Origin: Nitrosomonadales bacterium
GTDB taxonomy: Bacteria; Pseudomonadota; Gammaproteobacteria; Burkholderiales; Gallionellaceae
NCBI GenBank assembly: GCA_016223025.1
Contig: JACRPU010000046.1
Span: 1-52,960, forward strand
DNA: 52,960 bases
Reading direction: 5' to 3'
Part shown: piece by piece, positions 1 through 52,960 of the stretch
Numbering within the stretch: the stretch's first letter is position 1
Layout: the number at the start of each line of letters is the position of its first letter
The notes under the pieces: generated by a model
What the model saw: the letters and a program-made list of their open reading frames with translations, nothing else
Told to the model about the DNA's origin: nothing
Databases searched by the model: none
Translations under genes and position numbers: made by a program

Positions 1-151
1 GTGAATGGTGGCGGGTCGAGTTAGGTTTCGCGGTCCGAAGCCTTCAAAAAGTTTCGCGACCTCAGCCCCTGCGCGACAACGCACACCCGTAGTGTCTTTC
101 ATTATCGGGGGCGCTGCGCTACTGCTGCATGAAAGTTAGGAGAGAAGCATC

Positions 152-1042
152 ATGCTCAAACAAACTTTGATTGCAGTAGCCATAGGCGCTTTGGCGTTGA
201 GCGCGCAGAGCGCGATGGCGCAACAATTTAATGGCGGCCTTCCTGCCGCTTGGACCTGCGTAGGCAGTTGCGGTACTTCCGGCGCCGACGGTGTGGTGAT
301 ACTGCCGCCCAACCCCCTGAGCAACCAATATGGGTGGGTGTCAACCTCTCAAGGCGTAACCGGGGTCAGCCCCTTTAACCCTCCGGCTTCCGAGGCAGGC
401 AATACGAATGGCTCAACACTAACGTCTAATGCATTCCACGCAAACGCTGGTGATCAACTGGATTTTTACTTCAATTACGTGACCAGCGATGGCGGAACCT
501 TCACAGACTATGGCTGGTCCCGCCTGTTGAACGCTGGAGATTCCTCCTTGGCGGCCATCCTTTTCACCGCTCGCACCGAGCCGTCTGGCTCCATCATCCC
601 CGGGCAGGACCTGCCTGCTCCCAATGCTACTTTGGCGCCATCCGGCGTACCCATTATTGATGCCGGGTACAGCCCGCTCGTTGGGGGCGGCTCGGATACC
701 GGCCCCAACTGGACACCGCTGGGATCGGGGGGGGACGGCAAATGCTGGGATGCGGGTTGCGGCTATACCGGCTGGGTTCTGGCAAGCTACACCATCGCCA
801 CGGCGGGCGCTTACAGGCTGGAGTTCGGCGTAACCAACTGGGATGACCAGGCATGGGATTCAGGCATGGCATTCGATGGGGTCACCATTGCAGGTGTTCA
901 AGTTGATGACGATACAAGACGCGAACCGGAATATGATGATGACAACTACGCGCCGGTTCCGGAACCCGAAACCTACGCCATGCTGCTGGCGGGCTTGGGT
1001 TTGCTGGGATTTACCGCGCGCCACAGGAAGCAAAGCGTCTAA
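152..1042 (+). CDS. Exported PEP-CTERM sorting-domain protein
   Basis: Encodes a 296-residue secreted protein of unknown biochemical role. Residues 1-23 form a classical signal peptide ending in AMAQ. The middle is rich in Gly, Asn, Thr and aromatic residues, as in extracellular or surface proteins. The C-terminus carries the PEP-CTERM signature: [10 protein letters not shown], a short hydrophobic helix ([10 protein letters not shown]) and a basic tail (RHRK). Such tails are recognised by an exosortase; none lies in this window. An acidic linker ([13 protein letters not shown]) precedes the tail. A good ribosome binding site (AGGAGAG) lies about 10 bases before the ATG. PEP-CTERM proteins are usually linked to exopolysaccharide or biofilm matrix, but nothing here fixes the role. 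Confidence 0.85.
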
Positions 1043-1080
1043 CCAGATTTGCCGCGAAATAAACCTGCTCCGCTCGCCCT

Positions 1081-1437
1081 GCGCCTGTTACGGCGCAGAA
1101 AAACAAAACCGGCGAGCTACGCGAAACCCGGGAAGCGAACACCGGCATTCTGCTCGCGCCCACGGAATACCTGCGCGAGTGGCTGGCGAAACTGCGGAAC
1201 AGCAACGCCCAGGGCGAGTACTACCTCACCGATATAGTCGGCATGGCCGCCAGGCAAGGCACCGCGTCCATACCGTGCAGCCCGCGCACGAATGGGAGAT
1301 TCTGGGCATCAACAGCAAGGCGCAACTGGCCGCGCTGGAGCGCACCTGGCAGCGCGAGCAGGCGCAACGCCTGCTGGAACAGGGCGTCACCCTGGCCGAC
1401 CCGGCGCTCACCCTGGCCGACCCGGCGCGCCTGAGTA
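1081..1437 (+). pseudogene. glmU: Decayed internal fragment of glmU
   Basis: About 110 codons resemble the middle of GlmU, the bifunctional UDP-GlcNAc pyrophosphorylase/acetyltransferase. One frame (from about 1111) reads [20 protein letters not shown] and [16 protein letters not shown]. After a one-base shift near 1260 the next frame reads [20 protein letters not shown] and [13 protein letters not shown], the usual hinge before the acetyltransferase helix. There is no start, no nucleotidyltransferase N-terminus and no left-handed beta-helix. A 21-bp direct duplication (1386-1406 and 1407-1427) repeats the [14 protein letters not shown] codons. This is a relic; an intact glmU is expected elsewhere because the gene is normally essential. 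Confidence 0.75.
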
Positions 1438-1610
1438 AAGGTTCCAGGCTCGAATTTCCCAATCAAAATTGTAGAAAACGTGTTCTGTAGTGTTTACTGA
1501 AGCCAGCTTCTTGATGAAGCAATGCGGTGAATTCTTGCTGCGTCAGCAGTATCCTTCATGCACCTTGCCGTTTGGCAATTCAATCGCGGTAGGCCGCCAG
1601 CCCGCGAGAA

Positions 1611-1647
1611 ATGAACAACCCCGTGCCAAAAGCACGGGGTTGTTCAT
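1611..1647. terminator. Strong bidirectional hairpin without a T-tract
   Basis: A perfect 16-bp inverted repeat (arms 1611-1626 and 1632-1647) with a 5-base CAAAA loop lies between the glmU scrap and the convergent response-regulator gene. It is probably a transcription block or RNA end for one or both sides, but no run of T follows on either strand, so intrinsic termination is not certain. The flanking sequence 1438-1610 and 1648-1766 shows no other recognisable feature. Confidence 0.5.
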
Positions 1648-1766
1648 TGTCTCGCCCCAAGTTGAAGTTTATCGCCGGCGCATCGGTCTGCATCATGAGC
1701 ATATCATTTCACTCCCCGCCAATCCGTGAATACCTGCGTTAGCCCGCAGCCAAATGCTTTTCCAGG

Positions 1767-2888
1767 TCAGAACAGAATTTCCACCAGGGTAATGTCGTCG
1801 CCAAAATCCACCCCGCCGCGATGTGTTTCCAGCAGCTTCAGCAAGTCTTCCGGCGCGTTCGATCCGGCAGCCATCCGGCACAGAAAATCCTCAACCCGCG
1901 CGCTGCCAAACAGCTCGCCTTCCGGGCTGCCCATCTCGGCAACCCCGTCGGAAAAGATATACAGCCGGTCTCCTTCCACGACATCGAGCGACGCCTGGCT
2001 ACCCAGGATGTCAATTTGCTCCAGAACGCCTAATGGCGTGCTCCGCGACTCGAACCTTTTTTGCGCCTTGCATTCCCGCACAAGAACGCATTGCGGCATA
2101 CCGGCATTCCAGAGCCTGGCTTCTTTCCTGTCTGCGGAAATTTCGGCAAGGCAGCAGACCATGAATACGTTGGCGGGCAACTGCCGGTACATCACGGTAT
2201 TGATTTCCTCCAGCGTCGTTTCCACGCTTTTGCCTTCCAGCAGCCGGGTATAGAAAACGTAGGTAATCAACGGTGCGGCCACCGCCGCCGGCAAGCCGTG
2301 CCCGGTGAAATCGCCGGCCAGCACCCACTGCCGCCCGTCCGGCGTAAACGAGGAAAGGAGAATATCCCCGTTGCTGCGGTTTACCGGAGAAACCAGATAG
2401 CGCAAAAACCGGTCATCGAAATGCCTGCACGCGCGCATGCGCGCGATGATGTCTTCCACCAGCTCTCTTTCCTGGAGCAGCGCGCGGTTTTGTTGCTCCA
2501 GCCTTACCCTGGCATCGCGCAGTGCCAGATGGGTGTGGGCTCGCGCCCGCACGATGGAGGGATTGACAGGTTTGGTGAGATAGTCAACCGCTCCCAGTTC
2601 CAGCCCTTTCAGCTCGCCTTCCATTTCGGAAATGGCAGTGACGAAAATCACCGGGATGCCGCGCGTGTTTTCGCTCTCCCGCAACCGCCGCATGACCTCG
2701 TAGCCATCCATTTCTGGCATCATGATATCCAGCAGGATCAGGTCCGGCCTGGGCTCGGTTGCGGCAATCTTTAACGCCAGCGCGCCGTTCAATGCCGGGC
2801 GGACGATATAGTCGTTTTTCAGCGTTTCCTTCAGGACATCAATGTTTGCCGGCGTGTCGTCCACGACGAGGATGGATGGTTTTTTCAT
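1767..2888 (-). CDS. Response regulator with PP2C/SpoIIE-type phosphatase output
   Basis: A two-domain signalling protein of 373 residues. Residues 1-120 are a receiver domain: ILVVDDTPANID holds the acidic pocket, LILLDIMMPEMDGYEV the phosphoacceptor Asp, and the conserved Lys is in YLTKPVNP. A coiled-coil linker (ARVRLEQQNRALLQERELVED) leads to a SpoIIE-like PPM serine phosphatase domain with metal-binding segments around LAGDFTGHGLPAA, LYIFSDGVAE and DFGDDITLVE. Related proteins dephosphorylate anti-sigma antagonists in partner-switching pathways; no such partner is visible nearby. The start MKKPSIL at 2888 gives the usual receiver N-terminus. An upstream in-frame ATG at 2993 would add 35 unrelated residues. 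No strong ribosome binding site distinguishes the two starts. Confidence 0.85.
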   Translation of the reverse strand: MKKPSILVVDDTPANIDVLKETLKNDYIVRPALNGALALKIAATEPRPDLILLDIMMPEMDGYEVMRRLRESENTRGIPVIFVTAISEMEGELKGLELGAVDYLTKPVNPSIVRARAHTHLALRDARVRLEQQNRALLQERELVEDIIARMRACRHFDDRFLRYLVSPVNRSNGDILLSSFTPDGRQWVLAGDFTGHGLPAAVAAPLITYVFYTRLLEGKSVETTLEEINTVMYRQLPANVFMVCCLAEISADRKEARLWNAGMPQCVLVRECKAQKRFESRSTPLGVLEQIDILGSQASLDVVEGDRLYIFSDGVAEMGSPEGELFGSARVEDFLCRMAAGSNAPEDLLKLLETHRGGVDFGDDITLVEILF

Positions 2889-3030
2889 AGATTGTTGACT
2901 TGTGGCATCAGCCGTCAGCCCATACAGTTTTGTGCCTCTTAACAAAGTGCAGCAAGGCTTGGGGTTACATACTACAGACAGCCAGCGGTTCATGGAAGCT
3001 CAACGGGGCTCCAAGCGTGCGCGCCAATAC

Positions 3031-3064
3031 TAACGTGAAACTCGCGCAGCGAGATTCACGTTAA
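3031..3064. repeat. Dispersed palindromic repeat (cgtgaaactcgcgcagcgag family), copy 1
   Basis: Arms of about 15 bases (3031-3045 and 3049-3063 region) pair with one mismatch around a three-base loop. The core CGTGAAACTCGCGCAGCGAG recurs at 18524-18543 and, with one change, at about 6123-6142. It resembles a small REP-like element sitting in the glyA upstream region. Confidence 0.6.
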
Positions 3065-3108
3065 TACCACGGCTAATACCGCCAACAGGCTTCCCATGCC
3101 CGCCGTGG

Positions 3109-3114
3109 TAAAAT
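3109..3114 (+). promoter_or_regulatory. Putative -10 element of glyA promoter
   Basis: TAAAAT about 43 bases before the glyA ATG. It is part of a 15-base string (TAAAATGCGCGCCTT) that is repeated exactly ahead of trpC at 35619. No convincing -35 hexamer is visible at normal spacing, so the call rests on the match between the two upstream regions. Confidence 0.35.
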
Positions 3115-3156
3115 GCGCGCCTTTTCCACTCCCCGTTATTATTTGGAAGGCTTGCC

Positions 3157-4404
3157 ATGTTCTCCAGAAGAAACACCATCGCCCACACCGACCCGGAACT
3201 CTGGGCGGCAATCCAGAACGAAAACCGCCGCCAGGAAGACCATATTGAGCTGATCGCCTCCGAAAACTACGCCAGCCCGGCGGTGATGGAGGCGCAGGGC
3301 TGCCAGATGACCAACAAGTATGCGGAAGGCTATCCGGGCAAGCGCTATTACGGCGGCTGCGAATATGTGGACGTGGCCGAGCAACTGGCGATCGACCGCG
3401 TGAAGGCGCTGTTCGGCGCGGAATATGCCAACGTGCAGCCGAATTCCGGTTCGCAGGCGAACCAGGGGGTGTACATGTCGGTGCTTAAACCCGGCGACAC
3501 CATCCTCGGCCTGTCGCTGGCGCATGGCGGGCACCTGACGCACGGCGCGTCGGTCAATGCCAGCGGCAAGCTGTACAACGCCATCCAGTACGGCCTGAAC
3601 GAAAAAGAGGAGATCGATTACGACCAGGTGCAGGCATTGGCCACGGCGCACAAGCCGAAGATGATCGTGGCAGGCGCGTCGGCCTACGCGCTGGTGATGG
3701 ACTGGAAGCGCTTCCGCGCGATCGCCGACAGCGTCGGCGCGTACCTGTTCGTGGACATGGCGCACTACGCCGGCCTGATCGCGGCGGGCGTGTACCCCAG
3801 CCCGGTCGGCATCGCGGATTTTGTCACCACCACCACCCACAAGACCCTGCGCGGCCCGCGCGGCGGCGTTATCCTCGCCAAGGCGGAATACGAGAAAGTG
3901 CTGAACTCGGCCATTTTCCCCGGCATCCAGGGCGGCCCGCTGATGCATGTCATCGCGGCCAAGGCGGTAGCGTTCAAGGAAGCGGCCGGCAAGGAATTCA
4001 AGACCTACCAGAGACAGGTGGTGGACAACGCGCGCGTGATGGCCAAGGTGCTGCAGGAGCGCGGCTTGCGCATCGTGTCCGGGCGCACCGATTGCCACCT
4101 ATTCCTGGTGGACTTGCAACCCAAGAACATCACCGGCAAGGACGCCGAGGCGGCGCTGGAGCGAGCGCACATCACGGTAAACAAGAATGCCATCCCCAAC
4201 GACCCGCAAAAGCCGTTCGTCACCAGCGGCATCCGCATCGGCAGCCCGGCAATCACCACGCGCGGCTTCCAGGAGCTGGAAGCCGAGAAGCTGGCGCACC
4301 TGATCGCCGACGTGCTCGACGCGCCGCATGACGATGCCGTGATCGCGCGCGTAACGGGCGAAGTGAAGAAGCTGTGCGAGAAATTTCCGGTGTATGGAGA
4401 GTAA
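3157..4404 (+). CDS. glyA: Serine hydroxymethyltransferase
   Basis: Converts serine plus tetrahydrofolate to glycine and 5,10-methylene-THF in the cytosol, supplying one-carbon units; it is PLP dependent. The 415-residue product has normal family length and contains ENYASPAV near the N-terminus, [24 protein letters not shown], and the PLP lysine motif [14 protein letters not shown]. The ATG at 3157 gives the standard MFSRRNTIA start. A purine-rich TTGGAAGG lies upstream as ribosome binding site. It heads a same-strand series with nrdR, ribD and ribE, a common betaproteobacterial order. Downstream folA (10636) belongs to the same folate cycle but is not linked in transcription. Confidence 0.97.
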
Positions 4405-4448
4405 GCCAGTAGCCTGTAGCAGGTAGCGTGTAGCCACCCCCGGCTTTT

Positions 4449-4480
4449 GCTACCAGCTACCAGCTACCAGCTACCAGCTA
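4449..4480 (+). repeat. Tandem GCTACCA heptamer array before nrdR
   Basis: Four perfect 7-bp GCTACCA units followed by GCTA, the last base being the A of the nrdR start codon. The 40 bases upstream hold several GTAGC/GGTAGC strings (for example at about 4409-4434) that could pair with the array, so copy-number change might alter leader structure. The array occupies the position where a ribosome binding site would be expected. Confidence 0.8.
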
Positions 4481-4959
4481 TGAAATGCCCCTTCTGTAAA
4501 GGCCCCGACACCCAGGTGGTGGACACGCGCGAGAGCGAGGAAGGCGACAGCATCCGCCGCCGCCGCCGCTGCCTCTCCTGCGAAAAACGCTTCACCACCT
4601 TCGAGACGGTGGAGTTGCGCATGCCGCAGGTGGTCAAGCAGAACGGGATGCGCAGCGAGTTCGACGAGGAAAAGCTGCGCACCAGCTTCGCGCGCGCGCT
4701 GCACAAGCGCCCGGTTCCCACCGAACTGGTGGATGCCGCGATTGATAACGTGACGCAGAAAGTTTTCGCGCTCGGCGAGCGCGAAGTCGGCTCGCGCCAG
4801 ATCGGCGAAATGGTGATGAAGGAATTGCTGCGGCTGGACAAAGTGGCTTACATCCGCTTCGCTTCGGTGTACAAGAGCTTCCAGGATGTGGGCGATTTCG
4901 CCGAAGCGGTCGAGGCCGTGCGCAAGACCCCGGCGCGGCGGAAGCCAAAACAAACCTAG
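4480..4959 (+). CDS. nrdR: Transcriptional repressor NrdR
   Basis: A zinc-ribbon plus ATP-cone repressor of ribonucleotide reductase genes. The 159-residue protein begins [17 protein letters not shown], with the second zinc pair in [18 protein letters not shown]. An ATP-cone follows ([22 protein letters not shown] through DVGDFAEAV). The start at 4480 matches the invariant MxCPFC N-terminus; an earlier in-frame ATG at 4447 would translate the heptamer array and is unlikely. No clear Shine-Dalgarno sequence precedes the ATG because the tandem array occupies that place. The stop lies 15 bases before ribD, so co-transcription is likely. Confidence 0.95.
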
Positions 4960-4974
4960 CATTATTTCCAGCTC

Positions 4975-6081
4975 ATGTTCAGTCATCAGGACAGCGTGTG
5001 GATGGCGCGGGCGCTGCGCCTGGCGGAGCGCGGCCTGCACACCTCCAGCCCCAACCCGCGCGTCGGTTGCGTGCTGGTGCGCGATGGCGAGGTGCTGGGC
5101 GAGGGATGGCACGAGCGCGCCGGAGAACCTCATGCTGAAATCCATGCGCTGCGCGCGGCGGGCGAGGCGGCGCGCGGCGCGACCGCCTATGTCACGCTGG
5201 AGCCATGCAGCCACCATGGCCGCACCCCGCCTTGCGCGGATGCGCTGATACAAGCAGGCGTGGCGCGCGTGGTGGCGGCGGCGCAAGACCCCAATCCGCA
5301 GGTGGCCGGGCAAGGCATAGAGAAGCTGCGCGACGCGGGCATCGAAGTGGAATGCGGCTTGATGGAAACCTCCGCGCGCGAACTGAATATCGGTTTCTTT
5401 GCGCGCATGGCGCGCGGCATGCCGTGGGTAAGGAGCAAAATCGCGGCAAGCCTGGACGGGCGCACCGCGCTGGCCAACGGCGCGAGCAAGTGGATCACCG
5501 GCCCGGCCGCGCGGCAGGATGTGCAGCGCTGGCGCGCGCGCTCCTGCGCCGCGCTCACCGGCATTGGTACTGTACTCGCGGACAATCCCCAACTCAATGT
5601 GCGGGGCATCGAGACTTCGCGCCAGCCGCTACGCGTGGTGGTGGACAGTTATTTGCGCCTGCCGCTGGATGCGCGCATTCTGCATGCGCCGGAGGCCGGG
5701 AATGCCGGAAAAGTTCTGGTTTATACCGGCACGCGGGACGACAGGAAAATCGCCGCTCTCGAAAACACGGATGCACAAGTGGCGGTACTGGCGGATGCAA
5801 ACGGGCGAGTGGATCTGGGCGCCATGCTGCGCGATCTTGCTGCGCGCGGCTGCAACGAAGTGCTGGTGGAGGCAGGCAGCGGGTTGAACGGCTCGCTGCT
5901 GCAAGCCGGGCTGGTGGATGAGCTGGTGCTGTACTTTGCCCCGCAGTTGCTGGGGGACGGGGCGCGCGGCATGGCGGCGCTGGGTGAATTAACGGCACTC
6001 GACCAGCGTATCGAACTGGAATGGCAGGATGTGCGCAATGTCGGCAAGGATTTGCGCATCGTTGCGCGCGTGAAGAAATAA
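4975..6081 (+). CDS. ribD: Bifunctional riboflavin biosynthesis deaminase/reductase RibD
   Basis: Catalyses the second and third steps of riboflavin synthesis: deamination of the diaminohydroxy-pyrimidine nucleotide, then NADPH reduction of the ribosyl chain. The N-terminal half shows the cytidine-deaminase-like zinc site (GEPHAEIHAL, then EPCSHHGRTPPC). The C-terminal reductase domain starts near residue 145 (WVRSKIAASLDGRTA, GASKWITG) and contains VLVEAGSGLNGSLL. Length 368 is typical. The gene follows nrdR by 15 bases and precedes ribE across a 149-bp gap filled with repeats. Confidence 0.96.
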   Translation: MFSHQDSVWMARALRLAERGLHTSSPNPRVGCVLVRDGEVLGEGWHERAGEPHAEIHALRAAGEAARGATAYVTLEPCSHHGRTPPCADALIQAGVARVVAAAQDPNPQVAGQGIEKLRDAGIEVECGLMETSARELNIGFFARMARGMPWVRSKIAASLDGRTALANGASKWITGPAARQDVQRWRARSCAALTGIGTVLADNPQLNVRGIETSRQPLRVVVDSYLRLPLDARILHAPEAGNAGKVLVYTGTRDDRKIAALENTDAQVAVLADANGRVDLGAMLRDLAARGCNEVLVEAGSGLNGSLLQAGLVDELVLYFAPQLLGDGARGMAALGELTALDQRIELEWQDVRNVGKDLRIVARVKK

Positions 6082-6088
6082 TTGCTTG

Positions 6089-6211
6089 TCATTCCCGCGA
6101 ACGCGGTAATCCATCTGTTTGACGTGAACCTCGCGCAGCGAGACAAAACCTTTTTGCCCGCTACGCGGGAGCCATTCAATTAACTGGATTCCCGCTTACG
6201 CGGGAATGACG
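6089..6211. repeat. Paired REP-like palindromes between ribD and ribE
   Basis: Two opposed copies of a CATTCCCGCGNACGCGGGAAT-type palindrome flank this interval: CATTCCCGCGAACGCGGTAA at the left and GGATTCCCGCTTACGCGGGA at the right. Between them is a variant of the cgtgaa-ctcgcgcagcgag repeat. This is the usual architecture of a paired REP unit in noncoding DNA. It may cap or stabilise the ribD transcript. Confidence 0.7.
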
Positions 6212-6230
6212 TAATAAAGGGAGTTTGGAA

Positions 6231-6818
6231 ATGTTCAGCGGCATCATTGCAGATGTAGGCACCATTACCCGCGCCGAAGACCGCAACGGGGGATTGCGCC
6301 TTACCGTGGCTACCCGGGCGCTCGGCATGGAAGATGTGGGTCTGGGCGACAGCATCGCGGTGAACGGTGTGTGCCTGACCGCGGTGGAGAAGGGGGGCGA
6401 TTCGTTCACCGTGGATGTGTCGCGCGAAACGCTGAACTGTACGGTCGGCCTGGAGCGGCAAGGAGCGCGCGTCAACCTGGAAAAGGCGCTGCGCCTGGCA
6501 GACCGGCTGGGCGGCCACCTGGTGAGCGGGCATGTGGACGGGGTCGGCGAGGTGGTGGAATTCAGCGACCTCGCCGAGAGCTGGAAGCTCGCCGTGCGCG
6601 CCCCGCAACCGCTGGCGAAATATATTGCGGTAAAAGGCTCCATCACCATCAACGGCGTCAGCCTGACGGTGAACCAGGTTGAGGGTGCGGTGTTCTGCGT
6701 CAACCTGATCCCGCACACGCTGGCCGTGACCACGCTGAACGAGCTGCGCGCAGGCGCGCGGGTAAACCTGGAAATAGACCTGATCGCGCGTTACGTCGAG
6801 CGGATGCGCGAGGTTTAA
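6231..6818 (+). CDS. ribE: Riboflavin synthase, alpha subunit
   Basis: Dismutates two 6,7-dimethyl-8-ribityllumazines into riboflavin plus a pyrimidine. The 195-residue protein has two similar lumazine-binding barrels: MFSGIIADVGTI at the start of the first, LGDSIAVNGVCLTAV in it, and VKGSITINGVSLTVN in the second. GHLVSGHVDGVG links the halves. The ATG at 6231 gives the family N-terminus MFSGII and has GGGAG six bases upstream; the in-frame TTG at 6225 is disfavoured. The ribBA and ribH genes that often follow are absent here; the sequence downstream switches to an opposing toxin-antitoxin-like pair. Confidence 0.96.
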   Translation: MFSGIIADVGTITRAEDRNGGLRLTVATRALGMEDVGLGDSIAVNGVCLTAVEKGGDSFTVDVSRETLNCTVGLERQGARVNLEKALRLADRLGGHLVSGHVDGVGEVVEFSDLAESWKLAVRAPQPLAKYIAVKGSITINGVSLTVNQVEGAVFCVNLIPHTLAVTTLNELRAGARVNLEIDLIARYVERMREV

Positions 6819-6860
6819 TATAGCGCAGCGCCGATATGTGTACCGCCCCTTTGCACTTGC

Positions 6861-7195
6861 TCACAACATGACAAGATAGGTGGATTCCGGGTTGCTCTCC
6901 AACAACCGGATGTCTTCCAGCTTGTGTTGCGGAGGATAAATTCGATCTGTCTGGTGGTGCAGTTGCCACGACGAACCCAAACAACCTTTGGCGGTGAACC
7001 GTACAACAGGCTCATCTCGTGAAAATCCGAATCCTTGCTGACCAGGATGTAGCAGTGTTCTCTTGCATACTCCCATGCCTCGCGATCCGGCGCTGCACCC
7101 AGCCCAATCCGGGCGACATGCCGGGATTGCGGGAAAATATCCGCCAATCCCGAAACAAGCGAAGGCGCAAGGTTCTCGTCAAACAGGAGTTTCAA
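6861..7195 (-). pseudogene. DUF5615 PIN-like toxin, frameshifted near its C-terminus
   Basis: The N-terminal 90 residues are a DUF5615/Mut7-C-like PIN-type nuclease domain: MKLLFDENLAPSLV, DREAWEYAREH, LVSKDSDFHEMSLL, VVWVRRGNCTTRQIEFILR. The expected C-terminal helix (HKLEDIRLLESNPESTYLVM) lies in a different frame, so a one-base shift occurred around 6925-6935. Reading straight on gives an unrelated tail ending at 6815. Its start codon overlaps the stop of the upstream DUF433 gene (7192) by four bases, as in a toxin-antitoxin operon. The shift could be a real inactivation or a sequence error. Confidence 0.7.
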
Positions 7196-7380
7196 GCATT
7201 CACCGCAAGCTGGTGATGTTCGCGGTCGGCGGCGTAAGCCAGGCAGGCCTGTATGTCCTCGGGCGTCATGCCTGATGCGAGATAATCCAGCACGTCATAA
7301 ACCGTGATGCGCAGCCCGCGTATGCAGGGCTTGCCGCCACGCTTTCCCGGCTCAATGGTGATGCGTTCTTTATAGTTCAT
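7192..7380 (-). CDS. DUF433 family antitoxin-like protein
   Basis: A 62-residue protein with the DUF433 pattern ITIEPGKRGGKPCIRGLRITVYDVLDYLASGMTPEDI, a compact helix-turn-helix-like fold. Family members commonly sit directly upstream of DUF5615 PIN-like genes, and here the two genes overlap by four bases (ATGA). It is therefore probably the antitoxin and autoregulator of the pair. A strong ribosome binding site (GGAGG) precedes the ATG. The role as antitoxin is inferred from family and context. Confidence 0.8.
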   Translation of the reverse strand: MNYKERITIEPGKRGGKPCIRGLRITVYDVLDYLASGMTPEDIQACLAYAADREHHQLAVNA

Positions 7381-7503
7381 GCCAGCCTCCAGAATAGTCG
7401 CAGTTTAACGTAATGGAATGGGCGCCCACTTCCCAATATGGCATCAAAGTGCCAAAGAAGCGGTGGCTTTACTACCGCTAACCATAGAAAGGGGCATCCA
7501 AAA

Positions 7504-7670
7504 ATGAAAACTACGACAATTGGCATTGATCTGGCAAAAATTGTTTCAGATACCCGGTGTGGATGAGCGCGCCAAGGTGGCGGTGCGCAAGCAATTGAAG
7601 CGCGCAGAGATGGCGAAAGCACTTCGCCAAACTGGAGCCGTGCTTGATCGGTATGGAGGTCGGGAGTCTG
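7504..7670 (+). pseudogene. N-terminal scrap of an IS110-family transposase
   Basis: The segment starts with MKTTTIGIDLAK, the typical DEDD-transposase N-terminus, then loses frame. A second frame reads FQIPGVDERAKVAVRKQLKR AEMAK and a third FAKLEPCLIGMEVG. At least two small indels are therefore present and the remaining 250 or so residues are missing. It is not closely related to the IS110 copy at the right edge of the window (MKEFSKFVGLDMHK). Confidence 0.75.
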
Positions 7671-7679
7671 GCTCGAACT

Positions 7680-7822
7680 GCCGCTAAGCCCGGCAATGCC
7701 GCCAAGAAATAATCCCCAGCACCAACATCCGTACTCTTGCCAGTCCCGGTTACCGAAGCAACGATTTCGCTGGTTTCAAGGTCAACCAGTGCCAGGGTTA
7801 TCTGGGTATCGGGAAATTTCAC
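7680..7822 (-). pseudogene. Possible lipoprotein (CsgG-like) fragment
   Basis: The minus strand reads MKFPDTQITLALVDLETSEI followed by VASVTGTGKSTDVGAGDYF. This resembles the 'VDxxTxEIxxSxxGxG' strand of CsgG/LpoB-like outer-membrane lipoproteins. It runs into antisense IS110 scrap at 7680, so any gene is truncated. Family assignment is tentative and based only on this motif. Confidence 0.3.
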
Positions 7823-7837
7823 CGCGCCTGCCGCACA

Positions 7838-8101
7838 TCATCCAGGCTCGCTGCGGTTCTTCGCGGGAGATGGAAATAATTTCGAGCGCGGCCCCTTTCC
7901 TTCAATACGCCGTTCTTCAAGCGCGAACAGGTCAAGATTTTCTGCAATCGTGCGGTCGCGGCTAAGGCTGTTTTTGCCAGGCTCGGTCAAGGTGCCGCGA
8001 TATTCGCGCATCTGCTCCGGCGTCAGGTCATCCACATAGGCCAGACCTTTCCGGATCAATTCGACCGCATATCCGCTTTCAAATACCGCTGTCAATGCCA
8101 C
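7838..8101 (-). pseudogene. glnS: Fragment of glutaminyl-tRNA synthetase gene
   Basis: About 50 residues match the class I GlnRS catalytic core: [34 protein letters not shown] and [13 protein letters not shown]. The KMSKS region, the HIGH region and the anticodon-binding barrels are missing, and the sequence on both sides is unrelated. It is a displaced relic; a full glnS must exist elsewhere. It adjoins other gene scraps, suggesting repeated insertion and deletion at this spot. Confidence 0.75.
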
Positions 8102-8144
8102 TTATTGATGCCATGATGCGTCACCGGGGATGGGCGGAATTGGC

Positions 8145-8299
8145 TTTGGAGTGCGGCGGGTGTCAACTCCGCATCCGGCTTGCCGGATAGCGGATTGCCT
8201 ACCTTTGGTGCTTGCCGCCGCTCTTGCACCCTGCGGGTGTTCTAAAGCGGGAGCAAGCTCCCGCACTCCAAAATTTCAGAGGCTCCCTGAAGATTATTC
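8145..8299 (-). repeat. MITE-like element (TTTGGAGTGCGG ends), copy A
   Basis: Inverted ends TTTGGAGTGCGG (8145-8156) and CCGCACTCCAAA (8261-8272) bound 128 bp. The interior includes a GCGGGAGCAAGCTCCCGC palindrome. Beyond the right end a further 25 bp (CAGAGGCTCCCTGAAGATT) are shared with copies at 26143 and 30240, so the mobile unit may be longer than the inverted ends suggest. Confidence 0.75.
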
Positions 8300-8321
8300 G
8301 GCAGCAGTTTGAATCGCTCCC

Positions 8322-8363
8322 CGGATTTGCAGCCGATTTCCTTTATGCCAAACATGCTGCTAG
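8322..8363. repeat. Solo end of the 249-bp MITE found at 43073
   Basis: CGGATTTGCAGCCGATTTCC and a degenerate terminal repeat ending GCTGCTAG match the right end of the element at 43073-43321. The left half is missing. It marks a partial or decayed insertion next to copy A of the other repeat. Confidence 0.65.
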
Positions 8364-8704
8364 AATCTCTCCCGCTGTCGCATTGGTTTCTGGTTGGCTC
8401 GCCGTAACGCCGCCCTTGTCTTCTTCGGAAGGCGGGCCGGGTCTGACGGCCAGCGTGTAGCCGGCCCGTTTCTGTTGCGGCGGAATGTACCGTATCAAAG
8501 CGCTGCCAACGGCAGGTCAGCAGATCATTGAGGTGCGAAGTTCCAGCCGTTTCGCGGGATTTATCCCCGCTTCGGGCTGCCGGGGCTTGCCATCCGCGCG
8601 GATTCCCTGCGGGATTTTGCGCGCGTTTCTTCAAGTCTGCCTTTCCTTCCTCGATTTCTGGCCGCGCCCTTTTTGTGTTGGTTAACCGGAATCAGGGAGG
8701 GTAA
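8364..8704 (+). other. Noncoding leader region with a GC-rich hairpin
   Basis: No gene is recognised in these 340 bases. An 8-bp perfect stem (CGGGCCGG at 8433-8440 and CCGGCCCG at 8461-8468) closes a 20-base loop. A second GC-rich inverted stretch lies around 8555-8590. The interval precedes the transglutaminase-like gene on the same strand and could be a structured leader, but no known riboswitch class is identified. Confidence 0.3.
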
Positions 8705-9712
8705 ATGTTTGCGCGAATATTATTGTTGCTGAGTATGCTGTTTGTGTTCCCCGGCGCGGCGCTAGCCAAGGAAAGAAGCGGGGAGGTCTCCATCGCCGTC
8801 ACGGTCGCCGCGCCGGATGACAGCAAGGATGTGAGGGTCTGGATACCCTATCCGGTTTCCGGCAGCGCGCAGGATATTTCTGACGTGAGGGTTGACGGCA
8901 ACTTCACGCAAAGCGGCGTTTATGGCGAAAAAGAAACCGGCAACCTCGCCCTGTATGCCGAGTGGTCAACACCGGCCAAGGAGCGGGCAATCACCCTGAC
9001 TTTCAACGTCACCGCGAAAGAGCAGGTAAAAAGGGATCTCCCCGCAAGCGAGCCGGAAATTCCCGCTGAAATCCGGGAATATCTCAAGAGCACCGCGTTC
9101 ATTCCGACTGACGGCAAGATCCGCAAAATCGCCCTCAGCGTCACCAACGACCGGCAGAAAATCAGCGAAAAGGCTCGCGCCGTTTACCGGTGGGTCGTCG
9201 AGAACACGGTGAGAGACCCGAACGTCAAGGGGTGCGGCACGGGCGAAGTGGAAAAAGTGCTCGCCAAAAAAGGCGGGAAATGCGCCGACATCAGCTCGGT
9301 CTTCGTTTCGGTCGCACGGGCAGCGGGCGTGCCGGCGCGCGAAGTTTTCGGTTTGAGGCTGGGCAAGAAGGATGAAGAGGACATGAGCGGCGGGCACCAT
9401 TGCTGGGCCGAGTTCTATGCGCCCGGCTACGGCTGGGTTCCGGTGGATCCTTCCGATGTCAGGAAGGTCATGTTGGCCGACAAACTGGATCTCAACGGCG
9501 CCCAGAAATTCCTGGACTACTATTTTGGCGCGGTGGATGAATACAGAATCGAACTGGCCAGAGGCGGCAGGGGCTATTTTCTGAACCCGCGCCAGAACGA
9601 CGGTCCGCTGAACTACTTCATGTATCCCTACGCCGAAGTGAACGGAAAGTCGCTTGAATGGCTGGCCGCCCAGACCGATTTGAAATTCAAGGTGATATTC
9701 AAGGCGCGTTGA
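8705..9712 (+). CDS. Exported transglutaminase-like (cysteine protease fold) protein
   Basis: A 335-residue protein with a signal peptide (residues 1-21, ending GAALAK) and a transglutaminase-like domain around residues 150-260. The catalytic triad is visible: Cys in GGKCADISSVF, His in SGGHHCWAEFY, Asp in WVPVDPSD. The N-terminal half is a beta-rich domain found in similar proteins (VRVWIPYPV). Such enzymes act as peptidases or crosslinkers in the periplasm; the substrate is unknown. AGGGAGG lies seven bases before the ATG. The PstS-like gene follows after 49 bases, so the two may be co-transcribed and end at the strong terminator at 10595. Confidence 0.85.
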   Translation: MFARILLLLSMLFVFPGAALAKERSGEVSIAVTVAAPDDSKDVRVWIPYPVSGSAQDISDVRVDGNFTQSGVYGEKETGNLALYAEWSTPAKERAITLTFNVTAKEQVKRDLPASEPEIPAEIREYLKSTAFIPTDGKIRKIALSVTNDRQKISEKARAVYRWVVENTVRDPNVKGCGTGEVEKVLAKKGGKCADISSVFVSVARAAGVPAREVFGLRLGKKDEEDMSGGHHCWAEFYAPGYGWVPVDPSDVRKVMLADKLDLNGAQKFLDYYFGAVDEYRIELARGGRGYFLNPRQNDGPLNYFMYPYAEVNGKSLEWLAAQTDLKFKVIFKAR

Positions 9713-9761
9713 TCGCGCGTGAAAGCAATTTGTTAATTCATTTTTAAACGTGGAGGCAGTG

Positions 9762-10553
9762 ATGAAAAACCCAGTATTTGTTGCAGCATTATTTTCGATT
9801 ATGTTTGCTCCGGGCGTGATTGCAGCAGAAGCTGTTACCATTACCGGCGATCCATGCACGGTGCCGTTGGCCGAAAAACTGGGGGCCGCATTTACGAAAA
9901 AGACCGGAACAGAAGTGAAGGTCGAGGCCGCGTCTTGCGGTGCCGGCATTTACAAGGCCAGCAAGGGGTTAGTCAATGTCGGCGTGAGCACCCATGAAGT
10001 CGTGCTCTCCTACCTCCCGGAAGGAACCGAGAATACCGTTATAGCCAAGGCGCCCACCGTCGTGCTGGTCAACAAGGCAAACCCGGTAAACGACCTCAAG
10101 TTGCAGGAACTCAAGGATATTCTCTCCGGCAAGGTAAAGAACTGGAAAGAAGTCGGCGGCAATGATCTGGAAATAAAGAATGTCCTCCTGCAGCCATGCA
10201 CAACCACCATCTTTCCCAAAAGATCGGCGCCGTTCGGCAAAGACATAAAGCGATTGACTCTGGATAAGCCCGGAAATCCCGTAGCGGGAACCAACAAGCT
10301 GGTTGAAGAAAACGAGGGTGCCATGGGACTCCAGATTTACGGTTACGAAAGCCCCGGCGTCAAAGTTGTGACCGTAGATGGCTATCTGCCCGATGCGAAG
10401 ACATTCCCTTCAAAGTATGATTTTTACCAGGACTACAACGTGGTCACGAAGGCAGGAGCAAGCAGCGATACCAAAGCCTTCGTTGATTTTGCCCTGAGCC
10501 CGGAAGGGCAGGAAATCGTGGCCTCGCTGAAGCACATCGGGGTGAAGAAGTAG
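9762..10553 (+). CDS. PstS-like periplasmic substrate-binding protein
   Basis: A 263-residue exported protein of the phosphate-binding (PBP type II) superfamily. The signal peptide ends near GVIAAEA. The mature part opens with VTITGDPCTVPLAEKLGAAF and contains the superfamily motif LQELKDILSGKVKNWKEVGG. The signature Ser/Thr-Gly phosphate loop of true PstS is altered: here EAASCGAGIYKASKG carries a Cys, and a second Cys in LQPCTTT may form a disulfide. The ligand may therefore not be phosphate. No pst transporter genes follow. ATG 9762 has GGAGG at proper spacing; the GTG at 9750 overlaps that site and is unlikely. Confidence 0.8.
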   Translation: MKNPVFVAALFSIMFAPGVIAAEAVTITGDPCTVPLAEKLGAAFTKKTGTEVKVEAASCGAGIYKASKGLVNVGVSTHEVVLSYLPEGTENTVIAKAPTVVLVNKANPVNDLKLQELKDILSGKVKNWKEVGGNDLEIKNVLLQPCTTTIFPKRSAPFGKDIKRLTLDKPGNPVAGTNKLVEENEGAMGLQIYGYESPGVKVVTVDGYLPDAKTFPSKYDFYQDYNVVTKAGASSDTKAFVDFALSPEGQEIVASLKHIGVKK

Positions 10554-10594
10554 CGCGGGTTTAATCACCCCGGACGGTTGTCAGTCTCCCTTGT

Positions 10595-10622
10595 AGGGGT
10601 GTCCCCAGACACCCCTTTTTTT
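10595..10622 (+). terminator. Intrinsic terminator after the PstS-like gene
   Basis: A 9-bp stem AGGGGTGTC/GACACCCCT with a four-base loop is followed by seven T residues. It ends plus-strand transcription 42 bases past the stop codon and sits just before the convergent folA stop. Confidence 0.9.
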
Positions 10623-10635
10623 GCCCGCAAGCGGA

Positions 10636-11127
10636 TTAGTTTCTGCGCCGGTAAGTGACGAGGTGATATTCCAGCGCCTGCGGCTCTATCTGGCTGCGCC
10701 GCTCGCGCGAGACTTCCTGCCACGCACCCCTGTCAAGCTCCGGGAAATGCGCATCGCCTTCCACCTGCTGCTGGAGCTCGGTGAGATAAAGCGTATCCGC
10801 GAACAGCAAGGCTTGCGCGTACAGTTCCGCGCCTCCGGCAATAAAAACTTCCTCATCCCCTGCGCAAGCAGCGATAGCTTCTTCCAGCGAGTGCGCGACA
10901 AGGCAGCCTGGCGGCAGTTCCAGTTCCCGGTTGCGCGTCACCACCACCGTGGTGCGCCCCGGCAGCGGCTTGCCGATGGAATCGAATGTCTTGCGCCCCA
11001 TGATGATGTGGTGCCCCATGGTGAGCGTCTTGAAATGCCTGAGGTCTTCCGGGATGCGCCACGGCAGGGTGTTGTTGATGCCGATGGTGCGGTTCTGCGC
11101 CATCGCGGCGATGACCGAAAGCTTCAT
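10636..11127 (-). CDS. folA: Dihydrofolate reductase
   Basis: Reduces dihydrofolate to tetrahydrofolate with NADPH. The 163-residue protein contains the family landmarks: GINNTLPWRIPEDLRHFKTLT (Trp and acidic active-site residues), IMGRKTFDSIG, LPGRTTVVVTR, and IAGGAELYAQAL. Length is typical of bacterial chromosomal enzymes. The start codon overlaps the stop of the TPR gene by four bases, so it is the distal gene of the minus-strand series that includes ccsA and resB. It is likely read from the cytochrome locus transcript, at least in part. Confidence 0.96.
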   Translation of the reverse strand: MKLSVIAAMAQNRTIGINNTLPWRIPEDLRHFKTLTMGHHIIMGRKTFDSIGKPLPGRTTVVVTRNRELELPPGCLVAHSLEEAIAACAGDEEVFIAGGAELYAQALLFADTLYLTELQQQVEGDAHFPELDRGAWQEVSRERRSQIEPQALEYHLVTYRRRN

Positions 11128-11759
11128 CGCTTTTCCTTGGCCTTATCCGTTGGAACCGGTTTGCCGCGCGCCCGCTCTTCCGCCACTTTTGCTTCCCACT
11201 CCCATACCGCCGATTGCGCCTTGCGCCGGTAAGGGTCATCGGCGGGCGCGAGATGCAGGTAGGTGCGCATGGCGCCGAGCGCGCCGGGCAGGTCGTTCAA
11301 CCCCTCCAGCGCCTCGGCCAAACCGAAATAAGCGTTGACCTGATTCCTGCGCAACGCAAGGGCGCCCTCGAAAAAATCCCGCGCGACGGCGTAGCGTTCC
11401 AGGCCAATCAGGGCAAACCCGCTGTTGACGTGCGCCTCCGGCATTTCCGGCGCCAGTTCCAGCACGCGGTGAAAATCGGAAATCGCTTGCTCGTACTGCT
11501 TCGCGTTGAGTGCGGCCACGCCCTGCCGGAAACGCTGACTGATTTCGGCTTCCGTTTTTTCCATGGCATGGATGGCGCGCGCCTGCTTGCCTCCATCCGC
11601 AACCGGGGCTTGCAGCCAGCCGGGCAGATAGGCGATGGCGATGCCCCCGGCGATAATCGGTACAGCGGTAAGCGCCAGCGCCCGCAAGCGCACATCGCGC
11701 ACTCTTGCCCGCGAAGTATTCTGTTGCTCCCCTCGAGGTGCGTTGCCGGAATCAGCCAT
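11124..11759 (-). CDS. Membrane-anchored TPR protein
   Basis: A 211-residue protein with one membrane helix near residues 27-48 (LRALALTAVPIIAGGIAIAY) and three tetratricopeptide repeats from about residue 75 to 170 (for example QGVAALNAKQYEQAISDFHR and PEAHVNSGFALIGLERYAVA). Such proteins bind partners; those near cytochrome maturation genes (NrfG/CcmH-like) often present apocytochromes to haem lyase. Its start overlaps the ccsA stop by one base and its stop overlaps folA. A role in apocytochrome handling is inference from context only. Confidence 0.75.
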   Translation of the reverse strand: MADSGNAPRGEQQNTSRARVRDVRLRALALTAVPIIAGGIAIAYLPGWLQAPVADGGKQARAIHAMEKTEAEISQRFRQGVAALNAKQYEQAISDFHRVLELAPEMPEAHVNSGFALIGLERYAVARDFFEGALALRRNQVNAYFGLAEALEGLNDLPGALGAMRTYLHLAPADDPYRRKAQSAVWEWEAKVAEERARGKPVPTDKAKEKR

Positions 11760-12577
11760 TACACTGCCCCTTTGTGTGGCGCCGTGGAAACGAACGGCAC
11801 GCCGAAAAAGGTTAAGAAAGCCAGAGCGAAAACCGCCAGCACCATGAGCGCCCCGGTGCGCGGAGACACCTTATACGCCACGCGCGCATGCAGCGCAAAA
11901 GCCAGGCTCAGCCAGGTCAAAAACGACCAGGTTTCGAGCGGGTCCCAGGCCCAGTACCGCCCCCACGCATCCTGCGCCCAGATGGCGCCCGCGATCAGCA
12001 TGAGGGTTTCAAAAATCATGCCGATGGCCATGAAGCGGAAGGACAGCTCGTCGAGGCGGCTGTCGTCCGGCAAGCGCGCGAAGCGGCTGCCCGCCTGGCG
12101 CGCCTCCCGCAGCAGGATTACGCCAGAAATGCCAACCGCCACCAGCACGTTGCCCAGGAACAATTTGCCAAAGGCGATATGCACGAACAGCCACACGGTG
12201 TGATAGGTCGCCGGCAGGTGGCCCTCGTGCGGGCTGGTCACCAGCAGCCAGCCCATCATCACGAAAAGGATCGGCATGACCACCGCAGCGGTCGGGCGGA
12301 TTGCGGGGATGCGCCAATAAGCCAGCAGATAAATTGCCAGGAGACTCCAGATGTTGCTCAACAGAATCTCGAACATCGTGATGTAGGGGCCGTGTCCCAG
12401 GCGCTCCCAGCGCAGCGCGATGGAAACCGTATTCAGCGCCAAACCGGGAACCAGCAGGGCCAGCACCGCTTTTTCGTGCGGCTTGCGCAGCACCACCCCA
12501 AAAATTGCCAGCGAGCCCGCCAGCACATAAATTACCAGCGACGCCCACAGAGTTAGCGGTTCCCAGTCCATCGCCAT
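11759..12577 (-). CDS. ccsA: System II cytochrome c maturation protein CcsA (haem handling)
   Basis: A 272-residue polytopic membrane protein with about eight hydrophobic helices. The tryptophan-rich haem-presenting WWD-type motif is visible as WAQDAWGRYWAWDPLETWSF. Conserved histidines that coordinate haem occur around HTVWLFVHI and in the C-terminal helices (FALHARV). CcsA with its ResB/Ccs1 partner exports haem and attaches it to CXXCH motifs outside the inner membrane. The gene follows resB with a one-base gap and overlaps the TPR gene, so translation is tightly coupled. Its position right after the multihaem cytochromes suggests dedicated supply. Confidence 0.92.
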   Translation of the reverse strand: MAMDWEPLTLWASLVIYVLAGSLAIFGVVLRKPHEKAVLALLVPGLALNTVSIALRWERLGHGPYITMFEILLSNIWSLLAIYLLAYWRIPAIRPTAAVVMPILFVMMGWLLVTSPHEGHLPATYHTVWLFVHIAFGKLFLGNVLVAVGISGVILLREARQAGSRFARLPDDSRLDELSFRFMAIGMIFETLMLIAGAIWAQDAWGRYWAWDPLETWSFLTWLSLAFALHARVAYKVSPRTGALMVLAVFALAFLTFFGVPFVSTAPHKGAV

Positions 12578-12578
12578 G

Positions 12579-13592
12579 CTAACTTGTTCCGGTTGACGGT
12601 TTGTCCCACGGACGAGCGGAAAACCTGCTCCAGAAATGCCAGGCCAAACTTATCACCGCCAGCAGGCAGGCGGCGAACAGCCAGGGCAAGGTGAAATCGT
12701 AGAACACGGTATATCCCATCCAGTTGCGCAATCCGTTGTATTCCAGTACGCCTTCCGCGAGGCGCACCCGCTCGCCCGGCCCGAGTTCGTGCCGCTCCTC
12801 TCCAACCCGCACCACGATCCGGTGCGCGGAGGGCAGGCGGAACTCGGAAGGCTGCGCCGGATCGAGTATCACTTCATCGAACTGAAGCATGACCCACAGC
12901 GGTGTCCTGCTGTCCGGCGGAGTCCATTCTATCGCCTGCTTGTGCTCGTGCAGGGGGTAGGCCGGCAAATGCACCGTGCCGGTCACGGGCGCCGCGCCGG
13001 AGCCGGGATGCCAGGTAAAGGTAGGCGCAAAGCCTTTGTTGTGGCTGGTGTAAAAGCGGTAGCCCGACAATACGAGCGGATTCTGGTCGCCGATCACCGC
13101 TCGCCGCAACTGCCCGTCCGGCGCCATCCATGCGACCCGGTTACGGGTTGCGCCCCGGCGCACCCCTTTCGCGTAATGGATGGTAAAGCCCTCGTTGCTG
13201 AAACGCAGGGCATGCAGCCGCCGAGGGTGCCAGGGGCCGCTTTCTTCCTGCGTCAGTTGCCCTTCAAAGACCTCGCCTTCGGCCAGTTCCAGTTGCCCCT
13301 TGAGATAGGTAAGGCGGCCTGCGGCGATCAGCAGGATGAGGGCGATAAGCGCGAGGTGAAATATCAGCAGCGCGGTTTTGCGCCGGAATACCGGGTTGGT
13401 TGCCACCGCAGCGATGAGGTTGCCCGCAAACGCGCCGAGCGGAACGGCCAGCGCCCAAATGGTTGGAGTTGCCGACAAGTAGGCCGCCACGATTCCCGCA
13501 CCCAGGGCGGCGAGAATCACCAGCGTAAGCTTCAGGGAAGCGAGAGCGGTCAGTATCCGCCGTCCGGTACCCGAGGAAGAATTCTCCGGCAA
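12579..13592 (-). CDS. resB: ResB/Ccs1-like cytochrome c maturation protein
   Basis: The partner of CcsA in System II cytochrome c biogenesis, thought to bind apocytochrome and keep its thiols reduced. The 337-residue protein has N-terminal membrane helices (residues 15-45, 47-65, 74-93), a large periplasmic domain (about residues 95-300) and a final helix (TLPWLFAACLLAVISLAWHF). The domain includes PLVLSGYRFYTSHNKG and LEYNGLRNWMGYTVFYDFTL, typical of the family near the last helix. It is shorter than many ResB proteins (often over 400 residues). It starts 41 bases after the stop of the undecahaem cytochrome. Confidence 0.85.
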   Translation of the reverse strand: MPENSSSGTGRRILTALASLKLTLVILAALGAGIVAAYLSATPTIWALAVPLGAFAGNLIAAVATNPVFRRKTALLIFHLALIALILLIAAGRLTYLKGQLELAEGEVFEGQLTQEESGPWHPRRLHALRFSNEGFTIHYAKGVRRGATRNRVAWMAPDGQLRRAVIGDQNPLVLSGYRFYTSHNKGFAPTFTWHPGSGAAPVTGTVHLPAYPLHEHKQAIEWTPPDSRTPLWVMLQFDEVILDPAQPSEFRLPSAHRIVVRVGEERHELGPGERVRLAEGVLEYNGLRNWMGYTVFYDFTLPWLFAACLLAVISLAWHFWSRFSARPWDKPSTGTS

Positions 13593-13633
13593 AACGTCAA
13601 TCCGTTTGTTGCGTCAGCCAGGACAGCTTTCCA

Positions 13634-16342
13634 TCATGGCGGATTCGCGCAGTTCTCGGTGATGTCGGCGGGATTGCCGGTGCCCTTCATCCAGGTCAGG
13701 CCGACTTTTCCGTTCCCCGGCGCGCCGGGAGAGCCGCAATCATTGGCCGCCCATTGGCCGCTGGGCTTGAAGTTGATGACCTTGAGCACCGCATTCAGGT
13801 AGTAGGGCGCCTGGTTGTACGCCGCCGTGGTGCTGTTGCGCACCTGGGTTCCCGCCACCTGTCCCGCCTCGGGGCCGACGTCGTTCAGGTTCACCAGCAG
13901 CGCCTTGTTCTTCCAGCCGTGAGGCACGGCCGCGTGGCACCAGTTGCAGACCATTCTGCCGATTTTCTGGAAGTGCAGCGTATGGCCATCCTTGATGTTG
14001 GGTGGAGACACCTCCCCGCCCAGCCAGAAACCGGTACGCGCGCCCCCGCCTCCCGCATAGGTATTGTAGTTATGGCACTTGAAGCACAAGCCGGAGGATT
14101 GCCCGGTGCCGGTCGCCGAGTTCCACGCGCCCTTCAGGATGAAGTTGTTGGCGGAGCCGTGGGAGCCCCAGGGTTTGCCGGGGTCGGGGATCACCGACGT
14201 TGCCGAAGTTACGTTGGATCCGTGGCAATCATCGCAGTACATGGTCTGGTTGCCGACATCGTTGCTCCAGGGGAGTGTGAAAATGGAGGTTGGCGTAATG
14301 CCGCCGCGAATTGCGCCGGTGCGCCCGGTGTTATCCATCACCGGGTGCCAGCTCCGGTAATTCATCTGGACGCCGTTGGCATAGGCGGGTGCCGCGCCGG
14401 AATCAACGGTGGGCAGTTCGCCCTTGTGGAACATTGGCGCCTGAAATTCCTTTGCCTGGTTGGTATAGAAATTCAGGCCGTTGGTGCCGGCGGGAGTGAG
14501 GCTGCCGCCCATCGTTTGCAGCGGCGGGCGATCCGACGAAAACTCCACCAGGTTGTTGTCGCTGTACCCGTAATCCGAATGGCATTTCAGGCAAATCTGG
14601 TATTCGCGCGTGACGTAAGGTGCGCTGGTCAAGGTATTGGTGCTCACGCCGGGGTCGCCGCGCTTGACTTCGTAGCTGGTCGGCAAGTCGTTGAAAGAAG
14701 CCGACCCGTACATCGGCTCCACCCCGAAGGTGCCGCGCAGCGCGCCGGAAGCGATGTTGGTGTGAGTATATCCGGACGAATCGGTGTGTCTGTGCGTGCC
14801 GGAAGCATCCGGCGTGGCGGCCAGATTGGGCGGCGCGAAGGTGTTGAACTTCACCGTCCGGTGCGGGTTGTGGCAGTCGCTGCATTCGGCGTGGCGGTTG
14901 TTGAGATTGCCCGCGCCCAGCTTCGAGCGGCGCTCGACAAAATCCGCGCCGCACTTGTTGGTCGTGCCGGAACAATCCACCGATTCGGCGGGAATCCCGC
15001 CGACAGAAAAGTTGCCGCCAATGTCATGCGCCTCCATGCCCGCCGCCTGTTCGGACGACTTAATCGGCATATGCCTACCCCCGATCTGGGTGTAATCGCT
15101 CTTGATGTCCGGAACAGTCGTCAGCGGCGTGATGGCCGTGCCGGCATCGTTGGAGTGGCATTGGTAGCAGGTTTCCTCCATCGCCGATCCGCCGCCGGTC
15201 TTGGGCGTGGCGGTGCTGTCGGTGCCCTCGCGCAGCAACTGGCGGCTGCCCTGCACGGCGTGGGTGTCATGGCAATTCAGGCAGGAAGCCTGCCATACCC
15301 GCAGGTTGGTCGGCGCGCCGTCGGCGACCTTCGGAAACTCGCGCTGGGTGGCAGCCAGGTCGGTGTAGGTTTGCGTTGCGACCAGCGGGTTGGCATGAGC
15401 CGAGTAGGCCCAGGTGCCGCCGTTTTGATCCTTGTCGTGGCAGGCCACGCAATTGATGTCGCCCGCGCTGTTATAAATGGGAACCGGCGTGGCAGCCTGG
15501 AAACGGTTCAGCCGCAGGAACTTCTGGTTGCCTTCCGCCGGGTTGGTTTCGCGCAGATGGGGATCGTGGCAGGCGGCGCACTGGATTTGCCCCACACCTC
15601 CCGCTCCGGTCGGCTCCAGCGGCGCCTTGGGCTTCAGGTTGAGGTTGCGTATGCCGATGATGGTGCCCATCCCGGCGGGGTACTGCTGGTTGATGTCAAC
15701 CGTGCGCAGCTCGCCGTCGCGGTCGGACAGGGCGGCGGTATAACTCACCGAAATCGGATGGTCGTTAGTGAGGTCTACCCCCAGATTGCGCGTATATCCG
15801 GTCGAGGTGCCGCTGCCCGGCGCCATCACGCCGCCCGTGTCGGTGCCCGTCATTTCGATCGCCTGGGTGCCCGGTGCGGTATTCGATCCCAGGCCGTTCA
15901 GCACGTTCACGTTGCCGATGGCCAGCGTGCCGTCATGGCAGGATAAGCAGAGTTTGGAGCTGCCGCCTGGCTGATCGAGCGTACCTTGCAGGACGTTGGC
16001 GTCGAGCGAGGACGAGGTGTATGGCGTGTAAGTCGCGCTGGAAAGCTGGCGGTTCCACAGCGGGGCCACGCCCAGAGTGGCCCCGTGCGGCGTATGGCAG
16101 AAGACGCATACCTGGGTCTCGGTGGTGGCCTTGAGGGTGCGGGTCGGTACCGTGCCGCCGGAATACGCGGATCCGTCGGGTATGGCGGACAGGTTGTGCC
16201 TAGTGCCGCGCACATCCGAAATGCGCGCGCCAAATACGCCCCCGCTGAGCAGCAGCAAAGCGGCGGCACCTGCCGCCAAACGGGTAATCCTGTTTCGCGC
16301 AAGCGGGAAACGGCTTTTTGAATGTTCTTTAGAGTTACTCAC
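13634..16342 (-). CDS. Undecahaem c-type cytochrome, 902 residues
   Basis: A large exported multihaem cytochrome. The N-terminus is a signal sequence or anchor (hydrophobic residues 22-38). I count eleven CXXCH motifs: CVFCH (about residue 79), CLSCH (132), CAACH, CVACH, CLNCH, CYQCH, CSDCH, CLKCH, CDDCH, CFKCH and CNWCH (about 799). The first three, with GTRHNL, DLTNDHPISV and CAACHDPH, match the small tetrahaem proteins at 26352 and 27554, so the N-terminal third is a shared module. The last hundred residues lack haem. It is probably the surface or periplasmic electron carrier of the locus. Its start overlaps the upstream propeller gene by eight bases. It is not a short MtrA-like decahaem. 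Confidence 0.9.
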   Translation of the reverse strand: MSNSKEHSKSRFPLARNRITRLAAGAAALLLLSGGVFGARISDVRGTRHNLSAIPDGSAYSGGTVPTRTLKATTETQVCVFCHTPHGATLGVAPLWNRQLSSATYTPYTSSSLDANVLQGTLDQPGGSSKLCLSCHDGTLAIGNVNVLNGLGSNTAPGTQAIEMTGTDTGGVMAPGSGTSTGYTRNLGVDLTNDHPISVSYTAALSDRDGELRTVDINQQYPAGMGTIIGIRNLNLKPKAPLEPTGAGGVGQIQCAACHDPHLRETNPAEGNQKFLRLNRFQAATPVPIYNSAGDINCVACHDKDQNGGTWAYSAHANPLVATQTYTDLAATQREFPKVADGAPTNLRVWQASCLNCHDTHAVQGSRQLLREGTDSTATPKTGGGSAMEETCYQCHSNDAGTAITPLTTVPDIKSDYTQIGGRHMPIKSSEQAAGMEAHDIGGNFSVGGIPAESVDCSGTTNKCGADFVERRSKLGAGNLNNRHAECSDCHNPHRTVKFNTFAPPNLAATPDASGTHRHTDSSGYTHTNIASGALRGTFGVEPMYGSASFNDLPTSYEVKRGDPGVSTNTLTSAPYVTREYQICLKCHSDYGYSDNNLVEFSSDRPPLQTMGGSLTPAGTNGLNFYTNQAKEFQAPMFHKGELPTVDSGAAPAYANGVQMNYRSWHPVMDNTGRTGAIRGGITPTSIFTLPWSNDVGNQTMYCDDCHGSNVTSATSVIPDPGKPWGSHGSANNFILKGAWNSATGTGQSSGLCFKCHNYNTYAGGGGARTGFWLGGEVSPPNIKDGHTLHFQKIGRMVCNWCHAAVPHGWKNKALLVNLNDVGPEAGQVAGTQVRNSTTAAYNQAPYYLNAVLKVINFKPSGQWAANDCGSPGAPGNGKVGLTWMKGTGNPADITENCANPP

Positions 16343-17450
16343 TTTCAGCTCCTCCGCCCAGAAATTGGAAAAGCGACACGCGCCCGTTGAACATGTCGGC
16401 TACGAAAACCCTGTTGCGCGCATCAATCCAGACGCCGGAAGGCAGATAAAACATGCCGGTTTCCCGCCCCATGCCGCCGATCGGCAACAGGAATTCCCCT
16501 CTCCTGTTAAACACCAGCAGGTGGTCGTAATACGACTCGACGACGTAAACATTGCCCTCGTCGTCCACCGCCACGCCTTTGGGCCGCACCAGGTTGCCCA
16601 CATGCAGCCCGCGCTCGCCGATTATCAGCCTCGCCTTGCCGGATTCGGCATCCAGCACCTGCACCCGCGCATTCATGGTGTCGGCGACAACCAGCTCGCC
16701 TTTCACCAGTGTCAAATAGGTCGGGTAGTTGAACTCCCCCGGCTTGTCGCCCTGCCTGCCCAACGTGCGCAGCAGCCGCCCTTCCGCGTCAAACACCTTG
16801 ATGTCGTGGGCGTGGGTGTCGGCAACATAAAGCTGGCGCGCCGCCGCATCGAACGCCAGGCCGACCGGCCTGCTCAGTTCGCCCGTGCCGATAGCGCCAA
16901 CGCTCTTGCCCTCCCGGTTGAGCCGCGCCACAAAACCCAGCTCCGAATCGGCGACGAAAATCTCGCCCGCTTCGCCGAGCGCGATGCCGGTCGGGGCGAC
17001 AAAGCGCCTGCCCGCATCGGCGGCTTCCCACACATCGAGGCGGCCTTCTTTCGGGTCAAAAACGAATACTGCCTGGCGGCTGGCGTCGGTGACGAAAATC
17101 CGCCCCTCCTCATCCACCGTTCCCGCCTGGGGGCGCTGCAGGACTACCGGCACGGCCTCCAGGTCAAACAATCCCGCCAGCCAGGAAAAGAAACCGCTGG
17201 CGCCGGTCTTTTTTTCCTGCGGCTCGCGAAAGTTTTCCTCGCCGGTCAGCTCTCCCGCATATACATAGCGCGGCACTTCGCCGCTCTCTTTGGAAGGCCA
17301 GGTCATGCGCCTGACTTCGGGCGATGCGCCGGCACCGTAATTCAACACGCCGCGCTCTGCCTTGGTGGCGCAACCCGCCAGCAGGGCGGCGGCCAGCAAT
17401 ACCCCCGCCCACCGGGGTAGAATTGCCGCAAAACCGCTCCGGACCGTCAT
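16335..17450 (-). CDS. NHL-type beta-propeller lipoprotein 1
   Basis: A 371-residue lipoprotein. The lipobox is LLAGC (Cys at about residue 26), after which the mature protein would be lipidated. From about residue 110 onward five to six NHL blades repeat, for example PTGIALGEAGEIFVADSELG, PVGLAFDAAARQLYVADTHA and PKGVAVDDEGNVYVVESYYD. NHL propellers are rigid binding scaffolds, not haem proteins; there is no CXXCH here. Location in the cytochrome locus suggests it holds conduit components together. ATG 17450 has GGAGG at good spacing; the ATG at 17519 adds 23 residues with no signal character. It overlaps the undecahaem gene. Confidence 0.88.
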   Translation of the reverse strand: MTVRSGFAAILPRWAGVLLAAALLAGCATKAERGVLNYGAGASPEVRRMTWPSKESGEVPRYVYAGELTGEENFREPQEKKTGASGFFSWLAGLFDLEAVPVVLQRPQAGTVDEEGRIFVTDASRQAVFVFDPKEGRLDVWEAADAGRRFVAPTGIALGEAGEIFVADSELGFVARLNREGKSVGAIGTGELSRPVGLAFDAAARQLYVADTHAHDIKVFDAEGRLLRTLGRQGDKPGEFNYPTYLTLVKGELVVADTMNARVQVLDAESGKARLIIGERGLHVGNLVRPKGVAVDDEGNVYVVESYYDHLLVFNRRGEFLLPIGGMGRETGMFYLPSGVWIDARNRVFVADMFNGRVSLFQFLGGGAESE

Positions 17451-17534
17451 TGCCAACCTCCAGTCAGCCTGCCGCGAAATAAGCTTCCGGGCAATTGTAA
17501 CATGCGCCGTTCGCCCCAAAACGCGTCCGGTCGC

Positions 17535-18611
17535 CTACCGGCTTTCCGAGCCATCCGAGCCATCCGAGCCACTTTTGCTTCTTTTTCGGGGCGGACGGAT
17601 ATGAAAGGCGGCCACCTGCCCGCCCGGTCCATCTGCGACATAAAGGCTTCCTTCATCAATTGCCAATGCGCCGAATTCTGTGACATGCAATTTCCGTGCC
17701 CCATAACTGGCAACGCGTTCGCCGTGCAGATACACCCAGAGAGTCTGGTTAAAAGCATCGGCGATGAAGAGGCGGCCATACTGATCGGCAGCCAGGGCAT
17801 GGGGCCGAACCAGCTCCCCCTTGCCGATGCGTTCGCGCACCCGCCCTTCCTCGTCCATGGCAACAACGCAGGAACAGCTTCTGTCAACCGCATACACGCT
17901 GCGTTCCTTGCTTGCCAGCGCCCCCCACGACACATGCTCGCCTTCACCGGCAACGGGGAAAGCGCGGCTTGCCCACCCCGGGGGGTCTATCGCAATCAGC
18001 CGCCTGCTCCTGCGGTCGCTGGCGACAATCATGCCCGAAAACTCATCCGCGACAAACTCTTCCAGATCGGCCTCGGCTTGCGGGTCGGGCAGCGTCTCCA
18101 GCAACTCCCCGTTCCGTTTGAAGTGCAGCACGGCGGCGCTTCCTGCTTCCAGCACAAGTAATGTCCGATCCGGGCCAACCTGCAAACGGGTGCGCGATGC
18201 GGCATCCATGCCGGGCAAGGCGACCAGTACCTGTAGCGTCGAATCGAAACGATATATTTTGCGCGCGCCGCTGTCAGCAATATAGAGATCGGGGCCGCGC
18301 GCGGCCAGCGACGAAGGAAAGACAAGCGCCGCGTACCCCTGCGGCTCTCCCGGCAAAGGGTCGCCGTTGCTATCCAGATGAACGGCAAGCTGCCCGCCGG
18401 TGATGGTTTTCCAGGGAACCAGCACGCGATCCTGCGCCAGTGCGGGCAAAATGCCGTACAGTATCAGTGCAACAGCCAGCGCGCCGCGAACCGCAAGCGC
18501 GCGCAGCCCCTGAAAATCATTAACGTGAAACTCGCGCAGCGAGGGCTTCGCCCTCTCTCCCTCCGGGAGAGAGTAGAGTGAGGGAACGGGCATGGCGAGT
18601 TTCATAATCAT
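17535..18611 (-). CDS. Beta-propeller protein 2 with repeat-derived N-terminus
   Basis: Encodes up to 358 residues. After a hydrophobic export segment (GALAVALILYGILPALAQD, about residues 43-61) the mature part has NHL-like blades: GPDLYIADSGARKIYRFD, PHALAADQYGRLFIADAFNQ and FGALAIDEGSLYVADGPGGQ. The codons for roughly the first 30 residues lie in repeat DNA (hairpin 18585-18635 and the cgtgaa repeat 18520-18543), so the true start is unclear; no ATG lies between the repeat and the signal peptide. The C-terminus is a basic and Ser/Asp tail with a short DNA repeat (SDGSDGSESR). It probably acts as a scaffold with propeller 1. Confidence 0.75.
   Translation of the reverse strand: MIMKLAMPVPSLYSLPEGERAKPSLREFHVNDFQGLRALAVRGALAVALILYGILPALAQDRVLVPWKTITGGQLAVHLDSNGDPLPGEPQGYAALVFPSSLAARGPDLYIADSGARKIYRFDSTLQVLVALPGMDAASRTRLQVGPDRTLLVLEAGSAAVLHFKRNGELLETLPDPQAEADLEEFVADEFSGMIVASDRRSRRLIAIDPPGWASRAFPVAGEGEHVSWGALASKERSVYAVDRSCSCVVAMDEEGRVRERIGKGELVRPHALAADQYGRLFIADAFNQTLWVYLHGERVASYGARKLHVTEFGALAIDEGSLYVADGPGGQVAAFHIRPPRKRSKSGSDGSDGSESR
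18520..18543 (-). repeat. cgtgaaactcgcgcagcgag repeat, copy 3, inside a gene start
   Basis: TTAACGTGAAACTCGCGCAG and GCGAG continue the same string as at 3031-3053. Here the repeat is read as codons for the extreme N-terminus of propeller protein 2. Confidence 0.7.
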
Positions 18612-18635
18612 AGGTGGCTACTCGCCATGCCCGTT
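18585..18635. other. 16-bp perfect intercistronic hairpin
   Basis: Arms 18585-18600 (AACGGGCATGGCGAGT) and 18620-18635 are exact inverted repeats with a 19-base loop. The hairpin straddles the stop of the trihaem gene and the possible start codons of propeller protein 2. It could limit ribosome access or process the transcript between the two genes. Confidence 0.7.
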
Positions 18636-19038
18636 AGTGCCGCCGCTGATTGAAGTCTCCCCCTCCGGAGGGGCCGCTGGGGTCCTGGCTTCCGTAAAAA
18701 CCGCCGGCAAGCCCCGGTCGTCCGGTATGGCAGCGATGGCAGAACTCGGCGCTCCAAGCAATTTGATTGTTGTGGCACATGCCGCAAAACTTCCCGTCTA
18801 TGATTTCGCCCATGGTGATATCGTTGCTGCCGGCGCGCATCTTGAAGCCGCCTTCACTGTGGCACACGTTGCAGGTAAAGCGCAGGCGATGGAACCAGTG
18901 CGGAAACACCACCGGTCGCACACCCGCCTTGTCCGCATACCGGTTGAGCACCACGTCGCCGTATTCCCCCCGCGCCTGCGGTGCGGCCAGCACCAGACCC
19001 AGCACCAGCGCGGCCAGCCATCGTTGCGGGGCGCTCAT
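18634..19038 (-). CDS. Trihaem c7-type cytochrome (type A)
   Basis: A 134-residue exported cytochrome with three CXXCH motifs: CNVCH, CGMCH and CHRCH. The signal peptide is residues 1-24 (ends PQARGEYG). The mature N-terminus EYGDVVLNRYADKAGVRPVV and FPHWFHRLRF are nearly the same as in the protein at 21586, so the two are paralogues. The extra histidines (HWFH, and those in CXXCH) can serve as distal haem ligands, as in c7 proteins. The start MSAPQRW at 19038 overlaps the upstream gene's stop by four bases. An upstream in-frame ATG (19143) would lie well inside that gene and is rejected. Confidence 0.9.
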   Translation of the reverse strand: MSAPQRWLAALVLGLVLAAPQARGEYGDVVLNRYADKAGVRPVVFPHWFHRLRFTCNVCHSEGGFKMRAGSNDITMGEIIDGKFCGMCHNNQIAWSAEFCHRCHTGRPGLAGGFYGSQDPSGPSGGGDFNQRRH

Positions 19039-19673
19039 TCGTTGCCCTGGTTCATCCGCCACTTGGGCGCCGGGCGCTCGACGTTGTGGCAAAACGGGCA
19101 CTCGGTCAGCGGGAATGCCACGGCGCCGTGGCAGAGACCGCACTGCTCGCCCTGCAAGATGTTATACATGCTGATTCTGGTCTCGCCGACCCGGGACTTG
19201 AACAGTTCTTCGTGGCAGTTATCGCAGGTGAGCCACTGGGTGTGGATTTTGTGAGGAAAGCGCACGACCGGCATGCTCCCGCGCAGATCCATCAACACAT
19301 CCAGATCGAGTACCTGCACCTTGTTTTCGGCAGGAAGCAGGGAACGGCGCGGGCTGATTGCGCCGCGATCCAAGGCTTTCGCCCAGAGTACACGGTTGCC
19401 GGCCTGGTGGGGGGGCAGTTCTGACAACCCGTCGCCCGGCTCTTGCAGTTCTACGATGCCCGGCCCGCGCGGATCATGTACCTGATCTCTGGACAGCGGT
19501 ATCCAGTTGTCCGGGTGCTGGCCCAACGGCGTCTGGGCCTTGCTGTCAAGCGTCCATTGCCCCAGCACCGGCCACGATACGGCGGCCAGAAGGAGCGCGG
19601 AAAACATGCGGCCAGCGAGCCGGCGGGAGAGAAACCGGGTGCCGGTGCGGGGTTTCGTCAATTCTGCAATCAT
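19035..19673 (-). CDS. Trihaem c7-type cytochrome (type B)
   Basis: A 212-residue exported protein with CDNCH, CGLCH and CPFCH in its C-terminal 90 residues. A hydrophobic segment (MFSALLLAAVSWPVLGQ, residues 23-39) is the export signal. The haem domain (FPHKIHTQWLTCDNCH, ISMYNILQGEQCGLCHGAVA, FPLTECPFCH) is homologous to the C-terminal half of the protein at 20672, and the preceding linker also aligns (HDPxxxG and SPR/TPR positions). An ATG at the codon for residue 23 is an alternative start. It overlaps the following type A gene by four bases and lies 110 bases after the helical protein gene. Confidence 0.88.
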   Translation of the reverse strand: MIAELTKPRTGTRFLSRRLAGRMFSALLLAAVSWPVLGQWTLDSKAQTPLGQHPDNWIPLSRDQVHDPRGPGIVELQEPGDGLSELPPHQAGNRVLWAKALDRGAISPRRSLLPAENKVQVLDLDVLMDLRGSMPVVRFPHKIHTQWLTCDNCHEELFKSRVGETRISMYNILQGEQCGLCHGAVAFPLTECPFCHNVERPAPKWRMNQGNE

Positions 19674-19783
19674 GTGCTTGCACGCGCGTCATAAGCTGCA
19701 TGGGGAAGCCAATCCTCCATCCATCCGATCCATCCGATGCTGAATCATGAGCCTGCCGCCATTCCGGGGAAGTTCGACTCGAT

Positions 19784-20668
19784 TTATTGCGGCACCACAA
19801 GGCCGGCGACACCCAGCGCGTTCATCAGGTATTCCGTGCCGGTGCGCACGCTTTCCAGCGCGCGCGGAAAGTTTTTTTGCTCCGCATAGCCGCGAGCCTG
19901 CTCGATTGCCTCGCGGGACTGATTGACCAGGGAATCTATAATCAGCCTGGATTCTTCCTTGGGTTTGTATTCGGCTACCGCCACCGGGACAAGCTCCGCA
20001 TAACTGCGGTTGCGCTCCATCTCGAACGCATACTCCTCCGCCGGCGTTTCAAACTTCAGGGCATAATCGAGCGTGGTTGAACCCAGAACCCGGTTCAATG
20101 CGGCTCTCATGACCTGCTCGGCCTTATCCAGCGCCCGCAGCGCATCTCCCGGGCGATCTTCCCTGGCATGCTTCCTGGCGGCATCCAGCAGCCTGGAAAC
20201 ACCCAGAGTTGCGGCTTCATCGGTTTCGGCGCCTGCCGCGCCGGGCTTGCGCCCGGCGCTTTTCAGGTAACTGCGGTAGGACTTCTCCAGCGACTCGGCG
20301 CCTTGCAGTCTTTCCGCATACTCTGCCCGCTGCTTGGCGGCGAGCGCCGCAGCATCGGGCGCAAGCCGCCGCGCCTTGCCTATTGACGACATTGCTTCGT
20401 TAAACCGCTTCTCCGCAGCGCCGTAGTCCCCGGCTTTCAGTGCGGCGAGGGCAAGGCCATAGCTTTCCTTTGCCAGGGCAAAAAGACGCAATGCCTCGGC
20501 ATCCTGGCTGGCCTGAATGCGTTCTGCGACCGCCGCATCCTCGACCAGGCTGCGCGCAAACGCCTGTTTCTGCACCAGCCCCGCAGGAGCGCCCTGCGGG
20601 GCTGGCGCCTGGGCGAACGCAACTTGCGCCACGCCCAGGGACAGAAGGAAAACCGCCCGGCGGATCAT
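19784..20668 (-). CDS. Exported alpha-helical (TPR-like) protein of the cytochrome locus
   Basis: A 294-residue protein with a signal peptide (residues 1-19, ends QVAFAQAP) and an almost wholly helical, Ala/Glu/Lys/Arg-rich mature part. Segments such as LALAALKAGDYGAAEKRFNE and ARKHAREDRPGDALRALDKA look like degenerate TPR units. There is no CXXCH and no lipobox. It sits between the two halves of the mirrored cytochrome block, three bases after the stop of the tetrahaem gene. It may be a structural partner of the trihaem proteins. I do not recognise a named family. Confidence 0.75.
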   Translation of the reverse strand: MIRRAVFLLSLGVAQVAFAQAPAPQGAPAGLVQKQAFARSLVEDAAVAERIQASQDAEALRLFALAKESYGLALAALKAGDYGAAEKRFNEAMSSIGKARRLAPDAAALAAKQRAEYAERLQGAESLEKSYRSYLKSAGRKPGAAGAETDEAATLGVSRLLDAARKHAREDRPGDALRALDKAEQVMRAALNRVLGSTTLDYALKFETPAEEYAFEMERNRSYAELVPVAVAEYKPKEESRLIIDSLVNQSREAIEQARGYAEQKNFPRALESVRTGTEYLMNALGVAGLVVPQ

Positions 20669-20671
20669 GCG

Positions 20672-21589
20672 CTACGGCTTTCCGGTTGCCTTCTGCGCTG
20701 GCGGTGCGGCTGCCTGTGATGCGCCCTTTTTCTGCGAATGGCACTTGGCGCACTCGGAAACCGGGAACGCCACCGTACCGTGGCAGACGCCGCACTTTTG
20801 GCCGAGCAGAATCAGCGGCATGCTGATGATATTCGCCCCCTTCTGCGGGACGAATATCGCCGGGTGGCAATTGGAGCAATCCAGCCATTCCGTATGCTGC
20901 TTGTGCGGGAATACCACATCCTGCACCGCAGCTTTCGGCGCACGCAAGATATCCAGATCCATCACCATCGCTTCCGCGAACGGGTTGTCCCGCTCCCAGC
21001 GCGGAGTGACCTTCTTGCCTTGCAGCGAGGCGACCCAGTCGGTATTGTTGCCGAACCTGCTGCGGGTCAGATCGGCCATGCCCTCCATCGGCGGCTGCAG
21101 CATGAGCGTACCGTCGTTGGCGGGGTCATGGATGCCATCCTGCGACGGAGGAAGGTTGCGCTTGTCCATCGGCTTCAGCAGGCGGTTGAAGTTGAACGCG
21201 ACTGGCGGAAGAGGCTGCGCGGCACCTGCCGGTGCGGCGCCCGGTGCAGCACCGGCGGTAGCGCCGAGAGCGACCTTGACCTTGTCCACCATGAAATCAA
21301 CCACGGCCTGAATTTCGCTGTTGGTAAAGTTCCTGCCTTCGAGGCCCCCTTTGGCCGGCATGCCTTTTGGTGTGCCTTCCAGCGCGCTCTTGTAAAGCCT
21401 CGCCATGCCAGCGGCCACCGGCACCCTCCAGTCGTTGGGATCGCCCAGCTTGGGCGCACCGCCGATACCGGTGTTATGGCAACTGGCGCAAGCCTTGTCG
21501 TAAGCCTGTTTTTCGAACTGCTGCGCCGAGGCGGCTGGCGCCAGAGACAGGCCCAGCAGAATTGCTGCAATCAGCTTGTGCTTTTTCAT
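20672..21589 (-). CDS. Tetrahaem cytochrome: class-I domain fused to c7-type domain
   Basis: A 305-residue exported protein. Residues 1-22 are a signal peptide (ends APAASAQ). Residues 25-108 form a cytochrome c5-like monohaem domain (CASCHNTGIGGAPKLGD, Met ligand candidate in KGMPAKGG). An Ala/Gly/Pro linker follows. The C-terminal part has CSNCH, CGVCH and CAKCH and aligns with the type B protein at 19035 (FPHKQHTEWLDCSNC, GTVAFPVSECAKCH). The tail is Ala/Lys rich. The start overlaps the stop of the preceding type A gene by four bases. The fusion could join a soluble electron shuttle domain to the c7 wire. Confidence 0.9.
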   Translation of the reverse strand: MKKHKLIAAILLGLSLAPAASAQQFEKQAYDKACASCHNTGIGGAPKLGDPNDWRVPVAAGMARLYKSALEGTPKGMPAKGGLEGRNFTNSEIQAVVDFMVDKVKVALGATAGAAPGAAPAGAAQPLPPVAFNFNRLLKPMDKRNLPPSQDGIHDPANDGTLMLQPPMEGMADLTRSRFGNNTDWVASLQGKKVTPRWERDNPFAEAMVMDLDILRAPKAAVQDVVFPHKQHTEWLDCSNCHPAIFVPQKGANIISMPLILLGQKCGVCHGTVAFPVSECAKCHSQKKGASQAAAPPAQKATGKP

Positions 21590-22122
21590 GGTGCCGCCCT
21601 CCTCTTCTTGCCGGTCGCACTATCTGACGGCGCGCTCTTGGCTCCGGTTGCCGGAGCGGTGCCCGCCGCAGCCGGTGCGGTCGCGCTCACGCCGGCAGCG
21701 CCCGGTGCGGGTGCGGTGGCGCCCGGAGCATACAGTCTGCCCTGGGTGCTGTTATGGAACTGGGTCGGTGTGCCCGGAATACCTGCGTGGCACATGTTGC
21801 AGTTTTCCACGCTCCAGGCGATTTCCCCGTTGTGGCAAGCGCCGCAAAACTGGCCGTCAACTATCTTGCCCATGGTGATGTCGTTGCCGCCCGCCTTGAA
21901 CTTGAAGCCCAGATCGGCATGACAAACCTTGCATGTGAAGCGTATCCGGTGGAACCAATGCGGGAAGACGACAGGACGCATGTTTCCCTTATCGGAATAG
22001 TTGTTGATGACGACATCGCCGTACTCGGCGCGCGCCTCCGGAATGCCGGTAACCAGCAACGCCCACGCCGCCACCATGGCGGACATGGCATAGCCTGCAG
22101 CTAACCTTATTCGTTTCTTCAT
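21586..22122 (-). CDS. Trihaem c7-type cytochrome (type A) with Ala/Pro tail
   Basis: A 178-residue exported cytochrome with CKVCH, CGACH and CNMCH. The signal peptide ends near PEARAEYG. The mature N-terminus EYGDVVINNYSDKGNMRPVV and the following FPHWFHRIRF match the type A protein at 18634 almost residue for residue. A low-complexity Ala/Pro/Gly tail of about 55 residues (APAPGAAGVSATAPAAAG) and a basic end follow the haem domain; the other paralogue lacks this. It is the first cytochrome after the beta-barrel gene, with a good ribosome binding site (GGGGGAGA). The 203-bp gap upstream may hold a promoter, but none is clear. Confidence 0.9.
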   Translation of the reverse strand: MKKRIRLAAGYAMSAMVAAWALLVTGIPEARAEYGDVVINNYSDKGNMRPVVFPHWFHRIRFTCKVCHADLGFKFKAGGNDITMGKIVDGQFCGACHNGEIAWSVENCNMCHAGIPGTPTQFHNSTQGRLYAPGATAPAPGAAGVSATAPAAAGTAPATGAKSAPSDSATGKKRRAAP

Positions 22123-22325
22123 TTACTGTCTCCCCCTGTGTTTTACCCAGCCGCGATGAATCAGCAAACCGACCGCATCCCCGGTTTATTGATGCTGGAA
22201 GCCCGCATCATAAATTAATTAGCAAAAGAATGCCAAGCGCAAGCATTGCCCCGCAAGAAACACCCGGCGAGGGGGCGCGGCAGCCGCTTCCCGGCAACAG
22301 CCGCGTTGCGTCAAACGGTCAGCTC

Positions 22326-24770
22326 TCAGTTGCCGATGGTGCGCCAGGCGCGCAACTGCAAAAAGAGCGAAGCATGCTTTACGCCGTTCTTGTCATCGAG
22401 AAATGCGGTGAGCCGCGCTTCGTTCATCCCTATCCGGTAGCTCAGGTGCTGGTCCAGCGCATAAGCGAGCGGCTTGCGGACCGTGCCGCCGTTTGCCGCG
22501 TTCGCGGTAGCGGTATTGGACTGCGCGGTTATATCCAGTTGCCCCCGGTAACGCAGGTTGCGCACGCCAAAAACATGGTTTTTTGCGTAGGTGCCCGCGA
22601 GCGCGCCGCTGGTCTGCATCCGCCCATCCGGGGCGCGCGTTACCTGCATGGTCCCGTCCACCTTCGCGCCGTAGCCCTCGTAGATGGGTTGCTGGCCCTG
22701 CCCCCCGATGTATACGGCCACGGTACGGGTGCGGCCGGCATTCGTTCCCCCTGTGACTTTTACATCGGTGACCGTCGCGCTTGCCGACCCGGACATCCGT
22801 TCACCGCCTAGCGTGCTCGACAGACCGGCGCTGTTGCGGAATGTGCTGCTCTTCTCGGAAATCCGGGCAGCGTTATCGGACAGCGGCAGGTTGACGGACA
22901 CATCCTGGCTGAGAGTGTAGCGCGGCACCACTTTGCCGGTGGCGGCGAAATCGAGATACCCGCTCAGGGCGTGCCCGATACCGGTGAAAGCCCTCGGATT
23001 AAAACCGCTGCCTCCGACAACGCCAGGGCCGCCGGTCTGGTTGGTGAGGCCGCCGTTGGCGGTCCAGACATAGCTGGCCTTGTTTTCCAGCTTGATGTTG
23101 TCGGACCGGTAGGTGGCGGTACCGTTCTGCGTCGTGATGAATTCCCCCGTGCCGCGCCCGACCGAGCGCGTCACGCTCGCGTCGGCATTGTATTTGAGAT
23201 TGTCCGATGCGTCGTAGAATGCCGAACCGGTTCCGCCGATATTGGTGGTGGTGACTTCGCTGCCCTGGGAAACGGTCACCGCCCGGAAATACCGCCCCGT
23301 GCCGGTCAGGAAAAGCGGCACCTCCTCGTCTTCGGGTTGCCAGCTCGCAACGGTGTTGAGCTGCATGAAACGGGCGCGCGAGCTGCCTTGCTGCGCCTGG
23401 TCGCCCTGCATGGATTGGGTGAAGTTGGCGGAACTTTTGAGCAATAGCAGGGAATCCGGCGGCAAATAAGTGTGTTGCGCCGACAGGATGTTCGTGGTCA
23501 GTGTGTCTCCCAGCCGCGATTTGGACACCGTGCGCCTCGCGCTGGAATAGAGCGGCTGATCCTGTTCGCTGCCCAGTTTGGTCGAATAGGTGCCGTTCCA
23601 CGCCGTGTACGAATACTTACCGGAGCGTTTCGCGTCCGTGGAGTTGAGCTGGTATCCCAGCGAGTACCGCGAAGGACCGACCGGCGGGCGGTAGCTCTGT
23701 TGCAGGGACAGCGTCTTGATGCTCGTTTCTTCGCCGCCCAATTCCTGCCCGGCGCGGCTGTCGGTAGTGGAAAACGATGCGGTAAACGGAAAACGGCTGC
23801 GCGCGAACAAGGCCAGACCGCCGTTTCCGAACAGCTTGTTGTCGCGGTTGGCGGTGCGCGTCACCGTGCCGGGAACGCCGTTCGTGCTGTTTATGGTGTA
23901 GATGTTTTCCTTGCTGCTCAACACGCCGAGACCGCCGTTTACCTGGGCGATATACGGCTGCATGATATAGCTCGCCGCCTTGATTTCGGCGGTCTGGATA
24001 TTGGTAAAGTTTCTCTTTCTGTTCAGGATGGATGAGTAAGTCGAGCCGTTTATGCTGGTTTCGGTGCGCTTTTCGCGCAGCAGGCCGAGCGTTTCCGAAA
24101 CGCGCGCCGCCCAGCGGATCGGCGCCATCGCGTATTTCTTGCCGCGCTTTGCCGGTGGTTTGGATTCCGGCGCCGGTTTGGTTTCCGTTGCGGCGGCGCC
24201 CGGCCTGGATGCGGCGAACGGGTCGGGCTCTTCGTCTTTCTGCGCGGTTGTCCGCGGTTTGGACGGCGCAAACGGGTCGGCATCTTCCTCTTCCACCTTG
24301 AGGCCCTCTCCGGCACGGGGTTTTGCCGCCGGTTCAACCTTTCCGGTTTCCCGCGCGACCGTTTTCACGGGAGGTTCTGCGGCTTCTGGCGCCGCAACCG
24401 GCGACCCGGCGGGCACCCCTGCCATTCTGGGCTTCCTGCGCCGCTGATTTCTGCTTGGCTGGCGCGTTACGCTTCTGGCTTCCTGCGCCGCCGCCTGCGG
24501 CCCGACCGAAGCATCGGCGCCCCTGGTTTCCTGCATGGCCGCTTCGCCGCCGATCGTCTGCGTCAGTGCCGCGAGCACTATCGGGCGTTCGCCCGCTTCC
24601 GCCACCGGCCTTACGGGCTCGATCGCTATTTCGGCGGCATAAGCCACCCGCTGCACAGCAACCCCCATGCTGGCCAGCAAAATGAGCGCAACGCCAGGAA
24701 TGCGCCGTCCGGCTGGCTCACCCACCCCGCACCCCGCTCCTCTTGTCCGTCCGCTGCGCGCACACGCCAT
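22326..24770 (-). CDS. Predicted outer-membrane beta-barrel (conduit porin), 814 residues
   Basis: A large exported protein. An export signal ends near VAYAAEI (about residue 46). Residues 50-215 are a Pro/Ala/Lys/Glu-rich, low-complexity periplasmic arm with two DPFA repeats (EEDADPFAPSKP, EEPDPFAASRP). From about residue 225 to the end the sequence alternates polar and hydrophobic residues with frequent Tyr/Thr/Asn/Ser, typical of a barrel of more than 20 strands. No CXXCH is present. Being next to trihaem and tetrahaem cytochromes it is the best candidate for the porin of a porin-cytochrome conduit (MtrB/PioB-like in role). The last residues (AWRTIGN) are not the usual terminal Phe. The start is uncertain within the first 35 residues. 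Confidence 0.8.
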   Translation of the reverse strand: MACARSGRTRGAGCGVGEPAGRRIPGVALILLASMGVAVQRVAYAAEIAIEPVRPVAEAGERPIVLAALTQTIGGEAAMQETRGADASVGPQAAAQEARSVTRQPSRNQRRRKPRMAGVPAGSPVAAPEAAEPPVKTVARETGKVEPAAKPRAGEGLKVEEEDADPFAPSKPRTTAQKDEEPDPFAASRPGAAATETKPAPESKPPAKRGKKYAMAPIRWAARVSETLGLLREKRTETSINGSTYSSILNRKRNFTNIQTAEIKAASYIMQPYIAQVNGGLGVLSSKENIYTINSTNGVPGTVTRTANRDNKLFGNGGLALFARSRFPFTASFSTTDSRAGQELGGEETSIKTLSLQQSYRPPVGPSRYSLGYQLNSTDAKRSGKYSYTAWNGTYSTKLGSEQDQPLYSSARRTVSKSRLGDTLTTNILSAQHTYLPPDSLLLLKSSANFTQSMQGDQAQQGSSRARFMQLNTVASWQPEDEEVPLFLTGTGRYFRAVTVSQGSEVTTTNIGGTGSAFYDASDNLKYNADASVTRSVGRGTGEFITTQNGTATYRSDNIKLENKASYVWTANGGLTNQTGGPGVVGGSGFNPRAFTGIGHALSGYLDFAATGKVVPRYTLSQDVSVNLPLSDNAARISEKSSTFRNSAGLSSTLGGERMSGSASATVTDVKVTGGTNAGRTRTVAVYIGGQGQQPIYEGYGAKVDGTMQVTRAPDGRMQTSGALAGTYAKNHVFGVRNLRYRGQLDITAQSNTATANAANGGTVRKPLAYALDQHLSYRIGMNEARLTAFLDDKNGVKHASLFLQLRAWRTIGN

Positions 24771-24882
24771 CTACACTCCAAGACAAGCCGGCCAGGCGTA
24801 ATAATCGTAAAACCCAGATAACCCATCAGCGAGAAGACAATTTCCCCTTTCTGACTCCGGCTTGTCCGGCTTGGGCTGGTTG

Positions 24883-26049
24883 TTACTTGCCACCTTTCTT
24901 CTTGCTGCTTTTCTTCTTGCTGCCGGCTTTCTGCCTGGCGCTGCCTTCCTGCTTCACGCCCTCGCCCGGTTTCGCGCTGTCATCCGGCTTTGCGACATCT
25001 TCCGGTTTCGCGCCGCTTTCCGGCTGGGCGCTCTCGCCCGGCTTCGCGCCGTCGCCGCTTCCGAGCGGAACCAGAATTTCAATCCTGGATGCCGCACGCA
25101 GCCGGCTGATGGTTTCCTTCCAGGTCTGCTCCACCCGCTCTCGTTGAAGCAAATCCTGTGCGCGCTGCGCCACTTCGGAAAATTCCATCAATTTGGACGG
25201 CACGCGGTTATCGAGCCGGTATATGGCAACACCCTCCAATATCGTAACCGGTTCGGTAATCTCTCCGGCCTGAAACTTGTCTATCTTGGCTTGCAGGGGT
25301 TCGGACAGCATGCCGCCATGGATATAACCCAGGTTCCCGCCGTTGGCTGCCGACTTGTCGCTCGAATACTGGCGCGCCATCTCGGCAAAATCGGCGCCCT
25401 CCTTGATGCGGAGAAGGATTTTCTGCATCTCTTCGCGCGCGTTGGCCCACACCTCTTTCGGGGAGCTGGGATCCACGCTCAGCACGATAATGGACATGTG
25501 CAGTTTTTCCGGCTCGGTAAAGAGATCGGGCTGCCGGTCATAAAAAGCGCGCGCTTCGGTGTCTGCGGGTGGCGGCACTTCCTTTATCGCTTTCTCGACC
25601 TGCTCGATCAGGCTTTGCCGGGAAATCTGTTCTTGCAGCCTGGGCAGCAGCTTCTCGCGCTGCTGCTCCCATCCCGGCTCGGCGGCGTAGCGCGTCTCGG
25701 CGGCGGCAACCGCTTTCTCGATTTTTGCACTGTCCGGCTGGATGCCGCGCCTGCCGGCTTCTTCGATGAGCAGTTCACGCTCGATCAACGCGTCGGCCAC
25801 TTCCTGGCGCACGGCTTCCGCCTGGCTTTCCGGCGGAGCGCCGTGGTAGAAGCGCTGGCGGATAAGCGCGTTATAGCGCGCGTAGAACTCCTGCAAGGAT
25901 ATGGTCTTGTTGTTGACCCGCGCAAAAACCGGCTCGGATGGCGTCGGCGCGGGCGTTGCGGGCGCCTCCTCTGCCATGGCCGCCTGAGCCATTCCCCAAC
26001 CCAGCAGTGCTGCCGCAATGCAGCAGATCGCGTGTTTCATCAGTTTCAT
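24883..26049 (-). CDS. PpiC/SurA-like peptidyl-prolyl isomerase
   Basis: A periplasmic folding factor, 388 residues from the chosen start. The signal peptide ends AAMAEE. A SurA-type N-terminal helical region (FARVNNKTISLQEFYARYNA, LIERELLIEEAGRRG) precedes a parvulin domain (LHMSIIVLSVD, ADFAEMARQYSSDKSAANGG, NLGYIHGGMLSEPLQ). The tail is a repeat of (A)KPGE/D(S)AQP-type segments ending in a Lys/Ser-rich stretch (KKKSSKKKGGK). Such enzymes commonly accompany porin-cytochrome clusters and help barrels or cytochromes fold. ATG 26049 has GGGGGT upstream. It precedes the barrel gene by 112 bases. Confidence 0.88.
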   Translation of the reverse strand: MKLMKHAICCIAAALLGWGMAQAAMAEEAPATPAPTPSEPVFARVNNKTISLQEFYARYNALIRQRFYHGAPPESQAEAVRQEVADALIERELLIEEAGRRGIQPDSAKIEKAVAAAETRYAAEPGWEQQREKLLPRLQEQISRQSLIEQVEKAIKEVPPPADTEARAFYDRQPDLFTEPEKLHMSIIVLSVDPSSPKEVWANAREEMQKILLRIKEGADFAEMARQYSSDKSAANGGNLGYIHGGMLSEPLQAKIDKFQAGEITEPVTILEGVAIYRLDNRVPSKLMEFSEVAQRAQDLLQRERVEQTWKETISRLRAASRIEILVPLGSGDGAKPGESAQPESGAKPEDVAKPDDSAKPGEGVKQEGSARQKAGSKKKSSKKKGGK

Positions 26050-26142
26050 TTCGCACCCCCGTAAAAAGCGCCATTCTACAACATCCATTGCCGGCAATTC
26101 CAACTGCGGTCATGCCGGGGGAGATTCAAACCGAGGCGGAAT

Positions 26143-26260
26143 AATCTTCGGGGAGCATCTGAATTTGGAAAGCGGGAGCTTGCTCCCGCTTTCCAAAGCG
26201 GCGGCAAGCACCAAAGGTAGGCAAGCCGGATGCGGGGTTGGCACCCGCCGCACTCCGGAA
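26143..26260 (+). repeat. MITE-like element (TTTGGAGTGCGG family), copy B
   Basis: Starts AATCTTCGGGGAGCATCTGA, then an AAGCGGGAGCTTGCTCCCGCTT palindrome-type core (quoted in part) and GCGGCGGCAAGCACCAAAGG, and ends CCGCCGCACTCC. Compared with copy A it lacks about 20 bp in the centre and 20 bp near the right end. It lies between the parvulin gene start and the tetrahaem terminator. Confidence 0.75.
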
Positions 26261-26277
26261 ATCAAAATTGCGGGCGC

Positions 26278-26311
26278 AAAGAAAGCGGGCCAGATTTTTC
26301 ATCTGGCCCGC
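26278..26311 (-). terminator. Intrinsic terminator of the first tetrahaem gene
   Basis: An 11-bp perfect stem GCGGGCCAGAT/ATCTGGCCCGC (26285-26295 and 26301-26311) with a five-base loop is followed on the minus strand by TTTCTTT. It separates the tetrahaem gene from the downstream parvulin-porin-cytochrome series, so that series needs its own promoter or read-through. Confidence 0.85.
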
Positions 26312-26351
26312 AATCTCAGGCTTGCGCCCGATTACAACTCGATCTGCCGGA

Positions 26352-27224
26352 TTACTTGGCGTGGCAGGTCAGGCAAACCGCGCTACCCAGGTTGTTGACG
26401 CGCAGGAAGGTCTTGTTGGTGTCGTTATGCGGGTCGTGGCAGCTTCCGCACTCGACCGTCAAGGTGCTGTTGGTGCTGTACAACCGCATCCTTTCCTTGA
26501 TGACCGTGCTGGTGCCCACCGCATAGGAAGTAAGGTTTGCGCCCTGGACTACCGGGTTGAAGTCCTGATCGAGGCAATTGGCCTTGCCGAGGCCGGTCTG
26601 GTTGCCGCCGCAGTACGGGATGCCGACCGGGTGATCGTTGCTCAGGTCGGTGCCGAGCTCCATATATGCGGGGGCATTCAGCGCGCCGCTGAGGGTTTTG
26701 GTGCCTTCCGCCGGATTGGTGCCCTCGTACCAGGTGCCGGCCAGTCTGGCGCCGGTGGCGTTATAGCCCGCGCCGCCTGCGGTGGTGGGCTGGTTGATCA
26801 TGTTATCCATGGCCTGGGTGCCGTCGTGACAGGACAGACATACCAGCGACATGTTGTTGTTGGCCAGGCTGGCGGCGCCCTGCATGGTGCCCGAGCTGTA
26901 CACGGTGTAGGCGGAACCGGGCAGAGCCTTGTTCCACAGCGGCGCGTTGGGGGCGGTGTTGGCTGCGTGCGGGGTGTGGCAGAACACGCAGATTTCGTCG
27001 GTGCCGCTGGTGTAGGTGTTGCCTACACTGGCCTGCCCGGCAGGGTTGGGGGTGGTAAGGCCATTGGCGTCCCGGTTGGACGTGCCCAGGTTGTGGCGGG
27101 TGCCGGCGATGCCGGTGGCGGCATTAACCTGCGTGACCGCAGCGATCAGGCCCAGAGCCAGGGCAGATACTGCCAGCGCGCCGGTCAGTTGTTTGCCGGT
27201 CAGGTGTTTGGTAGCTATCAGCAT
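26352..27224 (-). CDS. Tetrahaem c-type cytochrome, paralogue 1
   Basis: A 290-residue exported protein with CVFCH, CLSCH, CGSCH and CLTCH. The signal peptide ends near QVNAATG. Landmarks are GIAGTRHNLG, CVFCHTPHAANTAPNAPLWNK, DLSNDHPVGIPYCGG and CGSCHDPHNDTNKTFLRVNN. It is highly similar along its whole length to the next gene (27554) and to the N-terminal third of the undecahaem protein. It ends immediately after the last haem (CLTCHAK). ATG 27224 is preceded by GGAG at normal spacing; the ATG at 27236 overlaps that site. Its own terminator follows, so it is probably a single-gene unit with high expression potential. Confidence 0.9.
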   Translation of the reverse strand: MLIATKHLTGKQLTGALAVSALALGLIAAVTQVNAATGIAGTRHNLGTSNRDANGLTTPNPAGQASVGNTYTSGTDEICVFCHTPHAANTAPNAPLWNKALPGSAYTVYSSGTMQGAASLANNNMSLVCLSCHDGTQAMDNMINQPTTAGGAGYNATGARLAGTWYEGTNPAEGTKTLSGALNAPAYMELGTDLSNDHPVGIPYCGGNQTGLGKANCLDQDFNPVVQGANLTSYAVGTSTVIKERMRLYSTNSTLTVECGSCHDPHNDTNKTFLRVNNLGSAVCLTCHAK

Positions 27225-27481
27225 GAAAATCTCCAATCATAATATTTAAATTAAGGTTGGGTTTTTTCACGAACATCCCCTCGGTGCTGCAATATAATTT
27301 TTATCGGGCGGCGGCTGTCATCCATAAAGGCCTGAAAGTACAAAACCGCGTACTGCACCAGCATGTTCCGCAAATTCCGCTCCAGGAAGCCGGGTTTCGG
27401 AATCACGTTTTTGCAGTATCTGCCAGATAGCAAATAAATGCAAATGTTATGTAATGCCCCGGACAGGATGGTGGCACAAAT

Positions 27482-27512
27482 AAAAAGCGGGCCAGATTTT
27501 CATCTGGCCCGC
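27482..27512 (-). terminator. Intrinsic terminator of the second tetrahaem gene
   Basis: The same 11-bp stem as at 26285 (GCGGGCCAGAT/ATCTGGCCCGC) with loop TTTC, followed on the minus strand by TTTTT. The whole 3' untranslated region was copied with the gene. The rest of the 329-bp interval 27225-27553 is the leader of paralogue 1; it is AT-richer and shares a block (GTTCCG..CCAGGAAG) with the leader of paralogue 2 but shows no clear promoter. Confidence 0.88.
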
Positions 27513-27553
27513 AGTCTCAGGCTTGCGCCCGAATTACAACTCAACCCGCCGGA

Positions 27554-28417
27554 TTACTTGGCGTGGCAGGTCAAGCAAACCGCGCTGCCGCTGTTGCTGA
27601 TGCGCAGGAAGGTCTTTTGCTCGCTGTTATGCGGGTCGTGGCAGCTTCCGCACTCGACCGACAGGCCGCCAGCGGTGTTATACAGACGCATCCTGTTCTT
27701 CACAACAGCGTCGGAGCCAACGGTGAAGGAAGTGCTGTTTGCGCCCTGGGTAACCGCGTTGAAGTCCCCGTCAGCACAACCGGAATTGCCGAGGCCGGTC
27801 TGGCCGCCGCCGCAGTAGGGGATACCAACCGGGTGGTCGTTGCTCAGGTCGGTGCCGAGTTCCATGTAGATCTTGGCATTCAGCGCGCCGTTAGCAGTAT
27901 TGCCGCTGGCTTCCGCATCTTCGGTGCCCGCATACCAGGTGCCGGCCAGCCTGGAGCCGGTGGCGTTATAGCCCGCGCTGCTGGGGGTGCCAGTGGACGG
28001 CTTGTTGATCATGTTGTCCATGGCTTGGGTACCGTCATGGCAGGACAGGCAGGCCAGCGACATGTTGTTGTTGCTCAGGCTGGCGGTGCCTTGCATGGTG
28101 CCCGAGCTGTACACGGTGTAGGTGGAGCCTGGCAGAGCCTTGTTCCACAGCGGGGCGTTGGCGGCGGTGTTGGATGCGTGAGGGGTGTGGCAGAACACGC
28201 AGATTTCATCGGTGCCGGTGGTGTAGATGTCGCCGGGTCTTGCCAGGCCGCTGGCGGTGGGAGTGGTTGCACCGCCGGCAGTACGGTTGGAAGAACCCAG
28301 GTTGTGGCGGGTGCTGGCGATGCCGCTAGTGGCCGGAGCGGCGAATGCCGACGTAGTCATGGCGACCAGGCCAAGAGCCAGAGCCGATACTGTCAGAGCT
28401 TTAGTAGTCTTTTGCAT
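27554..28417 (-). CDS. Tetrahaem c-type cytochrome, paralogue 2
   Basis: A 287-residue exported protein with CVFCH, CLSCH, CGSCH and CLTCH and a signal peptide ending TSAFAAPA. It shares long identical stretches with paralogue 1 (EICVFCHTPHA, APLWNKALPGS, YTVYSSGTMQG, YMELGTDLSNDHPVGIPYCG). Codon sequence, 3' UTR and terminator are also alike, so the pair arose by a recent tandem duplication. AGGAG lies at ideal distance from the ATG. The haem-spacing pattern fits a paired-CXXCH (c3/NapC-unrelated) periplasmic carrier. Function is inferred from the neighbouring conduit genes. Confidence 0.92.
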   Translation of the reverse strand: MQKTTKALTVSALALGLVAMTTSAFAAPATSGIASTRHNLGSSNRTAGGATTPTASGLARPGDIYTTGTDEICVFCHTPHASNTAANAPLWNKALPGSTYTVYSSGTMQGTASLSNNNMSLACLSCHDGTQAMDNMINKPSTGTPSSAGYNATGSRLAGTWYAGTEDAEASGNTANGALNAKIYMELGTDLSNDHPVGIPYCGGGQTGLGNSGCADGDFNAVTQGANSTSFTVGSDAVVKNRMRLYNTAGGLSVECGSCHDPHNSEQKTFLRISNSGSAVCLTCHAK

Positions 28418-28619
28418 GAAAATCTCCTCGAAAAAATGTTAATTATGGTTACAGTGGCGACCGCCATCCGAAAATACTAGAACTGCGTACCGCACCCTGT
28501 ACTAAGCAGGTTCCGTGCCAGGAAGTGCGGTGGCGGGAATTTTGTGTTTGCCAGGATACTGGCATGAGATGCAGGCCGGCGCTATTGCGCCCAGGTTCGG
28601 CCAGGCAGGGGGTAATACA

Positions 28620-28803
28620 TGAGCAGATTCCGTAGGTGCGAATTATTCGCACGAACACTAGGTTTATGTGCGAACACCCACAGGGTGCAATAACCAATGA
28701 CTTGCTGGCGTTGTTTGCCAGCTTAGTCAGTTGGCTATGCAAAGCTAACCTCTGCGAGGTAAATTCGCACCTACGCTTGGCTCCGGCTCGTCCGGCTTGG
28801 GGA
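28620..28803. repeat. GTAGGTGCGAATT inverted-repeat element, copy 1
   Basis: Inverted ends GTAGGTGCGAATTATTCGCA (from 28632) and AAATTCGCACCTAC (to 28774) bound about 143 bp. Flanking strings GAGCAGATTCC on the left and TCCGGCTCGTCCGGCTTGGG on the right also recur around the copy at 51032-51128. A right-flank scrap (CTCCGGCTTGTCCGGCTTGG) is found near 24856. The interior has a TTGCTGGCG..TTTGCCAGC hairpin. Confidence 0.75.
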
Positions 28804-28830
28804 TACCCGGCGCCAGCAACCCTGAATCCG

Positions 28831-28906
28831 CTTCCCGCTTCCCGCTTCCCGCTTCCCGCTTCCCGCTTCCCGCTTCCCGATTCCCGATTCCCGCTTCCCG
28901 ATTCCC
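28831..28906 (+). repeat. Tandem CTTCCCG heptamer array
   Basis: Seven perfect CTTCCCG units, then two ATTCCCG units, one CTTCCCG and a partial ATTCCC. It is a polymerase-slippage type array located downstream of the propeller 3 gene. The unit length equals that of the array before nrdR, but the sequence differs. Confidence 0.9.
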
Positions 28907-28915
28907 ATTCTCGGA

Positions 28916-28949
28916 AACCCCTCATTCCCAGGAACGGGAATAAGGGGTT
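28916..28949 (-). terminator. Hairpin at the end of propeller gene 3
   Basis: AACCCCT..ATTCCC pairs with GGGAAT..AGGGGTT (13 pairs with one mismatch). It abuts the stop codon. No T-run follows on the minus strand, so it may stabilise the transcript and not terminate it. Confidence 0.45.
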
Positions 28950-30079
28950 CACTTCTTTTGCGGCTCCTTCTTTACCAGGAAGCCTTCGTTCTCGCCCAGT
29001 TTGGCGGGACGGAAAATATCCACTTTCTTGAACATCTGATCCACCACGTAGATGCGGCCATCCTCGTCCACCGTGATGCCCGATGGCAGGTTGAAGCGCC
29101 CCGGCCCCGGCTCTTCGGAACGCTCGCCGATGAACATCAGCAACTGGCCCTCGGGGTTGAAAATCTGGAAATTGCCGTAGGCCGCGTCAATAACATACAC
29201 GTTGCCATCGTTATCGGTGGCCGCCTCCTTGGGGCGGGCGAAATTGCCGATCTGCTTGCCGACCTCGCCAAAGCTCTTCAGGAATTTGCCGTCCAGACCG
29301 AAAACCTGGATGCGGAAATTGCCCCCATCCACCACAAACAGCTTGTCCTTGCCGATGGCGACGGCCCTCGGCAGGTTGAATTCGCCCGGCCCGCTGCCGC
29401 GCGCGCCAAAATTGAACAGGTTCTCGCCCGTCTTGCCGTTGAATACGAGCACGCGGTGAAACTCGCCCTTGGATTGCGCGCCACCGATATCCACGACATA
29501 GACCCGCTCGCCTTTCTTGTCCACGGAGACGCTGGTCAGACGGGAAAACAGATCCGCCCCGCCAAACTTGCGCAGGAAGTTGCCGTCGCGGTCGTAAACC
29601 ATGATGAGCTTCTGCGTGGCATCGGCGACAAACAGGGTGCCGGCTTCATCCACCGAGATGCCGATCGGCTTGACCAGGCGCTCCTTGTCGGAAAGCTTTT
29701 CGCTGTCGCCGATCGTGAAATGGCGACCTTCCGCCACATCATATACTTTGACCACGCGGGAAAACGTATCGGATACAAAAATGCGCCCGCGGTGGACGGC
29801 AACCGCGTAAGGCTTGCGCATGCCAAAACTGACGGCGCCCTCTCCCGTCAGCAGTTGCTTCAGCTTGCTGTCTTCCTGCACGGTCTCCACGTCCGCGCTG
29901 CCCCGGATGGTCCGCTCGAAATAAAAGCGCGGCTCGTCGGGCGGGCCGGGATATACCAGCTTGCGCGTCGGCCCGGTCTCTTCGTCTCCCACTTGCGCGC
30001 ACGCCGCCAGCCCCAGCAGCACGAACCCCAGCAACCAGGCCAATGGATTGCGCCACGAAAAGCGAGTGTTATATGTCAT
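28949..30079 (-). CDS. NHL-type beta-propeller lipoprotein 3
   Basis: A 376-residue lipoprotein with lipobox LGLAAC (Cys at about residue 27). The mature part has six NHL blades, among them PYAVAVHRGRIFVSDTFSRV, PIGISVDEAGTLFVADATQK, PRAVAIGKDKLFVVDGGNFR, PKEAATDNDGNVYVIDAAYG and PSGITVDEDGRIYVVDQMFK. The early region (YPGPPDEPRFYFERTIRG) is often seen in NHL lipoproteins of cytochrome clusters. No haem motif. It resembles propeller 1 in layout but not in detail. It lies between the monohaem gene and the tetrahaem pair and is probably a membrane-tethered scaffold. Confidence 0.9.
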   Translation of the reverse strand: MTYNTRFSWRNPLAWLLGFVLLGLAACAQVGDEETGPTRKLVYPGPPDEPRFYFERTIRGSADVETVQEDSKLKQLLTGEGAVSFGMRKPYAVAVHRGRIFVSDTFSRVVKVYDVAEGRHFTIGDSEKLSDKERLVKPIGISVDEAGTLFVADATQKLIMVYDRDGNFLRKFGGADLFSRLTSVSVDKKGERVYVVDIGGAQSKGEFHRVLVFNGKTGENLFNFGARGSGPGEFNLPRAVAIGKDKLFVVDGGNFRIQVFGLDGKFLKSFGEVGKQIGNFARPKEAATDNDGNVYVIDAAYGNFQIFNPEGQLLMFIGERSEEPGPGRFNLPSGITVDEDGRIYVVDQMFKKVDIFRPAKLGENEGFLVKKEPQKK

Positions 30080-30239
30080 GTCTGCACACCTCTAACAATT
30101 AAAGTTATCCGAACCGCTTCGCCACCGATAATCGGTCGCTCAAATCTGCCACGGCGATTATATCGCATTGCGGTTTTTTGCATAGCCGACCGCTTGCGCT
30201 CTTGCGCTGGCGCTCCTGCGATTCAATCTGATGGGGAAC

Positions 30240-30338
30240 AATCTTCGGGGAGCCTCTGAAATTCTGGAGTGCGGGAGCTGGCTCCCGCTTTGTAACACCC
30301 ACGGGATGCAAGAGCGGCGGCCTGCCGCCGCATTCCAA
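30240..30338 (+). repeat. MITE-like element (TTTGGAGTGCGG family), copy C
   Basis: Opens AATCTTCGGGGAGCCTCTGA, then CTGGAGTGCGGGAGC..GCTCCCGC, CACCCACGGGATGCAAGAGC and GGCGGCCTGCCGCCGCATTC ending CCAA. It keeps the central block that copy B lost and lacks the right-hand block that copies A and B have. It fills most of the gap between propeller 3 and the monohaem gene. Confidence 0.75.
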
Positions 30339-30375
30339 GGGAGGCGGGGGAGGGGAAGCGCGGGGATATTGCCCG

Positions 30376-30726
30376 CTATTCCGGGCGGCGGTCGCCGCTG
30401 GCCAGGGGCTGGCTTCGGATAATCCTGGAGAGCATATAATCGAGCGCGGCCCCGGCCTGGGCATCCGACAGGGAGGCGTCCCCTCCTTTCGGCGGCATCG
30501 CCCCTTTGCCCTTGAGCACCGCGCGCAGCATCTCGGGCTTGCCGCCGGACAGCCTCCCGGCCCAGTCAGATTGCACCCCGAGCCTCGGCGTCCCCGGGGC
30601 GACCGCAACGCCGACCGCATGGCAGACCGCGCAGGCTTGCCGGTAAACATCGCCGCCTTCGTCCGCGAGCGCGGCAACGGGCAGCCCGATCGCACAACAT
30701 AATATCATTAGCTTCAGCGAATTCAT
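30376..30726 (-). CDS. Monohaem cytochrome c5-like protein
   Basis: A 116-residue exported class I cytochrome. The signal peptide ends AALADEG. The haem site is CAVCH at about residue 32 and the distal Met is in GAMPPKGGDASLSD. The spacing and the PPKGG motif are typical of the cytochrome c5 family, and the domain resembles the N-terminus of the tetrahaem fusion at 20672. It is the promoter-proximal gene on the minus strand, divergent from the trihaem operon at 30912. It probably shuttles electrons in the periplasm. Confidence 0.88.
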   Translation of the reverse strand: MNSLKLMILCCAIGLPVAALADEGGDVYRQACAVCHAVGVAVAPGTPRLGVQSDWAGRLSGGKPEMLRAVLKGKGAMPPKGGDASLSDAQAGAALDYMLSRIIRSQPLASGDRRPE

Positions 30727-30911
30727 TCCATCCCTTACACAATTTGCCGGTGCATCGCAGCACCATTGCTATGGCGATGTGCGCCAACCTGGGATAAAAT
30801 GCAAGCCGTGTGCCAACATGGCGTCTTCCGCGTAATAACACCAGAATCGGCTTGAATGTTGCTTGGGCAATTCTTCCCACAATGTTGCGACAAACGAAGG
30901 AAAATCGGCAA
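30727..30911. promoter_or_regulatory. Divergent control region between two cytochrome operons
   Basis: These 185 bases separate the minus-strand monohaem gene from the plus-strand trihaem operon and so must hold both promoters. A dyad-like block TGCGCCAACCTGGG..GTGTGCCAACATGGCG is visible. No consensus sigma-70 pair or Fnr box could be assigned with confidence. Confidence 0.4.
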
Positions 30912-32054
30912 ATGAAAACACCTTGTGCGGTACGTGCGGCGGGCTCCAGGCAAACCGGCATTTTGCGAACCGTGGGTTCATTGATTCTCGGCGCCTGCCT
31001 GGTCTGGGCCGGCAGCGCTTCGATCGCCTGGGCCAACCCCGGCTACCTCGGGCAGAGAAAAACCGGGGTCGGCCCCGAAGCGCTTTACAAGAGACATTGT
31101 TCCGTCTGCCACGGCGACCGCGGCAGCGGCAACAGCAAAGCCGCCAAGGGCCTGGTTTCGCCGCCGCGCGATTTCAGTTCCGCCACCAACCTGACGCGCA
31201 AGAAAATGATTTTTGCCATCGAGAACGGCAAGGCCACCACCGCCATGATGGGATGGAAATCGCGGTTCACGCAGGAGGAAATCGAGGGCATCGCGGACTA
31301 CATCCGCGGCAGATTCATGCTGGTGGCGCTCGATCCGCGCATCGCCCAGGGGCGCGGCGTATACGGGCACTTCTGCCAGGTATGCCACGGGGATCGCGGC
31401 CAGGGGGTCAAATCCAATGAAATGTCCGGTGTGCCGCGCGACCTGACCTCGGCGCAGGCCCAGGCGGGGCTGACCCGCGAGCGCATGGTCAAGTCCGTCA
31501 CGAAAGGCCGGCATGGCACGGTGGCGACCGGTTTCGGCGACCGGCTGACCGCCGAGCACATCGGGGCATCGGTGGATTACATCCGCAGGGTGCTGATTCC
31601 CGACCTCTCGAAATCCGACCCTCCCTATGTCATTCCGGACGCGGCAGAAAGCGCGCCTGTTGCGGCCAGCGCACCGCTGCCGGGAAGTCCGCCGCAGCAG
31701 CCCGCAAAGAAAGACGACATGTACCTGCCGTTACCAGACGGGCTGAAAGGCGACGCGAAGCTCGGCGAGAAGTTTTTCATGGCGAACTGCGCCACCTGCC
31801 ACGGCAAAAAAGGGGACGCGCAAGGGCCGCGCGCTTACTTCATCAACCCCAAGGTGCGCAGCTTCCTGGACGACTATTCGCGCTCCACGCTGGATCGCCC
31901 GACCATTTTCAATTCGGTTTCCAAGGGGCGTCCGGGAACGGAAATGCCATCGTGGAACAAGGTGCTCACCGACCAGGAAATCGCCAACGTGACGGAGTTT
32001 GTCTTCCAGTCCTTCATTCAGCCGAATATCGGGAAGAAAGCCGCCGCCAAGTGA
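30912..32054 (+). CDS. Trihaem cytochrome with three class-I-type domains (1)
   Basis: A 380-residue exported protein. The signal peptide ends SASIAWANPG (about residue 40). Three c-type domains follow: LYKRHCSVCHGDRGSGNSKA, VYGHFCQVCHGDRGQGVK and FFMANCATCHGKKGDAQGPR. Distal Met candidates are in TTAMMGW and GTEMPSWNKVL. Each domain is like those in cbb3-oxidase subunit III or alcohol dehydrogenase cytochrome subunits. ATG 30912 has GAAGGAAAA upstream. The stop overlaps the GTG start of the next gene (GTGA). With that protein it could accept electrons from the conduit cytochromes and pass them to an inner membrane complex; this is inference. Confidence 0.88.
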   Translation: MKTPCAVRAAGSRQTGILRTVGSLILGACLVWAGSASIAWANPGYLGQRKTGVGPEALYKRHCSVCHGDRGSGNSKAAKGLVSPPRDFSSATNLTRKKMIFAIENGKATTAMMGWKSRFTQEEIEGIADYIRGRFMLVALDPRIAQGRGVYGHFCQVCHGDRGQGVKSNEMSGVPRDLTSAQAQAGLTRERMVKSVTKGRHGTVATGFGDRLTAEHIGASVDYIRRVLIPDLSKSDPPYVIPDAAESAPVAASAPLPGSPPQQPAKKDDMYLPLPDGLKGDAKLGEKFFMANCATCHGKKGDAQGPRAYFINPKVRSFLDDYSRSTLDRPTIFNSVSKGRPGTEMPSWNKVLTDQEIANVTEFVFQSFIQPNIGKKAAAK

Positions 32055-33067
32055 AATGGAGATTGATGGCGACCGCTCTGCTGGCCGCCGTTTCCGTTGC
32101 CGCATATGGTGGCCTGCCCGGCCTGGCTCAGGCCGCCGCCAGCGCGGTTCCGCAGACGATTACCCCGGCGCAGCTCGAAGCGGGAAGGAAGATCTATAAC
32201 TTCCGCTGCTATTTCTGCCACGGCTATTCCGGCAACGCGCAGACCGTGGCGGCCAGCTTCCTCAAGCCGCCCCCGGCTGATTTCACCGCCCCCCAGTCCG
32301 CCCGGTTTACGCCGGAACACATCGTTTCCGTATTGCGGAACGGCAAGCCCGGCACGGCGATGCCTTCGTTCCGCAACGTGATCAGCGATACGGAAATGGA
32401 GCTGGCGGCCGCATTCGTGGCGGATGAATTCGTGTTGCGCAAAGCTCCCAACACGCACTACCACACGGCGGAAAACGGCTGGCCGGATCACCGGCGCTAC
32501 CGCGCGGCTTTCCCGTTCGCCACCGGGGAAATTCCCATGAGCCGCCCGTGGGAGGAGCTGAGCGAAGAGCAGGCGCGCGGCAAGCGCCTGTTCCTGAACG
32601 GTTGCGTGACCTGCCACGACCGGGGCGGATCGCGCGAGGGCGGGCGCGCCATCTGGGAAGCGCGCCCCCTGTCCTATCCGCGCAATAATTTTTCCTTTAC
32701 CCCGCTCCCGAAGCTCGATGCGATAGCCGGCGCCAGCCCGTATGCGCTGCACGACATGCCGCTGAAAATCAAGGACATGACCCCGCTCGACCGCCGCGGA
32801 CAAAAACTGTGGCAAGACAACTGCGCCTTCTGCCATGCGACGGACGGCACGGGCAAGAACTGGATCGGCAGCTTCCTCGAACCGCATGCGCGCAACCTGC
32901 GCGATCCGGACTTCATGGGCAGCATGACGCGCGCGCGCCTGAAAGAGGCGATCCGCGAAGGGCTGCCCGGCACCTCGATGCCGGCATGGAAATCCGTCCT
33001 CGCCGACAAGGAAATCGCCGCGCTCGTCGCTTACATAGCCAAGGCTTTCCATCCGTTACCGGAATGA
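32051..33067 (+). CDS. Trihaem cytochrome with three class-I-type domains (2)
   Basis: A 338-residue exported protein with CYFCH, CVTCH and CAFCH. The first and third domains are typical (IYNFRCYFCHGYSGNAQTVA with Met in GTAMPSFRNV; LWQDNCAFCHATDGTGKNWI with Met in GTSMPAWKSVL). The second (FLNGCVTCHDRGGSREGG) lacks an obvious Met loop and may use another ligand. I chose the GTG at 32051 because it gives a basic signal-peptide start (VKWRLMATALLAAV) and overlaps the previous stop; an ATG at 32066 with GGAG upstream is a fair alternative. It is a likely partner or paralogue of the preceding protein. Confidence 0.87.
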   Translation: MKWRLMATALLAAVSVAAYGGLPGLAQAAASAVPQTITPAQLEAGRKIYNFRCYFCHGYSGNAQTVAASFLKPPPADFTAPQSARFTPEHIVSVLRNGKPGTAMPSFRNVISDTEMELAAAFVADEFVLRKAPNTHYHTAENGWPDHRRYRAAFPFATGEIPMSRPWEELSEEQARGKRLFLNGCVTCHDRGGSREGGRAIWEARPLSYPRNNFSFTPLPKLDAIAGASPYALHDMPLKIKDMTPLDRRGQKLWQDNCAFCHATDGTGKNWIGSFLEPHARNLRDPDFMGSMTRARLKEAIREGLPGTSMPAWKSVLADKEIAALVAYIAKAFHPLPE

Positions 33068-34656
33068 AACCCGGCCGCAACGACCCCTGCCCGTGCGGCA
33101 GCGGGAAAAAAACCAAGAAATGCTGCGGCGGCAATGAAGCAACGGCGCGGGACGCTCCCGCCCAGGCGGCAAAATCTGCCAGCCATAGCTTCAACGCGAC
33201 GAATGTGGCGACACCGTCGGAACCCCTGCTGAAGGCGGTTGCGCTGCATCAGGCCGGCCAACTGGACGAGGCCGCCGCCGCTTACCGTTCCCTGCTGAAA
33301 GAAAATCCCGGCAACAGCGACGCCTTGCATTATCTCGGGCTGATCGCATTCCGGAAAGAAGATTACCGGGAAGCCATCGCCCTGATCGGGTCGGCCATCA
33401 AAATCAACAGCAAAATTCCGGCATACCATTGCAATCTGGGAAACGCGCTCAAGGGAAACGGGCGGTTTGATTCCGCCATTGCCTCGTTTCGCGAAGCCGT
33501 GAGTCTCGATCCGGAATTTCAGGCCGCGTACAGCAATCTGGGGAATGCGCTCCTGGAACTGGAACGGTTCGACGAGGCGACAACCTGCTACCGGAAAGCG
33601 CTCGCGCTCAGGCCGGATTTTGCCGAGGCGCACTACAATCTGGGAAATGCATTCCTGGAGCAATACAAGCTGGATGACGCGATTGCAAGCTACGACAACG
33701 CGCTGGCGCTCAGGCCCGATTATGCGGCCGCCAGGCACAACAAAAGCAACGCGCTGCTTTGCGGCGGGGTTTCCCGTGCCGCGTGGCAATTGTACGAGTA
33801 TCGTTTGCCGTCCCCCGGCTACGCGCACCTGGCCGATTGCGGGCTGCCGCTTCTCGGAGAAAACGCCCCCGAAGGAAAAAAGATTCTGGTTCAGTGGGAG
33901 CAGCGTTTTGGCGACATGATTCAGATGATGCGCTATTTGCCCATGCTGGAACGGATCGCCGGCGAGTGCTGGTGGCAAATCGCGGAGCCGCTGCGCGAAC
34001 TGGTTGCAAGAAGCTACCCCGACCGCCGCATCATCGGCGTTACCGAATGCCCGCACAGTCTCGATTATCGCGTTCCGTTCACCAGTCTACCCCTCGCGCT
34101 CAAGACGTTTACCGAGGAGGCGATCCCGAAGGAGGTTCCCTATCTGGTTGCCGACCCGGGCAGGGTCGCGTTCTGGAAACAAAGATTGCGCCCCGATGCA
34201 TCCCCTTGCGTCGGCGTGATCTGGCGGGGCAACCCGAAACCGCCCGGCAGATCCGCCGACATCAACCATGTGATACCGCTGCTTGATGACAATCGCATAA
34301 CCTTTGTCACCCTGCAAAAGGATTTGCCGGAAAGCGAACGCGACTTGCTGGGAAAATACCGGAACGTCATTTCGCTGGATAAAGAGCTTGCCACCTTTGA
34401 TGACACGGCGTCGGTGATCGCCGCGCTGGACCTCGTCATCACGATTGATACCGCGATTGCGCATCTGGCCGGCGCGCTCGGCAAGCCCGCATGGGTGTTG
34501 TTGAAGTTCGGCGCCGATTGGCGCTGGCTGCGCGACCGCGAAGACAGCCCGTGGTACCCTTCCGCCCGGCTGTTCCGTCAGGCGGCGCCGGGAGACTGGG
34601 CCGGCGTGATGCAGCGCGTCCGGGCCACGCTTGAAAAAGAATGGTTGACGTTATAG
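33064..34656 (+). CDS. SEC-C / TPR / glycosyltransferase-9-like protein
   Basis: A 530-residue cytosolic protein with three parts. Residues 1-22 carry a SEC-C zinc motif (MKPGRNDPCPCGSGKKTKKC). About residues 50-230 have five or six TPRs (CNLGNALKGNGRFDSAIASF, YSNLGNALLELERFDEATTC, YNLGNAFLEQYKLDDAIASY). The C-terminal 280 residues look like a GT9/ADP-heptosyltransferase-like fold (ILVQWEQRFGDMIQMMRYLP, VGVIWRGNPKPPGRSADI, ALDLVITIDTAIAHLAGALG). The ATG overlaps the preceding stop (ATGA), so it is translated with the cytochromes. It could glycosylate a surface protein of the locus, but no substrate is evident. Confidence 0.85.
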   Translation: MKPGRNDPCPCGSGKKTKKCCGGNEATARDAPAQAAKSASHSFNATNVATPSEPLLKAVALHQAGQLDEAAAAYRSLLKENPGNSDALHYLGLIAFRKEDYREAIALIGSAIKINSKIPAYHCNLGNALKGNGRFDSAIASFREAVSLDPEFQAAYSNLGNALLELERFDEATTCYRKALALRPDFAEAHYNLGNAFLEQYKLDDAIASYDNALALRPDYAAARHNKSNALLCGGVSRAAWQLYEYRLPSPGYAHLADCGLPLLGENAPEGKKILVQWEQRFGDMIQMMRYLPMLERIAGECWWQIAEPLRELVARSYPDRRIIGVTECPHSLDYRVPFTSLPLALKTFTEEAIPKEVPYLVADPGRVAFWKQRLRPDASPCVGVIWRGNPKPPGRSADINHVIPLLDDNRITFVTLQKDLPESERDLLGKYRNVISLDKELATFDDTASVIAALDLVITIDTAIAHLAGALGKPAWVLLKFGADWRWLRDREDSPWYPSARLFRQAAPGDWAGVMQRVRATLEKEWLTL

Positions 34657-34660
34657 CCGG

Positions 34661-35395
34661 TCAGGCCGACAGGGGTTTCTCGGCAATCATGTTCAGGCTG
34701 AACGGCTCCCCTTTGTAGGTTTGCAGGCTCGTATCCTGAAACAATCCAAACTCCTTCACCTTTCTCGCATTCACATATCCCGTATGTTTGAGAAATTCGG
34801 CGAGAAACTCCTCGTTCAGGCCGATAAGGTGATAGTCATACCGGTCCCTGTGGCCCCCGAAAATGATGCGCATTACGCCAAACCGCTCATTGGCGGTCAT
34901 CCGGTCTTTTGCCAGCAGCCATCCGGCAAGAATGTCGAGATCGGGAACGCTGAGGTAAATTCTGCCGCCCGGAACAAGAACGCGGTTCCATTCCTTGAGC
35001 GCCTGCCCCAGCTCGCCCGTATAATCAAAGTGCTCGACCACATGGGAAGCGTAGATTTCGGCGAACGTGTTATCGGCAAACCGCGACAAATTGTTGGCGT
35101 TGCCGACGTGGTCAACATAGGGAGCGGGGTTTGCGTCCAGCACTTCCCACCCGTCGGATCTGACCTGTCCGCCTATGTGCAGCTTTCTGGGCGTTGGTGT
35201 AACTTTCTTTGGCATCAGGCAGTGCGCTCCATAACGGTTCAACCTATAAACTTCAATTGAGGGGTTCGTGGGTGCGAACTTGTTCCAGCGGAACACGACG
35301 GGCGAGGCGCTGATCCCGCCGATGCCCTCCATTATACGCGCCGTCAGTTCGGCAACGGAACCTTCCCTGATGTGGTGCGGGAAGGTCGGGGACAT
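34661..35395 (-). CDS. SAM-dependent methyltransferase (type 11-like)
   Basis: A protein of up to 244 residues. The methyltransferase fold starts at about residue 67 with LHIGGQVRSDGWEVLDA and continues with NNLSRFADNTFAEIYASHVV, EHFDYTGELGQALKEWNRVL and VPGGRIYLSVPDLDIL. The C-terminus (DRYDYHLIGLNEEFLAEFLK, GLFQDTS) matches predicted methyltransferases found with surface polysaccharide genes. The start is unsure: MPKKVTP at 35215 lies just before the domain, and the ATG at 35395 adds 60 residues that could also be genuine. It converges with the TPR-glycosyltransferase-like gene, four bases apart, which hints at a shared surface-modification role. Confidence 0.75.
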   Translation of the reverse strand: MSPTFPHHIREGSVAELTARIMEGIGGISASPVVFRWNKFAPTNPSIEVYRLNRYGAHCLMPKKVTPTPRKLHIGGQVRSDGWEVLDANPAPYVDHVGNANNLSRFADNTFAEIYASHVVEHFDYTGELGQALKEWNRVLVPGGRIYLSVPDLDILAGWLLAKDRMTANERFGVMRIIFGGHRDRYDYHLIGLNEEFLAEFLKHTGYVNARKVKEFGLFQDTSLQTYKGEPFSLNMIAEKPLSA

Positions 35396-35618
35396 CTTCG
35401 AGAAAGCGCATTCGATCAGGCTGCGCCAGGAGACCGATACTTAAAATCGCGCAAATCAACCCGCGGCAAGCGCATGTGATAGTGTCACGCCGAATTTCCG
35501 CCCGCAGCGGGCGGTAAGCCGGACAAACATTGAACCCGGCAACCCAATGCTTGTGAAGGCACAGCCTTTCGCCCGCCGGGTTTTTCGAACTGCAAAACCC
35601 CTGCCCCGGCCTACCTGT

Positions 35619-35624
35619 TAAAAT
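35619..35624 (+). promoter_or_regulatory. Putative -10 element of trpC promoter
   Basis: TAAAAT, preceded by TGT (extended -10 like), 29 bases before the trpC ATG. The string TAAAATGCGCGCCTT is identical to that before glyA. The region between 35396 and here also contains a perfect CCGCCCGC-A-GCGGGCGG palindrome at 35498-35514. Confidence 0.4.
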
Positions 35625-35652
35625 GCGCGCCTTGATTCGAACGCGCCCCCGC

Positions 35653-36447
35653 ATGTCCGACATTCTGAAAAAAATACTCGCCGTTAAAGCGCGGGAAGTG
35701 GCTGCCGCACAGGCGGCAATGCCTTTGGCGCAAATCCGCGCCGAGGCGGGACGGGCTGCGGCGGCGCGCGATTTTGTCGGCGCGATTTGCGCCAGAATTG
35801 CCGCAGGCCAGGCCGCCGTAATCGCGGAAATCAAGAAGGCCAGCCCGAGCAAGGGGGTATTGCGCGCCGATTTCCACCCCGCCAGAATCGCCGCCAGCTA
35901 CGCGCAACACGGCGCGGCGTGTTTGTCGGTGCTGACCGACGAGCAATTCTTCCAGGGCAGCGCGGAATACCTGAAGCAGGCGCGCGCCGCATGTACGCTG
36001 CCGGTGCTGCGCAAGGATTTCATGGTGGATGCCTATCAGGTTTACCAGGCGCGCGCGATGGGGGCGGATGCCATCCTGCTGATTGCTGCTGCGCTGAGCG
36101 CAAAACAGATGCGGGAGCTTGAAGCGCTGGCGCACGGCCTCGGCATGGCCGTGCTGGTAGAAGTGCATGATGGGGGGGAACTGGACGCAGCCTTGCAATT
36201 GAAAACTCCGCTCATCGGCGTGAACAACCGCAATCTGCGCACTTTCGAGGTGAACCTGCAAACCACACTGGATTTGCTGCCGCGTATTCCGGCAGACCGG
36301 GTCACCGTAACCGAGAGCGGCATTCTGCGGGCGGCAGATGTGCAACTGATGCGCGGGAGGGCCGTGCATGCCTTCCTGGTAGGGGAAGCATTCATGCGCG
36401 CGACCGACCCCGGGGCGGAGCTCGCAAGGGTATTTGCGCTGGGGTAA
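35653..36447 (+). CDS. trpC: Indole-3-glycerol phosphate synthase
   Basis: Closes the indole ring of tryptophan precursor from carboxyphenylamino-deoxyribulose phosphate. The 264-residue TIM barrel has the family landmarks: [19 protein letters not shown] (catalytic Lys/Glu), [60 protein letters not shown] and VTESGIL. ATG 35653 (MSDILKKIL) is the usual start; an earlier in-frame ATG at 35623 lies inside the promoter-like string. In many betaproteobacteria trpC follows trpE/G/D, but here it stands alone. Confidence 0.96.
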
Positions 36448-36490
36448 CCGCTTGCGCCGGGCGCGCCAAAGCCGGTGAAAACCTTTGGTG

Positions 36491-37456
36491 CTACTTGCCT
36501 CCGGCCCCGTCTTCCGCCAGCCTGTCCATGCTCAACAGAATGGTGTTGACCATGTCTTCTTCGACATCAATTACTTTTTTCTGCTGGTTGGTTCTGGCAA
36601 AGTACGCTCTCCTCGCCCGGTCTTTGTCGCCGAAGGTAAGTATGTAGGGCGTTTCTTTTTTCTCCTGGTATACCGTCAATTGCAGCATCGGTGAGGACAG
36701 GCCAAACGGCGCCAGGTCGGTCGGGTTTTCGTCGGCGAACGCCTTGATTTCCCCGTTTTTTATCACGTAGAGGAGTTCCAGCACTTTGGCCATGGAAGCC
36801 ATTTCTTTCGTCGGTTCAAGCAGATTCCATTTTCCCTGATCCTGCTCGACGACCACTCTGCGCCCATCCTTTTTCACGATTTCGAGCCGCCGCATCTTTA
36901 CGGGGTCGAAATCAAAAATGGTTTTGTCCCGCAGCGCGTAGGCGTCCTTGCTCGCTTCTTTCTTGAGATCGGAATGTACGCGGTACACCTCCGGCCTCCC
37001 CTTGAACATGGCATACGCCACATTGTTGGTAGGCCCCCTTTCTCCGAAAACAATGACAGTTTCCCCATTTGCGGACTTCACTCCCATTTCAACCTCGGGG
37101 TCACCCAGCCCGAGCTCGACCAGTTTGGCATTCTCGACTTTTTCAAACAGCACCGCATCCTTTCTGGACGTGACGACGTTTGTCAATAACTTTTCTATCG
37201 CCCTGGCATCCCCTTTTGCGCTTATCGGGTGTACCACCTGCCATCCGTCTTTCTCCCGAACCACCTTGATCTGACGGTTTTCCTTGAGGAAATTGATCCG
37301 GAATTCCGAGACATCCTTCACGGCAGTAGGCAGCAGTTTTAACTGCTCTTCCTTTAACTGTTTAACCGCCTCTTCCTTCTTGTCGAAGAAAAAGAATGCG
37401 CCGCTCAGTGCGATCAACACGATAAACCAGAAGAGGGTCTTCCTGGTAAAGTTCAC
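36491..37456 (-). CDS. DUF4340 protein of a Gld-type ABC cluster
   Basis: A 321-residue protein with one N-terminal membrane helix (LFWFIVLIALSGAFFFF, residues 8-24) and a large extracytoplasmic domain of DUF4340 type with repeated beta-rich units (VVREKDGWQVVHPISAKGDA, VVEQDQGKWNLLEPTKEMAS, LTFGDKDRARRAYFARTNQ). DUF4340 genes typically follow GldA/GldF/GldG-like ABC genes, as here; its start overlaps the GldG-like stop by four bases. The cargo of these transporters is not known outside gliding bacteria. Confidence 0.85.
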   Translation of the reverse strand: MNFTRKTLFWFIVLIALSGAFFFFDKKEEAVKQLKEEQLKLLPTAVKDVSEFRINFLKENRQIKVVREKDGWQVVHPISAKGDARAIEKLLTNVVTSRKDAVLFEKVENAKLVELGLGDPEVEMGVKSANGETVIVFGERGPTNNVAYAMFKGRPEVYRVHSDLKKEASKDAYALRDKTIFDFDPVKMRRLEIVKKDGRRVVVEQDQGKWNLLEPTKEMASMAKVLELLYVIKNGEIKAFADENPTDLAPFGLSSPMLQLTVYQEKKETPYILTFGDKDRARRAYFARTNQQKKVIDVEEDMVNTILLSMDRLAEDGAGGK

Positions 37457-39342
37457 GCGCCCCGCCTTCTTCTGGCGGTTATACCCAGACCCGTCACCAA
37501 CAGCAGCGAGGGCACAATCACCACGGAAAGCCAGAAAACAGTTTTGCCCTGAACGGGGGTCATCAGGAGGGGCGTAAGGCCCGGTTCCTTTTTCCTTACC
37601 GATATCAAAACATGCTCCTCTGCCAGCCAGTTAAGCATGTTCAGGAGAAAATCCTTGTTTCCTGCCTTCATGAACTTGTTGCTTGCGAAATCCGAATCTC
37701 CCACGACCAGAAATTTACCCCAGGTTTTAAGGCTATCCTGCTCTGCCCCGGCTTTAATGTCCTTGGTTTTATTGTCCCCCAGGCTTACCTCCACCGCGGT
37801 GACTGCCACCACACTGATGGGGCCGCGTTTGTGCTTGCCAGCGTTAAATTCCTCGTCTTCCCTGGTAAGCTTCTTTATATCGCTGGTCACCGCCCAGCTC
37901 TTGTCGCTGGTTTTGGCGAGGTCGTAGCTTCCCTTGGCGGGATCTTCCTTTATATGGACAGAACGGGCAAACGGGAAAAAAGTAAACTGTTCAAATTCGC
38001 GGGTGACAGGGTGATTCTTGTCATATTGAACCACCACGGGTATGGCGATACTGCTGCCCGAAACCTGGCTCGTCTTATCGAAAATGAGGTCGTTGCCGAG
38101 CTCGAAGCCGAACCCGCCCAGATAGCCTGCGATCTTTGGCAATCCGCCCGGATCAACCATAAAGAGCGCCCGCCCGCCTTTTCTTACGAACGCGGTTATC
38201 TTGTCCAGCTCGGATGGCAAATAGTCCGCTTCGGGGCCGCTTACCACCAGTACGGCAGCATCTTCCGGCACCTTTTCCACATTGACCAATGCCAGGTCGC
38301 GCACCTGGTGGTTTTCCCTCTCGATCGCTTCTTTGACATAGGAATAACCATTTTCCTCCTTGCTGTCGATGCGCTTCTCGCCGTGCCCGGAAACAAAATA
38401 GAAAACCTTGATGTCTTTACTGAGCAGCTTCAGCAGGGAATTGGTGAGCCTGTTTTCAGATTCGGTGCCCTCGACAATCTCTTTCTTGTCGCCATGCTTT
38501 AATATCGTCGTTCTGTAAGACGTAATTTCATACTTTGCCGTTTCTATCGGATCCCTGTCCGGGTCCACGAAGCGGAAGCTGAATTTTGGCGAGTGGTAGG
38601 AATATTCGCTCAACAGGTCGGACATCGCCTGTCTCGTCCTCTGGTCGCCGCGATAGAAGGCGATCGCCTCGACATCCTCTTTCAGCGCCTTTAATATCTT
38701 GACCGTATGGGCAGAGAGGGTATACCGGTTGTCCTGTGTCAAGTCGACTCTCACCTTGTATTTGACCGACATGCCAGCGATGAGCGCGATGATCACAAAA
38801 AACACCAGGCTCATGACCGCCGTATTAAATGCGTACTTGGTGGAACGCTTGGTGATGAATTCCCTGATTTCCGGGAAATAGGTATAGAAAAACAGCAGCA
38901 GTACCAGAAGCCCGAACCAGATCAGCGACAACGGCAGATTGCCCATCTCGCCAGTTATCGCATAAGTGATCCCCCCTGCTATCAGCAGAAAAACGGCCAG
39001 CAGTCCCATTGGCGCAAACAATCCCTTGGCTGCCCCCTTATTATTAGGGGGCGCATCATTCTTTGGGCGACCGGAAGCCCGCGATTGCTTTGATTGATTG
39101 TTAGACGTAACGACACCATCATCACTTTCGACGAGTGTTGCGTCATATCCCGCCCGCTTCACAGGATCTGAAAGCACTTCATACGCGCCGTTAATTTCTT
39201 TTAGGTGTTTTTCTGCGTCTTGGTTATTTGGATTTTTGTCTGGGTGGTAACGCTGGACAAGGCTCTTGTACGCTGCCCTAATAGTTTCAGGATCAGCGTT
39301 TCGGTTGACTTGCAGCACATCGTATAAGTTTTTCTTAGTCAT
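37453..39342 (-). CDS. J-domain fused to GldG-like ABC accessory protein
   Basis: A 629-residue fusion. Residues 1-70 are a clear DnaJ domain: NLYDVLQVNRNADPETIRAA, with the invariant HPD in RYHPDKNPN and a final helix (LKEINGAYEVLSDP). A hydrophilic linker (about 72-108) leads to three membrane helices, then a GldG-type extracytoplasmic domain (VDLTQDNRYTLSAHTVKIL, VFYFVSGHGEKRI, LVVSGPEADYLPSELDKITA, GRALFMVDPGGLPKIAGYLG) and a last helix with a basic end. Translation is continuous with no stop or shift. The J-domain would face the cytosol and could recruit DnaK to the transporter. The gene lies between the permease and DUF4340 genes. Confidence 0.9.
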   Translation of the reverse strand: MTKKNLYDVLQVNRNADPETIRAAYKSLVQRYHPDKNPNNQDAEKHLKEINGAYEVLSDPVKRAGYDATLVESDDGVVTSNNQSKQSRASGRPKNDAPPNNKGAAKGLFAPMGLLAVFLLIAGGITYAITGEMGNLPLSLIWFGLLVLLLFFYTYFPEIREFITKRSTKYAFNTAVMSLVFFVIIALIAGMSVKYKVRVDLTQDNRYTLSAHTVKILKALKEDVEAIAFYRGDQRTRQAMSDLLSEYSYHSPKFSFRFVDPDRDPIETAKYEITSYRTTILKHGDKKEIVEGTESENRLTNSLLKLLSKDIKVFYFVSGHGEKRIDSKEENGYSYVKEAIERENHQVRDLALVNVEKVPEDAAVLVVSGPEADYLPSELDKITAFVRKGGRALFMVDPGGLPKIAGYLGGFGFELGNDLIFDKTSQVSGSSIAIPVVVQYDKNHPVTREFEQFTFFPFARSVHIKEDPAKGSYDLAKTSDKSWAVTSDIKKLTREDEEFNAGKHKRGPISVVAVTAVEVSLGDNKTKDIKAGAEQDSLKTWGKFLVVGDSDFASNKFMKAGNKDFLLNMLNWLAEEHVLISVRKKEPGLTPLLMTPVQGKTVFWLSVVIVPSLLLVTGLGITARRRRGA

Positions 39343-39378
39343 TGATGTTGCCTATCGATTGAAGGGGTTTAGCTTTCA

Positions 39379-40161
39379 TTATCTCCACCTCTTCGTTTCC
39401 AGACTCCTGAGAGTAAAGAACAGGAACAGCACGATGAAACAAAGGTAGTAAATGATGTCCGCCGAATCCACGACCCCTTTCGACATGCTTTCAATATGCT
39501 CGTTAATCGAAAGATAGCTGAGGAATCGGCCCAGCCCGGCAGATACCAGCGGGGCGGAATAGCTTATCAGCCAGAAAAAGAACAGCATGGCAAAGGATAT
39601 TGAAGCGGAGACGATCTGGTTTTCCGTCAGCGACGAAGTAAAAAGCCCCAGGGAGATGGCTGATGCCCCCAGCAGAACAAGCCCCAGATAACCCGTCCAT
39701 ATCGGCACCACTTCCGGTTCACCCAGCACAACGAGAAGGACGGGGTAAGTAGCTGTCAGCAATATCATGGTCAGCACGACCACGAGGCAGGCCAGATATT
39801 TCCCCAGCACTACGTCAATATCATTGATCGGGAAGGTCAGAAGCAGTTCGATCGTGCCGGTCTTCTTCTCTTCGGCCAGGAGCCTCATGGTCAACAGCGG
39901 CGTCATCATCAGCAGAATAATGCCAATAGTTCCAAACAGCGGCCTTATTACCGTCTCGTTGATATTCAACAACTGGTATTGCTTTGCCAGCATGGGGTCG
40001 GACTGCGCCTGATAACTGACGATCGAAAAGGTGGCGGTGAGGTTATAGAAGAAATAACCCGTCATCAGCAAAAACATGATGATCACTATGTAAACCGTAA
40101 GCGAGCTGAAATAGGATCTCAGTTCCCTGTTGAGGATAAGGCTGACATTCCTGATATTCAT
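39379..40161 (-). CDS. ABC-2 type permease, GldF-like
   Basis: A 260-residue integral membrane protein with six hydrophobic helices (for example VYIVIIMFLLMTGYFFYNL, IGIILLMMTPLLTMRL, YLGLVLLGASAISLGLF). The cytosolic segment TMRLLAEEKKTGTIELLLTF is the conserved E-loop-like coupling region of ABC-2 exporters. It overlaps the ATPase stop by four bases and precedes the J-domain/GldG gene by 36 bases. With those proteins it should form an exporter of the Gld/ copper- or polymer-linked ABC-2 group. Confidence 0.9.
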   Translation of the reverse strand: MNIRNVSLILNRELRSYFSSLTVYIVIIMFLLMTGYFFYNLTATFSIVSYQAQSDPMLAKQYQLLNINETVIRPLFGTIGIILLMMTPLLTMRLLAEEKKTGTIELLLTFPINDIDVVLGKYLACLVVVLTMILLTATYPVLLVVLGEPEVVPIWTGYLGLVLLGASAISLGLFTSSLTENQIVSASISFAMLFFFWLISYSAPLVSAGLGRFLSYLSINEHIESMSKGVVDSADIIYYLCFIVLFLFFTLRSLETKRWR

Positions 40162-41090
40162 GCCTCTTCCTTTGTGACCAGCTTGATAAAAATATCTTCC
40201 AGGCTAACTTCAAGAAGGCGCATTTCCACAAGCTCAAATCTGTTTCTTTCAATCATGGCCTGGATGCTTTGCCTTCCCTGTTTCTCGTCTTCAAGCACGA
40301 CAATAAATACATTGCCATCGCCTGACGCAGGCTCTCTTTCTGCTCCTTTAATGCCACCCACGCGGGAAAGTTCCTGCTCGATCGTCTGCGCATTACCGTT
40401 GATGCGTAATAACATTCTTTTTGCGCTATCCGTTGCAAGGTTCTCCGGCCTGTCTTCCGCCACCACTTTTCCCTTGTTGATAATGATTACCCTGCCGCAC
40501 AGGATGCTGACTTCCGGGAGAATGTGGGTGCTCAGAATAACGGTGTGCTTGCCCGCCAGATCCTTGATCAGATTTCTGATCTCCTTGATCTGCTTCGGGT
40601 CAAGCCCTACCGTAGGCTCGTCGAGAATCAAAACCTCCGGGTCGTTGACCAATGCCTGCGCAATGCCGACCCTTTGCCTGTATCCCCCGGAGATCGTGCT
40701 GATCAACTTGCCGGAAACATCGCCGAGGCCGCAATCATCCATGACCTTGGCGGCTTTTCGGTTGACCTCTTTGGCGGGCGTTCCCTTGATGGCCGCCACA
40801 AAACGAAGATAGTCATCCACCTTCATGTCTTCGTAAAGCGGGACTCTCTGCGGGAGGTAGCCAATCCTTTTGCGCACGTTCAGGGAGTCTTCGAAGCAGT
40901 TGTAACCCGCCACGATGGCTTTTCCTCTGGTGGGGGGAAAGAAGCAGGTCAGGATGCGCATGACCGTGGTTTTCCCTGCCCCGTTGGGGCCCAGAAAACC
41001 AAGAATCTCGCCTTTCTCTACCGTGAAGCTGATGTTGTCAATGGCGCGGAACTCGCCATAGTCTTTGGTTAAATTTTCGACTTCGATCAT
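40158..41090 (-). CDS. ABC transporter ATP-binding protein, GldA-like
   Basis: A 310-residue ATPase. It contains Walker A GPNGAGKTTVMR, Q-loop YLPQRVPLYEDMKV, signature TISGGYRQRVGIAQAL, Walker B VLILDEPTVGLDP and switch His ILSTHILPEV. The C-terminal 80 residues are the DUF4162-like extension typical of exporters. First gene of the minus-strand cluster; the AT-rich leader at 41091-41230 probably holds its promoter. It couples ATP hydrolysis to the GldF-like permease. Confidence 0.93.
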   Translation of the reverse strand: MIEVENLTKDYGEFRAIDNISFTVEKGEILGFLGPNGAGKTTVMRILTCFFPPTRGKAIVAGYNCFEDSLNVRKRIGYLPQRVPLYEDMKVDDYLRFVAAIKGTPAKEVNRKAAKVMDDCGLGDVSGKLISTISGGYRQRVGIAQALVNDPEVLILDEPTVGLDPKQIKEIRNLIKDLAGKHTVILSTHILPEVSILCGRVIIINKGKVVAEDRPENLATDSAKRMLLRINGNAQTIEQELSRVGGIKGAEREPASGDGNVFIVVLEDEKQGRQSIQAMIERNRFELVEMRLLEVSLEDIFIKLVTKEEA

Positions 41091-41149
41091 CGCGTTGCTG
41101 TACCGGTTGCTGTTTTTTTGATGATAACCGTATTAGCCATTATCCCGCA

Positions 41150-41183
41150 ACGCTGATTGTCAAAGCACGCTGATTGTCAAAGC
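41150..41183. repeat. 17-bp direct tandem repeat upstream of the ABC cluster
   Basis: ACGCTGATTGTCAAAGC occurs twice head to tail (41150-41166 and 41167-41183), about 60-90 bases upstream of the GldA-like start. It might be a pair of operator sites or a simple duplication. Confidence 0.7.
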
Positions 41184-41321
41184 CTCAGGGTAAATTTGTT
41201 CTTCAAATATTTATGTTTAAAATCAACAAAGGGGGCTCGCTAGTGGTTACATCAGACGATAAAGCTGCCTGCCCACCCTTCTATGATTTTCTTGAGAACA
41301 AATTTACCCCGGTCAAAGCAT

Positions 41322-41726
41322 TTATGCGCCATACCGCTTCCGCCACGACTTCGCGGTGAGCTTTTCGACGGCAGTCTCATAGTGCGCCAGTTTGGCTTTG
41401 CCGAGATCGTGGTCTTCCAGCTTGAGCACATCAAAAATGTGTTCGGCCAGAACACAGCCGATGGCATGCAGCGCATCGTGGCGCGACAGGCCACCATCCT
41501 TCAGGCGGGCCATGCCCCGAACAACATACCCAACCCCCTCGGCAATCTGGTTTTCCACGACGGCATGGATCGTTGCATGAATATCGGGTTCGGGTAGTTT
41601 GATCCGCGCAGCCAGGTGATAATCCAATGCCAGAATTATTCGCTCCTGCTCATCCAGCGCGAGCCACTCCGCCGGATCGGGCGGGGTTTGCGGATCATAT
41701 ATTTCCATGATGTCCCCTTTCGACAA
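41322..41726 (-). CDS. Conserved hypothetical protein (DUF1841-like)
   Basis: A 134-residue soluble protein, mostly helical, with the pattern PAEWLALDEQERIILALDYH, IHATIHAVVENQIAEG and RHDALHAIGCVLAEHIFD. The paired histidine-containing helices recall DUF1841 proteins, but the match is by memory of the pattern only. No catalytic motif is certain. An ATG six codons in (41708) is an alternative start. It follows pyrC by 18 bases on the same strand, so it may share its transcript. Confidence 0.7.
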   Translation of the reverse strand: MSKGDIMEIYDPQTPPDPAEWLALDEQERIILALDYHLAARIKLPEPDIHATIHAVVENQIAEGVGYVVRGMARLKDGGLSRHDALHAIGCVLAEHIFDVLKLEDHDLGKAKLAHYETAVEKLTAKSWRKRYGA

Positions 41727-41744
41727 AGCTCTGCGCCCCGCCGG

Positions 41745-42776
41745 TCAACCTTCCAGCTTCCACTTCACCCGCTCCCCCGCCCGCAGCGGCACCAGGCGAT
41801 GTTCGCCGAACCCCGCCGTCTCGGGCACCTGCCACTCTTCTTTGCGCAGCGTGATTTGCTGCGTGTTGCGCGGCAGGCCATAAAAATCCGCGCCATAAAA
41901 GCTGGCAAAACCTTCCAGCTTGTCCAGCGCATCCGCCTGCTCGAAGGCTTCGGCGTAAAGCTCGATGGCGGCGTGTGCGGTATAGCAGCCGGCGCAGCCG
42001 CAGGCGGTCTCCTTGGTGTGCCGGGCGTGCGGGGCGCTGTCGGTGCCGAGGAAAAATTTCCTGTTTCCGCTGGCAACAGCCCGCACCAGCGCCTCGCGGT
42101 GCGTTTCGCGCTTGAGCACCGGCAGGCAGTAGTAGTGCGGGCGGATGCCGCCGGCCAGCATGGCGTTGCGGTTGTAGAGCAGGTGGTGCGCGGTGATGGT
42201 CGCGGCGATATTGTCCGGCGCGCCCGCCACGAACTGCGCGGCATCTTTGGTGGTGATGTGCTCGAACACCACGCGCAGTTCCGGCAAATCTTTCAGCAGC
42301 GGTAGCAGCACGCGCTCGATAAAGGCGGCCTCGCGGTCAAATATGTCCACCGCCGGATCGGTGACTTCGCCATGCACCAGCAATGGCATGTTGCAGCGCT
42401 GCATCGCTTCCAGCGCCGGATACGCCTTGCGGATGTCCGTCACGCCCGCATCGGAGTTGGTGGTCGCTCCCGCCGGATAAAGCTTGACCGCATGCACCGC
42501 GCCGCTTGATCTGGCGCGCCCGATTTCCTGCGCCGGAGTGTTGTCGGTGAGGTACAGCGTCATCAGCGGCCGGAACACCGAGCTCGCCGGCAGCGCGGAG
42601 AGAATGTGCGTGCGGTAGGCCTGCGCCTGCCCGGTGGTGGTCACCGGCGGCTTAAGGTTGGGCATCACGATGGCGCGCGCGAACCGGCGCACGGTATCCG
42701 GCAGCACCGAGCGCATCGCTGCGCCGTCGCGCAGGTGCAGGTGCCAGTCATCGGGGCGGGCAAGCTTGATTTTCAT
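41745..42776 (-). CDS. pyrC: Dihydroorotase
   Basis: Third step of pyrimidine synthesis: reversible cyclisation of carbamoyl-aspartate to dihydroorotate at a binuclear zinc site. The 343-residue E. coli-type enzyme begins [20 protein letters not shown] (zinc HxH), has the carboxylated Lys in [16 protein letters not shown], zinc histidines in LVHGEVTDP and [10 protein letters not shown], and the catalytic Asp in [16 protein letters not shown]. The start at 42776 matches the family; open sequence upstream to 42974 runs through unrelated antisense scrap. Confidence 0.96.
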
Positions 42777-42794
42777 GCCCGCCATTCTAACGCA

Positions 42795-42944
42795 CATGAC
42801 GCAGTCCAAACTGTCAAAGCTTTCCTCGATGCCAACAAGGTGCTGTACAAAACTGGCGGTGGATTCTTCTCGCGTGAAAAAAGCAATGCCGATATCGCGG
42901 AGGACGCCAGCAAATGGACAGTGCGGGTGGAGTGCTGGAAGTAG
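42795..42944 (+). pseudogene. Possible C-terminal gene fragment
   Basis: The plus strand reads [20 protein letters not shown] then [20 protein letters not shown] and VRVECWK before a stop. This looks like a coding protein end (regular composition, charged/hydrophobic alternation), but no start or family is recognised and it abuts the pyrC start. The interval from here to 43072 shows nothing else. Confidence 0.35.
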
Positions 42945-43072
42945 TGCAGGGATGGCGAACAGTTCCGCGCACATAAATAGCCATGCAAAGGTTTAGCGAA
43001 TGGGAGGCACGGTAACAGCAAGGTTTCCGCAAGGGTAAGGTTACGGTCAGGGCAACACGAAAGCCGCCGCCG

Positions 43073-43321
43073 CTAGCAGCCTGTCTGACTTGAAGGATCG
43101 AAGCGCATCGGGTTTAGCAGGCAAGCCGCGTAGCGGCTGCTCGCAAAATTCGGCTGGGCGAGGGCAGATTTTGCGAGCTTTCGCCTTGCGGCGAAATGCC
43201 TGCTTACCCCACTTGACGATTTTGCAGGTCAATAGTCGTTCTATTGACCAAAAAAGCGGCGAAATATGCACCGGCCAGGCGGATTTGCAGCCGATTTCCT
43301 TTAAGTCAGACAGGCTGCTAG
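43073..43321. repeat. 249-bp MITE with 19-bp perfect inverted ends
   Basis: CTAGCAGCCTGTCTGACTT at 43073-43091 is exactly inverted at 43303-43321. The interior has GGCAAGCCGCGTAGCGGCTG, GCAGATTTTGCGAGCTTTCG and a CAGGTCAATAGTCGTTCTAT-TGACC region. It codes for no transposase. The inner right end (CGGATTTGCAGCCGATTTCC) recurs at 8322. It is a typical non-autonomous transposable element. Confidence 0.9.
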
Positions 43322-43404
43322 AGATAGCCCGGCGGTTTTTTTACGTCAAGCAATGTAATGCGGTAAGAAAATCACGTTGCAAGCCGCATGAATGATAAAT
43401 ATGT

Positions 43405-43494
<90 letters not shown>

Positions 43495-43542
43495 GGGGCG
43501 CGCATTTTACCAGCAATGCGCTAAATCAGGCAGAATGTTCCC

Positions 43543-46393
<2,851 letters not shown>

Positions 46394-46417
46394 TTACGGG
46401 CTTTGCCCTAACCCACC

Positions 46418-47731
46418 CTACATTTTCTTTTTTGCCGCCTTATCCAACTCGCGCAGATGCGCCAGTTTCTCCGCGATCTTCGCTTCCAGCCCGCGCTCCG
46501 TCGGCTGGTAGAAATTCACCTCCGGCATGTCCTCGGGGAAATAATTTTCTCCCGCCGCATAACCTTCCGATTCGTCGTGCGCATAGCGGTAGCCCTTGCC
46601 GTAATCCAGTTCTTTCATCAGCTTCGTCGGCGCATTGCGCAGATGCAGCGGCACCGGGCGCGAGCCATCCCGGGACACGAAGGCGCGGGCGGCATTATAC
46701 GCGACATAACCCGCGTTCGATTTGGCCGCGACCGCGAAATAGATCACCGCCTGCGCCAGCGCCAGCTCGCCTTCCGGCGAGCCCAGGCGCTCATAGGTTT
46801 CCGCCGCATCCAGCGCGAGCCGCACGGCGCGAGGATCGGCCAGGCCGATGTCTTCCCACGCCATGCGCACGATGCGCCGCGCCAGATAGCGCGGATCGGC
46901 GCCGCCATCCAGCATGCGCACCAGCCAGTACAGCGCGGCATCGGGATCGGAGCCGCGCACCGATTTGTGCAGCGCGGAAATCTGGTCGTAGAACGCCTCG
47001 CCGCCCTTGTCGAAACGGCGCAGGTTCTGCGCCAGCGTGTTGTCGAGAAATGCGGGCGTGATGTGCGTCTCCCCGGCAGTCTGCGATGCGGTGCTTAACT
47101 GCTCCAGCACGTTAAGCAACCGGCGCGCATCGCCGTCGGCGTAACCAATGATGCGCTCCTTTGCCGCATCATCGAATGACAATTCCGGCAAGGCCGCTTG
47201 CCGCGCGCGCTCGAACAACTGGCCCAATTCGGCCTCGGACAAGGATTGCAGCACGTACACCTGCGCCCGCGACAGCAGCGCGCTGTTTACCTCGAACGAG
47301 GGATTCTCGGTGGTCGCGCCGATAAAGGTAACCAGCCCCTGCTCGACAAAAGGCAGGAACGCATCCTGCTGCGACTTGTTGAAGCGGTGTACCTCGTCCA
47401 CGAACAGGATGGTGTGGCGCCCGCTCTGCTGCAAGGTCAACTCGGCCTGCGCGATGGCGTCGCGGATGTCTTTCACCCCGGACAGCACCGCCGACAGCGG
47501 TGCGAACTCGGCATCGAATGCCGAGGCCATCAGCCGCGCCAGCGTAGTCTTGCCCACGCCCGGCGGCCCCCACAGGATCATCGAGTGCGGCTTGCCGGAC
47601 TCGAACGCCAGGCGCAGCGGCCTGCCCGGCCCCAGCAAATGGGATTGCCCGATGACTTCATCAATATGCCTCGGCCGCAGCCGCTCGGCCAGCGGCGCGG
47701 CGGGGGCGTTATGCGCAAACAAATCCGACAT
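46418..47731 (-). CDS. rarA: Replication-associated recombination protein RarA (MgsA)
   Basis: An AAA+ ATPase acting at stalled replication forks. The 437-residue protein has Walker A WGPPGVGKTTLARL (about residue 54), Walker B HTILFVDEVHRFNKSQQDAF, sensor 1 IGATTENPSFEV, an arginine finger in LLSRAQVYVL and the C-terminal tetramer domain (AFYDQISALHKSVRGSDPDA, RRIVRMAWEDIGLADP, YGKGYRYAHDESEGYAAGEN). Length and order are normal. serS lies 72 bases downstream on the same strand; serS-rarA adjacency is common in proteobacteria. Confidence 0.96.
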   Translation of the reverse strand: MSDLFAHNAPAAPLAERLRPRHIDEVIGQSHLLGPGRPLRLAFESGKPHSMILWGPPGVGKTTLARLMASAFDAEFAPLSAVLSGVKDIRDAIAQAELTLQQSGRHTILFVDEVHRFNKSQQDAFLPFVEQGLVTFIGATTENPSFEVNSALLSRAQVYVLQSLSEAELGQLFERARQAALPELSFDDAAKERIIGYADGDARRLLNVLEQLSTASQTAGETHITPAFLDNTLAQNLRRFDKGGEAFYDQISALHKSVRGSDPDAALYWLVRMLDGGADPRYLARRIVRMAWEDIGLADPRAVRLALDAAETYERLGSPEGELALAQAVIYFAVAAKSNAGYVAYNAARAFVSRDGSRPVPLHLRNAPTKLMKELDYGKGYRYAHDESEGYAAGENYFPEDMPEVNFYQPTERGLEAKIAEKLAHLRELDKAAKKKM

Positions 47732-47928
47732 GGTTACCGTGCCACCTCCTGATCCTGGCGAGCCGGAACCACGCGGGCAGCCCGGATGAAGCGCAGTGTA
47801 ATCCGGGAATGGGTGCCGAAGCCCGCAGATTTCGCTATCGCCGCATCCGGGCCGCGAATTTGCTCGTTCAATGCGAAGAGTTGGCCCATGAGAGAAAGTA
47901 TCGTGTATAGCCCGGAAAGCGCATGGAT

Positions 47929-47934
47929 TATAAT
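47929..47934 (+). promoter_or_regulatory. Putative -10 element of the GGDEF/EAL gene
   Basis: A perfect TATAAT lies 18 bases before the GTG at 47952. A transcript starting from it would leave a very short leader for that GTG, so a start codon further in (TTG 47982 or GTG 47991) is possible. No strong -35 hexamer is seen. Confidence 0.4.
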
Positions 47935-47951
47935 CCGGCGCCTAAACTGCG

Positions 47952-50948
47952 GTGAATCCGCGAAGAGCCGGAAAAAACATCTTGAACGGAGTGGCCGCCT
48001 ATCGCTGGACTGATTTGCCCCGCCTGGCCGGCATGGCGCTGCTCTATGCGCTGCTCGCCAAAATCGCATTATCCTTGTTCTCGGCCAACGGCAGTGTTTC
48101 CATCGTATGGCCTCCCAGCGGGCTGGCGCTTGCCGCGCTGCTGATTGGCGGAAGGAAATTCTGGCCCGGCATTTTTGCCGGCGCGCTTGCCGCCAATATC
48201 ATGGCGGACAGTTCGGTCTGGACATCCGCTTTTATTGCCGCCGGCAACACCATGGAAGCGCTCGCCGGCTTCTGGCTGCTGACCCGCACGGGCGATTTTG
48301 ACCGCAAACTGACTCGCCCGCGCGACTATCTGCTGATGATTCTTGCCGGCGCAGCGAGCGCTGCGGTAGCGGCAGCGAACGGTGTCGCCGCATTGCTGCT
48401 TTCGGGGTTTCTCACGCCGCAAACAGCGGGGATCAATCTGCTGCATTGGTGGCAAGGCGATTTTCTGGGCATCGCCCTGTTGACGCCGATGATCCTGGTA
48501 TGGCGGAAAGCGCCTGCCGGAAGGCTCAACCCGAAGCGGCTGGCCGAAAGCATGGCCTGCTTTGGCTTGGCCTTTCTTCTCGGGCAGGTGATTTTTCTCG
48601 GCTGGTTTAACGGTTTCACCGGCCCGATGCCACCCCTCCTGCTATTCCTGTTCCTTGCCTGGGCCGCGATGCGGTTTGGCCGGCGCGGCGCCATGCTGAT
48701 TATCGGCATGGCGGCTGCGCAGGGGCTTTGGGGCGAGGCGCTGGGCGCGGGCTTCTTCGCGGGATTCCTGAAGGCGCACACCGGCAACAGCAGCCTGCTC
48801 AACTTCTGGCTTTTCCTGCTCGTGCTGTCCGTGGTGGGAATAACCCTGGCGCTGGCCATCCGCAGCCGCGAGCTGGCCAGACTTGGCGCCGATGCGGGCA
48901 AGGCGCGCCTGGACGAAGCGCAACGCCTCGCGCAGGTCGGCAGTTGGGATCTCGATCTCGCCGGTGGAAACCTGCTCTGGTCGGACGAGATTTTCCGCAT
49001 TTTCGAGATTGACAAAGCAAAATTCGGCGCCACCTACGAAGCATTTTTGAACACCATTCACCCCGATGACCGGGAGCTGGTCAACAAGGCCTATACCACT
49101 TCGGTCGCCAACCGCACTCCTTACGAAATTGCCCATCGCCTGCTCATGCGGGACGGCAGGATTAAATGGGTGAACGAGCGGTGCGAAACTTATTACGACC
49201 ATGACGGCAAACCGTGCCGCTCGGCGGGTACGGTGCAGGACATTACCGAACGCAAGAAGGCCGAAGAGGCGTTACAGCTTGCGTCCATGGTGTATGAAAA
49301 CAGCAGCGAAGCCATACTGGTCACCGATGCCGGAAACCGGATCATTGCCGTCAACCCCGCCTTTGAAAAAATGACCGGCTACACGGCGGATGACGTGCAT
49401 GGAAAAAACCCGAACCTCTTCAATTCCGGCCGCCACGAAAAAGCTTTTTTCCAGGCCATGTGGCACGCGCTGAACACGGTTGGCCACTGGAGCGGCGAGG
49501 TATGGGACAAACGCAAAAACGGCGAAATTTACCCCAAGCTGCTGACCGTCAACACCATCAAGAACGAGGAAGGCGCGGTAATCCGCTATGTGGCCCTGTT
49601 CACCGACATTACCGAGATGAAGCAGTATGAAGAGATGGTCTGGAAACAGGCGAATTTCGATGCGCTCACCAGGCTGCCCAACCGCCGCATGTTCCATGAC
49701 CGCATGGAGCAGGAAGCCAGGAAATCCCACCGCACGGGGCTGCCGGTGGCGCTGATGCTGATTGATCTCGACCGCTTCAAGGAGGTCAACGACACGCTGG
49801 GGCACGACCAGGGCGACCTCCTGCTGATTGAGGCCGCGCGGCGGATCGGCTCCTGCGTGCGCGAATCGGATACCGTCGCCCGCCTCGGCGGCGACGAGTT
49901 TGTCGTCATCCTGCCGGAACTGGACGATACCACCAGCGTCGAGCGTATCGCGCAAGACATCATCGGCAAACTGACCGACCCTTTCGCGCTCGGCGCGCAG
50001 AACGCCTACATTTCCGCCAGCATCGGCATATCGCTTTATCCGGATGATACAACCGACCTGGAGGTGCTGTTCCGGAATGCCGATCAGGCCATGTATGTCG
50101 CCAAAACTGCGGGGCGCAGCCGCTTCAGCTACTTTACGCCGGCTTTGCAGGAAGAAGCGCAAAAGCGCCTGCACCTCGTCAACGACCTGCGCGCCGCCCT
50201 TGCGGGCGGGCAATTCCGCGTGGTTTACCAGCCTATCGTGGAGCTGGCCAGCGGACAGATTTATAAGGCCGAAGCATTGCTGCGCTGGCAGCACCCCGCG
50301 CGCGGCACGGTCAGCCCGCTGGATTTTATTCCGCTGGCCGAAGAGACCGGGCTGATTGTCCCGATCGGCAACTGGGTGTTCGGGCAGGCCGTGCAGCAGG
50401 CCAGGCAATGGCGCGACGCCTATCACGAATCCTTCCAGGTCAGCGTAAACAAATCGCCGGCCCAGTTCCATAACGAAGACAGCGCGCATCCGGCATGGCC
50501 CGTTTATTTGCAGCAGCAAGGCATGCCCGGACAGTGCGTCGCCATCGAAATCACCGAAGGGCTGCTGCTGAACGCGGAATCCAGCGTCAACGACAAGCTG
50601 CTGGACTACCGCGACGCGGGCATCCAGGTGGCGATTGACGATTTCGGCACGGGTTACTCGTCGCTTTCCTACCTCAAGAAATTCCACATTGATTACCTCA
50701 AGATCGACCAGTCGTTCGTGCGCGACCTTGAAGCGGATGCAAACGACCTGGTTCTTTGCGAAGCCATCATCGTGATGGCGCACAAACTGTGGCTGAAGGT
50801 GATTGCCGAAGGCGTGGAAACGGAGGCGCAGCGCGACCTGTTGATTATGGCAGGGTGCGACTATGGCCAGGGTTACCTGTTCTCCCGACCGTTGCCGCCG
50901 GAGGGGCTGGATGCGCTGCTGAAAGCCGGGTGGCGGCCAGAAACATGA
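47952..50948 (+). CDS. MASE1-PAS-PAS-GGDEF-EAL cyclic-di-GMP protein
   Basis: A 998-residue membrane sensor that can make and/or degrade cyclic-di-GMP. Residues 20-310 are a MASE1 membrane domain with about eight helices (VSIVWPPSGLALAALLIGG is typical). Two PAS domains follow (about 320-440, with IHPDDRELV and GRIKWVNERCE; and 445-560, with AILVTDAGNRIIAVNPAFEK). The diguanylate cyclase domain has an intact RLGGDEFVVIL at about residue 645. The EAL domain (from about 740) has KAEALLRWQHP, NKSPAQFH, IEITEGLLL, AIDDFGTGYSSLSYLK and LKIDQSFVRDL, so catalytic residues appear present. The GTG start is weakly supported. Two nearby start choices differ by 10-13 residues. Confidence 0.93.
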   Translation: MNPRRAGKNILNGVAAYRWTDLPRLAGMALLYALLAKIALSLFSANGSVSIVWPPSGLALAALLIGGRKFWPGIFAGALAANIMADSSVWTSAFIAAGNTMEALAGFWLLTRTGDFDRKLTRPRDYLLMILAGAASAAVAAANGVAALLLSGFLTPQTAGINLLHWWQGDFLGIALLTPMILVWRKAPAGRLNPKRLAESMACFGLAFLLGQVIFLGWFNGFTGPMPPLLLFLFLAWAAMRFGRRGAMLIIGMAAAQGLWGEALGAGFFAGFLKAHTGNSSLLNFWLFLLVLSVVGITLALAIRSRELARLGADAGKARLDEAQRLAQVGSWDLDLAGGNLLWSDEIFRIFEIDKAKFGATYEAFLNTIHPDDRELVNKAYTTSVANRTPYEIAHRLLMRDGRIKWVNERCETYYDHDGKPCRSAGTVQDITERKKAEEALQLASMVYENSSEAILVTDAGNRIIAVNPAFEKMTGYTADDVHGKNPNLFNSGRHEKAFFQAMWHALNTVGHWSGEVWDKRKNGEIYPKLLTVNTIKNEEGAVIRYVALFTDITEMKQYEEMVWKQANFDALTRLPNRRMFHDRMEQEARKSHRTGLPVALMLIDLDRFKEVNDTLGHDQGDLLLIEAARRIGSCVRESDTVARLGGDEFVVILPELDDTTSVERIAQDIIGKLTDPFALGAQNAYISASIGISLYPDDTTDLEVLFRNADQAMYVAKTAGRSRFSYFTPALQEEAQKRLHLVNDLRAALAGGQFRVVYQPIVELASGQIYKAEALLRWQHPARGTVSPLDFIPLAEETGLIVPIGNWVFGQAVQQARQWRDAYHESFQVSVNKSPAQFHNEDSAHPAWPVYLQQQGMPGQCVAIEITEGLLLNAESSVNDKLLDYRDAGIQVAIDDFGTGYSSLSYLKKFHIDYLKIDQSFVRDLEADANDLVLCEAIIVMAHKLWLKVIAEGVETEAQRDLLIMAGCDYGQGYLFSRPLPPEGLDALLKAGWRPET

Positions 50949-51031
50949 GCGCCGCGCAGGATAGCGCCACACTGATTCCCCCCTTGACGGGGGAGGGTCA
51001 GTCTCTTATGAGTCAACTCTTCACACTTTTT

Positions 51032-51128
51032 GAGCAGATTTCCGTAGGTGCGAATTTATTCGCACATAATCTGGTGATCGTGCGAATAAATTCGCACCTA
51101 CGTTTGGTTCCGGCTCGTCCGGCTTGGG
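51032..51128. repeat. GTAGGTGCGAATT inverted-repeat element, copy 2
   Basis: A perfect 22-bp inverted repeat (51044-51065 and 51080-51101; begins GTAGGTGCGAATTTATTCGC) with a 14-base loop. Flanks GAGCAGATTTCC and CCGGCTCGTCCGGCTTGGGG match copy 1 at 28620. After it, 51129-51302 holds only CCCTCCC/GGGAGGG-rich inverted strings and no gene. Confidence 0.85.
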
Positions 51129-51302
51129 GTGGGGGTGAACTTCGGGCATGGTTGCCAGTTTGCAATCTCACCCACCCCCCCGCCCCCTCCCGTCGAGGGA
51201 GGGGGAAAATAAAGTTCCCACCCCCGTCAGGGAGGGGAGAATATCTTTGGGTATTTTGCAGGAACCCCAAATGAGAGAAAATGATCTTAACGTGTTGCGC
51301 GC

Positions 51303-51497
51303 ATGGACGACGAATATGTCAGGAATGGCGTGGCGGAAATCTTCATGGAAGTGGAGCCGTTGTCCGGCAAAAGGCATGTTGCCATTACGGAACGCCGGAC
51401 AAGAAAGGATTGGGCGACGCAGATAAAGGAAATGCTCGACGAGCGCTACCCGGATGCGATCAAGGTGCGATTGGTAATGGACAACCTGAACACCTTC
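51303..51497 (+). pseudogene. Internal scrap of an IS630-family transposase
   Basis: About 65 residues (MDDEYVRNGVAEIFMEVEPL, SGKRHVAITERRTRKDW, YPDAIKVRLVMDNLNT) match the DDE domain of IS630/Tc1-like transposases, including the second catalytic Asp in VMDNLNT. The frame then enters unrelated sequence at the IS110 junction. The upstream domain and the last catalytic Glu are missing. Confidence 0.8.
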
Positions 51498-51586
51498 CGT
51501 CGCCGGACGCCTCCTAGCCATCTTGAGGGTTCTCCCACCGTTGCCCATTCTGCTGCCGACACACTGTACGCACATGATGTTTCTCC

Positions 51587-52706
51587 TTACGCGTTAGCTG
51601 CTGCTGGCTGCGGCACTGCCTGCCCGATCGCCCAGATGAAGCCGGCCAATTCTCGCGCGATGGCCGTACACGCCTGTGCCTTCAGCTTGCCTCTGGCCTC
51701 GAATAGCCGGTAGCGCCCGCACAAGCGCGTTTGCGCTTTCCACGCGATCTCTTGCGCGGCTTCCGGGGTGCGCTCGGCACGCCGTTGCAAGACGGCGGTT
51801 TTTCTCGCCGGGTGGCGGTAGGTCCAGGCCGCCTCCACCAGCACCCGGCGCACATGACCGTTGCCGGTTTTGGTGATGCCGCCGCGCGATTTGGCGCCGC
51901 CGCTGGAGTGCTCGCTGGGCACCACGCCCAGATACGCCATCAGTTGCGGCGCGCTGGCGAAGCGCCTCAAGTCGCCGATCTCGGCCACGATCGTGGCCGC
52001 CGTCAGCAGGTTCACGCCGCGCAAAGCCATCAGCCCTTCGATCACCGGCCAGAACACCGATTCGGTTGCCGCGCTTTCGATCTGCCGGTCGAGCGCTTCG
52101 ACGCGCTTGGCCATCGCCTTGACCGTGTCGATATATTCCTGGAAGACGATCTGCTGCACCGGGTGATCGAACTTCACCGCTTCCATCCAGCGGTAGTGCG
52201 CCTGCGTCCAGTTGCTCTTGCCGTCATAGCGCTTGCCGTGCCGCAGCAGGAACGCCAGCAAGCGCTGCTCGGACTGCCGCTGCAAGTGCTTCATGTCTTC
52301 GCGCGCCCGCGTCAGGTCGCGCAGCGCGCACCTCAGCGCCATCCGGCACCCACACCGCCGTCAGCCCGCCCGCCCGGTGCAGTCTCGCCAGCATCAAACT
52401 GTCGCGCCGGTCGGTCTTGACCCGGTCTCCCGCCTTCTTCGGGATCAGCGATGGCGCCACTACCTGGCAATCCCAACCGAGATCGGTCAACTGCCGGTGG
52501 ATGCCGTATCCGCACGGCCCCGCCTCGTAGCAAAAGGATAAATTCGCGCCGCCCTTCCTTTGCTGCTTGACCAGTTTATCAACCGCCTCCGGCGTATTGG
52601 CTATATCCCCAAGGTAGCGCACTTCGCCGCCGTTGGCTTCCGCCACCGAAACCGCGATTGTTTCTTTGTGCATATCCAACCCAACGAATTTGCTAAACTC
52701 TTTCAT
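51587..52706 (-). pseudogene. IS110-family transposase with a frameshift
   Basis: A DEDD-type serine-assisted transposase split in two frames. The N-terminal part begins MKEFSKFVGLDMHKETIAVS and includes YEAGPCGYGIHRQLTDLGWD and KTDRRDSLMLARLHRAGGL (RuvC-like acidic residues). Near 52335 the frame shifts after VWVPDGAEV, and the C-terminal part resumes at LRDLTRAREDMKHLQRQ, with GLMALRGVNLLTAATIVAEI, APQLMAYLGVVPSEHSSGG and GNGHVRRVLVEAAWTYRHP (the Tnp20 domain). Together they give about 370 residues, the family length, so a single one- or two-base indel explains it. It may be inactive or a sequence error. Confidence 0.85.
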
Positions 52707-52790
52707 GACCTATCCCCTCAATTTCGGCTCTGAGCCCGTGGTTTTACGGAGCCTCAAGTTTAATCCGCGTCGCTTGAGGTGCGGTAGGTC
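52707..52790 (-). ncRNA. Candidate bridge-RNA region of the IS110 element
   Basis: IS110 elements transcribe a structured guide from the noncoding end upstream of the transposase. This interval can form an outer GACCTA/TAGGTC stem (52707-52712 with 52785-52790), an inner CCTCAAG/CTTGAGG stem (52752-52758 with 52773-52779) and a small GGCTC-T-GAGCC hairpin (52726-52736). Loops for target and donor recognition cannot be assigned by eye. Confidence 0.35.
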
Positions 52791-52815
52791 AATACATGAT
52801 GTCTAGTCGTTTCAC

Positions 52816-52960
52816 CAGTATTGCGGCCAGCTCGGCAAGCAGGACAACTGCCAGGTGGCGGTCAGCCTGTCGCTGGCAAGCGAGCGGGGCAGCATCCCCA
52901 TCGCATACCAGCTTTACCTTCCCAAAGAATGGGCGGACGACCCGGCGCGGCGCGAGACGG
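52816..52960 (+). pseudogene. Truncated IS701-family transposase, runs off the window
   Basis: Reads QYCGQLGKQDNCQVAVSLSL, then ASERGSIPIAYQLYLPKEWA and DDPARRET to the last base. This matches the DDE core of IS701-type transposases just after the first catalytic Asp region. The 5' part is lost at the IS110 border; whether the 3' part is complete cannot be seen. Confidence 0.8.

Follow-up and report, generated by a model that had tools for sequence, protein, structure and literature searches.

A J-domain joined to a GldG-like ABC exporter subunit by a 343-bp insertion in a Nitrosomonadales bacterium

We analysed a window of 52,960 nt from a Nitrosomonadales bacterium of the iron-oxidiser type (GCA_016223025.1, JACRPU010000046.1 positions 1 to 52,960, forward strand) and found an open reading frame in which a J-domain is joined to a GldG-like subunit of an ABC exporter (Table 1). 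A segment of a class C J-domain gene was probably inserted near the start of gldG and gave one fused membrane protein, which would recruit DnaK beside the exporter. J-domains decide the site of Hsp70 action and are known in many partner contexts. The fusion is ordinary in principle and unusual in its partner.

It had been proposed from the sequence alone that an intact J-domain with its HPD motif, a linker, membrane helices and a GldG-type domain lie in one uninterrupted frame. This held up, since the 629 codons from the ATG on the minus strand contain no internal stop, with stops on the plus strand. The Pfam matches to DnaJ, DUF7088 and ABC_transp_aux all exceed the gathering cut-offs, and their E-values exclude chance. 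Across the joint (codons ~70-105) a single frame is open, and each other frame of the insert carries several stops. The protein has four hydrophobic helices. The basic loop around residues 156-174 (FPEIREFITKRSTKYAFNT) and the RRRR tail place the N-terminus inside by the positive-inside rule, which suggests a cytosolic J-domain and an extracytoplasmic GldG domain and agrees with the topology that had been proposed. The predicted structure of the fusion was too poor to use (mean pLDDT 35).

Table 1. Features of the fused gene, its insert and its operon, with positions in the window
Feature	Position	Strand	Basis or remark
DUF4340 protein, next operon gene	36491..37456	minus	Pfam; 73-81% identical in relatives
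J-domain-GldG fusion ORF, 629 aa	37453..39342	minus	ORF list, translation, Pfam
C-terminal membrane helix, residues 603-621	37480..37536	minus	hydropathy
ABC_transp_aux domain (PF09822), residues 313-569	37636..38406	minus	Pfam, E 1.2e-29
DUF7088 domain, residues 203-285	38488..38736	minus	Pfam, E 5.8e-15
Membrane helix 3, residues 175-193	38764..38820	minus	hydropathy
Membrane helix 2, residues 136-154	38881..38937	minus	hydropathy
Membrane helix 1, residues 107-125, native to GldG	38968..39024	minus	hydropathy
Codon 112 ATG, possible internal start of J-less GldG	39007..39009	minus	TTG, TTA or CTG in seven aligned relatives
Inserted segment, 343 bp: J start codon, J-domain, linker	39029..39371	minus	absent from all orthologs with readable 5' end
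Linker, residues 68-104, ~37 residues	39031..39141	minus	homologous to sister-species J-TM linker up to residue 97
Hairpin GCCCCCT-AATAATA-AGGGGGC, 3' end of insert; TAATAATAA in unused frame	39032..39052	minus	fold no stronger than in shuffled sequences, z -0.27
J-domain, residues 5-67, HPD at 33-35	39142..39330	minus	PF00226 (Pfam), E 3.7e-23, 81.9 bits against a cut-off of 27.8; alignment to DnaJ of PDB 5nro
Original gldG ATG, 14-codon leader ORF (MKAKPLQSIGNIND), TAA overlapping J ATG (AATGACTAA); old ribosome-binding site GGTGGAG	39335..39379	minus	sequence, orthologs
GldF-like ABC-2 permease	39379..40161	minus	Pfam, NCBIfam; 86-96% identical in relatives
GldA-like ABC ATPase	40158..41090	minus	Pfam, NCBIfam; 82-93% identical in relatives

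The fused gene is the third of an ATPase-permease-GldG-DUF4340 operon. ABC_transp_aux and DUF7088, together with the GldA-like ATPase and GldF-like permease in the same operon, identify its product as a GldG-like auxiliary subunit of an ABC exporter. The NCBIfam GldG model TIGR03521 matches the protein with E 8.3e-27, and the 94 bits lie well under the equivalog cut-off of 389.85 bits, so that the protein is GldG-like and not a GldG equivalog. At the level of the sequence, a dN/dS of 0.06/0.68 (~0.09) against the nearest ortholog shows purifying selection acting on the GldG part. Its unique departures at otherwise invariant columns (11, against 5-20 in relatives) are not in excess; one of them, L112M, makes an internal ATG. 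By these measures the GldG part shows no decay, and from this we infer that it still serves the exporter. A defence system was rejected as a candidate, as padloc matches the ATPase only, and generically. The window further contains, at 30376-33067, a row of several ORFs resembling haem-binding (CxxCH) cytochromes c.

The same operon gene is present in 8 of 158 family genomes, including the fusion itself and one fragment (the G086 ortholog, which has no 5' end). A Gammaproteobacteria MAG carries a further ortholog, and two genomes that are more distant within the phylum carry others with 64% and 55% identity. All nine orthologs with a readable 5' end, each from a distinct genome (G001, G012, G102/L037, G124/L039, G070/L040, G077/L041, L038, G1141 and G937; 55-88% identical to the fusion), start with MKAKGLFAPLGLL or similar directly after the permease stop and have no J-domain. 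The fusion is evidently not ancestral; this comparison makes it an insertion specific to its lineage. Within the family the window's operon has a patchy distribution, unlike a second GldG-like gene (L002/L036; G000 C37:21715-23001), which is 26% identical, has the common ~450-aa form and is widespread.

An architecture search over 158 family, 369 class and 398 phylum genomes gave no second J-GldG protein among the matches listed, and none of the GldG-like matches listed from the class and phylum genomes aligned from before query residue 96. Twenty-two homologs, the majority of which have unusually long open frames, were inspected directly in two scans and contain no J-domain; the second of the scans recovered positive controls. 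Among the papers in the library searched, none described such a fusion. The expectation that known GldG-like proteins do not carry a J-domain is thus borne out in this set, and the fusion was seen in one genome only.

At the insertion site, relatives read ...GGTGGAGATAATGAAAGC/CAAGGGATTG..., where the slash marks a joint, and the window reads ...GGTGGAGATAATGAAAGC/TAAACCCCTTCAATCG...AATAATAAGGGGGCAGC/CAAGGGATTG.... The original gldG ATG is now parted from the rest of gldG by 343 bp, and both flanks of the insert belong to the same conserved operon. An alternative reading of the borders gives the imperfect direct repeat AGCTAAA/AGCCAAG. The insert has a GC content of 46.6%, lower than the remainder of gldG (52.3%) and the window as a whole (59.8%), and only 1.6% of stretches of equal length are as low. 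No second copy of the insert was found in its genome. C5 and G5 runs adjoin the joint, where a one-base error would alter the reading, and one extra C at the hairpin would stop the J frame (TAATAATAA). A mobile element was rejected: the insert ends share only a CCCCTT/AAGGGG inverted repeat that does no better than shuffled sequence (17.6%), flanking duplication is limited to AGC or the imperfect repeat above, no other copy exists in the genome, and neither end has a convincing integron site. Neither the whole protein nor the J part gave anything useful on a viral origin when scanned against viral contigs.

The closest DNA relative that we found is a free-standing gene of a sister species (G001, contig C71, locus L035 5907-6362), whose product is a 152-residue J-like protein with a linker and a membrane helix (J-TM). 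Nucleotides 17-283 of the insert, including untranslated bases 5' of the ATG, align to this gene with 67-70% DNA identity (67% over 267 bp). The sequence-only reading had suggested checking relatives for conservation of the HPD motif and the linker. The linker does align, up to residue 97, and the HPD motif is lost in the sister-species copy (HYRSVEK), which still scores as DnaJ. The J-TM gene belongs to an accessory island of ~4.4 kb that separates ispF from ispD; in the window's genome (L142, G000 C16:54000-56500) these two genes are adjacent and form an empty site. Protein and DNA searches found no resident donor in the genome of the fusion. Besides the J-TM gene without HPD, the island (L035 3560-8000, G001 C71) contains, among others, an ankyrin-like ORF. 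Two loci (L035 7097-7134; L141 about 4560-4625, G000 C83) share short repeats that end in GAATAACTGTTRGGC, recall an integron attC core and lie away from the window's insert.

A tree of 51 J-domains separates that of the fusion from the DnaJ clade (100/100) and sets it next to membrane-anchored J-proteins from family f37 and from Gallionellaceae; with few columns, only the deep split is reliable. This split rules out a J-domain derived from DnaJ. The domain is up to 72% identical to the anchored f37 proteins over 68 columns, and dS between them is saturated. As judged from the tree, it belongs with the membrane-anchored class C J-domain proteins and not with DnaJ. As expected for class C, the fusion scores above the PF00226 cut-off with an HPD motif, Pfam finds no G/F region, zinc finger or DnaJ C-terminal domains, and the NCBIfam DnaJ models match the J part only. 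It is not a tail-anchored J-domain protein, as the helix at 107 is followed by three more helices and an extracytoplasmic domain. Compared to E. coli DnaJ (PDB 5nro), the fusion has kept R22, Y25, K26, H33-P34-D35, N37, K48, D59 and R63, while R27 is S and R36 is K. Most of the compared residues, which we take to be DnaK contacts, are therefore kept, and the same genome encodes GrpE, DnaK, DnaJ and a second full-length Hsp70.

The nearest kin of the J-domain are stand-alone membrane-anchored J-proteins, for which we found no linkage to this exporter. Such anchored J-proteins (L046-L060, L075-L083) have varied C-termini, with extracytoplasmic domains in Gallionellaceae and proline-rich sequence plus ankyrin repeats in f37, and J-TM proteins were found on plasmids too. 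Among anchored relatives with a single helix, most have its start at residue ~98-108, compared to 107 in the fusion, while a few show no helix above threshold or one further on. This near-constant spacing between J-domain and helix indicates that the fusion swaps one anchor for another: a tail-anchored co-chaperone has, on this comparison, lost its own membrane helix and taken GldG helix 1 at almost equal spacing.

We propose that the donor segment comprised the start codon, J-domain and linker of a tail-anchored class C J gene, without its membrane helix, and would have entered the exporter operon just past the gldG start codon region. The insert length of 343 bp is not divisible by three, and the old gldG ATG consequently leads into a 14-codon leader that stops at the J start. 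The overlap of leader stop and J start would suit translational coupling, and ribosomes may start at the old gldG site, read the leader and re-initiate at the J ATG. The J-domain would lie in the cytosol, ~37 residues from GldG helix 1, which is near the spacing of anchored J-proteins. At the membrane, next to the exporter, it should bind DnaK and stimulate the DnaK ATPase, much in the way of free anchored J-proteins. The GldG part would keep its exporter role and the J-domain would not be essential to the transport cycle; any benefit would come from DnaK acting locally, either on the exporter itself or on membrane clients close by. It is likely that the fusion brings DnaK to the exporter's cytoplasmic face.

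The single genome, the C5 and G5 runs beside the joint and the internal ATG from L112M, which could yield a J-less GldG, count against this explanation. It is possible, if on balance unlikely, that two products are made, the J extension part-time and a nearly normal GldG from an internal start (ATG codon 112 or TTG 108); this would be compatible with the fusion explanation. Of the aligned genomes, only that of the fusion has the codon-112 ATG, which is preceded by AAGGGA at 12 nt and by AAGGGGG at a greater distance. However, the spacing of AAGGGA is longer than optimal, helix 1 would lose its beginning with a start at codon 112, and the J ATG offers a coupled start.

We regard it as unlikely that the insertion is recent and neutral, with the J-domain brought into frame by chance, tolerated by GldG as an N-terminal tag, and useless or near decay. 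An in-frame insertion has a chance of one in three, the fusion occurs in a single genome, the AT-rich segment is not yet ameliorated (GC3 0.44 in the J codons vs 0.67 after them), and the stand-alone copy of the sister species is already without HPD. Nevertheless, HPD and the J fold signature are kept over ~100 codons with no stop, and the joint preserves the J-to-membrane spacing of the parent family.

The sequence-only reading had gone further and made the J-domain a working part of the exporter, with DnaK delivering cargo to the transporter or remodelling it during its cycle. The cytosolic side, the tether to the transporter and the presence of DnaK would suit such a role, but we consider it improbable: the domain came with a lineage-specific insertion, the nine close relatives whose 5' end is readable do without it, as do the other listed GldG-like proteins examined, and its own relatives are unlinked to exporters. 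As the relatives show, the domain is not required by the exporter.

An assembly or sequencing artefact, with the insert or the frame across the joint wrong, is very improbable even for a draft genome of 137 contigs with short homopolymers at the joint, where one extra C gives the TAATAATAA stops, since to form a chimera two joins would have to fall within 343 bp, linking parts of a single intact operon, and the genome has no second insert copy that could cause misassembly. It had been stated beforehand that relatives all lacking the J-domain together with an assembly join would speak against the fusion; the former is what we found in every close relative with a readable 5' end, while a join is not indicated, as the two flanks are parts of one conserved operon and the insert occurs only once in the genome.

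The value of the J-GldG fusion lies mainly in the legibility of the event, with an intact target in close relatives, an insert with well-defined ends and a donor relative in the sister species. It offers a clean natural test of whether a J-domain placed on a transporter changes that transporter, and suggests that a folded domain in the cytosol, added at the N-terminus, is tolerated by GldG-like exporters. The fusion is not proof of a new mechanism of export. That a new chimera has arisen, an exporter subunit with its own DnaK site that puts transporter assembly, stability or substrate hand-over under Hsp70 control, the co-chaperone having exchanged its anchor for a transporter, is a speculative and rather doubtful view.

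The late addition of a J-domain to an existing protein is an idea reportedly due to Sahi et al. 2010. It has been described as a proposal for some class C proteins (PMC8215388), where, as in the fusion, an established protein gains chaperone recruitment; the present event differs in being readable base by base against relatives without the domain, and its host is an ABC exporter subunit. E. coli DjlB and DjlC are described as tail-anchored class C J-domain proteins (PMC8215388). Like the J-linker-TM proteins of Gallionellaceae and f37, they share with the fusion an N-terminal, cytosolic J-domain and a ~35-residue linker, with a helix at residue ~100 in most. In the fusion, unlike the tail-anchored proteins, the helix and all that follows are an exporter subunit and not an anchor of its own, whereas the f37 proteins continue into their proline-rich and ankyrin-repeat C-termini. 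With the GldG-like proteins (PF09822/DUF7088) of GldA-GldF-GldG-DUF4340 operons the fusion has in common the operon order, ATPase, permease, extracytoplasmic domain and C-terminal helix, and it is 55-88% identical to its orthologs among them. It has two N-terminal helices more than the common ~450-aa form, scores under the TIGR03521 equivalog cut-off, and differs from all other GldG-like members seen by its J-domain.
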